The notes under the pieces were generated by a model that was given only the letters and a program-made list of their open reading frames with translations, had not been told where the DNA came from and searched no databases. This document shows, piece after piece, positions 1 through 64,000 of a DNA stretch of 64,000 nt. This DNA comes from a virus. The stretch lies in the IMG/VR virus record IMGVR_UViG_3300020469_000001, positions 1 to 64,000 of that record. One strand, given 5' to 3'. Numbering within the stretch: position 1 is the stretch's first letter; each line of letters opens with the position of its first letter. A program made the position numbers and the translations under genes.

Positions 1-90
1 GCAGTTGAGCATACCAACTTTTTTGAAAACCGTGCTACCGAGTATGCTAAGGCGAGTACACAAGGCAATTGGCAGGATATTTTTAAATGA
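1..90 (+). CDS. C-terminal end of an unidentified protein (cut by window edge)
   Basis: Frame 1 is open from the first base to a TGA at 88-90 and encodes the last 29 residues of a protein, ending in NWQDIFK. The stop overlaps the next ATG as ATGA, the tight coupling used across this genome. The rest lies outside the window, so no function can be given. Confidence 0.7.
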   Translation, partial: AVEHTNFFENRATEYAKASTQGNWQDIFK

Positions 91-275
91 GTACAATTAC
101 AATCGATGGTATCGAACATGATACCGAGTCCTTTAACAAAGACCAGCAGGCGTTGCATCACGCTATAAATTTCTGTGATGTAAAATTAGTAGAACTTGAT
201 AATGAAAAGGCTGCTTTACAAACTGCAAGACAGGCTTATGTTAATGATTTAGGTAACAGTTTAAAGGACGACTAG
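87..275 (+). CDS. Small hypothetical phage protein (62 aa)
   Basis: The start overlaps the previous stop (ATGA) and the TAG stop overlaps the next GTG start by one base, so it is a middle gene of a coupled rightward operon. The protein is short and acidic. Its second half (DVKLVELDNEKAALQTARQA) looks like an amphipathic helix or short coiled coil. No catalytic motif is visible. Short coiled-coil proteins of this kind sit near tail-fibre or lysis genes in many marine phages, but I cannot assign a role. Confidence 0.7.
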   Translation: MSTITIDGIEHDTESFNKDQQALHHAINFCDVKLVELDNEKAALQTARQAYVNDLGNSLKDD

Positions 276-931
276 TGGTAATATACATTGGCTATGATTC
301 TGAACAACCCGAGGCATACGAAGTATGTAGGGAAAGTATCTTACGATACAATCGTAGCCATACCATTACACCTTTGATACTTAACGACTTAAAAGATGAA
401 GGATTATACTGGAGACCGTTTCAAAATGAAAGTACAGAATTTGCTTTTACTCGGTTTCTAGTTCCGCATCTTTCTATGTATTCAGGTTTTGCACTTTTCT
501 GTGATAGTGATTTCATGTGGAAGTGTGACCCTGCAGAACTATTCAATTACGCAAAATGTGGTAAGTCCATATATTGCGTTCAACACCCCGCCTTTCTATC
601 TCCCACCACTAAGATGAATGATAAACCAAATCTATCTTATCCAAAGAAATACTGGTCATCACTTATGTTATTTGATAATGGTAAATGTAGACAACTTACC
701 AAAGAGTATGTAAACCAAGCCCCAGCGGGTGCGTTACATGAAATGGATTGGGCGGAATCTATCGGTAGTTTACCTGCGGAATACAACGCCATGGTAAATT
801 ACTATCAATTTCCAGAAGCAAAAGCGGTTCATTTTACAGACGGTGGACCGTGGCATGATATACACGATAACCTAGGATACTCTAACGAATGGAAGAAACT
901 TTACACAACCTTACAAACAACAAATCAATAA
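275..931 (+). CDS. Glycosyltransferase, family-8-like (GT-A fold)
   Basis: This 218-residue protein starts with GTG immediately after the upstream stop. It begins with a beta-strand (VIYIGYDSEQ) typical of nucleotide-sugar GT-A enzymes, then has FCDSDFMW with a D-x-D metal/nucleotide-sugar motif at residues 77-79. Near the C-terminus HFTDGGPWH resembles the His-containing metal-binding segment of GT8-like enzymes. It probably transfers a sugar from a nucleotide sugar to host surface glycan, phage DNA or a virion protein; the acceptor is unknown. It overlaps the following sialyltransferase-like gene by 43 bp, suggesting a joint pathway. The family assignment rests on motifs and order only. Confidence 0.6.
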   Translation: MVIYIGYDSEQPEAYEVCRESILRYNRSHTITPLILNDLKDEGLYWRPFQNESTEFAFTRFLVPHLSMYSGFALFCDSDFMWKCDPAELFNYAKCGKSIYCVQHPAFLSPTTKMNDKPNLSYPKKYWSSLMLFDNGKCRQLTKEYVNQAPAGALHEMDWAESIGSLPAEYNAMVNYYQFPEAKAVHFTDGGPWHDIHDNLGYSNEWKKLYTTLQTTNQ

Positions 932-1548
932 TACTTGTCGGCAATTCTGTCGAAATATTACAACATCAACTTGCTGACTACATCGAAAGTTTCGATACAG
1001 TAGTGCGATTTGGAAATGGTATACCTGATGCAACTAATTGGGATAGTATTGGTAAGCGTACTGATATTTGGGTTACTGGGTATTTGAGATATGGTAAAAG
1101 AAAAATGTTCGCGAAAGATTGCGCAGTCTTGTTCAATCGTTCCCGAATACATCTCGGTGATGATGTCGATTCAAGACATCAAATAGATTTTAAATATGTA
1201 AATATGTTTTCGGACAAAGAGCTTATGTCACTCTTCAAATTATGTGGATCGGAAGTAGGGAAAACTGTTGGCGCAAGGCCATCGGCAGGTTTCATTGCAA
1301 TACAATATTTTTTACAGAAAACAAAATTTTCTTCTCTTACATTGGTAGGCTTTGACTTTTTTTCGAAAGCACTTCCAATTATTGCTGGAACGAATAATCC
1401 TTATAGTTGGCATATTCCTTTAAACACAGTAACAAGCAATCCCCATTCCCCGAAGGAAAAAGAGATTGTAGTTGATTTATATGAAAGGGGTGTGATTGAT
1501 TGGAAAATTTTGACCGATTTAGATGAGAGCTATCTAGACCTTTCCTAA
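889..1548 (+). CDS. Glycosyltransferase family 29 (sialyltransferase)-like protein
   Basis: This 219-residue protein shows the landmarks of GT29: SIILVGNS at residues 13-20 (nucleotide-binding loop), FDTVVRFGNG at 35-44, PSAGF at 131-135 followed by GFDFF at 154-158, and a late His186/Glu190 pair. Known GT29 enzymes transfer sialic or related acids from CMP-sugars, and GT29-like proteins occur in marine bacteria and phages with uncertain acceptors. The start lies inside the previous gene, with no strong ribosome site. The 3' end overlaps the convergent leftward gene by 15 bp. Confidence 0.65.
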   Translation: MEETLHNLTNNKSIILVGNSVEILQHQLADYIESFDTVVRFGNGIPDATNWDSIGKRTDIWVTGYLRYGKRKMFAKDCAVLFNRSRIHLGDDVDSRHQIDFKYVNMFSDKELMSLFKLCGSEVGKTVGARPSAGFIAIQYFLQKTKFSSLTLVGFDFFSKALPIIAGTNNPYSWHIPLNTVTSNPHSPKEKEIVVDLYERGVIDWKILTDLDESYLDLS

Positions 1549-2478
1549 GTAGAAACCTCTTTCTACTAACTTTCCTGCTGTTGATTTTTGTTTCGCTGTC
1601 TTAGTGAGCAATACATCATTTAATCTAGCGTTTCTAAAATTCATAGGAATCTTATCTATCAATGAAGTATAACAATCCCATGGTACAGCTAGTTGCAGTC
1701 CTGTTTGTAAGTATATATACTGAAGTGCTAAGTGTTCATGTTTTACATCTATAGTCCAGGATTTTCTTAACATGACATTATAGTCTAGTAATTCTTTTGC
1801 TCCTACTGCATCTAATTCGATAAGTACATCTACCTTTCCATTTACATATAGCGGTGACCATGAGTGCTTGTAAAAAGTAAGTGCTTCAAAGAAAGCACGG
1901 TCATTACATGCTATAAGTTTAGTATCTATACGAGGGCGTCTGCCTTGATTTGGTGGTAGCTTTTGGTCAATAAAAAATAAATCTTTATCATGAAACTCAG
2001 CGAGTTTGTCATAGTTTAAGATGACCATTGATTTATCTACTAGTGGTATTCTTTGATGTGTTTGGGTTGCTATATTCAATATTCCATAGTAGTTCTTCAA
2101 ATGACTTTTATCGAATACTAATTCTCTACTTAAAAATGAAAGTGAGCTTTTGAAAAACTCTGCTGGTGGTATGTCTCCTTCATCAATAGGTCTATTGAAG
2201 ATTCTGTTACCATACCATACGACCATTCTCTTTGCAAGTCCACCTTTATCTTTCCAATGATCTTTTAGATGGAATGTCATTCTAGAGATGTGTTCTTCCC
2301 TCCACCAAGATTCGTAGATTTTAATGTTATCAAAATTGTTTATCATCCATTGGACTTCTTTTTCTACCCAATCTTCTTTATGTATAAATAAATGTAAGCG
2401 AAACCCTGACTTATCAAGTAGGGAAGCTAAGGTGAAAAATGTCCAATCTTTCTTATATGTTGTTACTAATTCTATCAT
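1534..2478 (-). CDS. Hypothetical protein (314 aa), partner of the upstream sugar-enzyme-like gene
   Basis: I place the start at the ATG overlapping the stop of the upstream gene (ATGA, 2475-2478), giving 314 residues; an in-frame ATG 24 bases earlier is less likely. The N-terminus (MIELVTTYKKDWTFFTLASLL) and alternating hydrophobic strands suggest a Rossmann-like alpha/beta fold. IELDAVGAKELLDYNVMLRK and LNDVLLTKTAKQK are further notable stretches. No D-x-D or Walker motif is seen. Coupling to the GT-B-like gene suggests surface glycan metabolism or fibre decoration, but that is inference. Confidence 0.55.
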   Translation of the reverse strand: MIELVTTYKKDWTFFTLASLLDKSGFRLHLFIHKEDWVEKEVQWMINNFDNIKIYESWWREEHISRMTFHLKDHWKDKGGLAKRMVVWYGNRIFNRPIDEGDIPPAEFFKSSLSFLSRELVFDKSHLKNYYGILNIATQTHQRIPLVDKSMVILNYDKLAEFHDKDLFFIDQKLPPNQGRRPRIDTKLIACNDRAFFEALTFYKHSWSPLYVNGKVDVLIELDAVGAKELLDYNVMLRKSWTIDVKHEHLALQYIYLQTGLQLAVPWDCYTSLIDKIPMNFRNARLNDVLLTKTAKQKSTAGKLVERGFYLGKV

Positions 2479-3374
2479 CCGTTTATTACCTTCATGCCCC
2501 AAAAGTTATTTAGGAACATTTCCATTCTTGTCTCTGCATCTTCGTCAAAATTGAATATAATGCCTGAGTTCCTTGCTGAGAATAATTTCATCAGCGATTC
2601 TTTTGCATTTGTATTTGCTATCGCAAAGTAAATGCTTTCGTAAGTCAAGAGAGCCTTCTCTCTATCCTCTTTTGTATGTGATACCATACTTAACTGCTTG
2701 TCTAACATTAGTGCCATCATTCCCATTTCACTATTCGGCATTGTGGCACAGTGAGTGCAATTTGCAAGAAGTTCAAAACCTCCTTCTTTTGGATCGAGTA
2801 CGTTCTCATCTCCAAAATCTTTTTTCATCTTTGCTACCCATATTTTCTGAGTAATAGGATGAGGTTTAATTACAAACCCCTCCTCGATTGCTCGTCTTAC
2901 TCTACCCCAATGAACACACTTACCTTTAGACAATAAGTTACTGCCTGGTAAAAATATTACTTTATCATAATATTTTTGATTTCCTGTTAGAGTATATTTG
3001 TTATGAAAGTTGTTAATAATTTTATTACATCTATCATAATCTATTTTTACATCTGGGTTATCAACAATAGATATCATTAACTTATCATTAATTTTTATAC
3101 TTGGTGTTTTGACCAGTATACCATTACCTAAAAAATCTGTGTATAACCATTTATGAACAGTGTTTAATGTATTAGTGTTAAACCAAATATCATACTGAAA
3201 AGGAGAACCACGATACTGTTTAGGTATAATTCTTTCCTTAAATTCTTCTAATCCTTCCAAGTCACTTGTTGGTCTATAACAAGAACCTGACTTCATAAAA
3301 TGAGTAGGTATATCTCCTAGCGACTCATTTATTGTTAGAGCTTCTAATTTTCCTTTAACTTTGATGCTTGGCAT
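2475..3374 (-). CDS. Possible GT-B-type glycosyl- or glycerophosphotransferase-like protein
   Basis: The protein has 299 residues. The C-terminal half carries a pattern typical of GT-B-like enzymes: VIFLPGSN, then GFVIKPHP (a K-P-H-P motif like that in capsule and CDP-glycerol transferases), then PNSEMGMMALMLDKQLSMV, which resembles the acidic donor-phosphate loop. These proteins usually act on nucleotide-activated sugars or polyols. It overlaps the 5' neighbour by 20 bp and its stop overlaps the next start. With the GT8- and GT29-like genes at the other side of the convergent junction, this end of the window looks devoted to glycan modification. Motif-level call only. Confidence 0.45.
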   Translation of the reverse strand: MPSIKVKGKLEALTINESLGDIPTHFMKSGSCYRPTSDLEGLEEFKERIIPKQYRGSPFQYDIWFNTNTLNTVHKWLYTDFLGNGILVKTPSIKINDKLMISIVDNPDVKIDYDRCNKIINNFHNKYTLTGNQKYYDKVIFLPGSNLLSKGKCVHWGRVRRAIEEGFVIKPHPITQKIWVAKMKKDFGDENVLDPKEGGFELLANCTHCATMPNSEMGMMALMLDKQLSMVSHTKEDREKALLTYESIYFAIANTNAKESLMKLFSARNSGIIFNFDEDAETRMEMFLNNFWGMKVING

Positions 3375-3531
3375 TCTTTAGCTCAAATATTTGTTGCTCT
3401 AAGTTTCTCATTCGTTTTTCTTGATGCTCGATACTGTCGTACAGTGCATGCATCATACTTTCCATCTTTCGATTTAGGTATTCAGGTGTAACCTTTTTAT
3501 CAGTTTCAAATCCGCCTTGTGATTTATCCAT
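3355..3531 (-). CDS. Small coiled-coil protein (58 aa)
   Basis: I choose the ATG at 3531, one base after the stop of the giant repeat protein; GGAG about 12 bases upstream can serve as ribosome site. The sequence MDKSQGGFETDKK is followed by a long helix (TPEYLNRKMESMMHALYDSIEHQEKRMRNLEQQIFELKNAK, given here in parts 15-56) with heptad hydrophobics, so it probably oligomerises. Its place right after a fibre-type gene suggests a fibre chaperone or attachment protein, but no homologue is recognised. Confidence 0.55.
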   Translation of the reverse strand: MDKSQGGFETDKKVTPEYLNRKMESMMHALYDSIEHQEKRMRNLEQQIFELKNAKHQS

Positions 3532-3532
3532 T

Positions 3533-6500
3533 CTAGTTGCTTTCACTCCATTGTGAGCCATCCCAGAAGGAGAATCCGTAGTTGTCAAGGCTTGATACCT
3601 CTGTGTCAAACAGAGTACCCGCCTGAGAGGCAGTTGTTCTTTCGTATACAACTGTATTTGTTAGGAACACAGTTGTGGTTAAGTGGTCGGTCGTGACCGT
3701 GGTATCAGTAGTTCTATTAGTATTAAATGTTGTAGTTGTAGTTCTATCTGTACCAAAAGTTGTTGTTTTGCTTGTTTCAAATCCTGTAGTAGTATCAAAT
3801 GCAGTTGTTCTTGAAGTTTCAGTGCTTCTTGACGATGCTGTACTTCTACTTGATGCGGTTACATTATCAGTCTCAAAAGTTGTAGTTGTAGACTTACTTG
3901 TACCTGTACTTCTTGTTGTAACAGTTCCTTGAGTAGTTGCAAAAGTAGTAGTAGTAGCTTTACTTGTTTCGGTAGCTCTACTCGATCCTGTCCCTCTATC
4001 TGTTAAGAAGGTTGAGGTAGTCTCTCTACTTGACGCAGTACTTCTACTAGAGGCTGTTGTAGTATTTGTATTAAATGTGGTAGTAGTCGCTCTACTTGAT
4101 GCAGTACCTCTATCGGTTGCGGTAGTAGTGTTTGTATTAAATGTTGTAGTTGTGGACTTACTTGTACCTGTAGTTCTTGTTGTAACAGTTCCCTGTGAAG
4201 TAGTAAATGTAGTTGTTGTAGACCTACTCGATGCTGTACTTCTACTAGTTTGTGTAGCTTGTGTAGTATTAAATGTTGTAGTAGTATCTCTACTAGATGC
4301 TGTACTCTTACTTGTGGCAGTCGCTTGTGTAGTATTAAATGTTGTAGTTGTATCTCTACTTGACGCTGTACTTCTAGTAGTTTGTGTAGCTTGTGCTGTA
4401 TTAAATACTGTTGTTGTATCTCTAGCAGATGCAGTAGCTCTACTTGTAATTGTTCCTTGTGAAGTAGCAAATGTAGTTGTTGTATTTCTACTTGTTCCTG
4501 TCGCTCTTGAACTAATTCTACTTGTAATGTAAGCTGTCTCATAACTTGTTGACTGAGAAGTATTATCTACATATGCTGTTGATGTAGTAAATGTTGTAGT
4601 TCTTGACGTTGTCTGAGTAGTATTTGTATTCCTTGCAGTATTTGTTGCAAAAGATGTATTATCTATGTAAGCTGTACTTGTTGTAAATGTTGTAGTTCTT
4701 GTTGTTGACTGAGTAGTATTTGTACTTCGTGCAGTATTAGACAGTCTAACTGTATTATAAGTTGTGCTTTGTGAAGTATTTGTAGACTGTGTTGTATTTG
4801 TTGACTGAGTAGTATTTGTACTTCTTGCTGTGTTTGACAATCTTACTGTGTCATAACTTGTTGACTGTGATGTATTTGTAGACTGCGAAGTATTTGTAGT
4901 CTGAGAAGTATTAGTACTTCTAGCAGTATTCGATAGTCTAACAGTATTGTAACTTGTTGACTGTGAAGTGTTTGTGCTTTGAGTTGTGTTAGTACTCTGA
5001 GCTGTATTTGTACTTCTTGCAGTATTAGACAATCTTACAGTGTTATAACTTGTTGATTGTGATGTGTTCGTGCTTTGAGTTGTGTTAGTACTCTGAGCTG
5101 TATTTGTACTTCTAGCAGTGTTTGAAAGTCTTACTGTGTTATAGCTTGTTGACTGTGAAGTATTTGTGTTTCTTGATGTGTTTGATAGTCTTACAGTGTT
5201 GTAACTTGTACTCTGACTTGTATTTGTATTTCTACTTGTGTTTGTTGCCTGTGTAGTAGTTCTACTTGTATTTGTTGCAAACGAGGTATTATAAGCAGTA
5301 GAGTTTGTAAACCCTGTTGACCTACTTGTATTTGTAGACTGAGTAGTGTTTGTGTTTCTTGTTGTAGCAAAAGAGGTATTATCTACATACGCTGTTATTC
5401 TACTTGTATTAGTATTTCTTGATGTACCAAAAGAGGTATTATCTATGTACGCTGTTATTCTACTTGTATTAGTATTTCTTGATGTACCAAAAGACGTATT
5501 ATCTATGTACGCTGTTATTCTACTTGTGTTCGTATTTCTAGAAGTTCCGAAACTTGTGTTATCTATATATGCTGTAATTCTAGAGGTGTTAGTACTATTT
5601 GTAAATGAAGTGGCGTTTGTAAATGAAGTTGATCTACTTGTATTATTTGTAAACCCAGTACTTCTTGAACCTGATGTGTTGTTTGTAAATCCAGTACTTC
5701 TTGAAGTGTTTACATATGAGGTTTGTGTGTACTCTTCTCCTTCAGAATCTTCTTCTAGTTCTAGATACATTGTAATGTAAGTAGTAATTCTTGAAGTATT
5801 CGTAGCGCCTGAAAAAGCAGTATTTCTAGATGTGTTTGTAGCGAAGGACGTATTCCTTGATGTGTTTGTGTTTCTAGAAGTATTAGTATTATTTGTAAAC
5901 CCTGTTGACCTACTTGTATTTGTTGCTTGTGAAGTATTATAGGCCGTAGAGTTAGTAAACCCTGTTGATCTACTTGTGTTTGTTGCTTGTGTAGTATTAT
6001 AGGCTGTAGAGTTAGTAAAGCCTGTTGACCTACTTGTATTTGTAGCTTGTGTTGTATTGTAAGCTGTAGAGTTGGTAAAGCCTGTTGACCTACTTGTATT
6101 TGTTGCTTGTGTAGTAGTATAACTTGTAGATGTTGCAAATGTTGTGTTATCTACATATGCTGTTATTCTTGCTGTGTTTGTATTTCTACTTGTGCCTTGT
6201 GATGTATTATCTATATAAGCAGTTGTAAATGAAGTATTATCTACATACGCAGTTGCAGTTGTAAAGGTAGTTGTTCTACTTGTCGCAAAGCTAGTGTTAT
6301 CTTGATACGCTGTTGCAGTAGTAAATGTTGTAGTCCTTGTTGTTGCAAAGCTAGTGTTATCTTGATACGCTGTTGTCGTAGCAAATGTTGTTGTTGTTGC
6401 GAATGTAGTATTCGTAGCAAATGTTGTTGTTCTTGTAGTAGCAAAACTTGTATTATCTTGATATGCCGTTGTTGTTGTAAATGTAGTAGTTGTTGCAAAA

Positions 6501-7984
6501 GTTGTATTTGTAGCAAATGTTGTTGTTCTACTAGTTGCAAAGCTGGTATTATCTTGATATGCTGTTGTCGTTGTAAATATAGTTGCAGTACCAAATGTTG
6601 TTGTGGTAGTAAATGTCGTTGTTCTACTTGTAGCAAAACTGGTATTATCTTGATATGCAGTCGTTGTAGTAAATGTCGTATTTGTTGCGAATGTTGTGTT
6701 CGTTGCAAATGTAGTTGTTCTACTTGTAGCAAATGAAGTGTTATCCTGATAAGCTGTAGTTGTTGTAAATGTAGTATTGAAACTTGTTGACTGCGATGTA
6801 TTTGTACTTCTAGCAGTATTTGTAGCTTGTGATGTATTATCTATATAAGCAGTGCTTGTTGTAAATGTAGTACTGTAACTTGTTGACTGCGATGTATTTG
6901 TATTTCTTGCTGTGTTTGTAGCAAAAGAAGTATTCCTACTAGTACTTATCACTGTGTCATATGAAGTAGTGTAAGTCGTTGTGGTATTATAGGCAGTTGT
7001 TGTACTTTTTGTAGTTGCAAATACTGTTGTTGTTGCAAATGCAGTTGTAGTTGTAAATGCAGTTTCTGTGCTTTGACTAGTATTAAATGTTGTTGTTGTG
7101 TTAAATGCAGTTGTAGTTGTAAATGCAGTTGTTGTTGACTGTGAAGTATTAAATGTTGTTGTTGTATTAAATGTAGTAGTAGTCGTAAACGCTGTTGTTG
7201 TTGACTGCGAAGTATTAAATGTTGTTGTTGTATTAAATGTAGTAGTAGTCGTAAACGCAGTAGTAGTCGCCTGTGTAGTATTAAATACAGTAGTTGTAGT
7301 GAATGCAGTCGTTGTATTAAATGCAGTAGTAGTACCTTGCGATGTATTATAAGTTGTTGTTGTATTAAATGTGGTAGTAGTAGTATACGCTGTTGTGGTA
7401 CTTTGTGTTGTATTGTAAGTAGTAGTAGTTGTAAATGCAGTCGTTGTATTAAATGCAGTTGTAGTAGCCTGTGTAGTATTAAATGTAGTTGTAGTTGTAT
7501 AGGCAGTTGTTGTATTGAACGCAGTTGTAGTACTTTGTGTTGTATTAAATGTTGTAGTTGTAGTAAATGCTGTTGTAGTATTAAAAGCAGTTGTAGTACT
7601 TTGCGTAGTATTAAATACAGTGGTTGTTGAGAATAAGGTAGTAGTTGTAAATGCAGTTGTTGTATTAAATGCTGTTGTTCTACTTGTCTCAGTAGTATTA
7701 CCTGTATTAAATGTAGTAGTTCTACTTGTATCAAAAGTAGTAAGAGTACTTTGTGTTGTGTTAAATGTTGTGGTTGTAGAGAAGGCAGTCTCTCTAGTAC
7801 CGCTTATTGTACTAGTAGAAGTTGCTGTATTCCTTGAAGTTTCATGCGTAACAGTGAATGGCCCTGCTAGAGAGCCTCCATCGTTTACGTATACTTCATT
7901 GACTCTTCTGATAGTACCGCTGTCATTAACGGCCAGAAAAGAGATTTGACGAAGTGTTCCACTGTCATTAACATATATTGCCAT
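3533..7984 (-). CDS. Giant Thr/Asn/Ser/aromatic repeat protein (1483 aa), probable virion fibre
   Basis: Residues 1-45 contain three related segments (IYVNDSGTLRQI, LAVNDSGTIRRV, VYVNDGGSLAG), a module I associate with marine phage tail proteins. About 1380 residues follow of extreme low complexity, built from short units such as TTTAFN, TTTTFN, TTQST, NTSRSTGF, TNSTAYN and SFATSR. Aromatic, Gln and Arg residues recur at even spacings, mostly 4 or 6, on a Thr/Asn/Ser background, as expected of a long beta-structure. One acidic interruption (LELEEDSEGEEY) lies near the middle. The last ~40 residues are ordinary sequence ending GFSFWDGSQWSESN and could be the receptor-facing tip. It lies at the end of a tail-fibre cluster, so I infer an extended fibre or adhesin. 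The frame is intact throughout, which argues for selection. Confidence 0.7.
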   Translation of the reverse strand: MAIYVNDSGTLRQISFLAVNDSGTIRRVNEVYVNDGGSLAGPFTVTHETSRNTATSTSTISGTRETAFSTTTTFNTTQSTLTTFDTSRTTTFNTGNTTETSRTTAFNTTTAFTTTTLFSTTTVFNTTQSTTTAFNTTTAFTTTTTFNTTQSTTTAFNTTTAYTTTTTFNTTQATTTAFNTTTAFTTTTTYNTTQSTTTAYTTTTTFNTTTTYNTSQGTTTAFNTTTAFTTTTVFNTTQATTTAFTTTTTFNTTTTFNTSQSTTTAFTTTTTFNTTTTFNTSQSTTTAFTTTTAFNTTTTFNTSQSTETAFTTTTAFATTTVFATTKSTTTAYNTTTTYTTSYDTVISTSRNTSFATNTARNTNTSQSTSYSTTFTTSTAYIDNTSQATNTARSTNTSQSTSFNTTFTTTTAYQDNTSFATSRTTTFATNTTFATNTTFTTTTAYQDNTSFATSRTTTFTTTTTFGTATIFTTTTAYQDNTSFATSRTTTFATNTTFATTTTFTTTTAYQDNTSFATTRTTTFATNTTFATTTTFATTTAYQDNTSFATTRTTTFTTATAYQDNTSFATSRTTTFTTATAYVDNTSFTTAYIDNTSQGTSRNTNTARITAYVDNTTFATSTSYTTTQATNTSRSTGFTNSTAYNTTQATNTSRSTGFTNSTAYNTTQATNTSRSTGFTNSTAYNTSQATNTSRSTGFTNNTNTSRNTNTSRNTSFATNTSRNTAFSGATNTSRITTYITMYLELEEDSEGEEYTQTSYVNTSRSTGFTNNTSGSRSTGFTNNTSRSTSFTNATSFTNSTNTSRITAYIDNTSFGTSRNTNTSRITAYIDNTSFGTSRNTNTSRITAYIDNTSFGTSRNTNTSRITAYVDNTSFATTRNTNTTQSTNTSRSTGFTNSTAYNTSFATNTSRTTTQATNTSRNTNTSQSTSYNTVRLSNTSRNTNTSQSTSYNTVRLSNTARSTNTAQSTNTTQSTNTSQSTSYNTVRLSNTARSTNTAQSTNTTQSTNTSQSTSYNTVRLSNTARSTNTSQTTNTSQSTNTSQSTSYDTVRLSNTARSTNTTQSTNTTQSTNTSQSTTYNTVRLSNTARSTNTTQSTTRTTTFTTSTAYIDNTSFATNTARNTNTTQTTSRTTTFTTSTAYVDNTSQSTSYETAYITSRISSRATGTSRNTTTTFATSQGTITSRATASARDTTTVFNTAQATQTTRSTASSRDTTTTFNTTQATATSKSTASSRDTTTTFNTTQATQTSRSTASSRSTTTTFTTSQGTVTTRTTGTSKSTTTTFNTNTTTATDRGTASSRATTTTFNTNTTTASSRSTASSRETTSTFLTDRGTGSSRATETSKATTTTFATTQGTVTTRSTGTSKSTTTTFETDNVTASSRSTASSRSTETSRTTAFDTTTGFETSKTTTFGTDRTTTTTFNTNRTTDTTVTTDHLTTTVFLTNTVVYERTTASQAGTLFDTEVSSLDNYGFSFWDGSQWSESN
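3700..7850 (-). repeat. Degenerate short tandem repeats encoding the Thr-rich fibre
   Basis: About 4.1 kb of DNA is made of 12- to 60-bp degenerate repeats, all multiples of three. On the + strand it reads as endless GTAGTTGTAxxTGC variants. Larger sub-repeats are visible, for example four consecutive ~60-bp units near 5900-6120 encoding NTSRSTGFTNSTAYNTTQAT, and three near 5395-5570 encoding AYIDNTSFGTSRNTNTSRIT. Unit number probably varies between relatives through recombination. Long open frames on both strands here are by-products of the repeat. Confidence 0.85.
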
Positions 7985-7987
7985 CTA

Positions 7988-8209
7988 TTAACTCGAATAT
8001 ACAAACCAAATATGCCCACTTGATGTACCACTGGTATTTGTTGGAGCAGTTGTTGTTATAGTCATAGGTAATCTTGCGGATGCGATAGTACCACTAGTAA
8101 TTTTTCCAGTAGCTACTGCTCCTTCAAAGTTTCTACTTGCATCGATAGTATCTGTACCATCAATTTTAAGTCCTGAGTCCTCGATGTTGAAATCTAATTT
8201 TTGTCCCAT
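7988..8209 (-). CDS. Small tail-fibre-associated protein (73 aa)
   Basis: The sequence reads MGQKLDFNIEDSGLKIDGTDTID, then an AxxxGKITSGTIASARLP segment, and ends GHIWFVYSS. The TGKITSGTIASARLP stretch matches a repeat style common in marine phage fibre proteins and echoes the adjacent 999-residue protein. GHIWFVYSS looks like a beta-strand tip. It lies between two fibre genes with tight spacing, so a structural or fibre-tip role is likely. No further assignment is possible. Confidence 0.6.
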   Translation of the reverse strand: MGQKLDFNIEDSGLKIDGTDTIDASRNFEGAVATGKITSGTIASARLPMTITTTAPTNTSGTSSGHIWFVYSS

Positions 8210-8210
8210 T

Positions 8211-11210
8211 TTATACCTCTATTGTTGTTCTAACGAACTTATATGCCATAGTATCACCACTTGCTGGTGTTACTCTTAACCTTACATTACCACCACTTAT
8301 ATCTGCATCAAATGTTGCTTGTGCACCATTGTCAAATATAGAAGCGTACTGTGTTAAATATACTGTTGAACCATCATGGAATAAGAATATTTCTATTGCA
8401 TGAAAGTTTGTGTCTGTTGAATTTGTTACCTGTACATTGTACTTAGCAGTTCTAAATATAGAAGCGCTGAATGAATCTAGTGTAAATACTGTTGTAGCAC
8501 CTGATGTTCCTGTACCAACATCCATACCAGCTACTTCATCTATGTGTAGTTTTTGTGGTGGGTTAGTATCTTGTATACCTATCTTATCTGCTTGTAATCT
8601 TGTAGTAGCATTAAGTGTTGGTATTACTTGAGTTCCAGTAAATGTTTGATTTAAAGCCCCTGCATCTATCTTAGCTGCTGTTACTGCATCATCTGCTAGT
8701 TCTGTTGTATCTACATTACCTGCAACTATATTTGCTGTAACAACTGAGTTATCTGCTAACTTTGCTTGTGTTACTGCATCAGCAGCTAGTTTAGCTGTTG
8801 TAACTTGTAAGTTTCCTAAATGTATAGTGTCTATACTACCACTTACTAATTCTGCTGAATCTACTGAGTTTGCTGCTAAGTCTCCTGCTGCAATAGTTGC
8901 ATCTGCTATCAAGTCTGATGTAATTAGACCGCTTGATATAAACGCAACACTATTAATAGCATTATCTGCTATCTTACTTGATATTACTGAATCAGTCGCT
9001 AGTTGAGCTGAATCTACTTGACCATTGTCAATATGTTTAGTAAGAATACTATTCTGTGCTATTTTTTCACTTGTGATTGCATTGTCTTGTACCTTTGCAG
9101 TCGCTACTGAGTTACCAGCTAATTGTGCTGTGTTAATTAGAGCGTCTGCAATAAAGTCAACACTATCAATAGCGTTGTCTGCAATATGTCTTGATACTAT
9201 TTGGTCGGTTGCAATTTTTGCTGAAGTAACATTGTTAGCTGCTATCTTAGCTGTTAGTACTGAATTACCTGCAAGATGTATACCATCTATACTACCAGTT
9301 ACTAATTCTGCGCTGTCTACACTATTCTGTGCTATCTTACCAGCTGTTACTGCATTATTTGCTAACTTAACAGTAGTTACCTGTAAGTCTCCTAAATGTA
9401 TTGTATCTATTGATCCACTAACTAACTCTGCTGAGTCTACTGAGTTGGCGGCTAGACTTGTTGCTAGAGCGACTCCAGCTGAACCATTGAAGTTCACACC
9501 TGAAGCAGTTACATCTCCTGTTAGAGAGAAAGCTCTATTTGTTGCTAAAGCTGTAGCTGTATCTGCATTACCTGTTAACGCACCTGTTACATCTCCGTAA
9601 AGTCTACCTGCTTGTATATTTGCATTTGTAAGAGATAAGTCTCCAGTCGATGCACCTGTTGCTGTTGTAGTTGCAAATCTTACTCTGTCTGCACTTTCAT
9701 CCCAACCAATAAATACATTGTTTGAGTCGCCTCTTTCCATTACAATACCTAAGTCACCAGATGGAGTTCCTGTTACTCCGTTTGCTAGTTCTATTAACTT
9801 ATCTGATACTACTGTATTTGTTGATGAAGCTGTTGTTGTTGTTCCTGTAAATTCTACATCACCTGAAAAACTGACACTACCTGTAAATGTTTGTCCACTA
9901 AGTGCGTCTGATTTTAGTTCTGATGATGATACAGCGTTAGCTGCTATCTTTACTGCTGTAATCGCATTGTCAGCTATCTTTGCTGTTGTTACATTTGAGT
10001 CTGCAATATGTGCTGTATCAATACTGCCGTCTACATAGTGTTCTGAATTGATACTATCGTCTGCAATTTTTGCTCCACTTACTACATCTGCAGCTAAGTG
10101 TATTGCATCGATACTGCCTGAAACAAGTTCTGCTGAGTCTACTGAGTTAGCAGCTATTTTAGCCGCTGTAATTAGATTGTCTGCAAGGTCTACTGTATTG
10201 ACTGCTCCATTTACTATTTTTGCTGAAGTAACAGAATTATCAGCAAGTTCATTACTAGTTACTTGTGAGGCACCAATTTTTGCTGTTGTTACAGCATCAG
10301 TTGCAAGATGTATTGCATCTATACTACCAGTTACTAACTCTGCTGAGTCTACTGAATTTTCAGCTATCTCTGATGAGCCTATTGCATTTGCAGGTATTTT
10401 TGCCGATGTAATAGCGTTGTTAGCTATCTTTGCTGTTGTTACTTGTAATGCTCCTAAATGTATTGTGTCTATTGAGCCTGTTACTAATTCTGCTGAATCT
10501 ACTGAGTTAGCAGCTATCTGTAAAGCTCCTACACCATCAGTTGCGATTTCACTTGCAGTAATTGAGTTTTCAGCTATAAGTGCGCTAGTAATTTGATTAG
10601 CTGCTATGTGAGCAGTATCTATACTACCATCTACTAAATGTTCGGAATCTATTGAATCATCAGCTATTTTTGCGCTTGTAACTGCGTCAGCTGCTATCTT
10701 ACCTGTAGTAACATTTAAGTTTGCTATTTTTGCTGTTGTTACTTGTGAAGCTCCAATATGTATTGTATCTATTGAACCTGTAATTAATTCTGCTGAATCT
10801 ACAGAGTTTGCTGATAGTTGTGTACTACCTACTGCGTTACCTGCTATTTCTGCAGTATCTATTGAATTGGCAGCTATCTCACTCGAAGTGATTGCGTTTG
10901 CTCCTATCTTCGCTGTTGTAACTGCACCTGTTGATAGATGTATTGTATCTATACTTCCTGAAACTAACTCGCTAGAGTCTACTGCATTAGCTGCTATAGC
11001 TGCTGCATCGATTGCATTGTCTTGAACCCCTGCTACTGATGTAGCTTGTAGTTGAGCGGCACCAACTGCATTAGTTGCTAACTCAGCTTGTGTAATTGCA
11101 TTAACTGCTATTTCTGAAGCCGTGACAGCATTAGCTGCTATCTTAGTGGCCGTAATAGCATTACCTGCTACCGCATTTTCTTGTACTAAAACCTTACCTA
11201 TTAATGGCAT
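8211..11210 (-). CDS. Tail fibre protein with pentapeptide-like 'AKIAxNAVTSAEL' repeats (999 aa)
   Basis: Residues ~10-440 and ~600-870 are a run of degenerate ~17-23-residue repeats around the words AANSVDSAEL, VTGSIDTIHL and QVTTAKIANNAIT. Such repeats form trimeric beta-stranded fibre shafts in phages. Between and after them are non-repetitive domains: a central SFSGDVEFTGTTTT segment with GDLGIVMERGDSNNVFIGWDES (around 450-520), and a C-terminal beta-rich domain (DVGTGTSGATTVFTLDSF onward) that may be the receptor-binding head. It is one of several fibre genes read leftward from the promoter at 14.1 kb. Confidence 0.8.
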   Translation of the reverse strand: MPLIGKVLVQENAVAGNAITATKIAANAVTASEIAVNAITQAELATNAVGAAQLQATSVAGVQDNAIDAAAIAANAVDSSELVSGSIDTIHLSTGAVTTAKIGANAITSSEIAANSIDTAEIAGNAVGSTQLSANSVDSAELITGSIDTIHIGASQVTTAKIANLNVTTGKIAADAVTSAKIADDSIDSEHLVDGSIDTAHIAANQITSALIAENSITASEIATDGVGALQIAANSVDSAELVTGSIDTIHLGALQVTTAKIANNAITSAKIPANAIGSSEIAENSVDSAELVTGSIDAIHLATDAVTTAKIGASQVTSNELADNSVTSAKIVNGAVNTVDLADNLITAAKIAANSVDSAELVSGSIDAIHLAADVVSGAKIADDSINSEHYVDGSIDTAHIADSNVTTAKIADNAITAVKIAANAVSSSELKSDALSGQTFTGSVSFSGDVEFTGTTTTASSTNTVVSDKLIELANGVTGTPSGDLGIVMERGDSNNVFIGWDESADRVRFATTTATGASTGDLSLTNANIQAGRLYGDVTGALTGNADTATALATNRAFSLTGDVTASGVNFNGSAGVALATSLAANSVDSAELVSGSIDTIHLGDLQVTTVKLANNAVTAGKIAQNSVDSAELVTGSIDGIHLAGNSVLTAKIAANNVTSAKIATDQIVSRHIADNAIDSVDFIADALINTAQLAGNSVATAKVQDNAITSEKIAQNSILTKHIDNGQVDSAQLATDSVISSKIADNAINSVAFISSGLITSDLIADATIAAGDLAANSVDSAELVSGSIDTIHLGNLQVTTAKLAADAVTQAKLADNSVVTANIVAGNVDTTELADDAVTAAKIDAGALNQTFTGTQVIPTLNATTRLQADKIGIQDTNPPQKLHIDEVAGMDVGTGTSGATTVFTLDSFSASIFRTAKYNVQVTNSTDTNFHAIEIFLFHDGSTVYLTQYASIFDNGAQATFDADISGGNVRLRVTPASGDTMAYKFVRTTIEV

Positions 11211-11211
11211 T

Positions 11212-11544
11212 TTATGTTTGCTCCAAATAACTTAGTACTACATCTATTGAGGAGGCTATGTTCGATTGAACTTTTATTGCGTCTCCTGCTTCTAGTACTA
11301 CTTTAGCATCTCCCCCGACTGGTGCGAGTGTAGATTGTCCTGGTATTTCTATTTGTGATACTATACCTACATGGGTAGTTGACGATGCATCGTAAAACTC
11401 TACATTTGCTTCGGCCGCCCCTCCACTCTGATTACAAAGATATAATCCTATAATAGTGGTAGTGGTGTTTGATGGGCAAGTGTATACTGTTGCTAAACTT
11501 GTACCCACATTTGCGCTTGTTGCTGTTTTAAATGCTGATGCCAT
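11212..11544 (-). CDS. Beta-rich virion protein (110 aa)
   Basis: The protein begins MASAFKTATSANVGTSLATVYTCPSNTTTTIIGLYLCNQ and ends AIKVQSNIASSIDVVLSYLEQT. This all-beta pattern (values at interfaces, TIIGL, VVLEAGDAIKVQS) is common in small phage head-decoration or tail-fibre accessory proteins of marine phages. It sits two bases upstream of the 999-residue fibre gene and overlaps nothing. Function is inferred from context and fold type only. Confidence 0.65.
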   Translation of the reverse strand: MASAFKTATSANVGTSLATVYTCPSNTTTTIIGLYLCNQSGGAAEANVEFYDASSTTHVGIVSQIEIPGQSTLAPVGGDAKVVLEAGDAIKVQSNIASSIDVVLSYLEQT

Positions 11545-11548
11545 AATC

Positions 11549-11758
11549 TTATCCTAATGCTATTGAAAAGGCGAGTAAATCTTGAGTTGTTAGCTGATCG
11601 GGATTGTGACTAGCAATAGTCACAATACTTCCGTTTGCAGCTTTAGTATAAACTTTCTGTTCGTGAACATTCATTGCAATTTCATGTGTTTGCAAATCGT
11701 CTGTTCCTGGTGCAGCTCCCGCCGTTTCTGACCTTTTTACTTTTATTACGTGAGACAT
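11549..11758 (-). CDS. Small fibre-module protein (69 aa)
   Basis: I start at the ATG at 11758, which follows a GGAGGA ribosome site inside the last codons of the upstream gene; a longer in-frame form (from 11776) is less likely. The N-terminus MSHVIKVKRSETAGAAPGTDDLQTHEIAMNV closely parallels that of the preceding 523-residue fibre (MAQTIKIKRSSSTAAPTSLGQGELAYS), so this is a truncated paralogue of that N-terminal virion-attachment module without the shaft. Confidence 0.65.
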   Translation of the reverse strand: MSHVIKVKRSETAGAAPGTDDLQTHEIAMNVHEQKVYTKAANGSIVTIASHNPDQLTTQDLLAFSIALG

Positions 11759-11759
11759 A

Positions 11760-13331
11760 TTAGAATGTTCCTCCATCTAATGTATTTGTCCATACTATTG
11801 TTCCGTTTGCCCCAACTTGTAGAACTTGTCCTACTGAATTTGTTGAGTCATATGTTCCGATTGATAAAGAAGCAAATGAACTTCCACCATTTGCACCATA
11901 TAGTAGTGTGCCTTCTGGTAAAGAACTTACTCCTTTTAATCTTGCTGTGTCTGAGTTTATCTCTATTGTAGTATCATCTACATTAAGAGAAAGTGTGTTT
12001 CCTGATTTTGCTAAACCGTTTCCTGCAGTAACACTACCAGCTCCTGAGAACTGAGTCATTGTTATAACAGATGTTCCGATTGTTGCTGAGCCAGTTATGT
12101 TTGAAAGTACGAAACCTGCGTCTGCGTCACTTCCTTCTTCTACAAATGTAAACATACCACCAGTAACTTCTGATGAGCTATCTGCGTCTGTTGCTCTTGT
12201 AAGAACATATGGGTTTGAAACATCACCAACTGTTGTTACAGAATAGATACCATTTTGTAGTCCAGCTGTTTGAGCCTTAACAAGTACTCTATCTCCAGAA
12301 GTTAATGCAACGCTGTCTATTGTTACAGCCCCATTTCCATCTGCTGTCAGTGTCGCTCCGACACCACTAGTACCGTTGTTATATGCTGCTGATAAGTTTG
12401 ATTGTGAAGCAATTCTTACTGAATCTTTAATATCAAGTGCTTGTTTTACACCATCTACATATGCTTTTGTTACTGCATCTGTAGCTTGTACTGGAGTACC
12501 GATATTAGTAACTTTATTTCCGCCCATGTCCACAGTCTGTGAACCTGCTACTGTCATTCCACCATCAAAGTCTGCTGACTCTGTGAAGGTTGCTGTACCT
12601 GTTACTGTTATTGTATCGCCTGATGCGTTACCAAGTGTTACATTGCCATCAGCTTGTAAAGCACCATCAACTTCTAAGTTTCCTGTTAAAGTTGAGTTTC
12701 CAGTTACATCTAAAGTACCTGCTACTAATGTATTACCTGTACCACTTGCTACTGTAAATTTGTCTGTGTTTACCGTTAAGTTACCTGTAACTACTGCTGA
12801 TCCTAAAGTTGCTGCTCCTGAAACATCTAACGCTCCATTCAAGTCAACATCTTTGTTGATTTCTACTTCTTCTGCACCATTTGTTGTGATAAATTTAACA
12901 TAAGAGGTTCCGCCTTCATTTATGTCTAAAGCTGCTGCTTCATTATCGGGAATGGTTAAAGAGGTAGCTTGACTTGCTAAGCTAAGTGTTCCGCCGTGTG
13001 TTATTACTAGTGACCCTGCTGGTGCTATTGTTAAATTACCAGAGGCAGTACTAATAGTATTATTTGAGCCAGTAACTACAATATTACCAGTTTTTAATTG
13101 GTCTATTTTACTAGAGGCGTCTACGACTACTGCTGAACTCGCTGTAAGAGTACCAGCTGTATGGTCGAGCATTTCGACAAATAAGTCTCCCCCTATTGTT
13201 GTTACTGCTGAAGAAGTTGGGTGTCCTACAAAGAGCTTTTTGGAATTAGACGAATACGCTAACTCACCTTGACCCAAGGAGGTAGGAGCGGCGGTACTAC
13301 TACTTCTTTTGATTTTAATGGTTTGTGCCAT
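11760..13331 (-). CDS. Tail fibre protein (523 aa)
   Basis: The N-terminus MAQTIKIKRSSSTAAPTSLGQGELAYSSNSKKLFVG is a module I associate with cyanophage and pelagiphage fibre proteins. The middle contains repeated LTVNTDKFTVASGTGN, LDVTGNSTLTGNLEVDG and NVTLGNASGDTITV strands of a beta-helical shaft, then GGNKVTNIGTPVQATDAVTKAYVDG, a shaft-to-head motif found in many phage fibres. The C-terminal part (ADGNGAVTIDSVALTSGDRVLVKAQT and beyond) is globular and probably receptor-related. The gene has an AGGAT-type ribosome site. Confidence 0.8.
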   Translation of the reverse strand: MAQTIKIKRSSSTAAPTSLGQGELAYSSNSKKLFVGHPTSSAVTTIGGDLFVEMLDHTAGTLTASSAVVVDASSKIDQLKTGNIVVTGSNNTISTASGNLTIAPAGSLVITHGGTLSLASQATSLTIPDNEAAALDINEGGTSYVKFITTNGAEEVEINKDVDLNGALDVSGAATLGSAVVTGNLTVNTDKFTVASGTGNTLVAGTLDVTGNSTLTGNLEVDGALQADGNVTLGNASGDTITVTGTATFTESADFDGGMTVAGSQTVDMGGNKVTNIGTPVQATDAVTKAYVDGVKQALDIKDSVRIASQSNLSAAYNNGTSGVGATLTADGNGAVTIDSVALTSGDRVLVKAQTAGLQNGIYSVTTVGDVSNPYVLTRATDADSSSEVTGGMFTFVEEGSDADAGFVLSNITGSATIGTSVITMTQFSGAGSVTAGNGLAKSGNTLSLNVDDTTIEINSDTARLKGVSSLPEGTLLYGANGGSSFASLSIGTYDSTNSVGQVLQVGANGTIVWTNTLDGGTF

Positions 13332-13349
13332 GATTTTATCCTATCGAGC

Positions 13350-13730
13350 TTAAAAGCTCCCTGCGTCTACCGTATCTGAGTCCGCTGAGTTGTTACCTAT
13401 CATTATAGGGACAAATTCAAATGTTCCACTAGATGTTTCTCGGTAGATCTTTAACTGATTATCATCAGTATCATAATATAAATCTCCTTCTGCCAAGTCT
13501 GTTGTACTTGACGTAGGAGCTGTTGTTGATACAAAAAATTGGTTGGCAAGAAAGTTGAGTGCTTCCTCTACATTTGAAGCTGTTGAGATAGTACCTACTG
13601 GTGAAGTAAGTGTGATACCTGAAGCAGCTGAAGTATCTCCGCCTATGGCGTTAGAAATTGTTAGTGTAGTGGTTTGTGCAGTGGCATTTATAGTCTGTGT
13701 TTGTGGAGTAATTGATATAGTTGTTGCCAT
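13350..13730 (-). CDS. Fibre-module protein (126 aa)
   Basis: The ATG overlaps the upstream stop (TAATG). The N-terminal half is Thr/Ile-rich beta (TTISITPQTQTINATAQTTTLTIS), followed by FLANQFFVSTTAPTSSTTDLAEGDLYYDTDDNQLKIYRETSSGTFEFVPI. The segment GDLYYDTDDNQLKIY is a short beta-hairpin motif often found in phage fibre proteins next to the word 'TAPT'. This supports a structural role in the host-recognition device; no enzymatic motif is present. Confidence 0.65.
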   Translation of the reverse strand: MATTISITPQTQTINATAQTTTLTISNAIGGDTSAASGITLTSPVGTISTASNVEEALNFLANQFFVSTTAPTSSTTDLAEGDLYYDTDDNQLKIYRETSSGTFEFVPIMIGNNSADSDTVDAGSF

Positions 13731-14068
13731 TATCTTGTCACATTCTGTGTAACTCTTGCTACACCTTGAACCAATCTAGTGATTGTATTTGCACTAGAAT
13801 TAAAAATTTCAGTATCATAATAATATTTACCTGCAGCTATATTTGCAGTAAGAGCATGTCCTAATTTCATAGTGAACTTACCATTAGCTGTGTCTGTAAC
13901 TGTACAAGTAAATGTTGCTGTAAGAGTATTGGAAGAAGGGGTAGGACGTAGTTGTGCTGTAACACTGTGGTTACTAAGATTAACTGCTGTGCCGTCTTGG
14001 GCTAAAGCAAATTCCAAAGCAAAATCACTGCCTTGGTCAATAACTATATCATAATTTCCTGCTGCCAT
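13730..14068 (-). CDS. BppU-like N-terminal baseplate/fibre-anchoring domain protein (112 aa)
   Basis: NYDIVIDQGSDFALEFALAQDGTAVNLSNHSVTAQLRP is the pattern of the immunoglobulin-like 'upper baseplate' domain that anchors receptor-binding proteins in some siphophages, and the rest (GKFTMKLGHALTANIAAGKYYYDTEIF) completes a small beta sandwich. AGGAGT lies seven bases before the ATG. It is the first gene after the promoter at 14090-14118 and so leads the fibre operon. The fold call is moderately secure; the exact partner is not known. Confidence 0.6.
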   Translation of the reverse strand: MAAGNYDIVIDQGSDFALEFALAQDGTAVNLSNHSVTAQLRPTPSSNTLTATFTCTVTDTANGKFTMKLGHALTANIAAGKYYYDTEIFNSSANTITRLVQGVARVTQNVTR

Positions 14069-14089
14069 ATTTATACTCCTATATGCTAA

Positions 14090-14118
14090 ATTATATCAAA
14101 AATAAGAGGTGATGTCAA
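14090..14118 (-). promoter_or_regulatory. Sigma70-type promoter of the fibre operon
   Basis: Leftward TTGACA (14113-14118), 17-bp spacer and TATAAT (14090-14095) match consensus perfectly. AAAATAGTTC directly precedes the -35, as at several other sites in this window. Transcription would start near 14083, 15 bases before the first fibre gene, in the gap after the J-like gene's downstream neighbour. Confidence 0.85.
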
Positions 14119-14163
14119 GAACTATTTTTGAGAGGCATATGTGCTAACTAGAAAAGTCCGTTT

Positions 14164-14604
14164 TTAGTTATATCTATCTCCATACAATGTTCGAGCAAAT
14201 TTATCTTTTAACGCTAGTAGTTTGTCTTCTTCTAACATGATAGTTTTTGCCCAGTTAAGCATTATAGCCTCAGTTACGTTTTGATAGGGAGTGACAAATC
14301 CTGATAGTTCACCCCCTGCTTTGGCTCTCCAAGGTAAGTAAACTTTTTCATATTCTTCGTGTTCTTGGTCATTCTGCCCTTCAACTAAGTGACTGGCATT
14401 TGAGGAAGTATCATCTTTTCCTGTAATTTTTAGTCTAACCATCTTTACCATGTCATTTTCTCTTATTCTTGGCATTTCTTGATTATTTACAAAATGTTGA
14501 GTTTCATGATTAGAATACTCCCATACAAAATTCATTTGTACATTAAGTGTTGTAGTAACTGCGTTTCCTTCGCTGTCTGTTCCTGTTTTAATTATATAGT
14601 CCAT
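14164..14604 (-). CDS. Hypothetical tail-module protein (146 aa)
   Basis: Its start overlaps the stop of the giant J-like gene by one base. The protein is beta-rich at the start (DYIIKTGTDSEGNAVTTTLNVQMNFVWEY) and helical at the end (NVTEAIMLNWAKTIMLEEDKLLALKDKFARTLYGDRYN). No motif is recognised. Being translationally coupled to the Hint-bearing J-like protein, it may help its folding, processing or assembly at the tail tip; that is inference. Confidence 0.6.
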   Translation of the reverse strand: MDYIIKTGTDSEGNAVTTTLNVQMNFVWEYSNHETQHFVNNQEMPRIRENDMVKMVRLKITGKDDTSSNASHLVEGQNDQEHEEYEKVYLPWRAKAGGELSGFVTPYQNVTEAIMLNWAKTIMLEEDKLLALKDKFARTLYGDRYN

Positions 14605-15095
14605 TATGCCTTCTGATTCCCACCTACGTTATGTGCAACGTATCCTTTATTATTTCCACCGCGTACTACATAAGTATCATCATCTTCTACATCCATATTA
14701 TGAGTAATACAAGATTGTGTTACTTTAGGTATCGCAAATATTTCTTCTCTAGTTCCATCTTCACAGATTAAAAAGTCCCCAACTCTTAAATCTTCTACTA
14801 TTACAAATTTAAATACATCATCTTTAAATGTTAACATTGGATGTTCATTAGTAACTTTTAAATTATAATTAATCCAATAATAATTTGTATGTGAATGGGG
14901 GTCTGTTACCTCGACAACATTTGAAGTTCCAAAACTTCCACTGCCTATTTCTGGAGTTGTCCAAGTTTCCCAAGCATTTTCATCGAGTGATAAACTTGAA
15001 TGTCTGAATGATTTTACATTTTCTCCAGCAGTTACATCTTCGATTGCTTTCGTAGTTCCATCAGCCATGACGACAGGAGTTCCTTGTACGAAACA
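14604..15095 (-). other. Hint (hedgehog/intein-like) self-processing domain at the C-terminus of the J-like protein
   Basis: After a GGGGG-rich linker the sequence turns to CFVQGTPVVMADGTTKAIEDV, the intein/Hint block A with its Cys nucleophile (codon 15093-15095). A block-B-like VTNEHPML follows, then LRVGDFLICEDG, and near the end the block F/G-like YVVRGGNNKGYVAHN with the terminal His-Asn. The residue after HN is Val, not Cys/Ser/Thr, and only six more residues follow. This resembles bacterial intein-like domains that cleave rather than splice. Confidence 0.75.
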
Positions 15096-18000
15096 ACCTC
15101 CTCCGCCTCCTGGCGGATTGCCTCCTCCGCCTCCAGAGGTGCCTCCAGTTGTTACAGTATAGTCTGCTGAGGCTTCTCCTATAGTAACAGTTGAAGTTCT
15201 TGCGGTAAGATTTGCATTTGCTGAAGTAATCTCAACATTGATATAACTTCCATTTGCTATATTTTGATTTGAAGTTCCAAAACTTCCATTATCAATTTTA
15301 AATCTTGTGAAAGAAGTATTACTTATACTTGCTGTTTTTGTTCCTTGGAATCCTCCAACTACTTGTGTGTTTGAATATGTTGCAGTATTTAATGCTACAC
15401 CTGTTTGGTTTGCAAAACTAAATACTGGATCTGTTGTTCCAAACTTGATAAATCTTGCTTCCGCTGAACCTACTGTATCTGGCCCCGTATCTGCTTGAGC
15501 TCTTATAAACATTGATACATTACCGGAGCCTGTATATGTAAATGCAATCGGCATATTAGCTGTTTGTGCACTAGAGAATAGTCTACCTTCTGATAAGTTA
15601 CCTGCTGTATATTGGTCTACCCTAGGAGTTTCATAAATTAATGTTCCGTCACTTGCAGTAGAACTACCTGTTCTTGCTTGAATACTAATAGTCTTAACAT
15701 GGTTTGTTCCACCAGTCAATCTTACAAATCCTTGATAAAAGCCCGGGCCACTACCTACACTTACAATATGTTTGTTATCCATAGTGTTGGTAGACCAGCT
15801 ACCTACAGTACTACCAGATACATTGGCACCAGATGAAGGCACTACAAGTGTACCATTTACTACTATGTCATCTCCTTCAAGTGTACCTTTGAATTTTGCA
15901 TTACCTGCTGTATCAATCATAAATGTATTAGCAGATATAAATCCATCCGATCCTAGTAATATACCACCTGTATTTAAGAAAGCATTATTACCTTGCGTAC
16001 TATCAGTAGTAGTAAAGTTACCTACGATTCCACCACCTGCTAAGTGATATTGACTGATTGACCAACCACCAATACCTCCGCCAACTACTGTTGATGAAGC
16101 ATTTACTGCGGCGTGAGTAACTTTTGAGTCTGCGGTACTTTGAGCAGTTGCTGCATTGGTAGTTGCAGTATTCGCTTGACCGTATGCATTGCCTGCTTTT
16201 GTATCTGCAGCTGCTGCATTTGTTGTTGCAGTATTGGCTTGTCCATAAGCATTACCTGCTTTTGTGTCTGCCGAGGCAGCATTGGTAGTAGCTGTGTTAG
16301 CCTGCCCATATGCATTGCCCGCTTTTGTATCAGCCGCGGCTGCATTAGTCGTAGCCGTGTTAGCTTGACCGAAAGCATTACCTGCTTTTGTATCAGCTGC
16401 TGCTGCGTTAGTAGTAGCAGTATTAGCTTGTGTAAAAGCGTTGCCCGCTTTTGTATCTGCTGATGCGGCATTTGTTGTAGCAGTATTTGCTTGACCAAAA
16501 GCTGAATTTGCTTGACCAAAAGCTGAGTTTGCTTGTCCAAATGCTGAGTTAGCTTGTGTAAAGGCTGAGTTTGCTTGTGTAAATGCACTATTAACTGTGC
16601 CTGATAAAGTGGAACTTCCAGCTGCTGTGTTAAATGCACCTACTGATATACTTCCGCTAAAACTTCCTGTTGCAGCTTGTAGTTCTCCTTTAAATTTAGC
16701 GTTACCTGCAGTGTCTATATAAAATTGATTTGCAGAAATAAAACCGTCTGACCCTAGTAAAAGGCCCCCTGTGTTTAAGAATGAAGCATTGCCTTGTGTG
16801 TTATCGTTTGTTGTAAAGTTTCCTACAATACCTCCACCTGCTATATGGTAAGTTGTTATGCTCCATCCACCTATTCCACCACCTACTATAGTTGATGATG
16901 AGTTAACTGCGGCATGGGTTACTTTTGTGTTTGCTGCAGCATGTGCTGAATTAGCTGCTGTATGTGCTGTATTACCTTTGGAAAATGCTGAGTTTGCTTG
17001 TCCAAATGCTGAGTTAGCTGCTGTATGTGCTGTATTACCTTTGGAAAATGCTGAGTTAGCTTGTGTAAAGGCTGAATTTGCTTTATCATCGTCTGTAAAT
17101 CCAGAATCGTTATTTAGGTCAGATATATCTTTACCTGCAATATTTATTCGTGCAGCATCAATTGTTCCTGTTGTAATTCTTCCCCCATCAATTGTAGTAG
17201 TACCACTTGAACCTAGATCTGAAGATGTGATTCCTGTATGAGTGTTAGTACCATCTGTTATTGAGTTAGTTCCTGTAAATGTTACAAGACCTGTAAAGTT
17301 CTGTCCTTGATAGGCTTGTGAGAATGTAATCGTTGGTGTACTATCATTAAATTCATCTTCAACAACACTAAAGTATGCATACCAATATTTATTAGAGTTG
17401 CTACCTGTGTATGTAGGTTGTATTTGATTCCAATTTGTACCACCTGTACCAATTACACCACCGCTTAATAAGCTAGTGCTAAAGCTGTATGATATTCCTG
17501 CGTTTGAAGGATTACCTGGTGAACTCGAACTTGATGATTGATAGAAAATGTAACCAGTAGCAGTTCTTGGGCCAGTGCCCCCTGCAGCTCCATCATCTCC
17601 TTCTTTTGATTTTGTGAAAGTTTGTGCTTTTGTTACTGTGAGTTCATTTTCTATATTTATAGAGTATTCTATCTCTGCAGTATTAGCTGAGGTTGTGAAA
17701 GAACTATGATTGCCAATCGTTACATTAGCATGTGCTGATGCAGTGTTAAGTGTATAACTACCTACTGTAATATTAGTATCAGAGTTAGTTGTAACTGAGA
17801 ATTGGTCTGTTCCCGGTGTACCTGTGTTTGCTACTGGAGTAAGTCTTGTTGCTCCTCTGTATACTTCTATTGATGTTCCTGAGTTTGTAAAATCTGATAC
17901 TGCACCTGCTTTTGTTGCTGGAAAAGTATGAGCTTCATTAGATAGTATTGGAGTATATCCTGCACTTCCTTGTTGTAGTGATGCGATAGTAATACTATCA

Positions 18001-21000
18001 AAAGCAAGTTCTACTTGGTTACCATCCGCTACTCCTACTCTAACTGTTTGAGGGCTAGTATTTATGCTTGCTGGTACACTAAATGTAAAAGTATCTTGCG
18101 CACCTGAGCCATCTGTGTAAGAAGTTTCATCACTTATACCATCCCCTGTAAATTTAAAGTAAGGGTCATCAAAGTTTTGTGATGTTGCTGTCAAAGTAAT
18201 TGTACTACTTGGGCTTGGACTTGTTCCACCAGAGTTGTAAATAATAGAGAAGTCTGACGCTGTTAGGTTAACAGTTCTTGAATCTGTACCTGCTCCAGCT
18301 GCTCCTGGTATACTTTTACCTAGTGAAATAACTCTTGTTCCGATTGTTTCACCTGTGTATCTATCCGTAATTGTGACTGTAATTTTAGCTGTTGTTTGTG
18401 TTATTGCACTAACAGTTATTTCTCCTGTTGAGGAGTTGATTGCTGAAGTACAATTTGTATCTGCCTTTGATAACCCAAAAGTATTAAGGGCAGTACCACT
18501 ACTTGCAAATGCTAATGTTACTGAGCCTTTTTTGATTGAGTAGATATTTGAGAAACTAGAGAAATCACTTACTGTTCCGTTTGAAGCTGAAGGGAAGTTA
18601 TGGTTTTCATTTGTACCATTTACAGAGTATGCATCTGTACCCTTGTTACCACTAGCATAGTTTACTATAGAGAAAGTACCGCTTGTATTAGCTACTTCTC
18701 CAATAATAGTATCTTTGATAAAGTTTGGTTGTATTCTTTGTGAGAATACATTTTTGTTTGTTAAGTTTGCTGTTGGAGTATACGCTACTTCAAGAGCTGT
18801 GTTACTATGAATATGGTTAACTGTTGCTATAAATCTTGTAGTTCCACTATCATATATGAACATATCTCCAGCTTCGTACTCTGTTAAGAAATTTGTTCCT
18901 GTTCCTATAACAACTGTATTTCCTGCAACAACATTTGCTGTTCCTGTCTTTTGTACAAAAGCAGTTGCGTCTAAATTTTTTGAATATCTGAATAAGTCAG
19001 CACCAGTATTATCTTTTACATATTCTATCGCTTTTAGTGGGTCAGTAGTATCACTATAATCCCACAATAGATAACCAGTCTTTCCACTAGCTAAGTTTGA
19101 AAAGCTACATGAAGTTTGAGCAGTTGTACCGCTTGTGACTGTTATTGTTTGTAAATCTGATTCTGCTGGAGTAAAATTATAAGTGCTTTCTGTAAACTGC
19201 ACTAATGCATTTGAACTGTCTATATTAAAACCAGTTGTTAACATTCCGCCTTTTCTTACATATGGCTCTAAATTTTTTGCTGGTTTTTCAGGGTTAATAG
19301 TTATTCTTCTTTGAACATATGGAGAAGGTGCTCCATTCGTTGCTACAGTTCTGATTCTTACTATAAACGTACCTGCTTTTGGTATATTATCAAAAGTAAA
19401 ACTTCTTACATCAGGAGATACTGCAACCTTTTGAAAACTTTCTTTACCCGCTGTTACAGAGTTAGTATATAAATTATGTTCTATCTCATAGTGTTGAATA
19501 TGCTCGTAAGGAGTTTCTATCTGAACATCATTTAAATCTTTTCTTTGACTTAATGGTGGTGACCAATATACATCTAATGAAGGAGGTGTAAATCTTTGTT
19601 CATCCGAACTAGTTACCCTTGTTTCATCATCATTATCTCGTATTCCTTTTACTAATTTTAATTGATAACTTCTTGGTTGTGGTACTCCATCTTCGGATTT
19701 AGGAGGTCTTAATACATCAGGAATATTAGAAAGTTTCCACCCTCTATCTACTTCATCGAATTTACCCTCTGATTGTCTAGCTGCTGAAATAGCAAAAGAT
19801 TTATCTTCTTGTTCTTTTATTTCAACAATACTATATTGTTTTGGTGACCCTGCTAATTTTTCTCCTGCTGCTGTTGTCTGTGATATAGCAAAAATTACTT
19901 CCTCAGTTGGTGCAGAACTAAATGCTGAACCTACAACTACATGAGTTGCATTGTAAGAACTAATTGCTTTTGTCTCTATTCTAGTATCTTCTGACCATGC
20001 GATGTCTAATACATTTCCACTATCGTCTCGTGCATTTACAGAGTCTTCTTGCGAATCTAAATTGTATAGAGCATCTGACACATTTTTTCCTTGAAGAATT
20101 AAGTCTCCCTGATTATAAGTAACACTACCTATAGTTGCATTTGGTTGTGCAAGATACGCCCCTGATTTAGGGAATATTAAAGTTAAATCAGCATTTGCAG
20201 CACTGCTTAATGCTACTGTTCTATCTACAGGAATAACTGTTGTTGTTGCTCCGCTTGATACTCTACCACTTAATTGAACATTATCTCTATCTGAGTCTTG
20301 TATTTCAATTAAATCTCCTGGTCTTAGTAATTGTCCGCCAATGCCTGAAGCAAAACTTACAATTTCGCTATCTCGAGTTTCTGTTAGTAAGTGGAACTTA
20401 CCAACTCTATGTGCTTGTGCTTGTGATGTACACCCATAAGCAACTGTTGCTTTAGATGTTATTTGCCTGGTTTCAGCAATATTTGTTGTATCTTCTACTA
20501 GTTCTACTGTTTGTAAATAATGATTATCTGGGTCATTCCAAGTCACTCTTATTTGATTGGCTTGTACTCGTCTAGAAGGGTATGAATATGCAAACTCTCC
20601 TGCTACTATATTGCCTTTAGTAAAAGTATATAGAGGAGCTTTTTCTTGTTGCATGTTTATAGATACTTCTCCATCATGCCATATTAATATTCCTCTAAAT
20701 ACAGTAAGTAAATCTTTCATTACTTTTATAGCTTCTGTAGTTTTTGAAATATAAATATTAGCACTGAATCTTGGTTCTGTTCCGCCTTTTCCGTCTGGTA
20801 CAAGTTCATCACAGTATTTTGCAAGTTCGAATAATTGGTATGTATCTATTAAATTATCTGTATAATCTTTATACATATACTGACCTAGTCCATATCTTTC
20901 ATTAGTTAGTAAGTCATAAAAAATCCATGCTGGATTATTTGTATATACAGAATTATGATTAGGGTCTGTTGGTGTTGGAAACGCTTTTTTATCTCCTCTA

Positions 21001-22667
21001 AATTTACCATCCCAATCTTGATAAGTACTTTCTGCTACTCCTGTAGTAATATTTCTATTATAAGAAGCTGTTTCAGTTCTATTTCCATTTGCATCTAATA
21101 CATCGCTTGGAATGTAATTAGTTGGAACTTTACATTTAATTCCTCTAACTTCATAGCTTCTTTTAGGAACTGTCGTATTATCTTTAGAATCTACCATTAC
21201 AGCTGCATACGCAGTATATGGGTAATTTAGTTTATCTTCTACAATAGCCTCTATAAAACCTACCTGAAGTGCATTATGATAAGATTTATTACTTATTTCA
21301 TAGTTTAGAGGAGTGTACCTTCTTAATTTTATTGTAAAGTTATCAAAGGGTTGAAATTTTTCAGTATCAAAACTAAAGGTAGTTGCAAACTGAGTTGATA
21401 TTTTATCGTATATTATGCCATTGTGTGCGCTATAGTTTGCTGCACCACTAAATGATCCGCTACCATGTGGTCTTGTTCCACCTTTCTCTCTATTTAAGGC
21501 AGCCATATCATCTAATCCAAATATGGTTTCTTCAAATGTTTGTCCATCCCTTTCGTAAGAAAATACTACTCGTAATTCTATCCAAGCAGGACCACTATCT
21601 CCATCTTCGGAGTCACTATTATATAGTCCAGTTGGATGGTTAAAAGTTATTTTAAGTTGATCAATAATAGAGGGGTCTGATAAATTAAATTGACTTGAAG
21701 ATATATTTATACCTGCGTGTGTTGGAGCATCTAATGTATCTCCATCAAAATCATCTAATACAGCTTCATTTCTAGGGTCGCTTGTCATTCCTAGTGCAGA
21801 TTGAGTAGAGGCTGGTAAGTCTTGACCTACTGATATTCCTACTGCTGCTGTTCCTATTCCTTGAGGAGTTACTACAAAGTCTTGGTTTCTATGACCTGTT
21901 CTAAAGGCATATGAAAAGTTTTGAAAGTTGTATATAGGTTTACTATCTTCTGATAAAACAGGAGAACTCATTGTAGCTGGTACATTTGCTCTATCTACTC
22001 CTTGTCCTGAAGGAGATATAGTAGCATTACTACCTGCTATTGATGCTATTTGGTCTACTAAATCTATTGTAGTGGTTGCGTTATTGACTGTAGTTTTTGG
22101 TGGTGGAGATATATTTACTGTTCCATTACCTGAATTAAAAGAAGTGATAGTTGCTACATGAACTCCTCCGTCTTGACCTGCACCTGTGATTCTTATCTTA
22201 GGTTGCATATCAACTAGAGTAGTAATATTTCCGTCTACATGAGTATTTGCAAAAGTTATTCCACTACTTGAACTAGGTGTTATAGTTACTGTATTTGCTA
22301 CTACATTGGAGTTACCTACTGCAGCTCCCCCATCTATTCTTATAAATCTAGAACCGTCATCAGTTGATAATCCTGTAAACATGTTTGCGGTTTCATTATC
22401 TGTAATAGTACCTGTACTTGCAGTATATGATATATTTGAACTTTGTTTTGCTGAGTATTGAACACTATAAGTTTTATCTAGTACTGGAGTTCCATTTAAA
22501 TAGATAGTGTATGCACCATCTACTAAACCTTCAATTTCTCCTTCTGAAATAGCATCATAAACAATCGCAGACTGGTCTATAAAAGACTGTCTGTTAGTAT
22601 CTTGCAGTGGCCCTTTGCCGCTGCCTATTCCTGATGCTGTACTATCTTTATCTCTACTTGTACTCAT
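14604..22667 (-). CDS. Lambda J-like tail tip/host-specificity protein with C-terminal Hint domain (2687 aa)
   Basis: The first ~1000 residues match the J-family plan: DQSAIVYDAISEGEIEGLVDG at the start, VRGIKCKVPTNY and NPAWIFYDLLTNERYGLGQYM near residues 520-600, and fibronectin-like segments later (SYQLKLVKGIRD, GTFIVRIRTVATNGAPSPY). The protein is over twice the length of lambda J. The extension contains Ig-like beta segments (~1250-1700), coiled-coil shaft repeats (QANSAFGQANSAF, NAASADTKAGNA; ~1860-2180), globular modules containing GGIGGWSI seen twice, then a Gly/Pro linker and a ~160-residue Hint domain. It probably forms the central tail fibre. Position after gpI/gpK/gpL homologues fits exactly. 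Confidence 0.85.
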   Translation of the reverse strand: MSTSRDKDSTASGIGSGKGPLQDTNRQSFIDQSAIVYDAISEGEIEGLVDGAYTIYLNGTPVLDKTYSVQYSAKQSSNISYTASTGTITDNETANMFTGLSTDDGSRFIRIDGGAAVGNSNVVANTVTITPSSSSGITFANTHVDGNITTLVDMQPKIRITGAGQDGGVHVATITSFNSGNGTVNISPPPKTTVNNATTTIDLVDQIASIAGSNATISPSGQGVDRANVPATMSSPVLSEDSKPIYNFQNFSYAFRTGHRNQDFVVTPQGIGTAAVGISVGQDLPASTQSALGMTSDPRNEAVLDDFDGDTLDAPTHAGINISSSQFNLSDPSIIDQLKITFNHPTGLYNSDSEDGDSGPAWIELRVVFSYERDGQTFEETIFGLDDMAALNREKGGTRPHGSGSFSGAANYSAHNGIIYDKISTQFATTFSFDTEKFQPFDNFTIKLRRYTPLNYEISNKSYHNALQVGFIEAIVEDKLNYPYTAYAAVMVDSKDNTTVPKRSYEVRGIKCKVPTNYIPSDVLDANGNRTETASYNRNITTGVAESTYQDWDGKFRGDKKAFPTPTDPNHNSVYTNNPAWIFYDLLTNERYGLGQYMYKDYTDNLIDTYQLFELAKYCDELVPDGKGGTEPRFSANIYISKTTEAIKVMKDLLTVFRGILIWHDGEVSINMQQEKAPLYTFTKGNIVAGEFAYSYPSRRVQANQIRVTWNDPDNHYLQTVELVEDTTNIAETRQITSKATVAYGCTSQAQAHRVGKFHLLTETRDSEIVSFASGIGGQLLRPGDLIEIQDSDRDNVQLSGRVSSGATTTVIPVDRTVALSSAANADLTLIFPKSGAYLAQPNATIGSVTYNQGDLILQGKNVSDALYNLDSQEDSVNARDDSGNVLDIAWSEDTRIETKAISSYNATHVVVGSAFSSAPTEEVIFAISQTTAAGEKLAGSPKQYSIVEIKEQEDKSFAISAARQSEGKFDEVDRGWKLSNIPDVLRPPKSEDGVPQPRSYQLKLVKGIRDNDDETRVTSSDEQRFTPPSLDVYWSPPLSQRKDLNDVQIETPYEHIQHYEIEHNLYTNSVTAGKESFQKVAVSPDVRSFTFDNIPKAGTFIVRIRTVATNGAPSPYVQRRITINPEKPAKNLEPYVRKGGMLTTGFNIDSSNALVQFTESTYNFTPAESDLQTITVTSGTTAQTSCSFSNLASGKTGYLLWDYSDTTDPLKAIEYVKDNTGADLFRYSKNLDATAFVQKTGTANVVAGNTVVIGTGTNFLTEYEAGDMFIYDSGTTRFIATVNHIHSNTALEVAYTPTANLTNKNVFSQRIQPNFIKDTIIGEVANTSGTFSIVNYASGNKGTDAYSVNGTNENHNFPSASNGTVSDFSSFSNIYSIKKGSVTLAFASSGTALNTFGLSKADTNCTSAINSSTGEITVSAITQTTAKITVTITDRYTGETIGTRVISLGKSIPGAAGAGTDSRTVNLTASDFSIIYNSGGTSPSPSSTITLTATSQNFDDPYFKFTGDGISDETSYTDGSGAQDTFTFSVPASINTSPQTVRVGVADGNQVELAFDSITIASLQQGSAGYTPILSNEAHTFPATKAGAVSDFTNSGTSIEVYRGATRLTPVANTGTPGTDQFSVTTNSDTNITVGSYTLNTASAHANVTIGNHSSFTTSANTAEIEYSINIENELTVTKAQTFTKSKEGDDGAAGGTGPRTATGYIFYQSSSSSSPGNPSNAGISYSFSTSLLSGGVIGTGGTNWNQIQPTYTGSNSNKYWYAYFSVVEDEFNDSTPTITFSQAYQGQNFTGLVTFTGTNSITDGTNTHTGITSSDLGSSGTTTIDGGRITTGTIDAARINIAGKDISDLNNDSGFTDDDKANSAFTQANSAFSKGNTAHTAANSAFGQANSAFSKGNTAHTAANSAHAAANTKVTHAAVNSSSTIVGGGIGGWSITTYHIAGGGIVGNFTTNDNTQGNASFLNTGGLLLGSDGFISANQFYIDTAGNAKFKGELQAATGSFSGSISVGAFNTAAGSSTLSGTVNSAFTQANSAFTQANSAFGQANSAFGQANSAFGQANTATTNAASADTKAGNAFTQANTATTNAAAADTKAGNAFGQANTATTNAAAADTKAGNAYGQANTATTNAASADTKAGNAYGQANTATTNAAAADTKAGNAYGQANTATTNAATAQSTADSKVTHAAVNASSTVVGGGIGGWSISQYHLAGGGIVGNFTTTDSTQGNNAFLNTGGILLGSDGFISANTFMIDTAGNAKFKGTLEGDDIVVNGTLVVPSSGANVSGSTVGSWSTNTMDNKHIVSVGSGPGFYQGFVRLTGGTNHVKTISIQARTGSSTASDGTLIYETPRVDQYTAGNLSEGRLFSSAQTANMPIAFTYTGSGNVSMFIRAQADTGPDTVGSAEARFIKFGTTDPVFSFANQTGVALNTATYSNTQVVGGFQGTKTASISNTSFTRFKIDNGSFGTSNQNIANGSYINVEITSANANLTARTSTVTIGEASADYTVTTGGTSGGGGGNPPGGGGGCFVQGTPVVMADGTTKAIEDVTAGENVKSFRHSSLSLDENAWETWTTPEIGSGSFGTSNVVEVTDPHSHTNYYWINYNLKVTNEHPMLTFKDDVFKFVIVEDLRVGDFLICEDGTREEIFAIPKVTQSCITHNMDVEDDDTYVVRGGNNKGYVAHNVGGNQKA
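16138..16530 (-). repeat. 63-bp tandem repeats encoding a 21-residue coiled-coil unit
   Basis: Six copies of a 63-bp unit encode TNAA(S/A)ADTKAGNA plus (Y/F)(G/T)QANTAT. Related QANSAF units flank them and recur near 16930-17090. The small-residue heptads suggest a trimeric alpha-helical stalk in the J-like protein. Confidence 0.8.
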
Positions 22668-23324
22668 TTAGTGCCTCTTTACTGCAGCATTACCACCGCC
22701 GCCACCGCCGCCGCCTACGCTGCTACCATAATCTTGTTGATCTGGGTTATTAATATTTACCCAACCGCCATTTTGTTTTATTCTTGTTCCCGTAAACCCA
22801 AAGTTTATTGGAGCGCCTGTTACTTCTAATTTACCATAACATAAAGGAATAGGTACACCTTGTTTTACAACATTTGGTGGTCCACCAAATATTGCTGGTT
22901 CATCATTTTTTGCAGGTGTATCATCCATTTGTAGTCCTAACATTCCGTCAAACATAATATAACTACCTATAGCTGCTAAAGCTAAAAAGGCAGGGTTTAC
23001 AAAGAATGCAAGTATTACTGCAATTACTGTTAGTATTGCACCTAAGTCTCTTTTTGCTCCGTCACTAAGAGAACCTTGAGGAACTGGCATGATGAACACA
23101 TCATCACTACCAAAACTTAGAGTTTCCTCTCCTTCTCTTAAAAATTCACTTCCTCTTTTTATTACATAGTCTATACCTTTTTCGTTTTCTTCAGTAAAAA
23201 AGTTGTAAAACCCTTTTCTTTGGACAGCAATAGCCCTAAGCAATTGCTTAGTATGTTTTACTTCTAAGTTAAAATGTTCGCCGAACTTCTTTCCAGCTTT
23301 TCCTAATAAATGTACTTTTGTCAT
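22668..23324 (-). CDS. Lambda gpI-like tail assembly protein (218 aa)
   Basis: It opens MTKVHLLGKAGKKFGEHFNLEV, has a hydrophobic stretch around residues 88-120 (GAILTVIAVILAFFVNPAFLALAAIGSYIMF), then GGPPNVVKQGVPIPLCYGKLEVTGAPINFG and a Gly-rich tail. These are hallmarks of the lambda gpI family, which helps assemble the tail tip with J, K and L. The gene overlaps the K-like gene upstream by four bases and abuts the J-like gene downstream, the standard lambda order. Confidence 0.85.
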   Translation of the reverse strand: MTKVHLLGKAGKKFGEHFNLEVKHTKQLLRAIAVQRKGFYNFFTEENEKGIDYVIKRGSEFLREGEETLSFGSDDVFIMPVPQGSLSDGAKRDLGAILTVIAVILAFFVNPAFLALAAIGSYIMFDGMLGLQMDDTPAKNDEPAIFGGPPNVVKQGVPIPLCYGKLEVTGAPINFGFTGTRIKQNGGWVNINNPDQQDYGSSVGGGGGGGGNAAVKRH

Positions 23325-23629
23325 TTTGGCTCCACTATGCAGTAGTCTTTTTCTGGGTAGGACACGATTAAATATGGTATACCTACCGAGTTGCAGTTAT
23401 CAATATCATGTTGACTCGGATTACATTTTGAGTCGTAGTGACTATGGACAACATATTTTATTTTTGAATTTAATTGATATATACCGAAAGCTATTGCGTC
23501 CATTTTAAAGTGTGATTTTTTATCATCTGCAATATTCTCAAATTCGATAAATTCATTATCAACAGTAACAATTCCACACATTTCTTCTGGTGCTCTTTCT
23601 TTAGCTGCTTCATATATTGAATCTAACAT
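23321..23629 (-). CDS. Lambda gpK-like tail tip peptidase, JAB/MPN domain only (102 aa)
   Basis: The protein shows a JAB metallopeptidase signature: Glu15/Glu16 in APEEMCGI, H-S-H at residues 62-64, and S72-x-x-D75 in PSQHD, the usual zinc ligands. Lambda gpK carries this domain plus an NlpC/P60 domain; here only the JAB part is present. These proteins are thought to act at the tail tip, trimming proteins or helping cross peptidoglycan. It overlaps both neighbours by a few bases. Confidence 0.85.
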   Translation of the reverse strand: MLDSIYEAAKERAPEEMCGIVTVDNEFIEFENIADDKKSHFKMDAIAFGIYQLNSKIKYVVHSHYDSKCNPSQHDIDNCNSVGIPYLIVSYPEKDYCIVEPK

Positions 23630-24867
23630 TAGTTGAACGCCTTTGTCCCTGGAAATCCCCCGAAAGGAATTACAACTGTTGTACTAAAATCTGGATTACC
23701 AGTAGTACTTGAACTACTTGCTGTTTTTGGATTAAATCCAAATCTCATTCCACATCCGTCTAAGGATTTACTACATATATCTCCTCTTTCCCATTGTAAA
23801 CTGTGGGCAGGTGCAATACTATCATTAGTCTTTCTTGTTTTCCATAGTAATGTTTTTTGATATGTTTCATGCCCTGCTGCTGCAGTATTATCAGTAAAAG
23901 TGACATAATCATTATACTTATCATCTTCATAAGCAAAATAAGTTGTACCATGAGAATAAGCGCCATAGACTCTTACTCTCTTAAAATTACTATTAGTATC
24001 GGAAACCGTTCCTGGACTAGAATTTGTTACTGTTGCCTGCCAATAATTATTTACAGTTACAGTAGATACCGTTCCATCTAGGTTAAATCTTCTTATACTA
24101 GAAGTAGTGCTATAATAGTTTCCCTTAGTTATATTTCCTACGCTAGTAGAAAAACTAGTACTACTTGGTACTAGATACTCATCATCTTGATTTACATATA
24201 CTGTATACTCTACATTTTGTCCTGCTACAGTATTATTATAACTTGGATTATATTTGCTTTCTATATGCCAAGTACACCCACTTCTTGCTCTTTTATATTC
24301 AGGATTTTCTGTGTGTTCACTTGCTCCTTGATATATCCATGGACATCTGTTAGGTACAACAGTTCTTTTTGGTAATTTTACTCCTTGTAAATCAAAAGGA
24401 ACTTGCAATTGAAATACAAGAACTTGTTTTGTTCTTTGTTTTAGAGAATCAATATAGTATACATCTCTTGGGTATTCAATAGGTGGTGAATTACTATCTC
24501 CTTCACTTTTTAAATATTTTCGTAAAGTAGTTCTTCTTACAACTCTTTTTCCTGCAAAATCTTCATAGTCTATACTATCTACTGCTAAACCAAATACTGA
24601 TAAAGCATTTGCAAAAGCCATTGTAGGTGCTGGAAGCTTTGTTGCCGCTGTTCTATCTAGTCCCTTAAATTCTATAGGTAGTGCTTTGTAAGTATTTGTT
24701 TGACTATTATTACTATAATCAAGCATAGTTACTTCACTTAGACTTGCGTCTAATCCATCATGAAAATATGCAAACTCATCATCTTTGTACTCTATCTCGT
24801 ATAGATGTACCAATGCTGAGCCTGGGTCTTGTTTTTGCAAGTCCTTTACTATTATTTTCTCTGACAT
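23629..24867 (-). CDS. Lambda gpL-like minor tail protein (412 aa)
   Basis: The N-terminal part has the DPGSALVHLYEIEY and FKGLDRTAATKLPAPTMAFAN pattern of the gpL family. Conserved cysteines occur as NRCPWIYQGASE, ARSGCTW and DICSKSLDGCGMRFG, the set that binds an Fe-S cluster in lambda gpL. The family is usually ~230-270 residues; an inserted beta-rich segment (~200-330, with NNYWQATVTNSSPG) makes this one longer and may be a carbohydrate-binding-like insertion. Gene order M-L-K-I-J is conserved. Confidence 0.85.
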   Translation of the reverse strand: MSEKIIVKDLQKQDPGSALVHLYEIEYKDDEFAYFHDGLDASLSEVTMLDYSNNSQTNTYKALPIEFKGLDRTAATKLPAPTMAFANALSVFGLAVDSIDYEDFAGKRVVRRTTLRKYLKSEGDSNSPPIEYPRDVYYIDSLKQRTKQVLVFQLQVPFDLQGVKLPKRTVVPNRCPWIYQGASEHTENPEYKRARSGCTWHIESKYNPSYNNTVAGQNVEYTVYVNQDDEYLVPSSTSFSTSVGNITKGNYYSTTSSIRRFNLDGTVSTVTVNNYWQATVTNSSPGTVSDTNSNFKRVRVYGAYSHGTTYFAYEDDKYNDYVTFTDNTAAAGHETYQKTLLWKTRKTNDSIAPAHSLQWERGDICSKSLDGCGMRFGFNPKTASSSSTTGNPDFSTTVVIPFGGFPGTKAFN

Positions 24868-25262
24868 TATGCTTCGTAAACTCTCCTGAATGTCGCATTT
24901 AAAGAGTAATAGTCATCATACTCCCAAGTTTGGCTCCATTCTTGACATACAACTTTTATAGTTTCAGTATTGCTTCCTGCATTAGAATCCGCTAAGTCAA
25001 ATCTAAATTTACTTACTCCTTGCAAAGATTCAAAGAAAGCAACAAGATCATCTATCTCTGCTTTTGGTCGAGTTTGAAAAGTTACTTCCATTTCTTGTGC
25101 TAAATTATTTATACCATTTGCTATTCTTTGTTCATAACCATCTCCAAACTGAATTGTAAAAGTTCTTGGGTTATTAGTTCTTGTTAGTGATTTGTCTGGT
25201 TGTACAGCACTAGAGAATCCAGTGATATTTGAACCATCATTTTGCATTATTCCTAAAGCCAT
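24867..25262 (-). CDS. Lambda gpM-like minor tail protein (131 aa)
   Basis: FTIQFGDGYEQRIANGINNLAQEMEVTFQTRPKAE and the final YYSLNATFRRVYEA are typical of the lambda gpM / distal-tail family, which forms a ring between the tape-measure/tube and the tip complex. Length is near the family norm. It overlaps the tape-measure stop by one base and the L-like start by one base. Confidence 0.85.
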   Translation of the reverse strand: MALGIMQNDGSNITGFSSAVQPDKSLTRTNNPRTFTIQFGDGYEQRIANGINNLAQEMEVTFQTRPKAEIDDLVAFFESLQGVSKFRFDLADSNAGSNTETIKVVCQEWSQTWEYDDYYSLNATFRRVYEA

Positions 25263-28200
25263 TATATACTACTTAAAAGTCCTCCTGATCGTTGCTCTTT
25301 TGCAATTGTATCTTGTGCTACTGATGCAATAACTTTGCCTAGTTCTCTTGCACCATCTCCAGTTAATAGAGTATCTGCATTACCATTTTGGTCTACATTT
25401 ACAGTAACATTTACATTGTTATTTCCACCTGAGCCTTGCATTTTTACAGGGACACTTCTGTCATTTCCTAATGGAATTACTGCTTCTGTTCCGTGAAGAG
25501 TTGCTTTATAACCAGCTTCTGGTCCTTCTGCTATTCCTCCCCCAGCAAATGATTGACCATTAAATACTCCACCATATCTAGCAGGTATAAAGTCTAGATA
25601 CTGTCCTATTTTCATAGCCATTTCTGCAACTGCTAGTGCCATTTGTATTTTTGCTACTTCCATCATTATGTCTGCAGCTTCTTCTTGTTTTCCTGCTAGT
25701 GCTAATCCTTGTGCGGTTAAAGTAGCAAATTGAGTTATAACTGTTCCAAACTCCATTACTGATTGTCCAAACTGTCCAAAAGCTGGTGTTGATCCTTCTG
25801 CTGTTCCCATTAGAGCAGGGAACATAGCTTTAGTTTGATCCATGAAAGTTGCAGCACCCCCACCACCTATAGCTCCACCTGAATAAGCGTCCCCTGCTTC
25901 GTTACCAGTAGATTCATTAGTTGTATTAAAGTCTCCAGTGTTTGGATTAAACTCTCTGCTAGTATTACTTGGATCTGAAAACTCAAGATCTTTGAGTCCA
26001 GTTTTGTCTATTCTAGTGTCTAAGTCTTTTATAGAGTTGTCTAGGTTAAGGGATGTTTTTGTTAAATCGCTATTAATTTTTTCGTACTCTTTAGCAGTTT
26101 TTACTCCTCCCTTTAGTGCCCTTTCGTTGGCTTCATAAGTGCTTAAATGTTTTTCTACCACCGCAAAGAATTGGCCAATTTTTGTATCTTTTAATCCATC
26201 AAGGATTCTTGGGTCTAGATTTTGGTATGATTCTAATCCTGATCTTGCCCTCCCCATATCACCACTCTGTATTCCAAGTACAGCATCCAACTTAGCAGCA
26301 GTAATATCGTTGTTAAGAGATTTTCGCTTATCTCCGAATCCACCTGAATATCCTTCAAAGTCTCTTACTGAGTCGAACTGGGCGTTAATCATCTTTATGA
26401 TAGAGCCTGAATAGTTCCTATCTCCGTACTTTGAATTAGCAGTAGATGTGTAGTCCCCGTATACACCATGGGCGGCTTTCTCAATGGCTGTTCGTATGTC
26501 GTACTGTTCCTTTCTCATGCCTTCCATACCACCTGAACCTAGCAGAACATTATTCGTAGCAATTTCGTTGTCTATATCTTTTTTAGTTAACTCAAGTCTA
26601 TTTCTTTCTGCTATCATGATGTCTCTTTCGGCAGTTTTTATTTTGTATGAATGGTAGTTTGCAGCAGCTATCATTCTATCGTAAATACTTTTTGAAGCAT
26701 CTGCACCGCCTTCGTCAAATGCTTTATATAGATTTACACTTGCATCTTTACCGCCTGTATCTAAAGCTTTATAAGCATTATTAGCATTATCATTTCCAGC
26801 TGCTTGCATTTTTTTTGCAGTATCTCTTCCTTTTTGTTCAAGCATTTCTTCTACTTGTGTAGAGTATTTTTTCATTTGTACATCAGGGTCTAATGGAGTT
26901 CCTCTATAAGAGATTCTCATAATTCTATCTGCTAGTGCTTTACCTAAAGAATCTGTAAGTACTTTTACCATACTCTTACCAAATTCTTTCATACTGACGC
27001 TTTCGCCTCTAAATACTTTTCCTAATGTGGTTCCAAATTCGTTTCCAAAAGCTTCGGCTGCTTTTCCAAAAGCACTTATAAATTTGTTCTGCTCTGCTAT
27101 CATCATAGCAAGTCTTTCTTTTTCTAGTTTTAGTTGTTGTTCTGCAAATTTTAATTTTTGTTTGGCAAAGTCTTTTTCCATGCTTTCGTTCATGTTCTCT
27201 ATTGCCATTTGTTTGCCCATAATATCTTCTCTTTGAGCTAGTATAGTATTAATTTGTCCTGCTAATTTTAATGAGTTTTTAATATCTTGTTTAGCACCAA
27301 ATAATGCAGTTCCTGCAGTAAGACCTCTTCTTTGAGCTTCTACAAACTCCATCTGTCTAGCTGTTGCAAGTTTAAACATGGTAACAAATCCTTCTAGTCT
27401 TAGTAGAGTTATTTGATATTCTGCATTTGCTCTAGCTTGTTCTTCTGTTGAAAGTTGAGTTGACTCTTTAAATGCATATTGTTCTTTTTGATATTCATTT
27501 AAAGACATTACAATATCTTGGAAAGGAATCTTTGTTCCTTTTTGTACGAAAGCATTAAATTGTTTTGTAAAGTTAGCTTGGGCTCTAGTCATACTATCTA
27601 CTGACTGCCCTGCTCTTATTGCATCGTCAGAGAATAGTTTTAACTCATTAGCCATATTGAAAGCAGCTACAGGGTTTGTTTCTAGTAATCTTGCAAACTC
27701 TATAAATCTTTCATCAAAATGTCCTAGTTGTAAAGCGACCATCTGAAGTCCGCCTATATTTTCTTTGACAGCATCACTATCACGACCAAGTACATAAAAC
27801 GATCTTTCTGTTTGATCTATTTGAGCAGCGATATCAGCACTTTGGAAAGCTCCGCCAACTGCTCTTATTCTTTCTTCTGCTCCTGCAAATAAATCTTCTC
27901 TGAAAAAATTAGCAGTTTTACCTATTTCTTCAGACAGACTTTTCATAGATTCAGTATGTTCTTCAGTTTTTTCTATTGCTTTTTGTTGTTCTTCATCTAT
28001 ATCTCTAAACATATCAACGAGTTGTTTACCCATTTGAAATATCATAACAGCGATACCAATAAAACCTGCCATTCTCATAATACCATTCATAGCTCTACCA
28101 AACGCCACACCTGCCATCTTCATAGATCCCATGACTTGACCGTGTACTGCTTGCATTTCATAAAGGTCGGCTTTGAAATTATTTTTCATTCTTTCAAAAC

Positions 28201-29401
28201 CTCTACTCTGATCTGCAACCATTCTAGCATTTTGTGCTCTTAGAATTTTTACTGTTTTTAAATGTTCTGCACGACTATTATTTTCGAACTTAATCATTAT
28301 AGATTCTTTAGCACTAACAGCTTTAGAATAAGCTGCAATATCTGCTTTTGTTCCTGTGCCAGATGATAGTCTTTTGATTCTCTTTTTAGACATCATCTTA
28401 GATACTCTCAAATCTCCTGACCCTGCTACAGCTGTTGCTTGTTTTACTGCTTCAGTTCCAAGATTGGGTAAAGCCTGACTTATTAGTCCTCCAGTGATTG
28501 AAGCCGCAAATACACCAATAGCAGCTGTTGCTGATTCAATATTTTCTGTTAAGAATTTACCAAAAAATTCTGCAATTGGGCCTATAAATTCTCTTGCTTT
28601 ATTTAGAACCTCGTCAAAGGCGACCATTAGTTTGTTCAATTGGTTAACTGAATCGTCTCCTATTCTATCTGCAATAGCACCATAACGGCTTTCTGCCTGT
28701 CTGAGTACTTCATTTGCAACTGCTTGTGATTTTTGGAAAGTGGTTAATTGATTTTTGTTAAGCCCCAGAGATGCGGCATAACGAGTTGTAGCTTCTTCTA
28801 ATCTAAGTATGATACCTAATTCGTCCAAGAGTTCTGGTTCCGCTTTAGTCACACCACGAATAAGCCTGTTAAAAGAGTCTGTTGTATCTCTACCCAAAGC
28901 AACAGAAACCGTTCTAGCTGCTTGTCCTAGTTCTTTTAACATACTTGGGGAGAGTCCTGCGGACAAACCTATCGCGGTAGCTTGTGAAGCTTCCTTGAAG
29001 GTAATTTGAGCGGAAGTTGCTGCTTGAATATCTCTAGATAGAGTTCTCATTGCTCTACCTGTTGAAGCTGCAAACAACTCTTGACCTTGTTGTAATACTC
29101 TAAAGTCAGCGGCTTCTCTTAAGAATCTAAATAAAGCATCAAGTGCAAATAACTGAGCGGCTAAAGTAGCGTATGCAGGAACAAGCCCTCCAGTGATGCC
29201 TTGTGACATTTTACTGAAGTTTTTGGTTGCATTAGATGACATATTAGAAGCACCTTTCATGCCTCTATCTGCCGACCTTGCATTTTTGTCTAAGGTATTA
29301 AATGAACTACCTGCTTTTTTAGCGTCTTTATCAACCTTATTAAGGCCACTAGCAGTGACCTTAAAATCAACTGAACCGCCTTTTGTTTTCTTTCCTGCCA
29401 T
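25262..29401 (-). CDS. Tape measure protein (1379 aa)
   Basis: It is long and mostly helical. The N-terminus is Lys-rich (FKVTASGLNKVDKDAKKAGSSFNTLDK), as in phage tail tape measures. Hydrophobic stretches occur near 75-95 and 435-470 (RMAGFIGIAVMIFQMG). The C-terminus contains FAGGGIAEGPEAGYKATLHGTEAVIPLGNDRSVPVKM, the conserved tail-tape-measure C-terminal motif. It sets tail length; if the usual ~1.5 Å per residue holds, the tail would be roughly 200 nm. It follows the chaperone pair, as in lambda. Confidence 0.92.
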   Translation of the reverse strand: MAGKKTKGGSVDFKVTASGLNKVDKDAKKAGSSFNTLDKNARSADRGMKGASNMSSNATKNFSKMSQGITGGLVPAYATLAAQLFALDALFRFLREAADFRVLQQGQELFAASTGRAMRTLSRDIQAATSAQITFKEASQATAIGLSAGLSPSMLKELGQAARTVSVALGRDTTDSFNRLIRGVTKAEPELLDELGIILRLEEATTRYAASLGLNKNQLTTFQKSQAVANEVLRQAESRYGAIADRIGDDSVNQLNKLMVAFDEVLNKAREFIGPIAEFFGKFLTENIESATAAIGVFAASITGGLISQALPNLGTEAVKQATAVAGSGDLRVSKMMSKKRIKRLSSGTGTKADIAAYSKAVSAKESIMIKFENNSRAEHLKTVKILRAQNARMVADQSRGFERMKNNFKADLYEMQAVHGQVMGSMKMAGVAFGRAMNGIMRMAGFIGIAVMIFQMGKQLVDMFRDIDEEQQKAIEKTEEHTESMKSLSEEIGKTANFFREDLFAGAEERIRAVGGAFQSADIAAQIDQTERSFYVLGRDSDAVKENIGGLQMVALQLGHFDERFIEFARLLETNPVAAFNMANELKLFSDDAIRAGQSVDSMTRAQANFTKQFNAFVQKGTKIPFQDIVMSLNEYQKEQYAFKESTQLSTEEQARANAEYQITLLRLEGFVTMFKLATARQMEFVEAQRRGLTAGTALFGAKQDIKNSLKLAGQINTILAQREDIMGKQMAIENMNESMEKDFAKQKLKFAEQQLKLEKERLAMMIAEQNKFISAFGKAAEAFGNEFGTTLGKVFRGESVSMKEFGKSMVKVLTDSLGKALADRIMRISYRGTPLDPDVQMKKYSTQVEEMLEQKGRDTAKKMQAAGNDNANNAYKALDTGGKDASVNLYKAFDEGGADASKSIYDRMIAAANYHSYKIKTAERDIMIAERNRLELTKKDIDNEIATNNVLLGSGGMEGMRKEQYDIRTAIEKAAHGVYGDYTSTANSKYGDRNYSGSIIKMINAQFDSVRDFEGYSGGFGDKRKSLNNDITAAKLDAVLGIQSGDMGRARSGLESYQNLDPRILDGLKDTKIGQFFAVVEKHLSTYEANERALKGGVKTAKEYEKINSDLTKTSLNLDNSIKDLDTRIDKTGLKDLEFSDPSNTSREFNPNTGDFNTTNESTGNEAGDAYSGGAIGGGGAATFMDQTKAMFPALMGTAEGSTPAFGQFGQSVMEFGTVITQFATLTAQGLALAGKQEEAADIMMEVAKIQMALAVAEMAMKIGQYLDFIPARYGGVFNGQSFAGGGIAEGPEAGYKATLHGTEAVIPLGNDRSVPVKMQGSGGNNNVNVTVNVDQNGNADTLLTGDGARELGKVIASVAQDTIAKEQRSGGLLSSI

Positions 29402-29794
29402 TTACTTTGTTCTCGCTTTTCTTTTATCGGCGTCGTGCTTTCTTTTAACTTCTTCGTTTATTGCACTTCCGCGTTCTCCGTCTATTGCTTTCACAAAATA
29501 GACTACAGTTTTCTTATCTTCGATTTCGTAAATATTGAGCAAATCCATGAGTCCTGCCATGCTTTTACCCATGTACATACCATTCATCCCTTCCCATACA
29601 TCTTGTAACATACTGTATATAAAAAATGCCATCTGCACTTCGTATGGATACATATCCATGGCAGGTGGCATTCTATCAGGGTCAGGTTCTTCTCCTGTTT
29701 GCTCACAAATAGCGAGGTATTTATCTATGTCAATATTTTTATCTTTATATTGTCTTTTTATGAGAGCAAGTATATATTCTACTTGCTCTTTGTA
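29402..29794 (-). CDS. T-like segment of the tail assembly chaperone, made by -1 frameshift (gpGT-like)
   Basis: In the -1 frame relative to the upstream chaperone gene, the reading frame is open from the slippery site through YKEQVEYILALIKRQYKD to the stop at 29402. A methionine at 29671 gives an 89-residue form, but there is no good start context and the continuous frame upstream shows it is the extension of a fusion. The product would be 139 residues of the first frame plus about 130 of this one, like lambda gpGT, which recruits tube protein to the tape measure. Confidence 0.8.
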   Translation of the reverse strand, partial: YKEQVEYILALIKRQYKDKNIDIDKYLAICEQTGEEPDPDRMPPAMDMYPYEVQMAFFIYSMLQDVWEGMNGMYMGKSMAGLMDLLNIYEIEDKKTVVYFVKAIDGERGSAINEEVKRKHDADKRKARTK

Positions 29795-30210
29795 AAATTT
29801 TCTAGATCGCCCAACATTTCAGATACCCAGTTATCAAATTCGCTAGAATTCTTAACCATAAGTTCTGCGTTTTCTACTGAAAACTCAAGTGTATCTTCTG
29901 GGTTTACCGCACTAATATCTACTAATAGAAGCTCTTCTAAGTACTTATATTTTAAGCCTGTCCAGCCCTTGATGACTGCCTTAGAATATTCTACTAAGAA
30001 TTTGTCATTATCAAGCTGTTCTTCGTAAGCCCTTGTCCTTTTATTTAGAACCTGTTTTACACTTCTGTTTCTGAGTTTTAGCAATTCTTCTCTTGCTAAA
30101 TATGTTAGTCTGATTTCGAAACCTTCCATTCCTGGAAACTCGATACCAACTGTTTTGCTTGGAGTTAACAAACTCTTCAGTGATACTGATTTTACTTTCT
30201 TTTCTTCCAT
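29779..30210 (-). CDS. Tail assembly chaperone (lambda gpG-like, 143 aa)
   Basis: The protein lies between the tail tube and tape-measure genes. It begins MEEKKVKSVSLKSLLTPSKTVGIEFPGMEGFEIRLTYLAREELLKLRNR and is helical and charged, as in phage tail chaperones. Unshifted translation ends at TAG 29779-29781. It coats the tape measure during tube assembly and is absent from virions in known systems. Confidence 0.8.
   Translation of the reverse strand: MEEKKVKSVSLKSLLTPSKTVGIEFPGMEGFEIRLTYLAREELLKLRNRSVKQVLNKRTRAYEEQLDNDKFLVEYSKAVIKGWTGLKYKYLEELLLVDISAVNPEDTLEFSVENAELMVKNSSEFDNWVSEMLGDLENFTKSK
29794..29800 (-). promoter_or_regulatory. Programmed -1 ribosomal frameshift site
   Basis: Reading leftward, codons GAA AAT TTT contain A_AAT_TTT, a canonical X_XXY_YYZ heptamer placed 12 bases before the stop codon TAG. 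Slippage by -1 joins the gpG-like frame to the downstream frame, as in lambda and most siphophages. Confidence 0.8.
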
Positions 30211-30227
30211 TCTTATTCCTATAAAGT

Positions 30228-30245
30228 GGGAGGCCGAAGCCTCCC
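30228..30245 (-). terminator. Stem-loop after the tail tube gene (UUCG loop)
   Basis: Leftward GGGAGGC-TTCG-GCCTCCC forms a 7-bp GC-rich stem with an exceptionally stable tetraloop, 16 bases after the tube-protein stop. It is followed by ACTTTAT rather than a full U-run, so it is more likely a partial terminator or mRNA 3'-end stabiliser that favours tube protein over the chaperone. Confidence 0.65.
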
Positions 30246-30260
30246 GTTAGTTTAATTTAA

Positions 30261-31484
30261 TTACGCACCTACGTAAGTAACTTTTACTTCGTTTGTTGCG
30301 CTAGCAGCAGTTCCTGATGATAAATCTGATGGTAAACCATGGAAGGCTACGTCAACAGATACAACATCGTCAAAACTATGCTGTGGTAATTCAAGGTGGG
30401 CTTTCCCTACTTCAACATTACATCTAGGTGTCTGGCCTGAGCCACCAATACTAAATGTTAAGTCAAAAGCGTTAGTAATAACTCCTCTTGATTCCTGTAA
30501 TCTTTCAAATAAATCTAATGATCCATTTGCTGTATCATTTAAGTAACAAGTAAAGTTACCTGATACGGATCTTGTGCCCATTACGTGTCCTAATGGGACA
30601 TTAACAGAACCTAATGTATCTGGGGTTAGGTAAGTAAGATTATTTTCAATTGTAATATTACCACCTGTTAATGTAACACCGTAAGTTACATCACTACCGT
30701 CAACATTTAATGCGCCTAATGTACCTGTTGATTCTGATACATCGAAGCTGATTGCTAAGTCTGTTAATTTTTGTCTAATATAGTTAGTAGTTGTATCAAC
30801 TCCTTCTCTAATTAAACCTTTGGTTGTTGTTCCAGTCGCTGCTGTATTAATACTTGCAACTTCTTCAACTGTTTTACCATTTCCTGACCATCCAACTTGT
30901 GCAATACCGTCAATATCAAAATCAATTGATGCTGACCCAACTGAACAATTAGCTAGTTTATAAACTGTTACGCCTTCTGTTCCTGTTGCATACACTTCTG
31001 TATTAGTATCCTTAGCTGCTCCAAGTACAAAGTACATGTTGAAGTCGCCAAGAGTTACTTGGTTAGAGTTGGCAAAGTTAAACTCAGCTTTTGCCGTGTC
31101 GCCTGCATAGTCGCCACCCATAGCCTTGTCATAAGTATTTGCAGACATAGCGGCCCATAAAGGACCCTCGACTGCATAATGTGCGCCACTATCAGCATGA
31201 TCTCCACTAGCCATTTTAGCATTACTGCCTGACTTAGTAGGTCTCATATATGTACTGAAGCTCCATTCAGCTGGTGCAAAAGAGTCAGTAAACATTGCTC
31301 TACCTCTTTTACTGTAGCCTGATGAGTTTGCGGCTTCGTTCAGTGTGACTTCCGAAGTATTTGTTCCTTGGCTAAAAGAGAAACCGTCTAATACAGGTAA
31401 TTCAAATAACGCTGTAGTTCCGGCAGTTCCATCTTCTGACCATTCCATAAATACTTTGGTATCTCTACTAAAGAAAAATGCCAT
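30261..31484 (-). CDS. Major tail tube protein (407 aa)
   Basis: The protein opens MAFFFSRDTKVFMEW and continues LPVLDGFSFSQGTNTSEVTLNEA, like the phage tail-tube family. The rest is beta-rich and acidic (SASIDFDIDGIAQVGWSG, VNVPLGHVMGTRSVSGNFTCYL). At 407 residues it is larger than lambda gpV, suggesting an inserted or C-terminal Ig-like decoration. It has a good ribosome site (GGAGAAAAGAT) and is followed by a strong hairpin, as expected for an abundant virion component. Confidence 0.8.
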   Translation of the reverse strand: MAFFFSRDTKVFMEWSEDGTAGTTALFELPVLDGFSFSQGTNTSEVTLNEAANSSGYSKRGRAMFTDSFAPAEWSFSTYMRPTKSGSNAKMASGDHADSGAHYAVEGPLWAAMSANTYDKAMGGDYAGDTAKAEFNFANSNQVTLGDFNMYFVLGAAKDTNTEVYATGTEGVTVYKLANCSVGSASIDFDIDGIAQVGWSGNGKTVEEVASINTAATGTTTKGLIREGVDTTTNYIRQKLTDLAISFDVSESTGTLGALNVDGSDVTYGVTLTGGNITIENNLTYLTPDTLGSVNVPLGHVMGTRSVSGNFTCYLNDTANGSLDLFERLQESRGVITNAFDLTFSIGGSGQTPRCNVEVGKAHLELPQHSFDDVVSVDVAFHGLPSDLSSGTAASATNEVKVTYVGA

Positions 31485-31498
31485 ATCTTTTCTCCTAT

Positions 31499-31960
31499 TT
31501 AATATCGAATCTCGATTGTAATTTCACCTACACCGAGAGGTTCGAGTACTCCTTCATCTGTAGTAACAGTTCCAATAGTTGTTTGAACTGTTCCTTGAGA
31601 TGCTCCTGTTGAGTCGTAGTACGTTAAGGGATCTTTATCCTCTAGTACTGTTTCAACATCTTCTAACAATTCTTCGAGTGCTTCAATGACATCATCATCA
31701 TCAGAAACATAACATCGAACTGTTAATCTTAAAAATCTAAACCTAAACCCACCACCGTCATATTCACGAGTTTCGGCTCCTGCTCCTATATGTATAGTCG
31801 GGAACTCTGTAACTTCATCCCAAAATTTTAGTCTGCGTTCTACTTTAGAAACAGCTGACCTAAATGGTGGGCTTCCGTTTATTTGTTCTAGTTCCATAGC
31901 TAGAGCTTCTACAATGGCGCGTCTACGCGTGGTGTGTTTCCTTGCTAAACTGCTTTCCAT
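31499..31960 (-). CDS. Tail terminator-like protein (lambda gpU family, 153 aa)
   Basis: The helix-then-strands plan (RRRAIVEALAMELEQI; VTEFPTIHIGAGAETREY; FRFLRLTVRCYV; DVIEALEELLEDVETVL; IGEITIEIRY) is that of the tail terminator/completion family that caps the tube and joins it to the head. Its place directly before the tube gene agrees. The stop is 15 bases upstream of the tube start. Confidence 0.7.
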   Translation of the reverse strand: MESSLARKHTTRRRAIVEALAMELEQINGSPPFRSAVSKVERRLKFWDEVTEFPTIHIGAGAETREYDGGGFRFRFLRLTVRCYVSDDDDVIEALEELLEDVETVLEDKDPLTYYDSTGASQGTVQTTIGTVTTDEGVLEPLGVGEITIEIRY

Positions 31961-33627
31961 TATACTCTCCTAACTCTAAGGAATCTATCTCCTATTATAC
32001 TCTGTGCGATTTCTCTTACAGACTCCCCAATAATCTTTCTTGGGTCTCTTTGTGTGCTACCTTGTGCGTTGCCTGGTTCAAAAGTCTCATATGGGTCTCT
32101 CATATAAGTATAGTTTACATTTACACCGCCTCTTGGGCCTACCATAACATCTTCTGCTCTTGCACTACTTGCAAATCTTCCTGACCTAAAGTTTAGTGCA
32201 GGGCTTGTCATTTTTGAAGCAACAACTTTTGGTAGTGCTTCATTTAACAAGGCTTCTAATGCTAAAGGATTATCTTCAGTACGCATTCTTGCTTCCTTGC
32301 CGCCTCCGTACTTAACCTGTCTTAACGCTGCTCCCGATACTACTCTTTTCTTTGCTTTCTTCCCTTTTCCAGTAACACCTCTTGCTTTACTTTCTTCTTT
32401 GTGTTTATATTTTGCATCTGCAAAAAGTTTTTTATTTATCTTAAAGCGCATGTCGGGCATACCACTTGAAGTTTTCATACTCATTGCTACTTTTGCAAAG
32501 ACACCTCTTTCAGCCATTTCTACTAAAGAAAGTGAGCCTTTTTCAGTAGGATTATAATTTTTCGCTAATTTAGTATATAAATCTGCAAAAAATCCATCTA
32601 ACCCTGTTCCATCTAATCCATCCCCTTTATCAGCATATTTTGCTAGAGCTTTTTTATCTTGGTGTCCTAAAACAACAGTAATAATTACAGATTTTAGTGC
32701 TACAACACCTTCTCCCTGCCTATCAAATATATCAATCTTGTTAATACCTCTTAACTTATATGCAGAGTTAAAAGCAGTATTAATATCATACTGAACTTTA
32801 TTTAGTGCTAGTTCTTTCTTACTTCCAGGCCTAGCTGATATTTCACCTTTCATAAGAGGATCAAAAGCTGATTCTAAAAAGTCTACTAGTCTTGCAGTAG
32901 AATCGTTTCTTGCTCCTGCATCGCTACCTGCAAACCCTGCGTTAGAAGCTTGGGCTTTTGTAACAGCATGGTGTCTTTGATGCTGTGCCGCTCTAACAGG
33001 AATAAATCTTCTTGCCCCTTTTGTAGTATTAAAATGTTGAGAAGCATCTGTTCCCGAGTCATCTTGATACTGATTTGCATATTTCTTTGCATCCGCATGC
33101 AGTCCATTAGCAGTATGTCCCATTATCATTTTCAGAACATCTTTAATTATCGGTAAATCAGCGTCTGAAGGTGACTTATACATAGTAAAATTTTGATAAA
33201 ATCTTACTTTATAGTCTCTACCTTGAGAATGAATAGTAACTTGATTACCAGCAGATGGATCGTACCTTCTGTCTATAGGTAAATCAACTCCCGTAGCTTT
33301 ATCCTTTTTTAGAGTACTTGCTAAAACATCAAATCCTGCAGATTTGTACTTCCCTTTTAACAAGTTCACACCCATTCTTTTAGTGTAACCCTGCGCCGCT
33401 ATTCTTTCTAATCTAGGTTTTATTAGTCGCCATTCTTTAGCATTTAATCCTCTAGGTTGTTTTCTCAAATATAGTGCTACTTCTGTTACAATATAATTAA
33501 CTATCCATTCTTGAGTATAAAAGCTTTCTGTAATATATCTTTTACTCTGATTCTTTGTAGATACTTTAGACCCTGGATAATGTGCGAGAAATTTATCAAT
33601 TTCTCCAAACATTGTATCAAGAGCCAT
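31960..33627 (-). CDS. Large neck-region virion protein of unknown type (555 aa)
   Basis: The gene abuts the head-tail connector gene (one-base overlap) and the tail terminator gene, where siphophages encode a small neck protein; here it is 555 residues. The C-terminal ~90 residues (LNFRSGRFASSARAEDVMVGPRGGVNVNYTYMRDPYETF) resemble that neck family. The middle contains basic segments (KARGVTGKGKKAKKRVV) and a His-rich stretch (AAQHQRHHAV). I infer a fused neck protein with an additional internal-virion or DNA-contacting domain. Confidence 0.5.
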   Translation of the reverse strand: MALDTMFGEIDKFLAHYPGSKVSTKNQSKRYITESFYTQEWIVNYIVTEVALYLRKQPRGLNAKEWRLIKPRLERIAAQGYTKRMGVNLLKGKYKSAGFDVLASTLKKDKATGVDLPIDRRYDPSAGNQVTIHSQGRDYKVRFYQNFTMYKSPSDADLPIIKDVLKMIMGHTANGLHADAKKYANQYQDDSGTDASQHFNTTKGARRFIPVRAAQHQRHHAVTKAQASNAGFAGSDAGARNDSTARLVDFLESAFDPLMKGEISARPGSKKELALNKVQYDINTAFNSAYKLRGINKIDIFDRQGEGVVALKSVIITVVLGHQDKKALAKYADKGDGLDGTGLDGFFADLYTKLAKNYNPTEKGSLSLVEMAERGVFAKVAMSMKTSSGMPDMRFKINKKLFADAKYKHKEESKARGVTGKGKKAKKRVVSGAALRQVKYGGGKEARMRTEDNPLALEALLNEALPKVVASKMTSPALNFRSGRFASSARAEDVMVGPRGGVNVNYTYMRDPYETFEPGNAQGSTQRDPRKIIGESVREIAQSIIGDRFLRVRRV

Positions 33628-34223
33628 TAAATTACTACTCTATATAAATCCAGTACTCTTTTTATGTGGTCTGGAAAATCTGAAGAAGTTCTTATACCCG
33701 AAGTTCCTTGATTTTGTACTTGCGCGCCACCTAATGTTCTTCTTTCTTTGTGTTCGTCTCTCATATAGTAATTTACTAAGTCAAAGAGTGCTAATTGTAA
33801 ATCTTTAGGAGTAGTGGCATATCCAGCTTTGTATGTAATTCTGACTGCCCCCATACCTTTTGCCCAATTTTTGGGATTTCCACTCGTATGTGTTCTGATT
33901 ATCGCATCAGATTCAGTATCAACATAGTATTCATAGTTACCTGTCGTCAATTCTACATAAGGTTCTGAGTAAGCTGTTCTTTCTTCTACTTTTGAAACCT
34001 CTACTAGCGGACTCTCACTCGTAATTACGGTTGTTGTCGCTGTATCGTTCATTGAGAAAGTCTCAACTTTGCTTGTGCTATAAAAATCTATAAAACTTAT
34101 TCCACAATATTTCTTTACTAAGTCAGATACCTGAGGTACTATAACTGCAAGACGGTCGTCATCCTTCTCTCCTCTGAGACCCTCTGCATCTTTGTATTCT
34201 GCTACTGTAATTAAATCTGCCAT
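33627..34223 (-). CDS. Head-tail connector (gp6/adaptor-like, 198 aa)
   Basis: MADLITVAEYKDAEGLRGEKDDDRLAVIVPQVSDLVKKYCGISF is the helical N-terminus typical of the HK97 gp6-type adaptor family, followed by a beta insertion (VEERTAYSEPYVELTTGNYEYYVD) and a helical end (DLQLALFDLVNYYMRDEHKERRTLGG). It connects the portal to the tail. Its location after the capsid gene is standard. Confidence 0.75.
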   Translation of the reverse strand: MADLITVAEYKDAEGLRGEKDDDRLAVIVPQVSDLVKKYCGISFIDFYSTSKVETFSMNDTATTTVITSESPLVEVSKVEERTAYSEPYVELTTGNYEYYVDTESDAIIRTHTSGNPKNWAKGMGAVRITYKAGYATTPKDLQLALFDLVNYYMRDEHKERRTLGGAQVQNQGTSGIRTSSDFPDHIKRVLDLYRVVI

Positions 34224-34231
34224 AATAAAGT

Positions 34232-34253
34232 GGTGGGTTATAGGTAACCCACC
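34232..34253 (-). terminator. Stem-loop after the capsid gene
   Basis: Leftward GGTGGGTTA-CCTA-TAACCCACC gives a perfect 9-bp stem 19 bases after the capsid stop. Like the hairpin after the tube gene, it is followed by ACTTTAT instead of a U-run, suggesting a shared design that shields or partly terminates the mRNA of abundant structural proteins. Confidence 0.65.
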
Positions 34254-34271
34254 AAAAACCGTAATTAGGTA

Positions 34272-36329
34272 TTAGCTACCTTTATAAGCAAATGCCCACT
34301 TAGAAGTTGCACCGTCAATTAAGTCAGTGAATCCTAATCTCTGAGAAGCCACTAGGACTCTTCTTTGATTAGCTACTTCGTAGTCAGATTCTATTGTAAC
34401 ACCTCTTAATCTTGGCATTACATAGTTTCTTGGGTATACAGCGATTGCGCCATATTTACCAGCTGCTTTAGTTGCGAATTCATCACACATGATTACTCTT
34501 GATCCGAATACTTGTCCGATTTCGCCTGATAGTTTTGTTGCCATGTCGCCAACTAGGTTAGCATCTTGGAACTCAGCATCTTCTAGTAAGTTGTAGTACA
34601 CGTCTTGTGAGACAATGTAAACAATTTCTGAAGGATTGATACCATATTTACCCATGTTCTTTCTCATGGCTAATAGGTCAGCTGCTGTAACTGCATCAGT
34701 TGCTGCGAATCCAGAAGCACCGTCTGAAGTTTCGTGGTTATCACCGTCAGCCATATTTAATAGCCCAGCAAACGCTCCTGATGAATAAACACCATTGTCG
34801 TGGTTACCAGCTAAAATAGCATTTTCGATACTTCTTGCGTGTGATCTTACCATTGACTCTCTAATTAAAGGAAGTATTGGCATGATTGCATCTTCTTCAG
34901 TCTCATTACCTAAGTATGATTGTGAAATCAACTTAACTGTTGAAAGTGTTCTTTCAGCTAAGTCTACACCACCGTAAGGTGAACCTAATGTGTCGCCTCT
35001 TTGGGCTAAGTTACCATGTGGTGAACTACCTGAAGCTGTTTGAGCTGAAGCAAATTCAGCATAACCAGCATCTGGCATGATTGGGATAATCATATTAGCA
35101 GAAGTCATAGCAATTTCTCTAAATAGAGGCGCTAAGACTAGCTCGTTTTGAATATCTCTTTCAATATTTGTTGAAACGATTTGCTCAAAGTCTGCTGAAG
35201 ATACTTGAACACCTGAGTGTTCGTTCACTTTTTGCATAATTGATTTTGAGTAGTCATTGTCCCATCCTTTCCCAGTAGCTAAACCAGCAAATTTTGCATC
35301 AATAATATCGTTTTCGAATTCCTTCTTCCAATTACCGTTTCCTTGTCTATCAGCAAAATGTCTTTTAGAATCACGAATACTCATGATTTCTTCAGATTTT
35401 TCTGCTAATTGTTTTTCAAGGGAATCGACAACTGTTTTCAGATCTTCATTCTTTTCATTGACTCTAGTTTCTAGGTCGTTCATTAGCTTTTCAGCTCCTG
35501 TTAAACCTGCTTCCACTATAGTCTTTGTTTCTTCCTGTTTTGCTTCTTGAGCAGCTTTTTCTTCAGCTTCTACTTGAGCTAGCTTTTCAGCCTGCTCTTG
35601 TACTTGCTTTACTTCAGCTGCCTTTGCTTCGGCTTGCTTCATTGCAATTTTAGTCGCAGTATCTTCTGCTACTTTTTTTGCAAATGCTTCAAGGTCGATT
35701 GAAGTTTCAGGAGATTTTCTTTCTTCTGACATATCAGTCTCCGTTGATGAGGATTTCTCCTCGCTTGGCTGCTCAATTTTAACAGCGTCTGCTGCTGCGG
35801 TTGAGTTAGCCTGTAAAATTTCTTTCTGGTAGCTTCTGTAATCTTCCATAGAATCAAATGATTTTGCTAATCCAAAGGTTGCCCCTTGGTTGCAAGGCAC
35901 TGAGACTACTGAAACTTCAAAAAGCTCCGCATCTTTTATTTTATATCCATCGGTTTCAGTCATATATTCTGAATCCTTGCATCTGAAACCAACAGAAAAT
36001 GCTCCAAGGACTCCATCTTTAACTAATTGAGTTACATCGCCGGCAGCTTTAGATATCTTTGCAGTTATCTCTAAGCCTTTATCGGTTACTTCTAAACCAC
36101 TGGCTCTGCCAATTGGTTTATTGTAATCATGGTTAAAAAGAATAATTGGATTACCTTTATAGTTTTCCAATCCGCCTTTCATCCACGCTTCTGATTCGAT
36201 AATATCTCCAGCTCTATCTAGTCCGTTTGTACTTGCAGACCCTTTGATATTAACTCCGCCATCATCAGTTTCACCTAATGATTTAAAAGTGCTAGTCCAT
36301 TGATATATCTTTTCGTTATTTTTTGACAT
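34272..36329 (-). CDS. Fused prohead protease, scaffold and HK97-fold major capsid protein (685 aa)
   Basis: Residues ~10-175 are an HK97-type serine protease: ILFNHDYNKPIGRA (His), LGAFSVGFRC (Ser) and ELFEVSVVSVP. Residues ~190-320 are charged coiled coil (AEAKAAEVKQVQEQAEKLAQVEAEEKAAQEA), as in a scaffolding delta domain. From ~330 the HK97 capsid fold follows (QIVSTNIERDIQNELVLAPLFREIAMTSANMIIPIMPDAGYAEFAS; GVTIESDYEVANQRRVLVASQRLGF). The frame is uninterrupted, so the three usually separate functions are one polypeptide, presumably self-cleaved on assembly. The start overlaps the preceding small gene by 14 bp. Confidence 0.88.
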   Translation of the reverse strand: MSKNNEKIYQWTSTFKSLGETDDGGVNIKGSASTNGLDRAGDIIESEAWMKGGLENYKGNPIILFNHDYNKPIGRASGLEVTDKGLEITAKISKAAGDVTQLVKDGVLGAFSVGFRCKDSEYMTETDGYKIKDAELFEVSVVSVPCNQGATFGLAKSFDSMEDYRSYQKEILQANSTAAADAVKIEQPSEEKSSSTETDMSEERKSPETSIDLEAFAKKVAEDTATKIAMKQAEAKAAEVKQVQEQAEKLAQVEAEEKAAQEAKQEETKTIVEAGLTGAEKLMNDLETRVNEKNEDLKTVVDSLEKQLAEKSEEIMSIRDSKRHFADRQGNGNWKKEFENDIIDAKFAGLATGKGWDNDYSKSIMQKVNEHSGVQVSSADFEQIVSTNIERDIQNELVLAPLFREIAMTSANMIIPIMPDAGYAEFASAQTASGSSPHGNLAQRGDTLGSPYGGVDLAERTLSTVKLISQSYLGNETEEDAIMPILPLIRESMVRSHARSIENAILAGNHDNGVYSSGAFAGLLNMADGDNHETSDGASGFAATDAVTAADLLAMRKNMGKYGINPSEIVYIVSQDVYYNLLEDAEFQDANLVGDMATKLSGEIGQVFGSRVIMCDEFATKAAGKYGAIAVYPRNYVMPRLRGVTIESDYEVANQRRVLVASQRLGFTDLIDGATSKWAFAYKGS

Positions 36330-36594
36330 CTTTAACTTCCTTTTTTACAGGTGCTTTCTTAGGTGCAGGTTTCTTAACTTCCTTTACCTTAGGTTTTGCA
36401 ACTGCTACTTGGACAGGATATCTTTTCTTAACAACTGACAGTACTCTATTCCAAGAACCAAATGCTCTTTTAAGCATAAAGTCTTTAACAGGTACATCGT
36501 TGCCAAAACTTTTATAGGTTACTAAATCCATAGTTTCAACGCCTTTGCTGGCTATGAAATCGGATAAAGCCTTTACCATCATGTCTTTTGTCAT
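36316..36594 (-). CDS. Small basic Ala/Lys/Pro-tailed head protein (92 aa)
   Basis: The N-terminal half (MTKDMMVKALSDFIASKGVETMDLVTYKSFGNDVPVKDFMLKRAFGSWNRVLS) looks like a small helical DNA-binding domain, and the C-terminal 35 residues are Lys/Pro/Ala repeats (KPKVKEVKKPAPKKAPVKK) as in histone-tail-like proteins. The start overlaps the portal stop (ATGA). It may be packaged with DNA or act on portal/protease assembly; unknown. Confidence 0.6.
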   Translation of the reverse strand: MTKDMMVKALSDFIASKGVETMDLVTYKSFGNDVPVKDFMLKRAFGSWNRVLSVVKKRYPVQVAVAKPKVKEVKKPAPKKAPVKKEVKDVKK

Positions 36595-37802
36595 TCTTGC
36601 TCCTCGCTTGGTGGGGTCTCTTGTGGCCTACCACCTTCTTCGGGATTTGCGGCTGAACCTGCGATATTCGCAGGAACTCTTGGTTTATCAAATCCTGAGA
36701 TTTCTTCAAGTCTTAATGCCTCCCTTGCTTCATTCGGTGTCATAATACCTGAGTTCACAAGTGTAGCATAGTAGCTTGCTTGGTCTCTTAACTCTGGTTG
36801 AAGTGCTGGAATTCCAGACACATTCTCATCAAGTTTAAAACCGAAGTATCTCTCGAAAGCATACCTAATCTTGTTAGTGATTGGTAGTATGGTTTCTAAA
36901 TAATATAATCTATGGTTTGGTCGTAAATTTGCATTATTACCGCTATCCATCAAAATTGGTGGTACACCTAACGCTTTAAGTATTATCTTTTCATTAGTGG
37001 CGATGCCATCTTGAAAGTCTAAGTTCTTAAAATTAACTTCTGTTAAGTTTTCCACTGTTAAACCACCATCTAAAAATAATGGTCGTCTTCCACCAGACTG
37101 TGGATTGTATCTTGCAACCCAAGCCTGTAACATTCTCTCTTTGATTTTCTCAGAGAGTGTGTTTGGTGATTTCAGTACCAATCCTGGTACTGCTCCATTC
37201 TTGAAGAAGTTATCCTGGAATCTTCTCATGCTCGATAGTAACTGCATAGTTCTAAGAGCTGGTTTGAGTCTAGGTACTCCTCTATAAATAGAGTTAAAAC
37301 TGTTTTCTTTTATGTGTATAATTTCTGAAGGACTATAATCTATACTGTGGTCATAAGTATACTTCTCTACGTAAGTATTCTCGTCACTATGTATAGTCAT
37401 GTGATCTGCTGGAAGATGATAGAGATGTCTACCATCAAAATAAACAAAGATATTTCCATCAATCAGTAAGTCTATCAAAAGATTTCTTTTAAATGTGCTT
37501 ACATCTTGAAATGGATTTGGTTCTTTATTTAGTAGTAAGTCTACTCTACTTCTTCTTATGTCTTTCTTTATAGGTTGTACACCTATTATCTTTTCTCCTA
37601 CATCAAATGGTACTTCAGCTGAATCATCCACAATCATGTTGACCGCTCTATTTACCACTTCTAATGATTCGTAAGCATTTCGATAAGTTATAATATTTTC
37701 ACGGCTATCAATAGTCATTCCCTCATCACGGGAAATCACATATTGTGCAGGATTTTCTTTTTCCTGTTTATCTCTGCCTAAAAATCTATCGTACCATGCC
37801 AT
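36591..37802 (-). CDS. Portal protein, HK97 family (403 aa)
   Basis: YRNAYESLEVVNRAVNMIVDDSAEVPFDVGE, then LLNKEPNPFQDVSTFKRNLLIDLLIDGNIFVYFDG and ALGVPPILMDSGNNANLRPNHRLYYLETILPI are signature stretches of the phage portal (SPP1/HK97) family. The length is normal. The dodecameric ring sits at the head vertex and is the docking site for terminase. The start overlaps the HNH gene end by 17 bp. Confidence 0.93.
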   Translation of the reverse strand: MAWYDRFLGRDKQEKENPAQYVISRDEGMTIDSRENIITYRNAYESLEVVNRAVNMIVDDSAEVPFDVGEKIIGVQPIKKDIRRSRVDLLLNKEPNPFQDVSTFKRNLLIDLLIDGNIFVYFDGRHLYHLPADHMTIHSDENTYVEKYTYDHSIDYSPSEIIHIKENSFNSIYRGVPRLKPALRTMQLLSSMRRFQDNFFKNGAVPGLVLKSPNTLSEKIKERMLQAWVARYNPQSGGRRPLFLDGGLTVENLTEVNFKNLDFQDGIATNEKIILKALGVPPILMDSGNNANLRPNHRLYYLETILPITNKIRYAFERYFGFKLDENVSGIPALQPELRDQASYYATLVNSGIMTPNEAREALRLEEISGFDKPRVPANIAGSAANPEEGGRPQETPPSEEQE

Positions 37803-38160
37803 ATTTTTGTCTCTGTATATCCACCCAATGTTGTTGTTTCTTTGCTGTTAATAACTTTGGTCGTTTTCCATATATGTTATGCAGTTTCAGGTGGTGCATA
37901 TGACATAAAGTAACAGCTTGGTTATAAACTTCGTCTTCGTTTTCTTTTATGAAATCTTCACGAAGTGCTAGTATTTCTTCTTCTGTCTTAATGGTGATAT
38001 TTTTTTGTTTCATCCACCATTCAAGTAATTCAGTTAGTCCGTTATAGTGATGAAAGTCCAGATTCTCTGTACTTCCACAGATGTAACATTCCGTCTCTTT
38101 TTTATATTTAGACTTGGCCTTGTCACGAACATATTTAACTAAATCTCTTTTTAAAGTCAT
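37786..38160 (-). CDS. HNH endonuclease next to terminase (124 aa)
   Basis: CYICGS (Cys25, Cys28), LDFHHYNGL and TLCHMHHLKLHNIYG make up a complete HNH/ββα-metal finger with two zinc-binding pairs and the catalytic His. HNH proteins next to terminase and portal genes are often needed for DNA packaging or cos cleavage in HK97-like phages. It is the first gene behind the promoter at 38181-38209, and the terminase stop lies only 72 bases upstream. Confidence 0.88.
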   Translation of the reverse strand: MTLKRDLVKYVRDKAKSKYKKETECYICGSTENLDFHHYNGLTELLEWWMKQKNITIKTEEEILALREDFIKENEDEVYNQAVTLCHMHHLKLHNIYGKRPKLLTAKKQQHWVDIQRQKYGMVR

Positions 38161-38180
38161 AAACCTACTTGTATATTAGA

Positions 38181-38209
38181 ATTGTAACAAAAATTTTAGC
38201 TCATGTCAA
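38181..38209 (-). promoter_or_regulatory. Promoter of the HNH-portal-capsid operon
   Basis: Leftward TTGACA (38204-38209), 17-bp spacer, TACAAT (38181-38186), with AAAATAGTTC before the -35. The predicted start near 38174 leaves a 14-base leader before the HNH gene. This splits terminase from the head genes and could give late structural genes their own control. Confidence 0.8.
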
Positions 38210-38231
38210 GAACTATTTTTGATAGGTATAA

Positions 38232-39530
38232 TTAAAAGGTAGTGGCACTTGTTTCAAACGAATAGAGTGCATATCGAATCGCGTCTGCCATGTGAGACGC
38301 ATAGTTATGTTTAGGTTTTTCTTTTAATAGATTTGGATTTGGATCCCACTGATATTGGTCTAAACAAAGTAATGATTCTTTACAACCTTGATGAACGAAA
38401 AGTTGGTCATTATCTACTATACCTGCTACTGCTCCGATGCCATCTAGTACTGACTTTTTGGCATTAATAGTGCTAATATCATAGTTTTGTGCAAAGTCAA
38501 ATCTTGTTTGTTGAGCTGCAGAATCTATGTAAATGTAGTCTATGTCCCACTTAATTATAAGTTTGTTAATTTCTATTGCATGCTGTTCAGTAGTTCGTTC
38601 ACTATCTAAATATTCGTCTACTAAATAGTATTTATCTGCGTCCCAGTCATACGCAATCACACAGAAAGCTGTAGGATCTTTGTACCCTACGTCCATTCCT
38701 GCAAAAATATCCATTCTTCCAGTTTCTAGTTCGGATAAATCTGCAATCTGTGTTTCATGATTAAATGCCCATACCTGACCTTCAAAAACATTGAAGTCAG
38801 CCATATATTCCTGATTAAATTCAGCTTCTGACATCGTCTTTTTAGCTTCGTCAATATCTGTTTGTGATAATCTAGGATTTTCGTGATAAGTTGCTCGTAC
38901 TGAAGCCCACTCTGGGAACTCATCGCTGAATCCTCTATGCCAGAACTCTGCAAACCAATTATTTCTACCCCGTGGAGTTGAGATAAATATAGCTTTAGAG
39001 TTTTCTTTATCTAGTGTAGGTCTTAGTGCTACATTGAAAGCATCTCTGCCATCAACAAGAGCCGCTTCATCAAATATGATGAGATCATAACTTCTACCTA
39101 CCACAGAGTCTACTTGGTTAACAGAACCCATACGAATTGTTGAGCCATTTGATAGCTCAATAACTTTATCTTTTGCATTATCTCTAGTAACTTCTAAATC
39201 AAAGTGTTTAATCAGTTGTCTTTGTAAATCAAATGAGATTTGTGATAAAGAGTAGTTAGGCGACATAAGTAAAACATTAGAACCTGGTACTAATGTGATT
39301 AATTGTCCTATGATATTTGCAATATAAGTTTTGCCCTGCCTACGAGAAATCGCAGCACATACAAATCTATATTTGGGGTTGTTTATAGCGTTGATCAACG
39401 CTGTTTGTGATGAATTAGGCTGAACGCCTAGTAAGTCCATGTAACCATTAATAGGTAACTTTATAAATTTTCTTTCATCAAATGTCATTAGTTCATCACT
39501 AAGGACATCTTTTCTGCTAATGGTTATCAA
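38232..39530 (-). CDS. terL: Terminase large subunit (432 aa)
   Basis: The ATPase has a Walker A-like SRRQGKTY (~residue 62), Walker B LIIFDEAAL (~150) and coupling motif FISTPRGRNNWF. The nuclease domain follows with FAGMDVGYKDPTAF (first metal-binding Asp), DYIYIDSAAQQTRFDFA and HMADAIRYALYSF (final Asp). It powers DNA into the prohead and cuts the concatemer. Length and order are typical. It overlaps the next upstream small gene by four bases. Confidence 0.95.
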   Translation of the reverse strand: MITISRKDVLSDELMTFDERKFIKLPINGYMDLLGVQPNSSQTALINAINNPKYRFVCAAISRRQGKTYIANIIGQLITLVPGSNVLLMSPNYSLSQISFDLQRQLIKHFDLEVTRDNAKDKVIELSNGSTIRMGSVNQVDSVVGRSYDLIIFDEAALVDGRDAFNVALRPTLDKENSKAIFISTPRGRNNWFAEFWHRGFSDEFPEWASVRATYHENPRLSQTDIDEAKKTMSEAEFNQEYMADFNVFEGQVWAFNHETQIADLSELETGRMDIFAGMDVGYKDPTAFCVIAYDWDADKYYLVDEYLDSERTTEQHAIEINKLIIKWDIDYIYIDSAAQQTRFDFAQNYDISTINAKKSVLDGIGAVAGIVDNDQLFVHQGCKESLLCLDQYQWDPNPNLLKEKPKHNYASHMADAIRYALYSFETSATTF

Positions 39531-39763
39531 TGTATTGTCTCGTTGAAAAATAATAATGTATCGTCTTCGTCATCGAGAAGACCCGCCTCTTTGGCTTTTT
39601 CGTAAAGGTATAAAAAGGAGGCTGACATCTGTTTTAAGTTTTTTTCTGATGATGAGAGGTTTCGTTTATCTGCTACCTCTAACATTTTTGCTAAAAAATT
39701 ATGTGCATGAATTTGACTTTCATCTAACCATACTTTTCTTCCGTCAGTTGTGGGTAATCCCAT
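39527..39763 (-). CDS. Small acidic protein upstream of terminase (78 aa)
   Basis: Its stop overlaps the terminase start (ATGA-type), which implies translational coupling. The sequence (VWLDESQIHAHNFLAKMLEVADKRNLSSSEKNLKQMSASFLYLYEKAKEAGLLDDEDD, residues 12-69) is helical and could be a cryptic terminase partner. No HTH is obvious, and another gene at 50912-51364 is the better small-terminase candidate. Confidence 0.6.
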   Translation of the reverse strand: MGLPTTDGRKVWLDESQIHAHNFLAKMLEVADKRNLSSSEKNLKQMSASFLYLYEKAKEAGLLDDEDDTLLFFNETIH

Positions 39764-39775
39764 ATTTTCTCCTTT

Positions 39776-40066
39776 CTACCATTTAACTTTATTTGCCCAG
39801 TATGCTGCTGACATCTTGCCTCGGGCAATATTTCTTCTATGTCTAGCTTTAAAACTCTTACGCTTCATCTTCATTCTACGAGACTCTCCAGCTTTAGGTT
39901 TCCCTGCTGTTTTAGCTCCTTTTTGTCCAAAACGAATAGTTTTAATTTTATTTCCAACTTTTGCCACTACTATGTGTGACTTGGTTCTGTGGCCAGGGGT
40001 TCTTTTGGGCTTGTTGAATCCTCTGACACCTGCTCTTTTGAGTCTTGGGTCGCGCTTACGGGGCAT
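39776..40066 (-). CDS. Basic phage protein, DUF6321-type (96 aa)
   Basis: RLKRAGVRGFNKPKRTPGH, SHIVVAKVGNKIKTIRFGQKGA and ESRRMKMKRKSFKARHRRNIARGKMSAAYWANKVKW are the conserved blocks of a family I know from cyanophages and other marine phages (DUF6321). The very high Arg/Lys content suggests nucleic-acid contact. Role unknown. It is one of at least six strongly basic small proteins in this stretch. Confidence 0.75.
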   Translation of the reverse strand: MPRKRDPRLKRAGVRGFNKPKRTPGHRTKSHIVVAKVGNKIKTIRFGQKGAKTAGKPKAGESRRMKMKRKSFKARHRRNIARGKMSAAYWANKVKW

Positions 40067-40067
40067 A

Positions 40068-40628
40068 TTAGTCTCTAAAATTCCAAAATACTAGTGCGTA
40101 TCTTGTCCCTGAGGTCACTTTATCTACACCGTGCCACCATTTAGCTTTTATTTCTAAGCCGTCTTGTGGAAACTGTATAGCTTGACCAACTTTTTGTTCT
40201 AAAGGTTGCTCTTTATTCTTACCTAGTGAAAGATTACCACCTTCATAATCATCATTTAAAGGAATAATAACAATATCTTTTGCAGTTTTGTTAGTTCCTT
40301 CTTTCCAATAATTACTCTGGCACATCCACATACTATCTCTGTGAGGATTGGTAAAATCTCCTTCCTCATACTTCATTACTTTACTTCTGTAGACAGGTAA
40401 ACCGTCCCAAGTATCAAAGCAACTTAATTCAGATTGCTGTACGCTTCTGCCTCTGCCACCTTTTTTGAGAACGACAGTATTTGCTTCCAGCTCATCTTTT
40501 GTCATGTTCTGTGCATCAACATCAAAGTTTATATCTCTTTTATATATATCATCTTCCCAGCTTTCAACAGAGTTTATTATCTGTTGACAGCGTTCTTTTG
40601 ATAGTGCGTTCTCAGTGTATTTTAACAT
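40068..40628 (-). CDS. 2-oxoglutarate/Fe(II)-dependent dioxygenase (186 aa)
   Basis: The protein has the prolyl-4-hydroxylase-like layout: an H-x-D in NPHRDSMW, then the distal His in KWWHGVDKVTSGTRYALVFW with the Arg that binds 2-oxoglutarate eleven or so residues later. These enzymes hydroxylate proteins or nucleic acids. They are frequent in marine phages, where targets are unproven. It is inserted among basic virion-like genes; possibly it modifies one of those Lys/Pro-rich proteins. Confidence 0.8.
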   Translation of the reverse strand: MLKYTENALSKERCQQIINSVESWEDDIYKRDINFDVDAQNMTKDELEANTVVLKKGGRGRSVQQSELSCFDTWDGLPVYRSKVMKYEEGDFTNPHRDSMWMCQSNYWKEGTNKTAKDIVIIPLNDDYEGGNLSLGKNKEQPLEQKVGQAIQFPQDGLEIKAKWWHGVDKVTSGTRYALVFWNFRD

Positions 40629-40900
40629 TATCTTCCTCGTCTAGGTAGTATTCTTCCTGCTGACCTTTTGCCAAAGGTTGCTCTTTTTGGATTTAGTGTT
40701 TTACCAAATCTTGGACCAATTGCCTTTGGAGCTGCACCATAAAATCCTGCTGAGCTAGACAACGGGCTTTTTGTATTAACAAAAGTTCCTGCTGCTGCAT
40801 TCAAATCTCTGGTTAGTCCTCTTTTTAGTTTATGTTTACGAATCTTCTGAGTACCATGTACACCAGTAGGGCCGCTTAAAAATGAACCTGTTCTAGCCAT
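40628..40900 (-). CDS. Basic Gly-rich small protein (90 aa)
   Basis: The protein is rich in Arg, Lys and Gly (GTQKIRKHKLKRGLTRDLNAAAG; GRILPRRGR at the end) and has no hydrophobic core. Its stop overlaps the dioxygenase start by one base, and its start overlaps the upstream gene by eight bases. A DNA- or RNA-binding or internal virion role is plausible; no family recognised. Confidence 0.65.
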   Translation of the reverse strand: MARTGSFLSGPTGVHGTQKIRKHKLKRGLTRDLNAAAGTFVNTKSPLSSSAGFYGAAPKAIGPRFGKTLNPKRATFGKRSAGRILPRRGR

Positions 40901-41090
40901 TTCTTTCTCCTATAAGCTTTTTAATTTGCTTATCCCGAAAATTACACTCCTGCATAGTTGCGTAATTTTTCATTTTTACTAATTGGGAGAGGGCTCTGCG
41001 TCTTGTTATTACTACAGTAGCCACGGTTTTTTCAATCGCCGAAAGCTGTTGAGTCATTTCAAACTTTTTAGCTAGTGTGCGACTGTTCAT
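40893..41090 (-). CDS. Small helical basic protein (65 aa)
   Basis: MNSRTLAKKFEMTQQLSAIEKTVATVVITRRRALSQLVKMKN is one or two amphipathic helices, followed by CNFRDKQIKKLIGERNG. It sits directly after the DUF5872-like gene with no gap. Nothing recognisable beyond a possible coiled-coil. Confidence 0.6.
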   Translation of the reverse strand: MNSRTLAKKFEMTQQLSAIEKTVATVVITRRRALSQLVKMKNYATMQECNFRDKQIKKLIGERNG

Positions 41091-41378
41091 TTACCTTCTC
41101 CTTCTTCGTGTTGTTTTTCTTTTTCGTTTAACAAAGGTTGATACGTTTCTAGGTTTGCCACCAGGATTACCTGCTCTCCTCTTGCGTGTTACTGCAGATC
41201 GTTTCTGCGCCGAAGTCATTCTTCGAGCTTTACTAGCTGGTACGCATTTGGGATAGCCTCCCTTACTTCGTGCGGATTTTCTTCCACACGGAGGGTGTCC
41301 TCCTCCTTTTCTCTTACGAGAAATATCTACCCAACCTTCTTTGAACCATTTTGTTAGTCCACCTTTAGGTTTTGCCAT
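41091..41378 (-). CDS. DUF5872-type basic protein (95 aa)
   Basis: GLTKWFKEGWVDISRKRKGGGHPPCGRKSARSKGGYPKCVPASKARRMTSAQKRSAVTRKRRAGNPGGKP, seen in residues 7-76 and broken up here only for description, has the WVDISR, PCGR, YPKCVPASKA and KRSAVxRKRRAGNPGGKP blocks of DUF5872, a family shared by cyanophages and giant viruses. Two conserved Cys may bind metal. The C-terminus ends in a pure Arg/Lys tail. Function unknown. Confidence 0.8.
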   Translation of the reverse strand: MAKPKGGLTKWFKEGWVDISRKRKGGGHPPCGRKSARSKGGYPKCVPASKARRMTSAQKRSAVTRKRRAGNPGGKPRNVSTFVKRKRKTTRRRRR

Positions 41379-41575
41379 TACTTCCTTCTTTTACGTCCAG
41401 TACCCATACGATACCTTCCGCCTTTGGCTTTGTAAGTTTTTACTAGCCATCCATTAGCATATGCTGATGGGTATACCTTAAACTTTCTCTTTGCTTGTGC
41501 TTTTACTCTTGCATAAAGAGTAGGGTTTGTAGGTACTGGCCTTTTCTTAGCGGCCTTTCTTCTTTTTCTTGCCAT
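41378..41575 (-). CDS. Conserved basic phage protein (65 aa)
   Basis: TLYARVKAQAKRKFKVYPSAYANGWLVKTYKAKGG is a block widely seen with DUF5872 in marine phages and giant viruses, here as a separate gene with basic ends. It overlaps the DUF5872-like start by one base, so the two are probably made and used together. Confidence 0.8.
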   Translation of the reverse strand: MARKRRKAAKKRPVPTNPTLYARVKAQAKRKFKVYPSAYANGWLVKTYKAKGGRYRMGTGRKRRK

Positions 41576-41591
41576 TGAATCTCCTCAATGC

Positions 41592-41615
41592 ATAGTGGGC
41601 GTTTCAGCCCACTAT
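41592..41615 (-). other. Intercistronic 9-bp hairpin
   Basis: ATAGTGGGC and GCCCACTAT pair with a six-base loop between the membrane protein gene and the basic-protein operon. No U-run follows on either strand, so it probably acts as an mRNA processing or stability element rather than a terminator. Confidence 0.55.
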
Positions 41616-41628
41616 ACCCCCGAAATGT

Positions 41629-41805
41629 TTATTTATCTTTCGCTTTGCCAACATTTAAGGCAAACCAGTCAACTAGTTTATAGACTTTCTTCATCCAACC
41701 GTCATCTATAGGGGTTGGAGTTAAAGCTGCTATTAGAGAACAGATCATTACTATTGTTGGTAATACTGCTATCCATGCTTGGAGCCATTCAAAGAATCCT
41801 AACAT
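41629..41805 (-). CDS. Single-TM membrane protein, possible holin (58 aa)
   Basis: MLGFFEWLQAWIAVLPTIVMICSLIAALTPTPIDDGW gives one membrane helix (about residues 10-29), then KKVYKLVDWFALNVGKAKDK, an amphipathic basic tail. The AALTPTPxDD plus LALNVGKAK pattern recurs in small membrane proteins of marine phages. Size and topology fit a holin, but several other membrane proteins in this window compete for that role. GGAGAT ribosome site. Confidence 0.65.
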   Translation of the reverse strand: MLGFFEWLQAWIAVLPTIVMICSLIAALTPTPIDDGWMKKVYKLVDWFALNVGKAKDK

Positions 41806-41854
41806 ACTTATCTCCTATCGTACTAAAAAGTACTCCTTGCGATGTATACGCGTC

Positions 41855-42430
41855 CTAGTAGCCTTGGCCACCTGGATTATCCTGCAAAGTGTCTAATTGA
41901 CCTCTCCACAGACCTTCCTTATTCACTTTGTTTCCATGGCTAAAAAACCAAGGTAACCCAGTAACATAAGTATTTAAGATCCTCTCGAGTCGAGTTTTAT
42001 GCTCTATCTTCACTGTGCATCTATACAGCTTTTTACAACTGTAATCGACAACATATAAACCGCCAAACAGGCCGTCATTATTTTCTAATTTTCTTGCTTC
42101 GTCTAAATTCTTAACACAAATGGTATTGAAAGTGTCATGTCCAAATTGAAATGACTGTGCGTTGTTATTTGCGTCTCGAGTGATCGTTATTACTTCATTA
42201 CGAACGCTAATTGTATGTGCATCAGCCCAGATACAGAACGGTTGTAAACCTATAGCTTGTTGGTTAGTTCTGCTTTGTCCTTCTAATTTTTCCCATGTTT
42301 CTTTTTTGAAGAATCTAGTATTTCCTCTTCTAGAGAATAAGTCACCATACAACACTGGCACTTCCCTATCATTTGGAACTGCGTTATCGTTGTAAAATGC
42401 TCTTGCTATTTGATATGGTGTTTTTTGCAT
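41855..42430 (-). CDS. Hypothetical protein (191 aa)
   Basis: It opens MQKTPYQIARAFYNDNAVPNDREVPVLYGDLFSRRGNTRFFKKETWEKL and is a mixed alpha/beta globular protein (FQFGHDTFNTICVKNLDEARKL; GLYVVDYSCKKLYRCTVKIE). No catalytic pattern is evident. There is no clear ribosome site; the structured 125-bp gap upstream may matter for its expression. Confidence 0.55.
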   Translation of the reverse strand: MQKTPYQIARAFYNDNAVPNDREVPVLYGDLFSRRGNTRFFKKETWEKLEGQSRTNQQAIGLQPFCIWADAHTISVRNEVITITRDANNNAQSFQFGHDTFNTICVKNLDEARKLENNDGLFGGLYVVDYSCKKLYRCTVKIEHKTRLERILNTYVTGLPWFFSHGNKVNKEGLWRGQLDTLQDNPGGQGY

Positions 42431-42448
42431 AATTCTTTGTAGAAGGGC

Positions 42449-42527
42449 GGATTGGAGACCCCTCGATATTTTTCCGTGTCATGATATAATATCATGCTTT
42501 TGCGTTTAGTATAAGGTCATCCAATCC
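42449..42527. other. Structured intergenic segment with nested inverted repeats
   Basis: GGATTGGAGACC at 42449-42460 can pair with GGTCATCCAATCC at 42515-42527, enclosing a 17-bp palindrome CATGATATAATATCATG at 42480-42496. Further right, 42536-42546 reads GATCACCTCCT, complementary to a very strong Shine-Dalgarno on the leftward strand that is followed by only a short frame. Possibly a leader or regulatory RNA for the 191-residue gene. Confidence 0.5.
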
Positions 42528-42554
42528 TAAATTGTTGATCACCTCCTCGGTAAA

Positions 42555-42728
42555 CTACTTGCAGGGTTTGTTTCTTTTACGAATTCCTGACTGTAAAGCT
42601 TTTGGTAATTTTTTCTGCGCTGCAGATAAACAAGGTTTGAGTCCGCTCATACCTTTTTTCTTTTTACCTTTTCCTTTCTTCTTTGGTCGGCCTCTTTTAG
42701 AGCCGTAAGTTCCTTTGCCTCTTGGCAT
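42555..42728 (-). CDS. Very basic small protein (57 aa)
   Basis: MPRGKGTYGSKRGRPKKKGKGKKKKGMSGL is followed by PCLSAAQKKLPKALQSGIRKRNKPCK. This matches a type of tiny phage protein found near structural genes in marine phages. The frame stays open for 20 codons after its TAG stop (FTEEVINNLGLDDLILNAKA), so amber readthrough or a separate mini-gene starting at the internal GTG is possible. Confidence 0.65.
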   Translation of the reverse strand: MPRGKGTYGSKRGRPKKKGKGKKKKGMSGLKPCLSAAQKKLPKALQSGIRKRNKPCK

Positions 42729-42739
42729 ACTTCATCTCC

Positions 42740-42928
42740 CTAAGTCCAACGAGGTGGCTCGTCTGGACACTCAGCCCATCGTAGTTTTGTTTTGAGGGGC
42801 ATAAAACAGTGACAAATCTTACAAGTTTTCCAAAACTTACTATAGTTTGGACACTGTTCACAAATCTTTAATCTTTCTTTATGTGACTTTTTATTCGAAG
42901 TCCGCGTACCAATTCGTTCCATATTCAT
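42740..42928 (-). CDS. Small zinc-ribbon-like protein (62 aa)
   Basis: CEQCPNYSKFWKTCKICHCFMPLKTKLRWAECPDEPPRW has five or six cysteines in C-x2-C spacing, a zinc-binding knuckle widely found in small phage proteins of unknown function. The gene starts inside the end of the methyltransferase gene (38-bp overlap). Confidence 0.75.
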   Translation of the reverse strand: MNMERIGTRTSNKKSHKERLKICEQCPNYSKFWKTCKICHCFMPLKTKLRWAECPDEPPRWT

Positions 42929-43394
42929 TTAATTTATTAGTCCACCATTCTTCGTTATGTAGACTTACATGAAAATTAGTACCATCACTAAACTTTTTAA
43001 TTGCTGGTTTAGTATCAATATGAAAATACACAGAGTTTCCTAAAAAGAATATTGAGTGTAGTACACTATCGACTTCTTCTGGTAGTATGTGTTCCATCAC
43101 ATCTACACATAGTACTAAATCGAAAAAGTTACATTTATATCCTGCTAGTTTATTATACTTAGCTACGTAAGGATCGTATAGTGTTGGCATTGGTATACCC
43201 CAATCTTCGTGTACATTCTGTCGAGTGTACTGCCAACCTTTACCACAACCAAAGTCTAAAACATTGACAGGATTTACTCTGTCTATAACTTTCTTAATTA
43301 TATCTTTGTTCTTTACTGTTGTTCTACCACTCATTGTAGTAGTGTTTTCATGAACCCAGACATACTCTTTAGCAAGTCTTTCCTTATCGATCAT
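42891..43394 (-). CDS. SAM-dependent methyltransferase (167 aa)
   Basis: NVLDFGCGKGWQYT (about residues 44-57) is the SAM-binding motif I, and FDLVLCVDVMEHI is the motif typical of small-molecule, lipid or glycan methyltransferases (class I). It lacks DPPY/NPPF, so it is not a classical N6-adenine DNA methylase. The substrate is unknown. Its start overlaps the upstream basic protein gene by four bases (ATGA). Confidence 0.8.
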   Translation of the reverse strand: MIDKERLAKEYVWVHENTTTMSGRTTVKNKDIIKKVIDRVNPVNVLDFGCGKGWQYTRQNVHEDWGIPMPTLYDPYVAKYNKLAGYKCNFFDLVLCVDVMEHILPEEVDSVLHSIFFLGNSVYFHIDTKPAIKKFSDGTNFHVSLHNEEWWTNKLNEYGTNWYADFE

Positions 43395-43549
43395 CTTGTT
43401 CTTTTACGATTAGGGTTGTGTGATCTTCTCTTTAAATTTTTCTTTCTAGCAAGTAATCTTTTCATTCTGCTAGTAAGTTCTGGAGACTCATTCTTTTCTT
43501 CTGAGTGCTCCACTGCCTTTTTCAAGGCTTCTTTTATTTCGTTAGCCAT
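43391..43549 (-). CDS. Small basic helical protein (52 aa)
   Basis: The ATG at 43549 lies inside the end of the upstream gene. MANEIKEALKKAVEHSEEKNESPELTSRMKRLLARKKNLKRR begins acidic-helical and ends in a Lys/Arg tail (SHNPNRKRTR). It overlaps the methyltransferase start as ATGA. No family assigned; it fits the group of basic small proteins here. Confidence 0.6.
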   Translation of the reverse strand: MANEIKEALKKAVEHSEEKNESPELTSRMKRLLARKKNLKRRSHNPNRKRTR

Positions 43550-43716
43550 GTAAGTGCTTCCTGTTTAGTTTTAAATATTTGGTGGTCTATTCCATCTCCT
43601 TTTAGATGCCATAGTCCTCTTTTTTCATAAAGTTCTACACCTTCAGGTACTTCTGTTTTTACCTTTTTCATTTTAGGTGCTTTTGTTATATCTTTTTTAG
43701 AATAATCTAATTCCAT
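43534..43716 (-). CDS. Small hypothetical protein (60 aa)
   Basis: The sequence MELDYSKKDITKAPKMKKVKTEVPEGVELYEKRGLWHLKGDGIDHQIFKTKQEALTWLTK is compact (GLWHLKG, HQIFKTKQEALTWL), like a small beta-beta-alpha domain. GGAGAAAACA precedes the ATG. Unknown function. Confidence 0.6.
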   Translation of the reverse strand: MELDYSKKDITKAPKMKKVKTEVPEGVELYEKRGLWHLKGDGIDHQIFKTKQEALTWLTK

Positions 43717-43725
43717 TGTTTTCTC

Positions 43726-43923
43726 CTATGAGTGCATACTCCATATTGTAAATATGACGGTTGCTGCTCCGACAATAACCCCACCAGCTGCAGAAATCAG
43801 TATTGTTTCTACACGCTTTAAGCTATTATCCATGTCGTCAAAGCGGTTAAATGCAGTTTTCCATCGCTCCGCGCAGACTGCTTCATGCCTAGCTAGATCG
43901 TTTGCCACTTGTTCAGCGTCCAT
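43726..43923 (-). CDS. XhlA-like membrane protein, possible holin accessory (65 aa)
   Basis: CAERWKTAFNRFDDMDNSLKRVETILISAAGGVIVGAATVIFTIWSMHS has a cytoplasmic helix ending in one C-terminal membrane helix, the layout of the hemolysin XhlA family found beside phage holins. GGGAG lies before the ATG. It is the first annotated gene behind the promoter at 43966-43994. Confidence 0.7.
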   Translation of the reverse strand: MDAEQVANDLARHEAVCAERWKTAFNRFDDMDNSLKRVETILISAAGGVIVGAATVIFTIWSMHS

Positions 43924-43965
43924 TTGTTACTCCCTTTTCTTAACTTTTGTATTAAATACATGATA

Positions 43966-43994
43966 ATTATATCAAATTACCAACCTGATGTCAA
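43966..43994 (-). promoter_or_regulatory. Promoter downstream of the cyclase gene
   Basis: Leftward TTGACA (43989-43994), 17-bp spacer, TATAAT (43966-43971). The upstream extension AAAATAGTAC overlaps the last codons of the cyclase gene, so this promoter restarts transcription right after the curli-like operon. Confidence 0.85.
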
Positions 43995-43997
43995 GTA

Positions 43998-45782
43998 CTA
44001 TTTTCGTATGGTATAGATTTTTACAGGTTCTGACTTACCTTTTACAGTTACCTCGTCAAGAAACTCATAATCATAACCATCTACTAAACTGTGCTCAGAT
44101 ATAATTAAGTCAGCATCATATTCTTTACAGCTAGATTCTAGTCTAGCAGCCAGATTGACGCTATCACCAAGAACGCTGTAATCAAAGCGAGTGCTGCTGC
44201 CAAAGTTTCCAACGACACAGTCCCCGGTGTTGATTCCCGCTCCTGTATTAATCTCATCCAAGCCTTCTTCTCTGAGTTTTTCATTTAACTCCTCCAATGC
44301 CACTCTCATTTCGAGAGCTGCCTTTGTTGCATTTTCGACATGATTCTCGTCTGGACACGGCGCTCCCCAAAATGCCATGATGCAATCTCCCATATATTTG
44401 TCTATTGTTCCCCCATGCTTGAGAATAATCTCAGTCTGATTATCAAGGAAACGATTAATGAGGCTCGTAAGTCCTTGTGGATTCTTTTGGTATTTTTCCG
44501 AAATCGGGGTAAATCCTCGTATATCAGAAAAAAGAAAAGTGAGTCGTGAAGTTAACCCACCCAATCTCAGTAATGTTGGGTCGTCCTGTAATTTTTTTAC
44601 TAAGTCGGGACTAACGTATGTCCCAAATTGTTGTTTGATTCGAAGTTTCTGTTGATACTCCGATAGGAAACTCAGAAAGGTATGAATACTCCAAAAGAGA
44701 ACGGATATAATTACGATTCCACTAACGTCAAGCAAGTAAGAAGATTTATATAGATGCCAGGCTCCATATAAACTTCCTCCAGTTATCAGTAATAGTGCGG
44801 GAACGGAAAGCCAGACTGACCTTGATGCAAAAGCAAGTATTATCAGTGCTAGTAGTGTTGCGATGATTTCTGCTCCTGTAGCCCAAGTTGGTTGGCTAGG
44901 TGCGGTTCCTGTAATTAGATTGTGTAGAATGTTCGCTTGGATTTCGTGTGGGTATTTAGCCCCCGCAGGGGTCGGCACTGGGTTAGTTATACCCTCTGCA
45001 GTCGTGCCGAATATAACGAACGGAGCTTCTATTGGTTTCTTAAGAAACTCCAGTCCGCTTTGTTTGTAAAACTTCGTATTCCAATTTAAAAAGATACGAC
45101 CATTCGCATCTGTATTCATCAGTGGGTAGTTTGGGATTCTTATCCAATCAATACCTTCTGGTGTTGTTTTTAGCTGGTACGAAGGATCGTTTACGGCGAC
45201 TCTTAAGAGTTCCAAGGCGAAACTCGGGTAAAGTTTTGACTGCACGTTTACGACTAGGGGAATGCGACGAGTAACCCCGTCTATTTCCGGCGTAGCGGTT
45301 ACTACTCCGATTCCCTTTGTTTTTGACTCCAGCGTAGACGCGGTAGGTAAAATTCCTGGTAGTTCGAATAGCCATGGTAATGGGTCCTCTCCTAACTGAG
45401 CAGTACCTACATGAGGGTTTGTCCCAGTTACTTGTGTCGATGCTGCTGAAGCAAGGACTGTTGGTATGTATTGCATTCGCATAGCAAAGTAATTATCATA
45501 ATCTTTGCCACGAATGTCGGGGTTTGGCATCAAGATTGTAAAACCTGGTACGGCCTGTGTAGTAGTGATTAAGTCACCAAACACTGACCTAGGTAATGGC
45601 CATCCGCCATAAGTCTGTAGAAAATCTTCATCAAGATCAACTATCAGAATGTTCTCGTTCTGTACTGGTTCGGTATTCATGATTAAGTAGTCGTAACCAA
45701 TTAGTTCGACTCTTTGCATGACACCAGGATTCCATATAAGCAATCCCATAAACAGTACTATTGTGATAACTTTATTTAGCAC
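43998..45782 (-). CDS. CHASE2-sensor adenylate cyclase, class III (594 aa)
   Basis: One N-terminal membrane helix (residues 5-18) leads to an extracytoplasmic CHASE2 domain (~25-290; ILIVDLDEDFLQTYGGWPLPRSVFGDLI, GVVTATPEIDGVTRRIPL). Three membrane helices (~300-370) follow, and then the cyclase domain: LFSDIRGFT with the first metal Asp, DKYMGDCIMAFWGAP with the substrate Lys and second Asp, GINTGDCVVGNFG, and DYSVLGDSVNLAARLE with the transition-state Asn/Arg. All catalytic positions look intact, so it should make cAMP (Lys points to ATP). It is the last gene of the curli-like operon and overlaps its neighbour by seven bases. Confidence 0.92.
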   Translation of the reverse strand: MLNKVITIVLFMGLLIWNPGVMQRVELIGYDYLIMNTEPVQNENILIVDLDEDFLQTYGGWPLPRSVFGDLITTTQAVPGFTILMPNPDIRGKDYDNYFAMRMQYIPTVLASAASTQVTGTNPHVGTAQLGEDPLPWLFELPGILPTASTLESKTKGIGVVTATPEIDGVTRRIPLVVNVQSKLYPSFALELLRVAVNDPSYQLKTTPEGIDWIRIPNYPLMNTDANGRIFLNWNTKFYKQSGLEFLKKPIEAPFVIFGTTAEGITNPVPTPAGAKYPHEIQANILHNLITGTAPSQPTWATGAEIIATLLALIILAFASRSVWLSVPALLLITGGSLYGAWHLYKSSYLLDVSGIVIISVLFWSIHTFLSFLSEYQQKLRIKQQFGTYVSPDLVKKLQDDPTLLRLGGLTSRLTFLFSDIRGFTPISEKYQKNPQGLTSLINRFLDNQTEIILKHGGTIDKYMGDCIMAFWGAPCPDENHVENATKAALEMRVALEELNEKLREEGLDEINTGAGINTGDCVVGNFGSSTRFDYSVLGDSVNLAARLESSCKEYDADLIISEHSLVDGYDYEFLDEVTVKGKSEPVKIYTIRK

Positions 45783-46282
45783 GATACATTTACGCCTGTA
45801 ATATGATGGTAATTAAAATCTCTGCATTCTGAAGCCTCTTCATACAAGTAAAAGTTTCTTATTATTACTGCTGCAAGAATCCAGTTTGTAAGCACCATTT
45901 GCTCCTCTTCTAAGTTAGCTGCTATAATTGGAGTTAATACAGATTTGTGTAGTAAAAATTCTGCAGCAGACGGCTTTTCCGGCAGTAAAAAGTTGGCTTC
46001 CTTTATGTGCGGGTTGTTTCTAGTAAACACATATGAAGTTGTCATGTCAACCGCATTGAGAATATAGTAAGCTCTTAGTGTTCTCTTAGTGGGTTCATTG
46101 TTTATCTTTATAAATCTAAGACGCTTTTTCTCAGCAGCTTCTATTTGAACAGAGTCTTGCTTCATCTGTTCATAGTTGAATGGAGTTTCAGGTAGTGTTA
46201 AATCTAAGCTATCCGCTTGATTGTTTGACGCTAATAGTAACATCGGCACCATTACCAACGACAACATTGTAAGCTTTGCCAT
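45776..46282 (-). CDS. Secreted/membrane hypothetical protein of the curli-like operon (168 aa)
   Basis: I prefer the ATG at 46282 (MAKLTMLSLVMVPMLLLASNNQADS), which gives a clean signal peptide; an upstream ATG at 46318 adds 12 residues. After a helical region the protein has RAYYILNAVDMTTSYVFTRNNPHIKEANFLLPEKPS, a pattern like small multi-helix membrane proteins (DUF5658-like), and two late Cys. It overlaps the FecR gene end. Lying between FecR and the cyclase, it may link the two; unknown. Confidence 0.6.
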   Translation of the reverse strand: MAKLTMLSLVMVPMLLLASNNQADSLDLTLPETPFNYEQMKQDSVQIEAAEKKRLRFIKINNEPTKRTLRAYYILNAVDMTTSYVFTRNNPHIKEANFLLPEKPSAAEFLLHKSVLTPIIAANLEEEQMVLTNWILAAVIIRNFYLYEEASECRDFNYHHITGVNVSC

Positions 46283-47312
46283 CTTGTTCCAATATAATGT
46301 TATATCCAGTTTGTCCATTTATATCTAACCTTACACTTTGATTTACTTCTCGAATGAGAGTAAGAAACTCTGCATCTCCAAAAGTTGTAATCTGTGTGCT
46401 TGCATCTTGTCCGAATGTAGTACCTTTTAAATCTACAGGTGCTGCTCCAACGGATGCGAGTTCATTATTATCTAGTTCATCTACTGATTCTATTATTTCT
46501 AGTAGATCTTCCAGGAAGTTAGTTCCTAGGTAGTCTATGTCAAGTTCTCGAAAGTCTTCCTCTACTTCTAATAAGTCTACATCGAGCCCGTCGTAAGCGA
46601 GGTAGTCGATATCAAGAATATTAGTACCAGAGTCGTCACTTCCAGACGATCCCTCATTTTGTTGTATTTCTTCATTTTTCTTAGGTGGTGAGACAATCAA
46701 AAGATTGTCTATCAGATCTAGTGTTAAGTCGAGGATAACAGGTTTAGTAGGACTCTGTTCCCATACAGTTGTAACAGTAGATTGATACGGTTTATTTAGT
46801 ATTACCTGTCCTAAAGCAGTTGCTACTACAATCTCGCCAGAGGGCAGTCCGTTTGCATCTGGTAAGAGTATCACCAATGACTTACCGAACTCGTCAACGG
46901 TAACAGTAAAGTCTGTTCCTCGAATTGCGATTTGTGCTGTTGGTGTACTGATGTTGATATTCTGTTTGTTTATCTGTCCTATCTTACCAGTAATAAATCG
47001 AGCAGTGCCACTTGCAAATTGCATACTCATCTTTGACTTGTTTGGATTTGGGTCAAAGATTACTTCGTCTATAACAAGTTTGCTATGCTCTGTGAGTCGA
47101 ACTTGACTATCGTCTATGAATGTGATACCTAGTCGCCCATTAGCTGTACGCACATCATCCATTTGTTGAATGTCTTGTTCTAAAGTTGCAGGTAAGGTGT
47201 CATCTCGAATGACGGCACCTTGCCCGCGTAGTTCCGTGATTGCGCCTATATCAGCAAGAAGTGGATGTACCACCATCAGACTGAATAACACAGATGTTAC
47301 TGTTTGACGCAT
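46209..47312 (-). CDS. FecR-domain secreted protein (367 aa)
   Basis: A signal peptide (residues 1-20, VVHPLLA/DIG) precedes a FecR domain: GAVIRDDTLPATLEQDIQQMDDVRTANGRLGITFIDDSQVRLTEHSKLVIDE, then FASGTARFITGKI and the characteristic ISTPTAQIAIRGTDFTV. A long acidic segment (~230-300) and a beta-rich end (VRLDINGQTGYNII) follow. FecR domains usually sense or transmit surface signals in the periplasm. In bacterial genomes FecR-domain and CHASE2-cyclase genes are often neighbours, as here. The start lies within the end of the curlin-like gene. Confidence 0.85.
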   Translation of the reverse strand: MRQTVTSVLFSLMVVHPLLADIGAITELRGQGAVIRDDTLPATLEQDIQQMDDVRTANGRLGITFIDDSQVRLTEHSKLVIDEVIFDPNPNKSKMSMQFASGTARFITGKIGQINKQNINISTPTAQIAIRGTDFTVTVDEFGKSLVILLPDANGLPSGEIVVATALGQVILNKPYQSTVTTVWEQSPTKPVILDLTLDLIDNLLIVSPPKKNEEIQQNEGSSGSDDSGTNILDIDYLAYDGLDVDLLEVEEDFRELDIDYLGTNFLEDLLEIIESVDELDNNELASVGAAPVDLKGTTFGQDASTQITTFGDAEFLTLIREVNQSVRLDINGQTGYNIILEQDGKAYNVVVGNGADVTISVKQSSG

Positions 47313-47964
47313 CGCTCTCTATTTTTAACCAATCGAGTGCTAGTGTTGATTTTTGTTGTATTTCAATAGTATTTGTACTACCATTTAAATCCAAGTAAAA
47401 ATAACCTGCATCACTCGATGAGGCTCCTTGACCAGTTTTGGTCAATTCCATTGTATTACTATCTCCTAAGATATCCATATACGCAGTATAGTAGTCAGAG
47501 TCTATATCGAATGTTAAATCGTTACTGTCTCCGTCTAGTATTAGATCTAAGTCTAAATAACTTGCTCCTGCATTTTCACCGATGTCCCAATCAAAAACGT
47601 TTGAGCTACCTGTTACATCTACATTGATGTTTGCAAAGTCAACTGTATTTAGTCCTGTAGTATCCATAGAAAACTCGAATGTATTTGAATCTCCATCAAA
47701 TTCGAAGAAACCAGTAAAGTTTTCGCCTAATACACCGTCAGTTAGAAATTTATTTGAAGAACCAATCTGGTTAATATCCAATGTCCATGTACCACCGTTT
47801 AAGATAGCTTTTGTCATAGAACCGCTTGTTGCATCGTCACCACCAATAAGGTTGTTCGATCCTAGTTGCTCTAAGTCAATATTGACATTGTTTCCAGTTT
47901 GATCTATGTAAATTTCATTGTCTGCATATAAACCAAAGGATAGTAATAAAAGTAATATTCTCAT
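47251..47964 (-). CDS. Curlin-like secreted repeat protein (CsgA/CsgB-type, 237 aa)
   Basis: A short signal peptide (MRILLLLLSFGLYA) is followed by repeats built on curlin-like words with G-x-x-N or G-D-S-N: QTGNNVNIDLEQLGSNN, INQIGSSN, FDGDSNTFEF, VTGSSNVFDW, LDGDSNDLTF, ILGDSNTMEL, LNGSTNTIEI. Curlin subunits polymerise into amyloid fibres through such strand-loop-strand repeats. This one is richer in Asp than CsgA, and its late Cys pair (ICVIQ, TSTSC) is unusual. Its ATG overlaps the CsgG-like stop (TAATG). Confidence 0.8.
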   Translation of the reverse strand: MRILLLLLSFGLYADNEIYIDQTGNNVNIDLEQLGSNNLIGGDDATSGSMTKAILNGGTWTLDINQIGSSNKFLTDGVLGENFTGFFEFDGDSNTFEFSMDTTGLNTVDFANINVDVTGSSNVFDWDIGENAGASYLDLDLILDGDSNDLTFDIDSDYYTAYMDILGDSNTMELTKTGQGASSSDAGYFYLDLNGSTNTIEIQQKSTLALDWLKIESDASNSNICVIQSDGGTSTSC

Positions 47965-48830
47965 TACTTCTCTCCCCAGTACTTCCAGTACCCTTTCTCT
48001 TTGCCGTCTTTTATCAATTGAACTACTGCAGTTTCAAGCGCTGCTTGTATTGCAATAGATTTACTTTCATTCATTGCAGTTCCGCTTTCAAACTCTACGA
48101 GCTTTGTGCCTTCTGCTATAAACCTAAAGAAGTCATTTGATACTCCGACAGAGAGTATTTTCTTTGACGTAAGGATTTCCATTAAGATCTCTCCTGTACT
48201 CACAGAAACTAGTCTTAATGAGACCACTACGGTATCCTCACGATATTGCTTGGAGTTACCAATGCCTAAATATCTAGCACCTATACCTCCTGTTAATAGA
48301 TTAGTGTTATAATCTACTATTCCCCCTTCAATGATTAATCCAGCAAACAGTAGTGGAAGCTGCTCGTCTTCATCATTAAAACTTTGTCTAGTCTGTCTTA
48401 TTAATTGTCTTTCTCTAGTTAAGTGGTCAAGGCCACCTCTTTCGACAACTTTGAAGAATCCAGACTGTTTGAGTGCTCTTATGAGGTATGTCTCGGGAGC
48501 CATAGTAACAGCAGTACTGAAACTAGCTATACCATCGACACTCTTTCTTTGTCCTGTTGAATCTGTAAATTTGTATACGGCCACCACGGGATATCGTGAT
48601 GGTTGTGGAATTGTTTTAATTGCATCTGTAACTGGCGTATTGATAATAGCATCTCCAGAAAAGCATTGCGCTTTTCCGATAATAGTTACAACATCTTTAT
48701 AGTCTTCGTCTGGATTTGTTAAGCAAGGTGACACATATTTGTAATGTGTAAAGTTTGCACAACTAGCCAGTAGGAAAACCGAAGTCGCCAATAGGGATTG
48801 TAATGACAGTCGTTTCACCAGTAGCCTCAT
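47964..48830 (-). CDS. csgG: CsgG-like outer-membrane curli secretion lipoprotein (288 aa)
   Basis: The lipoprotein signal ends in the lipobox LLASC (Cys24). The body matches CsgG: VVAVYKFTDSTGQRK, SFSTAVTMAPETYLIRALKQSGFFKVVERGGLDHLTRERQLIR, then AGLIIEGGIVDYNTNLLTGGIGARYLGIGNSKQYREDTVVVSLRLVSVSTGEIL, and FESGTAMNESKSIAIQAALETAVVQLI. CsgG forms a nonameric pore that exports curlin. All parts of the fold appear present. The gene overlaps the CsgF-like gene by 68 bp. Confidence 0.93.
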   Translation of the reverse strand: MRLLVKRLSLQSLLATSVFLLASCANFTHYKYVSPCLTNPDEDYKDVVTIIGKAQCFSGDAIINTPVTDAIKTIPQPSRYPVVAVYKFTDSTGQRKSVDGIASFSTAVTMAPETYLIRALKQSGFFKVVERGGLDHLTRERQLIRQTRQSFNDEDEQLPLLFAGLIIEGGIVDYNTNLLTGGIGARYLGIGNSKQYREDTVVVSLRLVSVSTGEILMEILTSKKILSVGVSNDFFRFIAEGTKLVEFESGTAMNESKSIAIQAALETAVVQLIKDGKEKGYWKYWGEK

Positions 48831-49257
48831 TAAATATGGTCATTGTAATTGATATACCATCTGATGTCCATGTAATCAGATTATCAAACAACATGAATGA
48901 TCCTTCCGATGCAGGGTTTTCTCCGAACAACTGGTCTACTAGCTGTCGAGATAACTGTGCGTATACTCTACTCTCAAAGTTCTTTATAAATCTTGCGAGA
49001 GTACTATTATTTTCCTCTCGTTCTGCGGCTTCTTTGAGTGCTTTAATTTCTGCGGCGATTGCCTCTTTTCTTGACATCTCTTGTGAGTCAATTGTAAGAT
49101 AGTGGCTAGATGTACCTACACCACTGAATGAAGGATTTTTAAATCCAAACTTTATTTCATCCGCGTTTAAGTCTGCTGCAATTGCTATAAAGCTTAATAT
49201 AAATAAAGCTCCTATAACACTATTTGCAACTCTGTTATTTAGTTTTCTTTCGTTCAT
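48763..49257 (-). CDS. csgF: CsgF-like curli assembly protein (164 aa)
   Basis: A signal/membrane segment (residues 13-29) precedes KFGFKNPSFSGVGTSSHYL, matching the CsgF N-terminus that plugs into the CsgG pore. Helices (EAIAAEIKALKEAAERE; RFIKNFESRVYAQLSRQLVDQLF) and a beta end (ITMTIFNEATGETTVITIPIGDFG) follow as in CsgF. No CsgE-like gene is seen nearby. It overlaps the preceding small membrane protein by 23 bp. Confidence 0.88.
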   Translation of the reverse strand: MNERKLNNRVANSVIGALFILSFIAIAADLNADEIKFGFKNPSFSGVGTSSHYLTIDSQEMSRKEAIAAEIKALKEAAEREENNSTLARFIKNFESRVYAQLSRQLVDQLFGENPASEGSFMLFDNLITWTSDGISITMTIFNEATGETTVITIPIGDFGFPTG

Positions 49258-49498
49258 TTTCTTTTAACTGTAAAACTGTGTCCAGTTTCTTTTGCAGTCG
49301 TATCATGTCATTATCCAACATTCTTATCTGGTCGATAAGTTGTAGTATGGTAATTTTCATTTCTTCGATTGCTGGGTCTATCTTCTCGGTCACTGTAGTC
49401 CATACGAAGTATACGAAATATCCAAGTCCAACCATTGCAACAACTGGAAATCCAAATTGTTGTATGGCATCAATCACGTCTTGCATCGATACTCCCAC
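49235..49498 (-). CDS. Small membrane protein with cytoplasmic coiled coil (87 aa)
   Basis: DVIDAIQQFGFPVVAMVGLGYFVYFVWTTV holds one N-terminal membrane helix (~15-33), followed by a coiled coil (ITILQLIDQIRMLDNDMIRLQKKLDTVL). The next upstream gene is a paralogue with the same plan. It leads directly into csgF with an overlap. It may be a holin-type or a scaffolding membrane protein; unknown. Confidence 0.65.
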   Translation of the reverse strand: MGVSMQDVIDAIQQFGFPVVAMVGLGYFVYFVWTTVTEKIDPAIEEMKITILQLIDQIRMLDNDMIRLQKKLDTVLQLKENERKKTK

Positions 49499-49766
49499 TT
49501 TCTACAAAGTTTTCTGCTCTTGCTATTTTTTCTAAGTCTGGTGCAAGTCCCAGCGCGGATGATACACTCATATCTATTTTAATCATATCATTGTTCATAA
49601 CTTTGATACGAGTAATTAACATCTTAGAGATTCCTCGAACTTCTTCTGTATCTCCAACAACGTCATCCATAATCTTTCTTATGATGAGAAATATAAAACC
49701 ACCCATAAACAGTGCTGCAGCGATAGGTGCTCCAACTTGTCCGATTACGTCAAATATCTCACTCAT
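49470..49766 (-). CDS. Paralogous small membrane protein (98 aa)
   Basis: DVIGQVGAPIAAALFMGGFIFLIIRKIMDDVV forms one membrane helix, then ITRIKVMNNDMIKIDMSVSSALGLAPDLEKIARAE. The spacing and the xNDMIK/RI(D/R) core are shared with the downstream 87-residue protein, so the pair arose by duplication. Start overlaps the upstream stop (ATGA). Confidence 0.65.
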   Translation of the reverse strand: MSEIFDVIGQVGAPIAAALFMGGFIFLIIRKIMDDVVGDTEEVRGISKMLITRIKVMNNDMIKIDMSVSSALGLAPDLEKIARAENFVESGSIDARRD

Positions 49767-49891
49767 AAGTACTTAATCATTTCTTGATTGATTGCCATAC
49801 ATCCAAACATGCCAAATAGTACAGTAACCTGTATAATACTTGCATAAGTAATTTGTCTCATTGGATGCATATCTGTTAACTTCTCTATCAT
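49763..49891 (-). CDS. Small membrane protein (42 aa)
   Basis: A frame open from 50002 encodes 79 residues but its first part lies inside the IscA-like gene; I therefore prefer the ATG at 49891 (MIEKLTDMHPMRQITYASIIQVTVLFGMFGCMAINQEMIKYL), one membrane helix. The start is uncertain, as neither ATG has a good ribosome site. Confidence 0.5.
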   Translation of the reverse strand: MIEKLTDMHPMRQITYASIIQVTVLFGMFGCMAINQEMIKYL

Positions 49892-49931
49892 GCTTTCTGA
49901 TGGCGATAGGTTAACTATTTGTAATGCTTTC

Positions 49932-50249
49932 CTAGAAGCCGATGCTTTCTCCGCATCCGCATCTATATGTTTCTTTTGGGTTGTTAAATCTGAATTCTTC
50001 ATTTAGTCCGTCCGTGTGCCAATCAATAGTCATGCCTTCTAAATAAGGCGCAGAGTTAGGGTCTACCCTAAATCTAATCTTGCCCCAATCTATTACCAGA
50101 TCATCTGAATAATTTTTAGGGTTAAAAGCAAAAAGATACTCCATACCACCGCAGCCACCCCCAGTAATACCAAGTCTAAAAACAAAGTTGTCTTCTGCGC
50201 TCGCTTTCTGTATAAGTTTAGTATACGCCTCATTAGTAATTTCTATCAT
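49932..50249 (-). CDS. A-type Fe-S carrier (IscA/ErpA family, 105 aa)
   Basis: FRLGITGGGCGGMEYLF (Cys33) and RCGCGESIGF (Cys97, Cys99) supply the three ligand cysteines of IscA/ErpA/SufA proteins. Length is typical. The family hands assembled Fe-S clusters to target proteins. Beside the IscU-like scaffold gene it gives the phage two parts of an Fe-S assembly line but no cysteine desulfurase; host IscS would be needed. Possible clients include the gpL-like tail protein. Confidence 0.9.
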   Translation of the reverse strand: MIEITNEAYTKLIQKASAEDNFVFRLGITGGGCGGMEYLFAFNPKNYSDDLVIDWGKIRFRVDPNSAPYLEGMTIDWHTDGLNEEFRFNNPKETYRCGCGESIGF

Positions 50250-50323
50250 CTATCTAATTTAAATAGTCTCCAAACATTTTGTATTCTGCTTGCTTTCATA
50301 AATTTGTGTATTTTTCTGAACAT
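50246..50323 (-). CDS. Mini-gene between iscU and iscA (25 aa)
   Basis: A GGGAGG ribosome site seven bases before the ATG at 50323, and an ATGA overlap with the IscA-like start, support translation of MFRKIHKFMKASRIQNVWRLFKLDR, a very basic amphipathic helix. It may be a coupling leader for the iscA gene or a micro-protein. It overlaps the 3' end of the IscU-like gene. Confidence 0.5.
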   Translation of the reverse strand: MFRKIHKFMKASRIQNVWRLFKLDR

Positions 50324-50712
50324 TTATCCTCCCAGTTCTGAATAGCCTTTCTTATTGCGTCTTCGGCTAGAACTGAGCAGTGAATCTTTATTGGCGGCAA
50401 CTGTAGTGCCTCGGCAATATCTTTGTTCTTAATTTCTTTTGCTTCTTCTATAGTAAGTCCTTTTAACATATCTACAAACATTGTAGAAGACGCGATAGCT
50501 GAACCGCATCCATATGTTTTAAATTTTACATCAATGATTTTTTCTTGTTCGTCAAGTTTAAGTTGTAACTTCATGACATCACCACAAGCGGGTGCTCCTG
50601 TCATTCCTGTAGCTATATCGGGGTCGTTCGGGTCAAAACGGCCTACGCTAAATTGCTTAGGACTGTTCAGTACTCCTTCGAACCTTTCGATAACTTCTTT
50701 ACTATATGCCAA
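50296..50712 (-). CDS. IscU/NifU-like Fe-S scaffold (138 aa)
   Basis: GAPACGDVMKLQL (Cys43, Asp45), TYGCGSAIASSTMF (Cys69) and KIHCSVLAEDAI (His111, Cys112) are the conserved cluster-ligand sites of IscU. The protein is full length. Its start overlaps the preceding gene by 11 bp. Scaffold and carrier genes are known as auxiliary genes in marine phages. Confidence 0.92.
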   Translation of the reverse strand: MAYSKEVIERFEGVLNSPKQFSVGRFDPNDPDIATGMTGAPACGDVMKLQLKLDEQEKIIDVKFKTYGCGSAIASSTMFVDMLKGLTIEEAKEIKNKDIAEALQLPPIKIHCSVLAEDAIRKAIQNWEDKCSEKYTNL

Positions 50713-50896
50713 TTTTCTTTATACCAAATACATAGTTTTCAGCTGCATCTTCTGCATACGCTTCACTATGTCCTTTGTAAAATTCGGTAGCTACTAATAC
50801 ACCCTCTGGGTTGTAGAATCTAGCACCAAATACTCCTTTGTCTACGATTGTGTCGGCTCGTAGATTGCCACTCATGTACGTTGATAGTTCTTGCAT
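50702..50896 (-). CDS. Conserved small phage protein (64 aa)
   Basis: I use the ATG at 50896 (MQELSTYMSGNLRADTIVDKGVFGARFYNPEGVLVATEFYKGHSEAYAEDAAENYVFG), preceded by AGGAAAAA. It looks like a compact beta-hairpin plus helix domain common in marine phages. Function unknown. Confidence 0.6.
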   Translation of the reverse strand: MQELSTYMSGNLRADTIVDKGVFGARFYNPEGVLVATEFYKGHSEAYAEDAAENYVFGIKKIGI

Positions 50897-50911
50897 TTTT
50901 TTCCTCATATT

Positions 50912-51364
50912 TTATTTCAACAACTTCTCCATCAGTTTGCCATAGTTGCCTTGCCCGAAAGGGAGTTCGTTGATCTGTACATTTGTCTGATTTTTGACAT
51001 TTGAGGTTTTTGCTTTTTCTAGTTCTGCCATAGCTTTGATTTCATCCATACGCATTTTGTGTGCCATTTGTATTAAATCCGCTAGGTCTTTGTTAGTATA
51101 AATTTGAGATTCTTCGCTCTCTTCTAGTTTGCGCTCAATAATATCGTCAAGTGTGTTTGCTAATTTAAAACGATTTCTGTAACCTGTATCTAGATACACT
51201 TGATCGATGTACGCTTTGATTTCCCGTTTTCCTAAAAATTCTTGCACGGTGTTTTCATCTATTTTCATTCTGGCGCACACGGCTGGTATGCTTCCTAATT
51301 CTAGATAGTTGTTCGCTATTTCAAGCCCTTCTGGACTCATCTTGGTTACAATTTCATTTTTCAT
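50912..51364 (-). CDS. Probable terminase small subunit (150 aa)
   Basis: I start at the ATG at 51364; an in-frame extension to 51574 would cross the promoter and GC hairpins. GLEIANNYLELGSIPAVCARMKIDENTVQEFLGKREIKAYIDQVYL fits a helix-turn-helix followed by the helical oligomerisation region of phage small terminases; the C-terminal part is charged helices and a short ordered end (INELPFGQGNYGKLMEKLLK). Such proteins recognise pac/cos DNA and load TerL. It is remote from terL (12 kb), which is unusual for lambda-like phages. The mRNA is predicted to be leaderless. Confidence 0.55.
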   Translation of the reverse strand: MKNEIVTKMSPEGLEIANNYLELGSIPAVCARMKIDENTVQEFLGKREIKAYIDQVYLDTGYRNRFKLANTLDDIIERKLEESEESQIYTNKDLADLIQMAHKMRMDEIKAMAELEKAKTSNVKNQTNVQINELPFGQGNYGKLMEKLLK

Positions 51365-51370
51365 ATTTTG

Positions 51371-51399
51371 ATTATACCAAATTTTAATCCTCGTGTCAA
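51371..51399 (-). promoter_or_regulatory. Promoter of the Fe-S/curli operon (leaderless)
   Basis: Leftward TTGACA (51394-51399), 17-bp spacer, TATAAT (51371-51376), with the extension AAAATACTTC. Six bases separate the -10 from the ATG at 51364, so transcription should begin at or next to the start codon. Confidence 0.85.
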
Positions 51400-51424
51400 G
51401 AAGTATTTTCGTATGCATCGTCAC

Positions 51425-51530
51425 GATGCTCTGTGCGCGTCTTTTTACTCTTTTCCAAAAAATCCAAAAGTCGTACGCGCAGGGGGGTGTGGGCGAGACA
51501 GGGGAGCAAGGTCTACTAACCCCCCTATCA
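51425..51530. other. GC-rich inverted repeats, possible packaging-site region
   Basis: GCGCGT near 51435 can pair with ACGCGC near 51475, and AGGGGGGT (51481-51488) with ACCCCCCT (51519-51526). The island is strikingly GC-rich for this AT-rich genome, holds no gene and lies just upstream of the probable small-terminase gene. A pac/cos role is possible; so is a terminator for the leftward gene that ends at 51537. Confidence 0.4.
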
Positions 51531-51536
51531 TATATG

Positions 51537-51719
51537 CTAGACTGTGTCAACTGTTCTTTCAAGAAAACTGCCAAAGGGCGATTCTTGAAGGCTCACTACT
51601 TGACATCTATTATCAAATCTTTTCTTTTGCTCATCACAGATTTTTTCTGCTATTGCTTTTGCTTCTTCGTCATTCTCACACCAAATATTTAATGAGAATT
51701 CTACTCTATATCTTTCCAT
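51537..51719 (-). CDS. Small hypothetical protein (60 aa)
   Basis: MERYRVEFSLNIWCENDEEAKAIAEKICDEQKKRFDNRCQVVSLQESPFGSFL has a beta-alpha-beta pattern (strand, helix, strand), like a half ferredoxin-like domain. GGAGGG precedes the ATG, just after the stop of the upstream 45-residue gene. Confidence 0.65.
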   Translation of the reverse strand: MERYRVEFSLNIWCENDEEAKAIAEKICDEQKKRFDNRCQVVSLQESPFGSFLERTVDTV

Positions 51720-51720
51720 A

Positions 51721-51858
51721 TTATTTGCCCTCCAATTTAATTTTTAGCTTATGGATTCTATTTGAAATATTGAAATACATTTTTGAGCCAACTCTAACTT
51801 GCTTTCTAGCTTTGAGCCAAACTTGAATTTCCCTTTCCATTTCTTTTTTCGTTTTCAT
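51721..51858 (-). CDS. Small basic protein, first gene of a leaderless transcript (45 aa)
   Basis: MKTKKEMEREIQVWLKARKQVRVGSKMYFNISNRIHKLKIKLEGK lies directly after a -10 box (six bases from TATAAT to ATG). It has no Shine-Dalgarno because the mRNA should begin at the ATG. The stop is followed after one base by the next ATG. Helical basic protein of unknown role. Confidence 0.6.
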   Translation of the reverse strand: MKTKKEMEREIQVWLKARKQVRVGSKMYFNISNRIHKLKIKLEGK

Positions 51859-51864
51859 AATATA

Positions 51865-51893
51865 ATTATACACTCCTTATTTTAAATTTGCAA
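51865..51893 (-). promoter_or_regulatory. Leftward promoter at the divergence point
   Basis: TTGCAA (51888-51893), 17-bp spacer, TATAAT (51865-51870). It faces left while the cassette promoter at 52100 faces right with the same TTGCAA -35; the first foldback element lies between them. Confidence 0.7.
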
Positions 51894-51920
51894 ATCTTTT
51901 TTTCTTAAAAACTTGAACAT

Positions 51921-51983
51921 GGTTTAAAATTTGTTTACCCTTCGGGTTAATCTAAACTTGTTTAGATAAACAAATTTTAAACC
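51921..51983. repeat. Foldback element, left copy (T-shaped inverted repeat)
   Basis: Outer arms GGTTTAAAATTTGTTTA (51921-51937) and TAAACAAATTTTAAACC (51967-51983) pair perfectly over 17 bp. Between them lie two smaller palindromes, ACCCTTCGGGT and TCTAAACTTGTTTAGA, so a single strand would fold into a T or cruciform with two side arms. An inverted, diverged copy lies at 54643-54699. Confidence 0.85.
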
Positions 51984-51996
51984 ACGAACGCCTTTT

Positions 51997-52070
51997 TGTC
52001 AACTTTTGTGACAGATTATTTTTCGGGTTTCTCATACACGATTTTAGCAAAAATGTCAAATTTTGTGACA
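51997..52070. promoter_or_regulatory. Two TGTCA-N7-TGACA operator-like repeats
   Basis: TGTCAACTTTTGTGACA (51997-52013) and TGTCAAATTTTGTGACA (52054-52070) are 17-bp dyads repeated 57 bp apart, upstream of the rightward cassette promoter. A third, weaker copy lies next to the right foldback element (54613-54629). They look like binding sites of a dimeric regulator or replication protein. Confidence 0.6.
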
Positions 52071-52099
52071 GAATTTTTTGCGAACTTTTGAGAAATGTT

Positions 52100-52128
52100 T
52101 TGCAAACTTTAGAGAAAAGATTTATAAT
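52100..52128 (+). promoter_or_regulatory. Rightward promoter of the exonuclease cassette
   Basis: TTGCAA (52100-52105), 17-bp spacer, TATAAT (52123-52128). A 32-base leader then leads to the first mini-gene at 52167. Confidence 0.6.
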
Positions 52129-52166
52129 TTATATATTGTTAATAATTAAATGGAGACAATATAAGA

Positions 52167-52238
52167 ATGGAAATATTTTTAATACCTATGGGACTGCTAA
52201 TACTAGCAATCGGATTTATGATTAATGGGGGAAGATAA
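52167..52238 (+). CDS. Membrane mini-protein (23 aa)
   Basis: MEIFLIPMGLLILAIGFMINGGR is one membrane helix. GGAG lies 12 bases before the ATG and the stop overlaps the next start (TAATG), which supports a real coupled gene. Function unknown. Confidence 0.55.
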   Translation: MEIFLIPMGLLILAIGFMINGGR

Positions 52239-52453
52239 TGCACGATAAATTATACATGCACTTACTGAAAGCCAAACATCAAGCCGAGAAAGAAAGGCTA
52301 GAAGTTAAGCAAAAACTAGACCTATTCAGAAAAGCGAATAGACATGCTAAACTTACTAAAGCGATAGGCTCAGAATATAAACAATTCGAGAAACAAATCA
52401 ATTCATATAATGGGTTGATTCGTGGACTGAAAGAAAGACTAAAACAAGGTTAA
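52238..52453 (+). CDS. Coiled-coil protein (71 aa)
   Basis: MHDKLYMHLLKAKHQAEKERLEVKQKLDLFRKANRHAKLTKAIGSEYKQFEKQINSYNGLIRGLKERL is helical throughout, with two coiled-coil segments and strong basic character. A GGGGG run precedes its ATG. It may bind nucleic acid or act as an adaptor in the exonuclease cassette. Confidence 0.65.
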   Translation: MHDKLYMHLLKAKHQAEKERLEVKQKLDLFRKANRHAKLTKAIGSEYKQFEKQINSYNGLIRGLKERLKQG

Positions 52454-52497
52454 AGATGTTGACCTTTAGCAACAACATCACAAATGGAGAAAATATT

Positions 52498-52668
52498 ATG
52501 GTAGATAAACCAAAATATTATGAAGATATGACTAAATCAGAAATGGTAAAAATCATATCTGAATCAACAGGGATTAAACTCCCAGCACTCGAAAGAGCAA
52601 CGAAGATTGATATTTCTAATATAGCGAAAGCGTTAAAAGTATCGGCAAATTATAAGGGGGCGAATTAA
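52498..52668 (+). CDS. Small helical regulator-like protein (56 aa)
   Basis: I choose ATG 52498, preceded by GGAG, over an in-frame start at 52456. MTKSEMVKIISESTGIKLPALERATKIDISNIAKAL shares the layout of the C-terminal segment in three other small proteins here (56195-56506, 61054-61362, 55490-55642): K-x-E-L/M-V, an acidic loop, a Leu/Ala helix and a final L-xx-I. The stop overlaps the exonuclease start (TAATG). Confidence 0.6.
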   Translation: MVDKPKYYEDMTKSEMVKIISESTGIKLPALERATKIDISNIAKALKVSANYKGAN

Positions 52669-53549
52669 TGTCACCTCATAGCACGAGGGCAACGCATACT
52701 ATTGTATGCGTTGTCGATACTGAAACAACTTTTATCAATGAAACGCCTAGAATGGTTTATCATTTTGGGGCGACCTTTGGAGACATTGAGCAAGAGAATT
52801 CTTTTAATGTTGTTAAAATGGATTATTATGTTAAGGAAGTTATCGAAGATTTATCTTTATTCTTACATCAGAATAAAGAGGGGCATAACTTTGGATATAA
52901 TAAATCTATGGCTAGAGCATTAAAAGACGCTATTAACAATCCTCATAAGGTTAAGAAATGGAAAGATATAATAAAAGAATGGCAAGACTATTTACACGCT
53001 ATGAATGTTCAATATCTTACATCTTATAATTTCAATTTTGATATTGGCACAGATTCAAGCGAAATTGCCACCATTAGAAAAACACATCAACAGCTAACAG
53101 ATAAGACTTTTTTCTTACCTCGTAATGTTGATTATTGTTGCTTAATGGATATAGGGGCAACTTTGTTTATGAATAGAAATTATCTTAATTGGGTTAATTC
53201 CTTAGATGAGAATGAAAAGAATCAGATGACTACAGAAAAAGGAAATTTATCTTATTCGGCTCAATCTTGTATGCGATACATAAACCGAGATTTATGGTAT
53301 CAAGAACAACATACAGCATTAAGGGATTCATTACTTGAATTTCAATTATTCGCACATTTTTGGGGTAAATGGAAATCAATAATAAAAAAAGAGTTTGTTA
53401 ATAATGTAAATACTCCCTCGTGGCAACATCTTAAAAAGGGTTATTCGGCAACGAAAAAACGCCAATTAAGAAAAGGGATTAAATCGAAAAAGGTTGCTAA
53501 AAAGAAAATGCAAATACAAACCGAGCTAAACTTACAAGGGGGTAAATAA
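52668..53549 (+). CDS. DEDDh 3'-5' exonuclease (DnaQ/RNase T fold, 293 aa)
   Basis: CVVDTETTFI provides Asp17 and Glu19 (Exo I); YNFNFDIG has Asp125 (Exo II); EQHTALRD provides His215 and Asp220 in the H-x4-D arrangement (Exo III, DEDDh type). The C-terminal ~50 residues are basic and end with QTELNL (284-289), which fits the hexapeptide sliding-clamp-binding consensus QxxLx(L/F). The protein may therefore act on DNA ends at the replication fork or degrade host nucleic acid. The start follows GGGGGCG. Confidence 0.85.
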   Translation: MSPHSTRATHTIVCVVDTETTFINETPRMVYHFGATFGDIEQENSFNVVKMDYYVKEVIEDLSLFLHQNKEGHNFGYNKSMARALKDAINNPHKVKKWKDIIKEWQDYLHAMNVQYLTSYNFNFDIGTDSSEIATIRKTHQQLTDKTFFLPRNVDYCCLMDIGATLFMNRNYLNWVNSLDENEKNQMTTEKGNLSYSAQSCMRYINRDLWYQEQHTALRDSLLEFQLFAHFWGKWKSIIKKEFVNNVNTPSWQHLKKGYSATKKRQLRKGIKSKKVAKKKMQIQTELNLQGGK

Positions 53550-53725
53550 TGGCTAAACAATTAGAATTAAATTTTGATCCAAAATCGGCAATGGTTAAGG
53601 AAATAGAAAAAGATGTTCCAGACTTTAAAAAGAATGGATTTAAAACAAGGGACGAATATTTGGTTGCTTGTGAATTTGATAGATGTGCAAGGCACATGGA
53701 ACAAATGAAAGGGGGTAAAAAATGA
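53549..53725 (+). CDS. Small protein with clamp-binding-like motif (58 aa)
   Basis: MAKQLELNFDPKSAMVKEIEKDVPDFKKNGFKTRDEYLVACEFDRCARHMEQMKGGKK overlaps its neighbours by one and four bases. QLELNF at residues 4-9 matches the clamp-binding consensus and resembles the tail of the preceding exonuclease. The rest is helical. It may tether something to the host or phage clamp. Confidence 0.6.
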   Translation: MAKQLELNFDPKSAMVKEIEKDVPDFKKNGFKTRDEYLVACEFDRCARHMEQMKGGKK

Positions 53726-53976
53726 GATATATGTCAGAATTTGAAAGGCACGATAGAAAACTTCGTAAAATAAAAAATTGGTTAACTGTATTAGCTATGC
53801 TTTTAATTTTTATAGGATTGCAAGGGTTTTTACCCTTGCCACGCCTTGAATCTACATTTTTCATATTTACAGGTAATGCCTGTATTTTTTGGGTTGCTAT
53901 GGTAGATGAAGATAAAAGATTATTTCTTTTTACTTTGTTGATGATAATTGCACAAATTTCTAGGGTGGCATTATGA
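53722..53976 (+). CDS. Membrane protein (84 aa)
   Basis: Two or three membrane helices are visible: WLTVLAMLLIFIGLQGFLPL, STFFIFTGNACIFWVAMV and LFLFTLLMIIAQI. The N-terminus is charged (MRYMSEFERHDRKLRK). Its start follows GGGGG and overlaps the upstream stop; its end overlaps the HAD gene (ATGA). Function unknown. Confidence 0.7.
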   Translation: MRYMSEFERHDRKLRKIKNWLTVLAMLLIFIGLQGFLPLPRLESTFFIFTGNACIFWVAMVDEDKRLFLFTLLMIIAQISRVAL

Positions 53977-54515
53977 CTTTTAGAGGAATGAAAGCGTATC
54001 TATATCTTAAACTTATAACTCGATTTTGTGATAGACTTTTTAATATAAATCAGAAAATCAGAATTTATGATTTAGATGGAACTATAATAGATTCGAGCCA
54101 CCGAGCAAAGCATAATGAATATGGAAAATTAGATTTAGACCATTGGAAAGAAAACAATACTAAAGAAAATATTTTTAAAGATGATTTGCTTCCTATGTAT
54201 TGGCAACTCGTAGCCGATTATAAGAATGGCGATTATATTATTTTATGCACAGCTAGAGAAATGGGAAAATGGGATTTAGAATATTTGCATACAATGGGTA
54301 TTTATTACGATAAAATTTTATGTAGAAATGAAAATGAAAATACTGCCGATTGGAAATTAAAAAGGCGTTTACTAAATCCATATTTTAATTTGAAGCCATT
54401 TAGAAATATACAAAAATATTTCTATGATGATAACGATTCTAACCTTTTAGCCATTGGCGATATGGGGGCGACTTGTTGCAACGCTAAAGAATGGAATAAC
54501 AAATTTAGCAAATAG
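53973..54515 (+). CDS. HAD-family phosphatase (180 aa)
   Basis: IYDLDGTI (Asp33, Asp35) is HAD motif I; IILCTAREMG is motif II; WKLKRRLL supplies the Lys of motif III; FYDDNDSNLLAIGD fits motif IV. The layout resembles the 3'-phosphatase half of T4 polynucleotide kinase, but no kinase domain is present. Next to an exonuclease it may trim 3' phosphates or recycle nucleotides. The first 27 residues are unrelated and hydrophobic/basic. A strong terminator follows. Confidence 0.8.
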   Translation: MTFRGMKAYLYLKLITRFCDRLFNINQKIRIYDLDGTIIDSSHRAKHNEYGKLDLDHWKENNTKENIFKDDLLPMYWQLVADYKNGDYIILCTAREMGKWDLEYLHTMGIYYDKILCRNENENTADWKLKRRLLNPYFNLKPFRNIQKYFYDDNDSNLLAIGDMGATCCNAKEWNNKFSK

Positions 54516-54527
54516 AAAGGGGGAACA

Positions 54528-54556
54528 GGGGCGAGAAATCGCCCCACTTTTTTTTT
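54528..54556 (+). terminator. Rho-independent terminator of the cassette operon
   Basis: GGGGCGA-GAAA-TCGCCCC forms a 7-bp stem with a GNRA loop, followed by nine T's after AC. It ends the rightward exonuclease operon. Confidence 0.9.
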
Positions 54557-54642
54557 CAAAAAAAGACTTGACTTTTACCCCAAAATCCTGTAAAAAAATC
54601 CACAAAAAAACTTGTCACAAAACTTGACTTTTTCTCGTGCGT

Positions 54643-54699
54643 GGTTTAAAATTTGTTTATCTAAACAGATAAACCCGAAGGGCTAGCAAATTTTAAACC
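54643..54699. repeat. Foldback element, right copy (inverted relative to left copy)
   Basis: Arms GGTTTAAAATTTG (54643-54655) and CAAATTTTAAACC (54687-54699) enclose TTTATCTAAACAGATAAA and CCCGAAGGG. Its reverse complement matches the left copy in order (arm, CCCTTCGGG, TTTAGATAAAC, arm). Similarity continues inward: AACCACG, a GTCAA(C/G)TTTTGTGACA block and a T-run occur on both. The two copies therefore bracket the cassette as inverted terminal repeats. Confidence 0.85.
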
Positions 54700-54821
54700 A
54701 AGAACGATTTATCAACCTTCACAAATCCATAACACGAAACGCCAAAAATGTCAAGGGTTAATTTTCAAAAATTTTGTGATATAATCACTAGGTGAATTTA
54801 CTTTATAAATATAGAATCGTC

Positions 54822-54899
54822 ATGGAATTAATCAGAACTGTAATTCCTGTTATTATGGTCATATTACAGGGCATAATTATTTTTAAATTATTTTCATAA
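54822..54899 (+). CDS. Possible membrane mini-protein (25 aa)
   Basis: MELIRTVIPVIMVILQGIIIFKLFS would form one membrane helix. A TATAAT lies 40 bases upstream but there is no convincing -35 or ribosome site, so translation is doubtful. Confidence 0.3.
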   Translation: MELIRTVIPVIMVILQGIIIFKLFS

Positions 54900-54904
54900 A
54901 TCGC

Positions 54905-54933
54905 TTGACAATAGGGGCGAAATCGCCGATAAT
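54905..54933 (+). promoter_or_regulatory. Promoter of a short non-coding RNA
   Basis: TTGACA (54905-54910), 17-bp spacer containing GGGGCGAAATCGCC, GATAAT (54928-54933). The next 270 bases carry no gene. Confidence 0.65.
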
Positions 54934-54939
54934 ATTTAT

Positions 54940-55212
54940 ATTGATTGAGAGGGAAACAACCGAAAGGGAAACGAACTCGACAGACTAGGAAAGACAACAG
55001 AAACATAGACACAGAAACCCACTCTCTAAGAATCGAACTCGCAGAACTTCAACCACCTCCGAGACTGAGTCGCTGACAAGGTCAACAGGGAATGAACTCA
55101 AAATCAAGACAGGCTAGGAAGTCTCGACCAACTAGCCGACCGAGAGGGAAAGGACTCATACTCCGAGATTATATCAAAAGAGATTGTTGGACTTCCCCTC
55201 TCACTTTTTTTT
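54940..55212 (+). ncRNA. Candidate non-coding RNA, purine-rich and U-poor (~270 nt)
   Basis: A promoter lies just upstream and a stem plus T-run just downstream: GAGAGGGAA (54947-54955, or the repeat at 55142-55150) can pair with TTCCCCTCTC (55193-55202), followed by eight T's at 55205-55212. Within it the word AGGGAA-xx-(A)ACTC recurs three or four times, and GACAGxCTAGGAA occurs twice. GGCTAG/CTAGCC forms an internal stem. The low-T composition sets it apart from flanking DNA. No reading frame of note. No known family recognised. Confidence 0.55.
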
Positions 55213-55280
55213 CACCGATTTTTTCGGAGGACTGCCCCTGCCCGAGATTTGAGAAATCCTGACGCGCCCTGCGCCAACGC

Positions 55281-55341
55281 AGTGCAGTGTCGAAACGAAA
55301 CGTGGTGCGGGTGCGCCAAAGGCAGTGCAGTAACGAAACGA
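55281..55341. repeat. Iteron-like repeats (AGTGCAGT-xx-CGAAACGA)
   Basis: AGTGCAGTGTCGAAACGA (55281) and AGTGCAGTAACGAAACGA (55324) are near-identical 18-mers; a third copy lies at 55810. They sit in a GC-rich island next to two DnaA boxes. Confidence 0.7.
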
Positions 55342-55365
55342 GAGGTCTGCGCAGAGCGATCCGAC

Positions 55366-55385
55366 TTATCCACAGGTTATCCCCA
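55366..55385 (+). promoter_or_regulatory. Two DnaA boxes in tandem
   Basis: TTATCCACA (55366-55374) is the strict DnaA-box consensus; TTATCCCCA (55377-55385) differs by one base. They lie two bases apart in the same direction. Together with the flanking iterons they suggest a replication origin or a DnaA-controlled site. Confidence 0.7.
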
Positions 55386-55418
55386 AGTCTCTGTGGGTAT
55401 CCCGCCCCCCACCCTATT

Positions 55419-55447
55419 ATTGTATCACACTTTGTCGCTCTTGTCAA
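55419..55447 (-). promoter_or_regulatory. Leftward promoter facing the DnaA boxes
   Basis: TTGACA (55442-55447), 17-bp spacer, TACAAT (55419-55424). The transcript would run leftward across the DnaA boxes and iterons without an evident gene, antisense to the end of the 270-nt RNA. Confidence 0.7.
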
Positions 55448-55460
55448 GTCTTTTTGAAAA

Positions 55461-55483
55461 TAAAAAACCCGCTTTCGCGGGTT
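55461..55483 (-). terminator. Rho-independent terminator of the 50-residue gene
   Basis: Leftward AACCCGC-GAAA-GCGGGTT (55466-55483) followed by a run of T's; it lies seven bases after the gene's stop. Confidence 0.9.
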
Positions 55484-55489
55484 CTGTGA

Positions 55490-55642
55490 TTAGGAACAGA
55501 TGTCGATTAATCTTTTGATTGTTTCTGCATTCGCTCTCTCAAGACTGTTTAAGAAACCTTTGTCGGCTCTGATTACCACCTCTAATTCTGCAACTAATGT
55601 TGCTTTAGTTTTTACAACTTTTTTCGCTTTTTCGTTTTTCAT
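55490..55642 (-). CDS. Small helical protein (50 aa)
   Basis: AAGGAG lies seven bases before ATG 55642. MKNEKAKKVVKTKATLVAELEVVIRADKGFLNSLERANAETIKRLIDICS has a basic N-terminus, then the same helical motif (T-LVAELE, L-x2-L-x-x-A, I-x-x-L-x-x-I) seen at the end of the two ~103-residue regulators. It has its own promoter and terminator, so it is a single-gene unit set inside the origin-like region. Confidence 0.75.
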   Translation of the reverse strand: MKNEKAKKVVKTKATLVAELEVVIRADKGFLNSLERANAETIKRLIDICS

Positions 55643-55667
55643 TTCGTTCTCCTTATTTATAGATATA

Positions 55668-55695
55668 ATTATACGCACATTTTCTAGGATATCAA
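55668..55695 (-). promoter_or_regulatory. Promoter of the 50-residue gene
   Basis: AAAATAGTTC precedes TTGATA (55690-55695), 16-bp spacer, TATAAT (55668-55673). Member of the shared promoter family with a slightly weaker -35 and shorter spacer. Confidence 0.75.
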
Positions 55696-55739
55696 GAACT
55701 ATTTTACATTATTTTCAGAAATTACCACAAAACACCAAA

Positions 55740-55782
55740 AAACCCGCCCCAACTGCCTGAAAGCCCCTGTTTATGCGGGTTT
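55740..55782 (-). terminator. Leftward hairpin, possible terminator
   Basis: AAACCCGC (55740-55747) pairs with GCGGGTTT (55775-55782); leftward the stem is followed by T-rich sequence. Its stem matches that of the terminator at 55466-55483, so the two may be related copies. Confidence 0.6.
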
Positions 55783-55885
55783 CACGGGCACGCTCCGCGC
55801 CAAACGCCCAGTGCAGTATCGAAACGAAGTGCGAAAGTGAAGTGCCAAAGCGAAGTGCTAAAACGAACTAGTCTATAATTAGGTT
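55745..55885 (-). ncRNA. Possible short leftward RNA
   Basis: A good leftward promoter (55892-55920) and the hairpin at 55740-55782 define ~145 nt without a gene. The region carries the reverse complement of the iterons, so it may be an RNA of the origin region or simply spurious transcription. Confidence 0.35.
55810..55864. repeat. Iteron copy plus three 13-bp tandem repeats
   Basis: AGTGCAGTATCGAAACGA at 55810 is followed by GAAGTGCGAAAGT (55826), GAAGTGCCAAAGC (55839) and GAAGTGCTAAAAC (55852), an in-phase 13-bp array. The shared AGTGC core links these with the iterons 500 bp to the left. An AT-rich stretch lies near 55993-56034. Confidence 0.75.
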
Positions 55886-55891
55886 ATTTAT

Positions 55892-55920
55892 AGTATATCA
55901 TACATTTGGGCGGGTGTCAA
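55892..55920 (-). promoter_or_regulatory. Leftward promoter
   Basis: TTGACA (55915-55920), 17-bp spacer, TATACT (55892-55897), pointing into the iteron array. Confidence 0.65.
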
Positions 55921-56034
55921 GGGAATTTTGCACAAATTTGCGTTTTTTGCGACAAATCGCAACGAAGGTTGGTGGTTTCGCGTCCCGCCCCCCGAATCAA
56001 ATGCTGATAAATTATAAATAAATCACATTTATTG

Positions 56035-56063
56035 TTGACACAAGTGATAAAAGCGAATATAAT
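56035..56063 (+). promoter_or_regulatory. Upstream promoter of the 103-residue regulator
   Basis: TTGACA (56035-56040), 17-bp spacer, TATAAT (56058-56063), followed by AAAAAGGAGG and a GTG at 56090 that is in frame with the regulator, so this promoter could produce a 35-residue-longer form. Confidence 0.8.
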
Positions 56064-56135
56064 ATATACATATTAAAAAGGAGGCAAAAGTGAAATACAA
56101 GAAAACAATCAAATCAAAGTTTTTTCATAAAATCC

Positions 56136-56164
56136 TTGACAATAGAAACAAAAGTGGTTATAAT
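56136..56164 (+). promoter_or_regulatory. Main promoter of the 103-residue regulator
   Basis: TTGACA (56136-56141), 17-bp spacer, TATAAT (56159-56164). GGGAGA and the ATG at 56195 follow. The spacer word AAAAGTGGT recurs at the large-RNA promoter. Confidence 0.85.
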
Positions 56165-56194
56165 ATACTATATAAAATATTTGGGAGAATACTA

Positions 56195-56506
56195 ATGGCA
56201 AACGCTAAAAATTATACAGAAGAAATGGTCAGTCAAATGACCGAAGCATACTCTGCTAACCCTAGTAGAGAAACAGTAGACGAACTTGCTCAAACTTTCG
56301 GCAAAACAACTAGAAGTATCATTGCTAAGTTGTCAAGAGAAGGAGTATACATCGCTCAACCTAGAACTACAAAATCTGGTGAACCAGTTGTAGCAAAGTC
56401 TGAGTTAGTTGCTCAACTCGAAGCACACTTTGGAATTGAACTACCTACACTTGTCAAAGCAGGTAAGCAAGACCTACAAAGATTGGTCGACACAATCGCA
56501 TCTTAA
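56195..56506 (+). CDS. Small DNA-binding regulator-like protein (103 aa)
   Basis: NYTEEMVSQMTEAYSANPSRETVDELAQTFGKTTRSIIAKLSREGVY fits a helix-turn-helix of the Myb/SANT or GcrA type; it closely parallels the protein at 61054-61362 (shared RETV-x2-LA, SII-x-KLSREGVY). A linker (TTKSGEPVV) and a helical motif (KSELVAQLEAHFGIELPTLVKAGKQDLQRLVDTI) follow. It is the only gene in the RNA-rich region and may regulate the surrounding promoters. GGGAGA precedes the ATG; an in-frame GTG at 56090 could give a longer form. Confidence 0.8.
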   Translation: MANAKNYTEEMVSQMTEAYSANPSRETVDELAQTFGKTTRSIIAKLSREGVYIAQPRTTKSGEPVVAKSELVAQLEAHFGIELPTLVKAGKQDLQRLVDTIAS

Positions 56507-56517
56507 TTGTTGAGGAG

Positions 56518-56536
56518 TGATTACCCTAAGTAATCA
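56518..56536 (+). other. Short hairpin after the regulator gene
   Basis: TGATTAC-CCTAA-GTAATCA gives a 7-bp stem followed by ATTTT, at most a weak terminator. It separates the regulator from the tRNA-like fold. Confidence 0.45.
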
Positions 56537-56553
56537 ATTTTGAAGAGAGTATC

Positions 56554-56624
56554 TATCTGAGGTAAGTGTCTACGGAAGCACACCTAAAGAGGAAGTAGCA
56601 AGTTCGACTCTTGCACCTCAGATA
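56554..56624 (+). ncRNA. tRNA-like structure without a normal anticodon arm (71 nt)
   Basis: TATCTGAGGT (56554-56563) pairs fully with ACCTCAGATA (56615-56624), giving an extended acceptor stem. A perfect T-arm GCAAG-TTCGACT-CTTGC (56598-56614) abuts it, as in tRNA. A D-arm-like GTG-loop-CAC with GG in the loop lies at 56566-56581. The anticodon position holds only CCT-AAAG-AGG, a 3-bp mini-stem, so it cannot decode. No CCA is encoded. It may be a decayed tRNA or a tRNA mimic, for instance a processing or charging decoy. Confidence 0.6.
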
Positions 56625-56671
56625 TCTCTGCTCTGCTCAAAGTTTAGTCAGTAAAAAAATCGCTTTTTCTA

Positions 56672-56700
56672 TTGACAAATCCTTAAAAAGCGAGTATAAT
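56672..56700 (+). promoter_or_regulatory. Promoter of a ~110-nt RNA
   Basis: TTGACA (56672-56677), 17-bp spacer, TATAAT (56695-56700). Confidence 0.85.
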
Positions 56701-56706
56701 ATATTT

Positions 56707-56812
56707 ATATTCAAAAAAAGGAAAACCCACTGGGACTGGGCATCTGGAAGTGATGACATAGTTAACACTTAGAATTAAACTGTTTGCCCTACCCACCTTT
56801 CAAGAAATAAAT
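56707..56812 (+). ncRNA. Short structured non-coding RNA (~105 nt)
   Basis: Starting right after a consensus promoter, this segment has no gene. TGGG (56731-56734) and GGGCA (56738-56742) pair with TGCCC (56785-56789) and CCCA (56792-56795); inside, AAGTG (56748-56752) pairs with CACTT (56766-56770). No clear terminator precedes the next promoter at 56824, so the transcript may run into the large RNA or be processed. Confidence 0.6.
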
Positions 56813-56823
56813 CAAAATTTTTC

Positions 56824-56852
56824 TTGACAAATGGTTAAAAAGTGGATATAAT
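56824..56852 (+). promoter_or_regulatory. Promoter of the ~930-nt RNA
   Basis: TTGACA (56824-56829), 17-bp spacer, TATAAT (56847-56852); predicted start about 56859. Confidence 0.85.
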
Positions 56853-56858
56853 ATACTT

Positions 56859-57797
56859 ATATTCAAAAACAAAAAAGAATAGCAAAACACGGAGTGAAGT
56901 ACGCCATTAAAGATACTTCTAGTGTGGCGACACGATAAAATGACTGCCGAACGCTCGTTAGATATTGAGAGAAAGCGTTAGATGAGTTCAATATCCGCTT
57001 TTGAGAGTCAGATACAGACATATCCTCCGCAGCAGGAAGCGAGTGTATCTTCGATTGACTTGTCGGTAAAGGGAGTATAAAAGCACGATAACTGCCAGTA
57101 ATTCCTACACTAAGTCCCTTTTTCGGGCAGTAGGTAGTAAGCGATTTCGTTGACTGCTCTCCAAGTAGTGTATTGGCACTATAAAGTCCTGAGGATTAGT
57201 ATGAATTACACAGGTAAAACAGTAAATCATACCGTGATTGACGCGTAGATACATCGAGAATATCACGCAGAGTGAGGAAACCACGCTGATTCTATACCAC
57301 ACCCTCAACCGTTTCGGTAGTAGGAAGTAGAGCATAGAACGAGTAGTAAACCAGTTTGACATTTCAGTGTGCAAGGTATGAGATAATTTCAAAACCCACC
57401 AAGTAATGAGAGCATAAATGCAAACTTCAAGGGCAAGGAAGTTAGAGGAACATATGATGTACTTTAGTTGAGACTTCCACGCTACCTGCGAGTGAGAACC
57501 CACGCGGCGATTCAGGTTTACCTGTCAAAGTAGTAGGGACATTGGGGGCAGTTAGCAACTTAGAGGAAATAGACACCGATTGATGAGTGAGGAAAACAAT
57601 CGAGTGAGCAAGTGAAAGGTCGATACAACCTCTATTCCAAGTATCGCACTTGCAGTTAGGCATACACTATCGTTGAGGTTTCGAGTAAAGCAATCCGAGA
57701 TAGAGAGTAATGCCAAGTTGTAGACCGATATCAGTCTGACAGCGATAGTAAAAAACAAATAGTTTTTTCGAGGGAACAGCGCGTTCCCTCTTTTTTT
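56859..57797 (+). ncRNA. Large structured non-coding RNA (~930 nt), GOLLD/ROOL-like candidate
   Basis: A consensus promoter and a perfect terminator bound 930 nt with no rightward gene. Many complementary segments are visible by eye. AACGCT (56950)/AGCGTT (56974) interleaves with GATATTGA (56961)/TCAATATC (56988), and AAAGGGA (57068)/TCCCTTT (57115) interleaves with ACTGCC (57091)/GGCAGT (57126): two H-type pseudoknots. Further stems are GTGT-GGCG-ACAC (56922), AGATACA (57010)/TGTATCT (57044), CGTGAT (57233)/ATCACG (57262), CGATTG (57577)/CAATCG (57597), and a two-part helix GCAAGTG...CGATAC/GTATCGCACTTGC (57608-57653). Length, ornate structure, phage context and nearby tRNA-like fold recall GOLLD and ROOL RNAs, but family membership is untested. 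Confidence 0.8.
57770..57797 (+). terminator. Rho-independent terminator of the large RNA
   Basis: GAGGGAAC-AGCGC-GTTCCCTC is a perfect 8-bp stem followed by seven T's. Confidence 0.95.
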
Positions 57798-57847
57798 GTC
57801 TCAAATAAGTTAACATCAAAATTTCTTATGTTAATTTAAAATAGTTC

Positions 57848-57876
57848 TTGACAAACAAGATAAAAGTGAGTATAAT
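57848..57876 (+). promoter_or_regulatory. Promoter of the rightward 58-61.6 kb operon
   Basis: AAAATAGTTC then TTGACA (57848-57853), 17-bp spacer, TATAAT (57871-57876). Confidence 0.9.
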
Positions 57877-57882
57877 ATATGT

Positions 57883-58004
57883 ATCAAAAGAAAAAGGAAA
57901 CCACATTTTCCGACATAATGAGTGTGGGGGTCGTAACCGAAAGCGCAGGGGAGGAGTGAAATGACTCCCCACCTAGATTAACTATTATTTATAAGGAGGG
58001 CATC
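57883..58004 (+). other. Structured 5' leader of the rightward operon (~120 nt)
   Basis: CCACA (57901)/TGTGG (57923) and GGGGAG (57948)/CTCCCC (57965) form two hairpins before AAGGAGGG and the first ATG. The leader is long for this genome and may be a cis-regulatory RNA; no known riboswitch is recognised. Confidence 0.5.
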
Positions 58005-58223
58005 ATGCCAGCAAAATTTAAACCAAGTGAAAAGATTTACAAGAGAGGAGTTCCAGCAAGAAACTTGCCAGAAAGACACTTCTATCTAAAGAACACTCCT
58101 AAAGAGGAACTGTTCTCAGAAATTAACAAGCACAATGTCAAACCAAAACAAAGACAAAAGTGCCTAAACGAACTCGCTAGACGAGGCGTGGAAGTAGTGT
58201 GGACTACTAAGGAGAGTGTGTAA
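58005..58223 (+). CDS. Conserved hypothetical protein (72 aa)
   Basis: First gene of the operon, behind AAGGAGGG. YKRGVPARNLPERHFYLKNTPKEELFSEINKHNVKPKQRQKCLNELARRGVEVVWTT is basic, with a helical centre (KEELFSEINKHN; RQKCLNELARRG) that resembles a small nucleic-acid-binding fold. Unknown function. Its stop overlaps the next ATG (TAATG). Confidence 0.75.
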   Translation: MPAKFKPSEKIYKRGVPARNLPERHFYLKNTPKEELFSEINKHNVKPKQRQKCLNELARRGVEVVWTTKESV

Positions 58224-58357
58224 TGAGAGCATGGGGAACAAATCATGTGTCGCACAAGAAGAAAACTTCACAGGGCAACGGCAGAGGCACATTCAGTATA
58301 AATATGAACAAGAACAAAAAGCGTTCTTACAAGAAATACAGGGGGCAAGGCAAGTGA
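58223..58357 (+). CDS. Small basic protein (44 aa)
   Basis: TAATG-coupled to the gene before and GTGA-coupled to the gene after. MRAWGTNHVSHKKKTSQGNGRGTFSINMNKNKKRSYKKYRGQGK is Lys/Arg/Gly-rich. The tight overlaps on both sides favour this frame over a competing 104-residue frame that spans it. Confidence 0.65.
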   Translation: MRAWGTNHVSHKKKTSQGNGRGTFSINMNKNKKRSYKKYRGQGK

Positions 58358-58530
58358 AGACAGCAATGCTAACACAACAGGACTTTCAAGAGTTCAAAAA
58401 GAAAGTGGCAATTCTAGGTAGAGCAGGTATTACATTGGATTATACAGTAGCAAAACCAAACCACAAAAAAGTAAAGATAACAATGCGTACACCAGTGGAC
58501 GCACAAAAGTGGGACGAGGTGTGTGGATGA
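58354..58530 (+). CDS. Small hypothetical protein (58 aa)
   Basis: GTG start at 58354 within GTGA. TQQDFQEFKKKVAILGRAGITLDYTVAKPNHKKVKITMRTPVDAQKWDEVCG shows helix-strand-strand-helix, a compact domain of unknown role. The stop overlaps the next ATG (ATGA). Confidence 0.65.
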   Translation: MKTAMLTQQDFQEFKKKVAILGRAGITLDYTVAKPNHKKVKITMRTPVDAQKWDEVCG

Positions 58531-58655
58531 AAAAATTACTAGACGCAATGTGGGAACCGTTTGACAGCGAAGATGCAACAGAGTGGTTCCTCATACTGTT
58601 CGGTTATACAGTATTATTCTTTATCCTATTGGGTGGAGTGATAGAATGGATTTAA
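58527..58655 (+). CDS. Membrane mini-protein (42 aa)
   Basis: MKKLLDAMWEPFDSEDATEWFLILFGYTVLFFILLGGVIEWI has an acidic head and one membrane helix. ATGA overlap upstream and a ten-base overlap with the next mini-gene. Confidence 0.6.
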   Translation: MKKLLDAMWEPFDSEDATEWFLILFGYTVLFFILLGGVIEWI

Positions 58656-58726
58656 CAGTATTATTATTAGTAGCAATGTTCTTAGTGTATATGTATTTCA
58701 ATGACAGGGATGACTGGCGTGGGTAA
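58646..58726 (+). CDS. Membrane mini-protein (26 aa)
   Basis: MDLTVLLLVAMFLVYMYFNDRDDWRG is one membrane helix with an acidic tail. It overlaps its neighbours on both sides, consistent with a coupled micro-gene. Confidence 0.5.
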   Translation: MDLTVLLLVAMFLVYMYFNDRDDWRG

Positions 58727-58937
58727 TATAATACGCTTTCCTATTGAAAGGACTGAGATACAACGCTTAGTGAGAGATTTGAGGCATCAGGAAGAAGAAA
58801 TCAAACTGTGCCTCGATGACCTTGAAGCATTAAATGAACATATAGTCGAGTTAACAGCAGAGTATGAATCCCTGTTAAATCGAGTATGTGAACTAAATCA
58901 AATTAATTTAAAAGGAGAAAGTGATGAAGAAAGGTAG
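58701..58937 (+). CDS. Coiled-coil protein (up to 78 aa)
   Basis: Starts at 58701, 58710 or the GTG at 58719 are all possible; the conserved part begins at NIIRFPIERTEIQ. It continues as a coiled coil (LVRDLRHQEEEIKLCLDDLEALNEHIVELTAEYESLLNRVCELNQI). Short IIRFP coiled-coil proteins of this type are common in marine phages; function unknown. Confidence 0.65.
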   Translation: MTGMTGVGNIIRFPIERTEIQRLVRDLRHQEEEIKLCLDDLEALNEHIVELTAEYESLLNRVCELNQINLKGESDEER

Positions 58938-59205
58938 TATGCAATACGACCAGTTTGGTCGCAAGAGAAAAGTATCGCATCTTTACAAGAGTAAGAAAGC
59001 GACGCCTCAGTTTGCGAAACAAGCAAAGAAACAATTTAAAAAGGAAGAAGATATCTACGCCAGTGCACCTATTGGGGAATATGCTGTGCCTGTAGATAAT
59101 TCATATAAACAAGACATCAGTAAGCAATATACGGTATCGATTGCTTACAACAAAGGTGCTTATCAAGTGATACCAAAAGGAGAAGTGAAAGACATTGGCA
59201 AGTAA
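58924..59205 (+). CDS. Basic hypothetical protein (93 aa)
   Basis: AAAAGGAGAAAGTG precedes ATG 58924. The first half is strongly basic (MQYDQFGRKRKVSHLYKSKKATPQFAKQAKKQFKKEE) and the second ends in VSIAYNKGAYQVIPKGEV, a beta-hairpin. Overlaps the next frame by 11 bp. Unknown. Confidence 0.65.
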   Translation: MKKGSMQYDQFGRKRKVSHLYKSKKATPQFAKQAKKQFKKEEDIYASAPIGEYAVPVDNSYKQDISKQYTVSIAYNKGAYQVIPKGEVKDIGK

Positions 59206-59452
59206 ACATTATAAAGTGGGAATGAAAGCAAATGGTAGCACAATAGTAGCAATTCGATACCCCGAAGGCACTTCTAAGAAGTATGAACATTGGGAATGTC
59301 CTGCACGAAACAGTGTAGAACACATGGATGTCGAATTAGCAGATGGTAGAGTGTTATCCAGTAAGGATTTGATACTTGGAAACAAGTTCAAAGTCGAAGA
59401 TGTAGAGAAAATAGACAAATTTATATCTAAAATTAGTGGAGGTGTAGCATAA
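59195..59452 (+). CDS. Hypothetical protein (85 aa)
   Basis: A TTG at 59195, 14 bases after AAGGAG, gives 85 residues; an ATG at 59222 would give 76. MKANGSTIVAIRYPEGTSKKYEHWECPARNSVEHMDVELADGRVLSSKDL reads as small beta-barrel-like strands. One-base overlap with the MazG-like gene suggests coupling. Confidence 0.6.
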   Translation: MASKHYKVGMKANGSTIVAIRYPEGTSKKYEHWECPARNSVEHMDVELADGRVLSSKDLILGNKFKVEDVEKIDKFISKISGGVA

Positions 59453-59886
59453 TGAGTAAAATTAATGACTATGCTAGGTTTGTTGATAGTTGTACATCGG
59501 CAACAAGTAAAGATACTAGCAAAATGTGTGATAGAATGGACTATCTACGAGGAAACTACACAATGCAAGGTGGTGAAGTGCTAGAACAAGAAGTAGATAT
59601 GGCAAGATTGATGACTGCCCTGATAGGAATGATGGCAGAGAGTGGAGAATTTGCAGAAGTAGTGAAGAAAAAGGTATTTCAGTCAGATAGCAAGTTCAAA
59701 AGCGATGAGATTTTCCATATGAAACGAGAACTCGGTGATGTATTATGGTATTGGGTTCAAGGATGCAAAGCATTAGGTTTTACACCTGATGAAGTAATGG
59801 ATGAAAACATTAGGAAACTAGAGAGTAGATATCCGAATGGTTTTGAAGTAATTAGAAGTGAAGTCAGAGAAAAGGGGGACATATAA
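59452..59886 (+). CDS. MazG-like nucleotide pyrophosphohydrolase (144 aa)
   Basis: GMMAESGEFAEVVKKKV with Glu63-x-x-Glu66, then RELGDVLWYWVQGCKALGF with Glu93-x-x-Asp96, is the magnesium-binding pattern of all-alpha NTP pyrophosphatases. The ending ENIRKLESRYPNGF is also family-typical. MazG-like enzymes hydrolyse (d)NTPs or (p)ppGpp; in marine phages they are thought to adjust nucleotide pools or starvation signals. Confidence 0.88.
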   Translation: MSKINDYARFVDSCTSATSKDTSKMCDRMDYLRGNYTMQGGEVLEQEVDMARLMTALIGMMAESGEFAEVVKKKVFQSDSKFKSDEIFHMKRELGDVLWYWVQGCKALGFTPDEVMDENIRKLESRYPNGFEVIRSEVREKGDI

Positions 59887-60530
59887 TGGCAAATCATGTA
59901 TATTTTAATATCTCTATAGAGGGGATAACAGAGGAACAGCACTCATGCTTGTTCAAAAGCGAAGAAACAGAAAGACCTCATTGGGACGAAAACGAACCAC
60001 CAATTAAAATGGTTGAGTTAGTAGAAGTCCATGAGCAACCTTTCATGTCTAATCTCGATAAAGAGTATGATGATGAAGGTTGGATTAAAAATTCATGGGA
60101 TTGGTATGTAAACAACTGTGGGGCAAAGTGGGTTTGTATTGAAGAGTGGGAACATAACATGATTACTGGACACAGTGCTTGGTCACAGCCTGTTGCAATG
60201 GTAGAGAACATGCTAGAGTATGCCAGTAATAGATTTGGTATAGAACTTAGTGCAAAAATGACATATGAAGATGAGTTCAGAAACTTTGTAGGAGTAGATG
60301 ACTTTGAAACATACAGTGAAGAAGGAGAATGGTATTGTATGCACAGTGAGAACTATTTAGATGGTGGTGAGTTAACCGAACTACTAGAAGAAAAGTTAAA
60401 ATGTGATGTATCTGATGATGACTTTGACTGGTGGGAAGAATACAAAGCAACAGGATTAGTTCCTAGTGAGTGTGTAGACGAAATGGTTTATAACTTCTTT
60501 GATACAGGAGAGTTAAATTGGGTAAACTAA
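59886..60530 (+). CDS. Api92/YubB-like ferredoxin-fold protein (214 aa)
   Basis: MANHVYFNISIEG, WYVNNCGAKWVCIEEWE and TGHSAWSQPVAMVENM follow the order of the phage/plasmid YubB (DUF1281-like) family with a ferredoxin-like fold: NxCxN-type start, WGxKW centre and the F/SAWSPP turn. The protein is acidic and full length. Role unknown. GGGGGAC precedes the ATG and it overlaps the MazG-like stop by one base. Confidence 0.7.
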   Translation: MANHVYFNISIEGITEEQHSCLFKSEETERPHWDENEPPIKMVELVEVHEQPFMSNLDKEYDDEGWIKNSWDWYVNNCGAKWVCIEEWEHNMITGHSAWSQPVAMVENMLEYASNRFGIELSAKMTYEDEFRNFVGVDDFETYSEEGEWYCMHSENYLDGGELTELLEEKLKCDVSDDDFDWWEEYKATGLVPSECVDEMVYNFFDTGELNWVN

Positions 60531-60643
60531 GAAAAATTCTAAGAGATTGGATTGACGGAGTGATTGAGAGGTCATTTCAAAGACAAGCAAACAAAATATT
60601 TGCTAAGCATGATGTGGTTTACAGAGATGGAGATAACACATAA
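60518..60643 (+). CDS. Small basic protein with TTG start (41 aa)
   Basis: ACAGGAGAG lies before TTG 60518, inside the end of the previous gene. GKLRKILRDWIDGVIERSFQRQANKIFAKHDVVYRDGDNT is helical and basic. Its stop overlaps the next ATG (TAATG), which supports translation. Confidence 0.55.
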   Translation: MGKLRKILRDWIDGVIERSFQRQANKIFAKHDVVYRDGDNT

Positions 60644-60927
60644 TGGGACAGTATGACGAACTAGTAGAAAGACAACGCATATTGCTAGAAGCAGAAAAGT
60701 GGGCAAAAGGAGTGAAAGAAATCCATGCCCATAGTTTCAGTTCGATGTGGTATGATAATAGACCTCAGGACACTGAGGGTGGTAAAAGTGTATTAGATGT
60801 ATCTTACAATAGTGGACTAATTCAGAGAAAACTAGAGGATGGCAGTATAGTATACTTTGGTAAAGAAATGACACCAAATGAACTAATTGATGAGTATGGG
60901 AGAGCTAAAGCGTATGAAAGAAGATAG
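60643..60927 (+). CDS. Hypothetical protein (94 aa)
   Basis: MGQYDELVERQRILLEAEKWAKGVKEIHAHSFSSMWYDNRPQDTEGGKSVLDVSYNSGLIQRKLEDGSIVYFGKE combines an N-terminal helix with a later beta part (GLIQRKLEDGSIVYFG). Fits small marine phage proteins of unknown role. Confidence 0.65.
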   Translation: MGQYDELVERQRILLEAEKWAKGVKEIHAHSFSSMWYDNRPQDTEGGKSVLDVSYNSGLIQRKLEDGSIVYFGKEMTPNELIDEYGRAKAYERR

Positions 60928-61063
60928 AGAGTACCAATTCTATGCTTGGGAAAAGCAGTACGGAAACGATGAGGCAATCAGAGTAGCAGCAGATGAATGG
61001 GGTGTAAGTGAAATGCAGGTCAGACTGCTAATACAAAAGTGGGAGGATAACTTATGGCTATAA
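60914..61063 (+). CDS. Small acidic protein (49 aa)
   Basis: MKEDREYQFYAWEKQYGNDEAIRVAADEWGVSEMQVRLLIQKWEDNLWL looks like a short HTH (EAIRVAADEWGVSEMQVRLLIQKW). It overlaps both neighbours (14 and 10 bp). Possibly a co-regulator of the next gene. Confidence 0.6.
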   Translation: MKEDREYQFYAWEKQYGNDEAIRVAADEWGVSEMQVRLLIQKWEDNLWL

Positions 61064-61362
61064 ATTACACACAAGACCAAGTAGAATATATTGTAAACCA
61101 ATACAGACTTAACCCTGATAGAGAAACAGTAGAGAATCTAGCAAATGAACTAGACAAGAGTGTAAAATCTATAATAGGTAAATTGAGTAGGGAAGGAGTG
61201 TATAGGAAAACAGAGTATACTACCAAAACTGGAGAGAAACCAATAACAAAACTAGAATTAGTGCAAGACTTAGAAACATTGTTAGAGTTACAAAACGAAG
61301 CCCTAGCGGGGTTAGAGAAAGCACCAAAATCAGTATTAAAAATTTTAAAGGAGTCGATATGA
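61054..61362 (+). CDS. Small DNA-binding regulator-like protein, paralogue (102 aa)
   Basis: NYTQDQVEYIVNQYRLNPDRETVENLANELDKSVKSIIGKLSREGVY parallels the protein at 56195-56506 across the whole length, including the TTKTGE linker and the helical KLELVQDLETLLELQNEALAGLEKAPKSVLKIL end. The gene ends with AAAGGAG for the next start. Confidence 0.8.
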   Translation: MAINYTQDQVEYIVNQYRLNPDRETVENLANELDKSVKSIIGKLSREGVYRKTEYTTKTGEKPITKLELVQDLETLLELQNEALAGLEKAPKSVLKILKESI

Positions 61363-61559
61363 GAGTAGCAAAAATACTAGAAACAGCATTAGCTGATAAG
61401 CATGGCAAGTATGCAGAAGTGTTAGGACTTGTTGACAGTCCCAGCGGGGTCAAAGCAAGACTAAAGTTTGGAGATGGTCATAGAGAAACCATAACAGTAA
61501 GAAAACTAAGAATGGTTCAAGATAAGAATGTACCAAGGTCTAAAGATGGTTGGTTCTAA
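61359..61559 (+). CDS. Small beta-rich protein (66 aa)
   Basis: Last gene of the operon. AKILETALADKHGKYAEVLGLVDSPSGVKARLKFGDGHRETITVRKLRMVQDKNV has an SH3/KOW-like strand pattern (YAEVLGLVDS, KARLKFGDG, RETITVRKL). AAAGGAG precedes the ATG. A terminator follows. Confidence 0.65.
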   Translation: MRVAKILETALADKHGKYAEVLGLVDSPSGVKARLKFGDGHRETITVRKLRMVQDKNVPRSKDGWF

Positions 61560-61581
61560 CTAGGAAAAACTTGTGTAAGAG

Positions 61582-61605
61582 AGGGACAACTTAGTCCCTT
61601 TTTTA
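61582..61605 (+). terminator. Rho-independent terminator of the rightward operon
   Basis: AGGGAC-AACTTA-GTCCCT followed by TTTTTTATT. Confidence 0.9.
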
Positions 61606-61743
61606 TTGTCTTAAAAATTTTGGATTGGTGGAAGTTGGTGTAGTTTGGAAAGGTTTTGTAGTAATTGCGTTTTTATGTTGGATTGTTAAACCCCAGAATT
61701 GAGGTATTTGACTTTTCAATAGTTGATGTAGTTTACACAATTA

Positions 61744-61832
61744 ACAGTCTACATTTACCTATTTAGTATGCTCGCTTTCACTCTCGCTTCGCTTCGTTCA
61801 AGCTCTTAGCATAAGATTAGGTAAGCGACTGT
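61744..61832 (-). ncRNA. Structured intergenic segment, candidate leftward small RNA
   Basis: The ~400-bp gap between the terminator and bS21 has no gene. A leftward promoter-like site lies at 61876-61904. Downstream of it nested arms pair: GACTGT/ACAGTC (61827-61832 with 61744-61749), TAGGTAA/TTACCTA (61818-61824 with 61755-61761) and AGCATA/TATGCT (61808-61813 with 61767-61772), enclosing a GC-rich loop of GCTTCG repeats. This is a long imperfect hairpin; its transcript end is not obvious. Confidence 0.5.
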
Positions 61833-61875
61833 AATCGGTGGTTTGTAATGATTAACTATCAAAATTTATGATAAT

Positions 61876-61904
61876 ATTATACCATGATTTTCAACAGAAT
61901 GCAA
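61876..61904 (-). promoter_or_regulatory. Leftward promoter-like site
   Basis: AAAACAGTTC precedes TTGCAT (61899-61904), 17-bp spacer, TATAAT (61876-61881). It fits the window's promoter family with a weak -35 and points into the structured gap. Confidence 0.65.
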
Positions 61905-62022
61905 GAACTGTTTTTCTCGGGTAATTGAAATATGGTGTTCGGGTAGGTTTTGATTGCAATAAAATATTTTCACTGATGTTATCTAGTTGTGTTGTCAAAG
62001 GATATTCGACAGATGTTTTTCG

Positions 62023-62256
62023 TTAAGGACGAACTCTCATTGACAATTTCTTTTTCATAGCGAGTTGTAGTTCCTTTCGTTTGTCCAACTCTCGTGAACG
62101 CTTCCTGTAATTGTTCATTTGATTTCTTTTAGCATTGGGTTTTTCGTAGTATTCTTTCTCTCTGCAACGCTCTTTGATTTCTGCTCGTTGACATTTTTTA
62201 CGGAATATACGAAGTCCTTTCTCGAAGGACATGCCTTTTAGATTAACGCTGGGCAT
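62023..62256 (-). CDS. rpsU: Ribosomal protein bS21 homologue (77 aa)
   Basis: MPSVNLKGMSFEKGLRIFRKKCQRAEIKERCREKEYYEKPNAKRNQMNNYRKRSRELDKR follows bS21 over its length: the FxxGLRxFRRxCxxAxI helix, the R-x-YYEKPxxKR core and a basic tail. bS21 sits near the mRNA exit/anti-SD region of the 30S subunit and helps initiation; phage copies are known and may favour viral mRNAs. GGAGG lies seven bases upstream, inside the preceding gene. Confidence 0.92.
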   Translation of the reverse strand: MPSVNLKGMSFEKGLRIFRKKCQRAEIKERCREKEYYEKPNAKRNQMNNYRKRSRELDKRKELQLAMKKKLSMRVRP

Positions 62257-62416
62257 CTGTCCTCCGATTGAATGTCCAACCTCTCTTTCTTAAGTAGTAA
62301 ACTTTAGATATGATGGAATCTTCACTTCTATCTAGTTTGCGAGTGAGTTCCTCTATCGGCATTACATTATAGTGCCGTTTCAGAAAGTCTACTTCCTCTG
62401 TTGTCCATTTATTCAT
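62243..62416 (-). CDS. Myb/SANT-like small DNA-binding protein (57 aa)
   Basis: KWTTEEVDFLKRHYNVMPIEELTRKLDRSEDSIISKVYYLRKRGW is a single SANT/GcrA-type helix-turn-helix: an initial W-T/S-x-E-E, a central ELxxxL and a recognition helix SIISKVYYLRKRG. It resembles the HTH part of the two ~103-residue proteins. Its ATG lies six bases after a -10 box, so the mRNA is predicted leaderless; the stop lies inside the bS21 gene. Confidence 0.8.
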   Translation of the reverse strand: MNKWTTEEVDFLKRHYNVMPIEELTRKLDRSEDSIISKVYYLRKRGWTFNRRTDAQR

Positions 62417-62422
62417 AGGTAT

Positions 62423-62451
62423 ATTATACTCGCTTTTGAAGTAAAAGTCAA
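62423..62451 (-). promoter_or_regulatory. Leaderless promoter of the Myb-like/bS21 unit
   Basis: AAAATAGTTC, TTGACT (62446-62451), 17-bp spacer, TATAAT (62423-62428), then six bases and ATG (62416). The promoter lies in the last codons of the upstream nuclease-like gene. Confidence 0.85.
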
Positions 62452-62900
62452 GAACTATTTTCTCCGAGTTCCTTAAATGCTTTCATTCTAAAGTTCTTGT
62501 TCAGCTGCGCTCCAGTAGTGTTTGCAAAATGGTTCAGCAAATATTTTTTGAGAACCTGAGCATCACAGTAAGCAACTTCGACTATGTCGATACCTTCATG
62601 CAGTGCAACATACGCACCTTCTAGTTTGTTCATATAGTTTTCTATTCTATCTTCCCACTTGGAAGAGTTCGTGTATCTGTTCTGAAAGTTAAAATTAAAT
62701 TGATTCGTAGCTGATACTTTGTATTCGTATAATTTGCCATCATCATCCTCAGCGTCTGCACCTTTATCTCCATCAACTAGTGTGTGTCCTAGATGATGAG
62801 CAAGTGCAAGTTCTCCAATGCCACCTTTTGTTAGGTTAACGCCCTCGGGGAGTGTTTCATATACTTTTCTTAATAATTCGATTGTTTCTTTATATTTCAT
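62448..62900 (-). CDS. Putative PD-(D/E)xK-type nuclease (150 aa)
   Basis: I start at ATG 62900, six bases after a -10 box; a longer frame to 62951 would include the promoter. GGIGELALAHHLGHTLVDGDKGADAEDDDGKLYEYKVSATNQF has Glu upstream, then (G)AD-(x)n-YEYK, the acidic-x-Lys core of restriction-type nucleases. The rest is helical with a His-containing end. A role in host DNA attack or exclusion of other phages is possible. Moderate confidence, motif only. Confidence 0.5.
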   Translation of the reverse strand: MKYKETIELLRKVYETLPEGVNLTKGGIGELALAHHLGHTLVDGDKGADAEDDDGKLYEYKVSATNQFNFNFQNRYTNSSKWEDRIENYMNKLEGAYVALHEGIDIVEVAYCDAQVLKKYLLNHFANTTGAQLNKNFRMKAFKELGENSS

Positions 62901-62906
62901 ACAACT

Positions 62907-62935
62907 ATTATAACAAAAATAACAGGTAGTGTCAA
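62907..62935 (-). promoter_or_regulatory. Leaderless promoter of the nuclease-like gene
   Basis: TTGACA (62930-62935), 17-bp spacer, TATAAT (62907-62912), six bases to ATG 62900. It is divergent from the promoter at 62967. Confidence 0.85.
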
Positions 62936-62966
62936 GAAATATATTAACCATTGGTATAGATTTACC

Positions 62967-62995
62967 TTGACTTCAGGTTATAAAGTTGCTATAAT
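62967..62995 (+). promoter_or_regulatory. Leaderless promoter of a small membrane-protein gene
   Basis: TTGACT (62967-62972), 17-bp spacer, TATAAT (62990-62995), six bases to ATG 63002. Confidence 0.85.
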
Positions 62996-63001
62996 ATGTA
63001 T

Positions 63002-63148
63002 ATGAATGAAAATGACATAAGCTATATAATCTTTTTAATCATGAGCATTGGAATGGCATACATGATTGGGAAGCAAATCGGAATACGAGGGACGATAGAC
63101 TATTTAGAAGAAGAAGGATTACTTACTTTCGATGACTCTGAAAAATAG
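63002..63148 (+). CDS. Small membrane protein (48 aa)
   Basis: MNENDISYIIFLIMSIGMAYMIGKQIGIRGTIDYLEEEGLLTFDDSEK has one membrane helix (about residues 7-23) and an acidic cytoplasmic end (LEEEGLLTFDDSE) like short phage inner-membrane proteins. No ribosome site; start codon right behind the promoter. The next promoter overlaps its last codons. Confidence 0.65.
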   Translation: MNENDISYIIFLIMSIGMAYMIGKQIGIRGTIDYLEEEGLLTFDDSEK

Positions 63149-63151
63149 TTC

Positions 63152-63180
63152 TTGACACCGAGTTAAAAATTTGATATAAT
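63152..63180 (+). promoter_or_regulatory. Promoter of the hsp20-lysozyme unit
   Basis: AAAAATAGTTC, TTGACA (63152-63157), 17-bp spacer, TATAAT (63175-63180). Confidence 0.9.
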
Positions 63181-63186
63181 TATTTT

Positions 63187-63272
63187 GTAAGTGATAGGTT
63201 TCACTTGCGTATTGGTGCATCTACCGAAAGGAGATGTGAATGTTTACTGAAAAGGAATTATGGAGATAAAAA
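63187..63272 (+). promoter_or_regulatory. 5' leader of the hsp20 gene with hairpins and a mini reading frame
   Basis: AAGTGA...TCACTT near 63189-63206 forms one hairpin; GCATCT...AGATGT near 63217-63237 forms another that encloses the AAAGGAG ribosome site. That site serves a nine-codon frame at 63240-63269 (MFTEKELWR) ending three bases before the hsp20 ATG, which has its own GGAG. The arrangement could be a heat-sensitive leader, but the stems are short. Confidence 0.5.
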
Positions 63273-63653
63273 ATGAGTATAGATTTAAGTAAATTTTGGC
63301 TTGGATTGGATATGCCTACGCTTCCCACATATACGGAAACGAGCTATCCTAGATATAACTTAATAGCAGGGGACAACGATTATCGAATAGAAATCGCAGT
63401 GCCTGGTTGGAAGAAAGAAGAATTGGAGATTGTCTTTGATAACAAAGAACTTCAAATCAAGGGTAAAAAGGAACACAAACTAGGTGATGATGAGCAGTTC
63501 GTTCATCAAGGTCTTAGTCTAAAATCTTTTGAGAGGAGATTTATTCTAAACGCCGACCTATTGGTAGATAAGGTAAGTCTACAAGACGGGTTACTGACAA
63601 TCAACTTATCACGAACTCCAGATTCTAAGAGGAAAGTCTTGGAGATAAATTGA
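63273..63653 (+). CDS. Small heat-shock protein Hsp20 (126 aa)
   Basis: PRYNLIAGDNDYRIEIAVPGWKKEELEIVFDNKELQIKGKKE is the start of the alpha-crystallin domain (A-x-PG-x-K-x-E-L-x-I), and VSLQDGLLTINLSR is its conserved end (A/V-x-x-x-GLL-x-I-x-L). The C-terminal KRKVLEIN gives the oligomer-docking I/V/L-x-I motif. Hsp20 proteins hold unfolded proteins; phage homologues are known from cyanophages and other marine phages and may aid virion assembly. Confidence 0.93.
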   Translation: MSIDLSKFWLGLDMPTLPTYTETSYPRYNLIAGDNDYRIEIAVPGWKKEELEIVFDNKELQIKGKKEHKLGDDEQFVHQGLSLKSFERRFILNADLLVDKVSLQDGLLTINLSRTPDSKRKVLEIN

Positions 63654-63654
63654 A

Positions 63655-63786
63655 ATGAAAGCAATCGCTTTAAAAGTTCGTGATACAATATGTGAGAATG
63701 GGGAGTTCTGTGAAGCTGTAAGCCAAATCTGTTTAATGAGTTTTGGTGCCAGTATCATAGGTTTAAACTTATCCTATCTTATATAG
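63655..63786 (+). CDS. Small membrane protein, possible holin (43 aa)
   Basis: MKAIALKVRDTICENGEFCEAVSQICLMSFGASIIGLNLSYLI starts one base after the hsp20 stop; GGAG lies in the hsp20 codons. One hydrophobic C-terminal helix (~24-43). It precedes a lysozyme gene, the typical place of a holin, but is small. Confidence 0.6.
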   Translation: MKAIALKVRDTICENGEFCEAVSQICLMSFGASIIGLNLSYLI

Positions 63787-63856
63787 ACTGTCAACGATTA
63801 AGGGAGTGGCATGAGTGTACATAGTACGATTGTTACTCCCTTGCTTAGGAGAAAGC

Positions 63857-64000
63857 ATGAAAATATCACAAAATGGATTAGAACTAATAAAACACTTTGA
63901 AGGGTGTGAACTAGAAGCATATAAATGTGCTGCTGGCGTATGGACTATAGGATATGGTCATATTAAAACAGCAGTAGAAGGTATGACTATAAGTCAGTCG
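63857..64000 (+). CDS. Lysozyme, T4/lambdoid type (GH24), N-terminal part
   Basis: TAGGAGAAAGC precedes the ATG. KISQNGLELIKHFEGCELEAYKCAAGVWTIGYGH matches GH24 endolysins: the catalytic Glu in FEG, and TIGYGHxx with the conserved Gly-His. It cleaves peptidoglycan glycan strands for host lysis. Only the first 48 residues fall in the window. Confidence 0.9.
   Translation, partial: MKISQNGLELIKHFEGCELEAYKCAAGVWTIGYGHIKTAVEGMTISQS

Follow-up and report, generated by a model that had tools for sequence, protein, structure and literature searches.

A predicted curli-like export and cAMP-signalling gene set in a marine phage of probable T5-like ancestry

Background

Why should a virus of bacteria carry genes resembling those for a bacterial surface amyloid, together with a membrane-bound nucleotide cyclase? 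This question is raised by a locus in the IMG/VR record IMGVR_UViG_3300020469_000001 (105,272 bases), whose positions 1 to 64,000 form the stretch of DNA analyzed here (the window, 64,000 nucleotides). CsgF and CsgG were reported for pelagimyophages in 2020 (PMC7029224), and the gene set CsgF-CsgG-CsgA/B-FecR-(CsgA/B)-cyclase was described in 2022 for pelagiphages, including both myo- and podophages, with expression of the module seen in metatranscriptomes (PMC9599517). A sequence-only reading of the window had proposed a curli export and signalling module and stressed the coupling of FecR to a cyclase; the genes could be confirmed here and also occur in other phages, and the coupling had already been published in 2022 (PMC9599517).

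Results and discussion

Eight genes on the minus strand, TMa, TMb, CsgF, CsgG, Curl1, FecR, U180 and a CHASE2 cyclase, overlap or abut each other between positions 43998 and 49766 and are predicted to encode a curli fibre and a cAMP-making envelope sensor. The six genes recognized earlier at 43998-49257 stand, with CsgF, CsgG, FecR, CHASE2 and cyclase domains all found by Pfam and with gene overlaps, signal peptides and the CsgG lipobox as described; the two small genes TMa and TMb at 49235-49766 had been overlooked. The adjacent CsgF, CsgG and curlin-like genes are followed by FecR and then by the adenylate cyclase, the order known from the pelagiphage module, but the optional second curlin is absent (PMC9599517). 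The window further differs from that module by its T5-like siphophage backbone, by a DUF5658-like gene in the slot of the second curlin, and by proteins of about 90 aa with a transmembrane helix and a coiled coil ahead of csgF, none of which is a recognisable kinase.

Exact consensus promoter sites are strongly enriched in the window (10 observed versus 0.07 expected). Two of them, both sigma-70 promoters with an extended -10 element on the minus strand, probably frame a single transcription unit: one at 51371-51399 (TTGACA-17-TATAAT) would form its head, and the next, at 43966-43994 directly after the cyclase gene, would mark its end. An A-type Fe-S carrier (49932-50249, minus strand; Pfam Fe-S_biosyn, 1e-14) and an IscU/NifU-like Fe-S scaffold (50296-50712, minus strand; Pfam NifU_N, 7.9e-40) fall inside this probable unit. 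Both are accessory; the scaffold adjoins the module in several phage lineages and is absent from some modules. A search of the window against Rfam yielded no match and thus no glutamine riboswitch, unlike in Melnitz, and a tRNA search found none.

Terminase and portal set the genome apart from the known curli-carrying pelagiphages. TerL is 47.9% identical to that of Pectobacterium phage My1, which is classed in the Demerecviridae, and about 45% identical to those of T5-type phages; the portal protein is about 40% identical to its T5-like counterparts. With both proteins closest to T5-like phages, which are related to Demerecviridae, the genome appears to be that of a divergent T5-like siphophage. 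The literature searched, whose coverage leaves out many journals, yielded no account of this module from T5-like phages. A relative from the same T5-like clade lies on a contig assigned by binning to a Pelagibacter metagenome-assembled genome (MAG), and another module lies in a second genome from the same family as this MAG; binning is weak evidence of a host.

CsgG relatives are encoded in 243 viral stretches, the best 80 of which were read. A set of 27 non-redundant loci with full flanks was compared, including those of the Pelagibacter phage HTVC008M, the Methylophilales phage Melnitz and this window; the loci were picked by CsgG similarity, so that presence of CsgG itself is trivial. CsgF, Curl1, FecR, the cyclase and TMb are each present at 27 of 27 loci and TMa at 25, with gene order conserved in nearly all of them; at two loci TMa and TMb are located beyond the cyclase but are still kept. 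Among the carriers are T4-like myophages, the T5-like clade, a phage whose internal virion protein is of the T7 type and a further phage whose terminase and portal belong to a different family. HTVC008M and Melnitz encode orthologues of every core gene as well as TMa and TMb, with 36-49% identity to the window for CsgG and the cyclase; in contrast to the window, they are T4-like myophages with a second curlin. Phage CsgG proteins form one group apart from 11 bacterial CsgG proteins, and distances between module genes correlate (Mantel r 0.68-0.94), a pattern that joint transfer of these genes would produce. The earlier reading would have failed had the gene set been confined to one assembly; instead it is widespread. 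Module and flanks recur with 100% identity in contigs of separate IMG data sets (loci L004, L005 and L006), and relatives with 70-90% identity keep the same synteny, which led us to reject a chimeric contig.

Components of the putative export system

The pore components are the most readily recognized. CsgG (47964-48830) matches its Pfam family with 3.7e-49 and the solved E. coli CsgG with 8.8e-69 in a profile search, and carries the lipobox LASC. CsgF (48763-49257) has a Pfam match of 3.2e-19; the window protein alone found no PDB match with phmmer, whereas the family profile recovers solved CsgF with 4.5e-11. Its mature N-terminus, the pore-binding part, contains the motif F-x-[NS]-P-S-F-S-G, which all 58 phage CsgF proteins share and none of 2965 other ORFs has; this is a looser pattern checked against those other ORFs, as a stricter version missed most members. 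For CsgG, nine aligned sequences diverged too strongly to allow a pattern search. The window shares CsgG, CsgF and curlin repeats with bacterial csg operons but, as noted earlier, lacks CsgE, which is absent from the entire 105-kb record; the CsgE gate is considered accessory, not essential (PMC7029224).

Curl1 (47251-47964) matches Curlin_rpt with only 0.032, under the Pfam cut-off, and its assignment as curlin-like draws its support from its relatives. The Melnitz orthologue matches Curlin_rpt with 8.6e-6, and a profile built from 28 phage Curl1 orthologues matches 8c50, a solved curlin-repeat protein, with 3e-6. Failure to predict a beta-solenoid had been named as a point that would speak against the module idea, but AlphaFold confidently models Curl1 as short, repeating beta strands (pLDDT 83.6, pTM 0.82). 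Since a Foldseek search of this model against the PDB gave nothing significant (best E 0.27), the fold is predicted and unproven. The second curlin of HTVC008M additionally carries a PA14 domain (2.7e-6), which would suit an adhesive fibre. In the window the place of the second curlin is occupied by U180 (45776-46318), a DUF5658-like membrane or secreted protein, as is often the case in the T5-like clade. Its likely start is at 46282, as its homologues begin at M13; eight of 15 homologues match PF18902 (DUF5658; best 8.3e-5), and U180 of the window itself does not.

Ahead of csgF lie TMb (49235-49498; 87 aa; phrog_18771, 3e-26) and its paralogue TMa (49470-49766; 98 aa; phrog_18771, 1.9e-22), both members of the module. 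One or two genes in this position have been named 'histidine kinase' (PMC9599517). In the window it is occupied by these two small genes, which lack a kinase domain and for which one hydrophobic helix each was computed. The proteins ahead of csgF in the carriers checked are mostly 80-130 aa long with a coiled-coil-like tail, and none of them matched a kinase family; neither this phage nor any of six other carriers, among them the complete HTVC008M and Melnitz, has a HATPase_c domain. Judged on the carriers checked here rather than on the sequences of the original study, we find no support for the kinase label.

A putative envelope sensor

The FecR-domain protein (46209-47312; Pfam 2e-11) starts with a signal peptide, after which no other hydrophobic helix and no cytoplasmic anti-sigma part is visible; its model is similar to the periplasmic signalling domain of PupR (6ovk, E 1.8e-5). 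Judged on protein anatomy, it lacks the cytoplasmic anti-sigma region and the transmembrane helix that, along with a partner ECF sigma factor, characterize FecI/FecR iron signalling, and it is predicted to be a secreted, periplasmic-type protein and not an iron regulator. Most likely it belongs with the CHASE2 cyclase, because FecR is often encoded near CHASE2 in bacteria, while the bacterial curli loci examined have neither FecR nor a cyclase nearby, nor, unlike the window, TMa or TMb. At least 33 of 150 listed CHASE2 genes, from alphaproteobacteria, have a FecR-profile match within 6 kb; by a rough estimate, about one of those 150 would be expected by chance. Bacterial FecR genes near CHASE2 are often divergent or further off, and none of 22 ORFs serving as same-strand upstream neighbours of bacterial CHASE2 encodes FecR; the pairing therefore rests on proximity, not on operon order. 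A FecR/CHASE2 operon governs biofilm formation in Burkholderia (BiofilmReg; PMC5192318). As in the window, this system pairs a CHASE2 sensor in the membrane with a FecR protein that is secreted, but its output is a histidine kinase and its FecR protein is fused to LysM, whereas the phage would use a cyclase and a FecR protein with a curlin-like tail.

In different lineages this tail, the last ~35 residues of phage FecR (e.g. YNIIIEQDGKAYNIILNSGGQSTIRIRQSG), resembles a pair of curlin repeats, and an alignment of 28 members shows Ile360 and Gln364 to be invariant. The best non-FecR matches of a tail profile include 13 of 86 Curl1 and two of 22 Curl2 proteins versus three of 2965 other phage ORFs; no single curlin match is significant (best non-FecR match 0.0093), and the reverse search, from curlin repeats to FecR tails, found no match. 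A small beta domain is modelled for the tail with moderate confidence. We consider this similarity, which is only suggestive, a lead and not a result.

The cyclase (43998-45782; 594 aa) combines CHASE2 (4.8e-32) with a class III catalytic domain (Guanylate_cyc, 9e-21), matches phrog_35576 with 1.6e-160 and is 38% identical to the HTVC008M cyclase over 99% of its length. The catalytic motifs had been described as intact, and all class III positions are indeed present: two metal-binding Asp, the purine-binding Lys and Ser/Thr/Asp, and the transition-state Asn and Arg (D420, K462, D466, S536, N543 and R547). These positions are nearly invariant across 56 phage cyclases. At its purine positions the cyclase has Lys and Ser/Thr, which is the IIIb pattern. 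Where cAMP would act is less obvious. A cNMP_binding domain is present in only 11 of 197 SAR11-family genomes, mostly in proteins of at least 870 aa, and none is encoded in the phage record, so that a rise of cAMP in the infected cell would have no obvious effector if the host were SAR11. Class III cyclases occur in three of these 197 genomes, and two of the three are these phage modules. In a SAR11 host, cAMP would thus be directed at an unusual target or operate in a cell without a native pathway of its own.

What the module may do

We slightly favour the view that the phage carries a type VIII (curli-like) secretion module equipped with an envelope sensor, and that the likeliest benefit of this module would be remodelling of the infected cell surface, by exclusion of rival phages or aggregation, and not lysis. 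The unit would be transcribed from the consensus promoter by host RNA polymerase; CsgG would form an outer-membrane pore that, as in E. coli, receives the conserved N-terminus of CsgF; and the curlin-like protein, as suggested by homology and predicted fold, would be exported to build a surface fibre. FecR would face the periplasm and pair with the CHASE2 cyclase, with TMa and TMb as constant inner-membrane partners. The curlin-like tail of FecR suggests, as a hypothesis, that this protein may sense the state of curlin or of the fibre and relay it to CHASE2, which would tune cAMP. This explanation is supported by retention of the core genes at all 27 loci in unrelated phage types with correlated distances, by the invariant CsgF motif and the matches of CsgG and CsgF to solved E. 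coli proteins, and by the curlin evidence, PA14, the PupR-like FecR, FecR-CHASE2 proximity and the cyclase residues. The fibre is called into question by the lack of clumping during Melnitz infection (PMC9004378), the absence of CsgE, and a window curlin that stays under the Pfam cut-off and whose model has no significant PDB match; the sensor by a tail similarity that is only suggestive and by few cAMP-binding proteins in SAR11 and none in the phage. Exclusion, aggregation or altered uptake as its purpose is conjecture. A more specific version, which we regard as doubtful, has the C-terminal curlin-like strands of FecR assemble together with curlin that is exported or stalled, and the FecR domain signal this to the CHASE2 cyclase. 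The phage would in this way link the building of the surface fibre to cAMP, in a host with perhaps no other cAMP pathway.

Uptake of nutrients or siderophores through the pore while infection proceeds has also been suggested (PMC9599517, PMC7029224). A pore without a CsgE gate and the IscU and A-type carrier genes within the module's unit in this phage would fit, but curlin retention at 27 of 27 loci is left unexplained and FecR resembles a CHASE2 partner rather than an iron regulator, and we consider import improbable. Ranking below it is the idea that the cyclase is the payload and that phage cAMP competes with or jams either host regulation or a defence based on nucleotides, the curli genes being the cyclase's envelope sensor; a cyclase with intact catalytic residues at every locus and the rarity of such cyclases in SAR11 agree with this, but the scarcity of cAMP-binding domains in this candidate host family and their absence from the phage do not. 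More unlikely again is that CsgG and CsgF are a pinholin- or secretin-like device for lysis timing, as proposed for Melnitz in 2022 (PMC9004378). These are pore proteins in a lytic phage, and TMa and TMb show very weak matches to holin families (E 0.04-0.06), but the proposal was built on a Melnitz without curlins, while neighbouring proteins in Melnitz match Curlin_rpt; this and the CsgF binding motif, conserved in 58 of 58 proteins, weaken it; none of the 27 loci has lost its curlin, FecR or cyclase gene, and the CsgG lipobox is that of an outer-membrane lipoprotein. An assembly artefact or bacterial contamination, for which nothing was found, is refuted by the repeated assemblies in separate data sets and can practically be dismissed.

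Conclusions

The locus is a real, conserved module of a published kind in a new phage lineage, and it likely works as a fibre exporter to which an envelope sensor is attached. New here are the T5-like lineage, the presence of all core genes at 27 of 27 loci with a single CsgG clade, and the DUF5658-like gene in the second-curlin slot, as well as the unsupported kinase label, the tie between FecR and the CHASE2 cyclase, and the finding that neither cAMP-binding domains nor class III cyclases occur in most SAR11 genomes. Once the labels of kinase and iron regulator are questioned and FecR is linked to CHASE2, what was a puzzle of annotation becomes a sensor model that can be tested. Should the fibre be made, the virus would alter the surface of its host with a bacterial amyloid and bring along the sensor that controls it; and as the signalling half was never lost at the loci examined, across unrelated phage types, the pair must matter.

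Outside the curli-like module, the window encodes an IscU/NifU-like scaffold and an A-type Fe-S carrier (49932-50712), which lie upstream of the module and probably belong to the same transcription unit. An IscU relative also accompanies the curli module at other viral loci: it directly follows the cyclase gene in L074-L079, which are T4-like, and in L063 it is found close to the module. Further genes outside the module encode a 2OG-Fe(II) oxygenase (40068-40628), a methyltransferase-like protein (42891-43394) and MazG (59452-59886).

Exact TTGACA-N17-TATAAT promoters occur ten times in the 64 kb of the window, against 0.07 expected; sites are located at 14090-14118, 56035-57876 and 62907-63180, including a group on the plus strand at 56-58 kb. 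Protease and capsid appear to be fused, as a single 685-aa ORF (34272-36329) matches both the head maturation protease and the major head protein families, whereas the T5-like Pectobacterium phage My1 has separate genes for the two.

In Pelagibacter phage HTVC008M, the second of the curlin-like proteins (L002, 10638-11963) has a PA14 domain (2.7e-6) at its N-terminus ahead of the curlin repeats, an arrangement which suggests an adhesive fibre tip.

Two phage contigs with the curli module, L152 (G014:C1) and L090 (G001:C11), were binned into SAR11-family genome assemblies, and SAR11-family genomes holding either contig would thus seem curli-positive.
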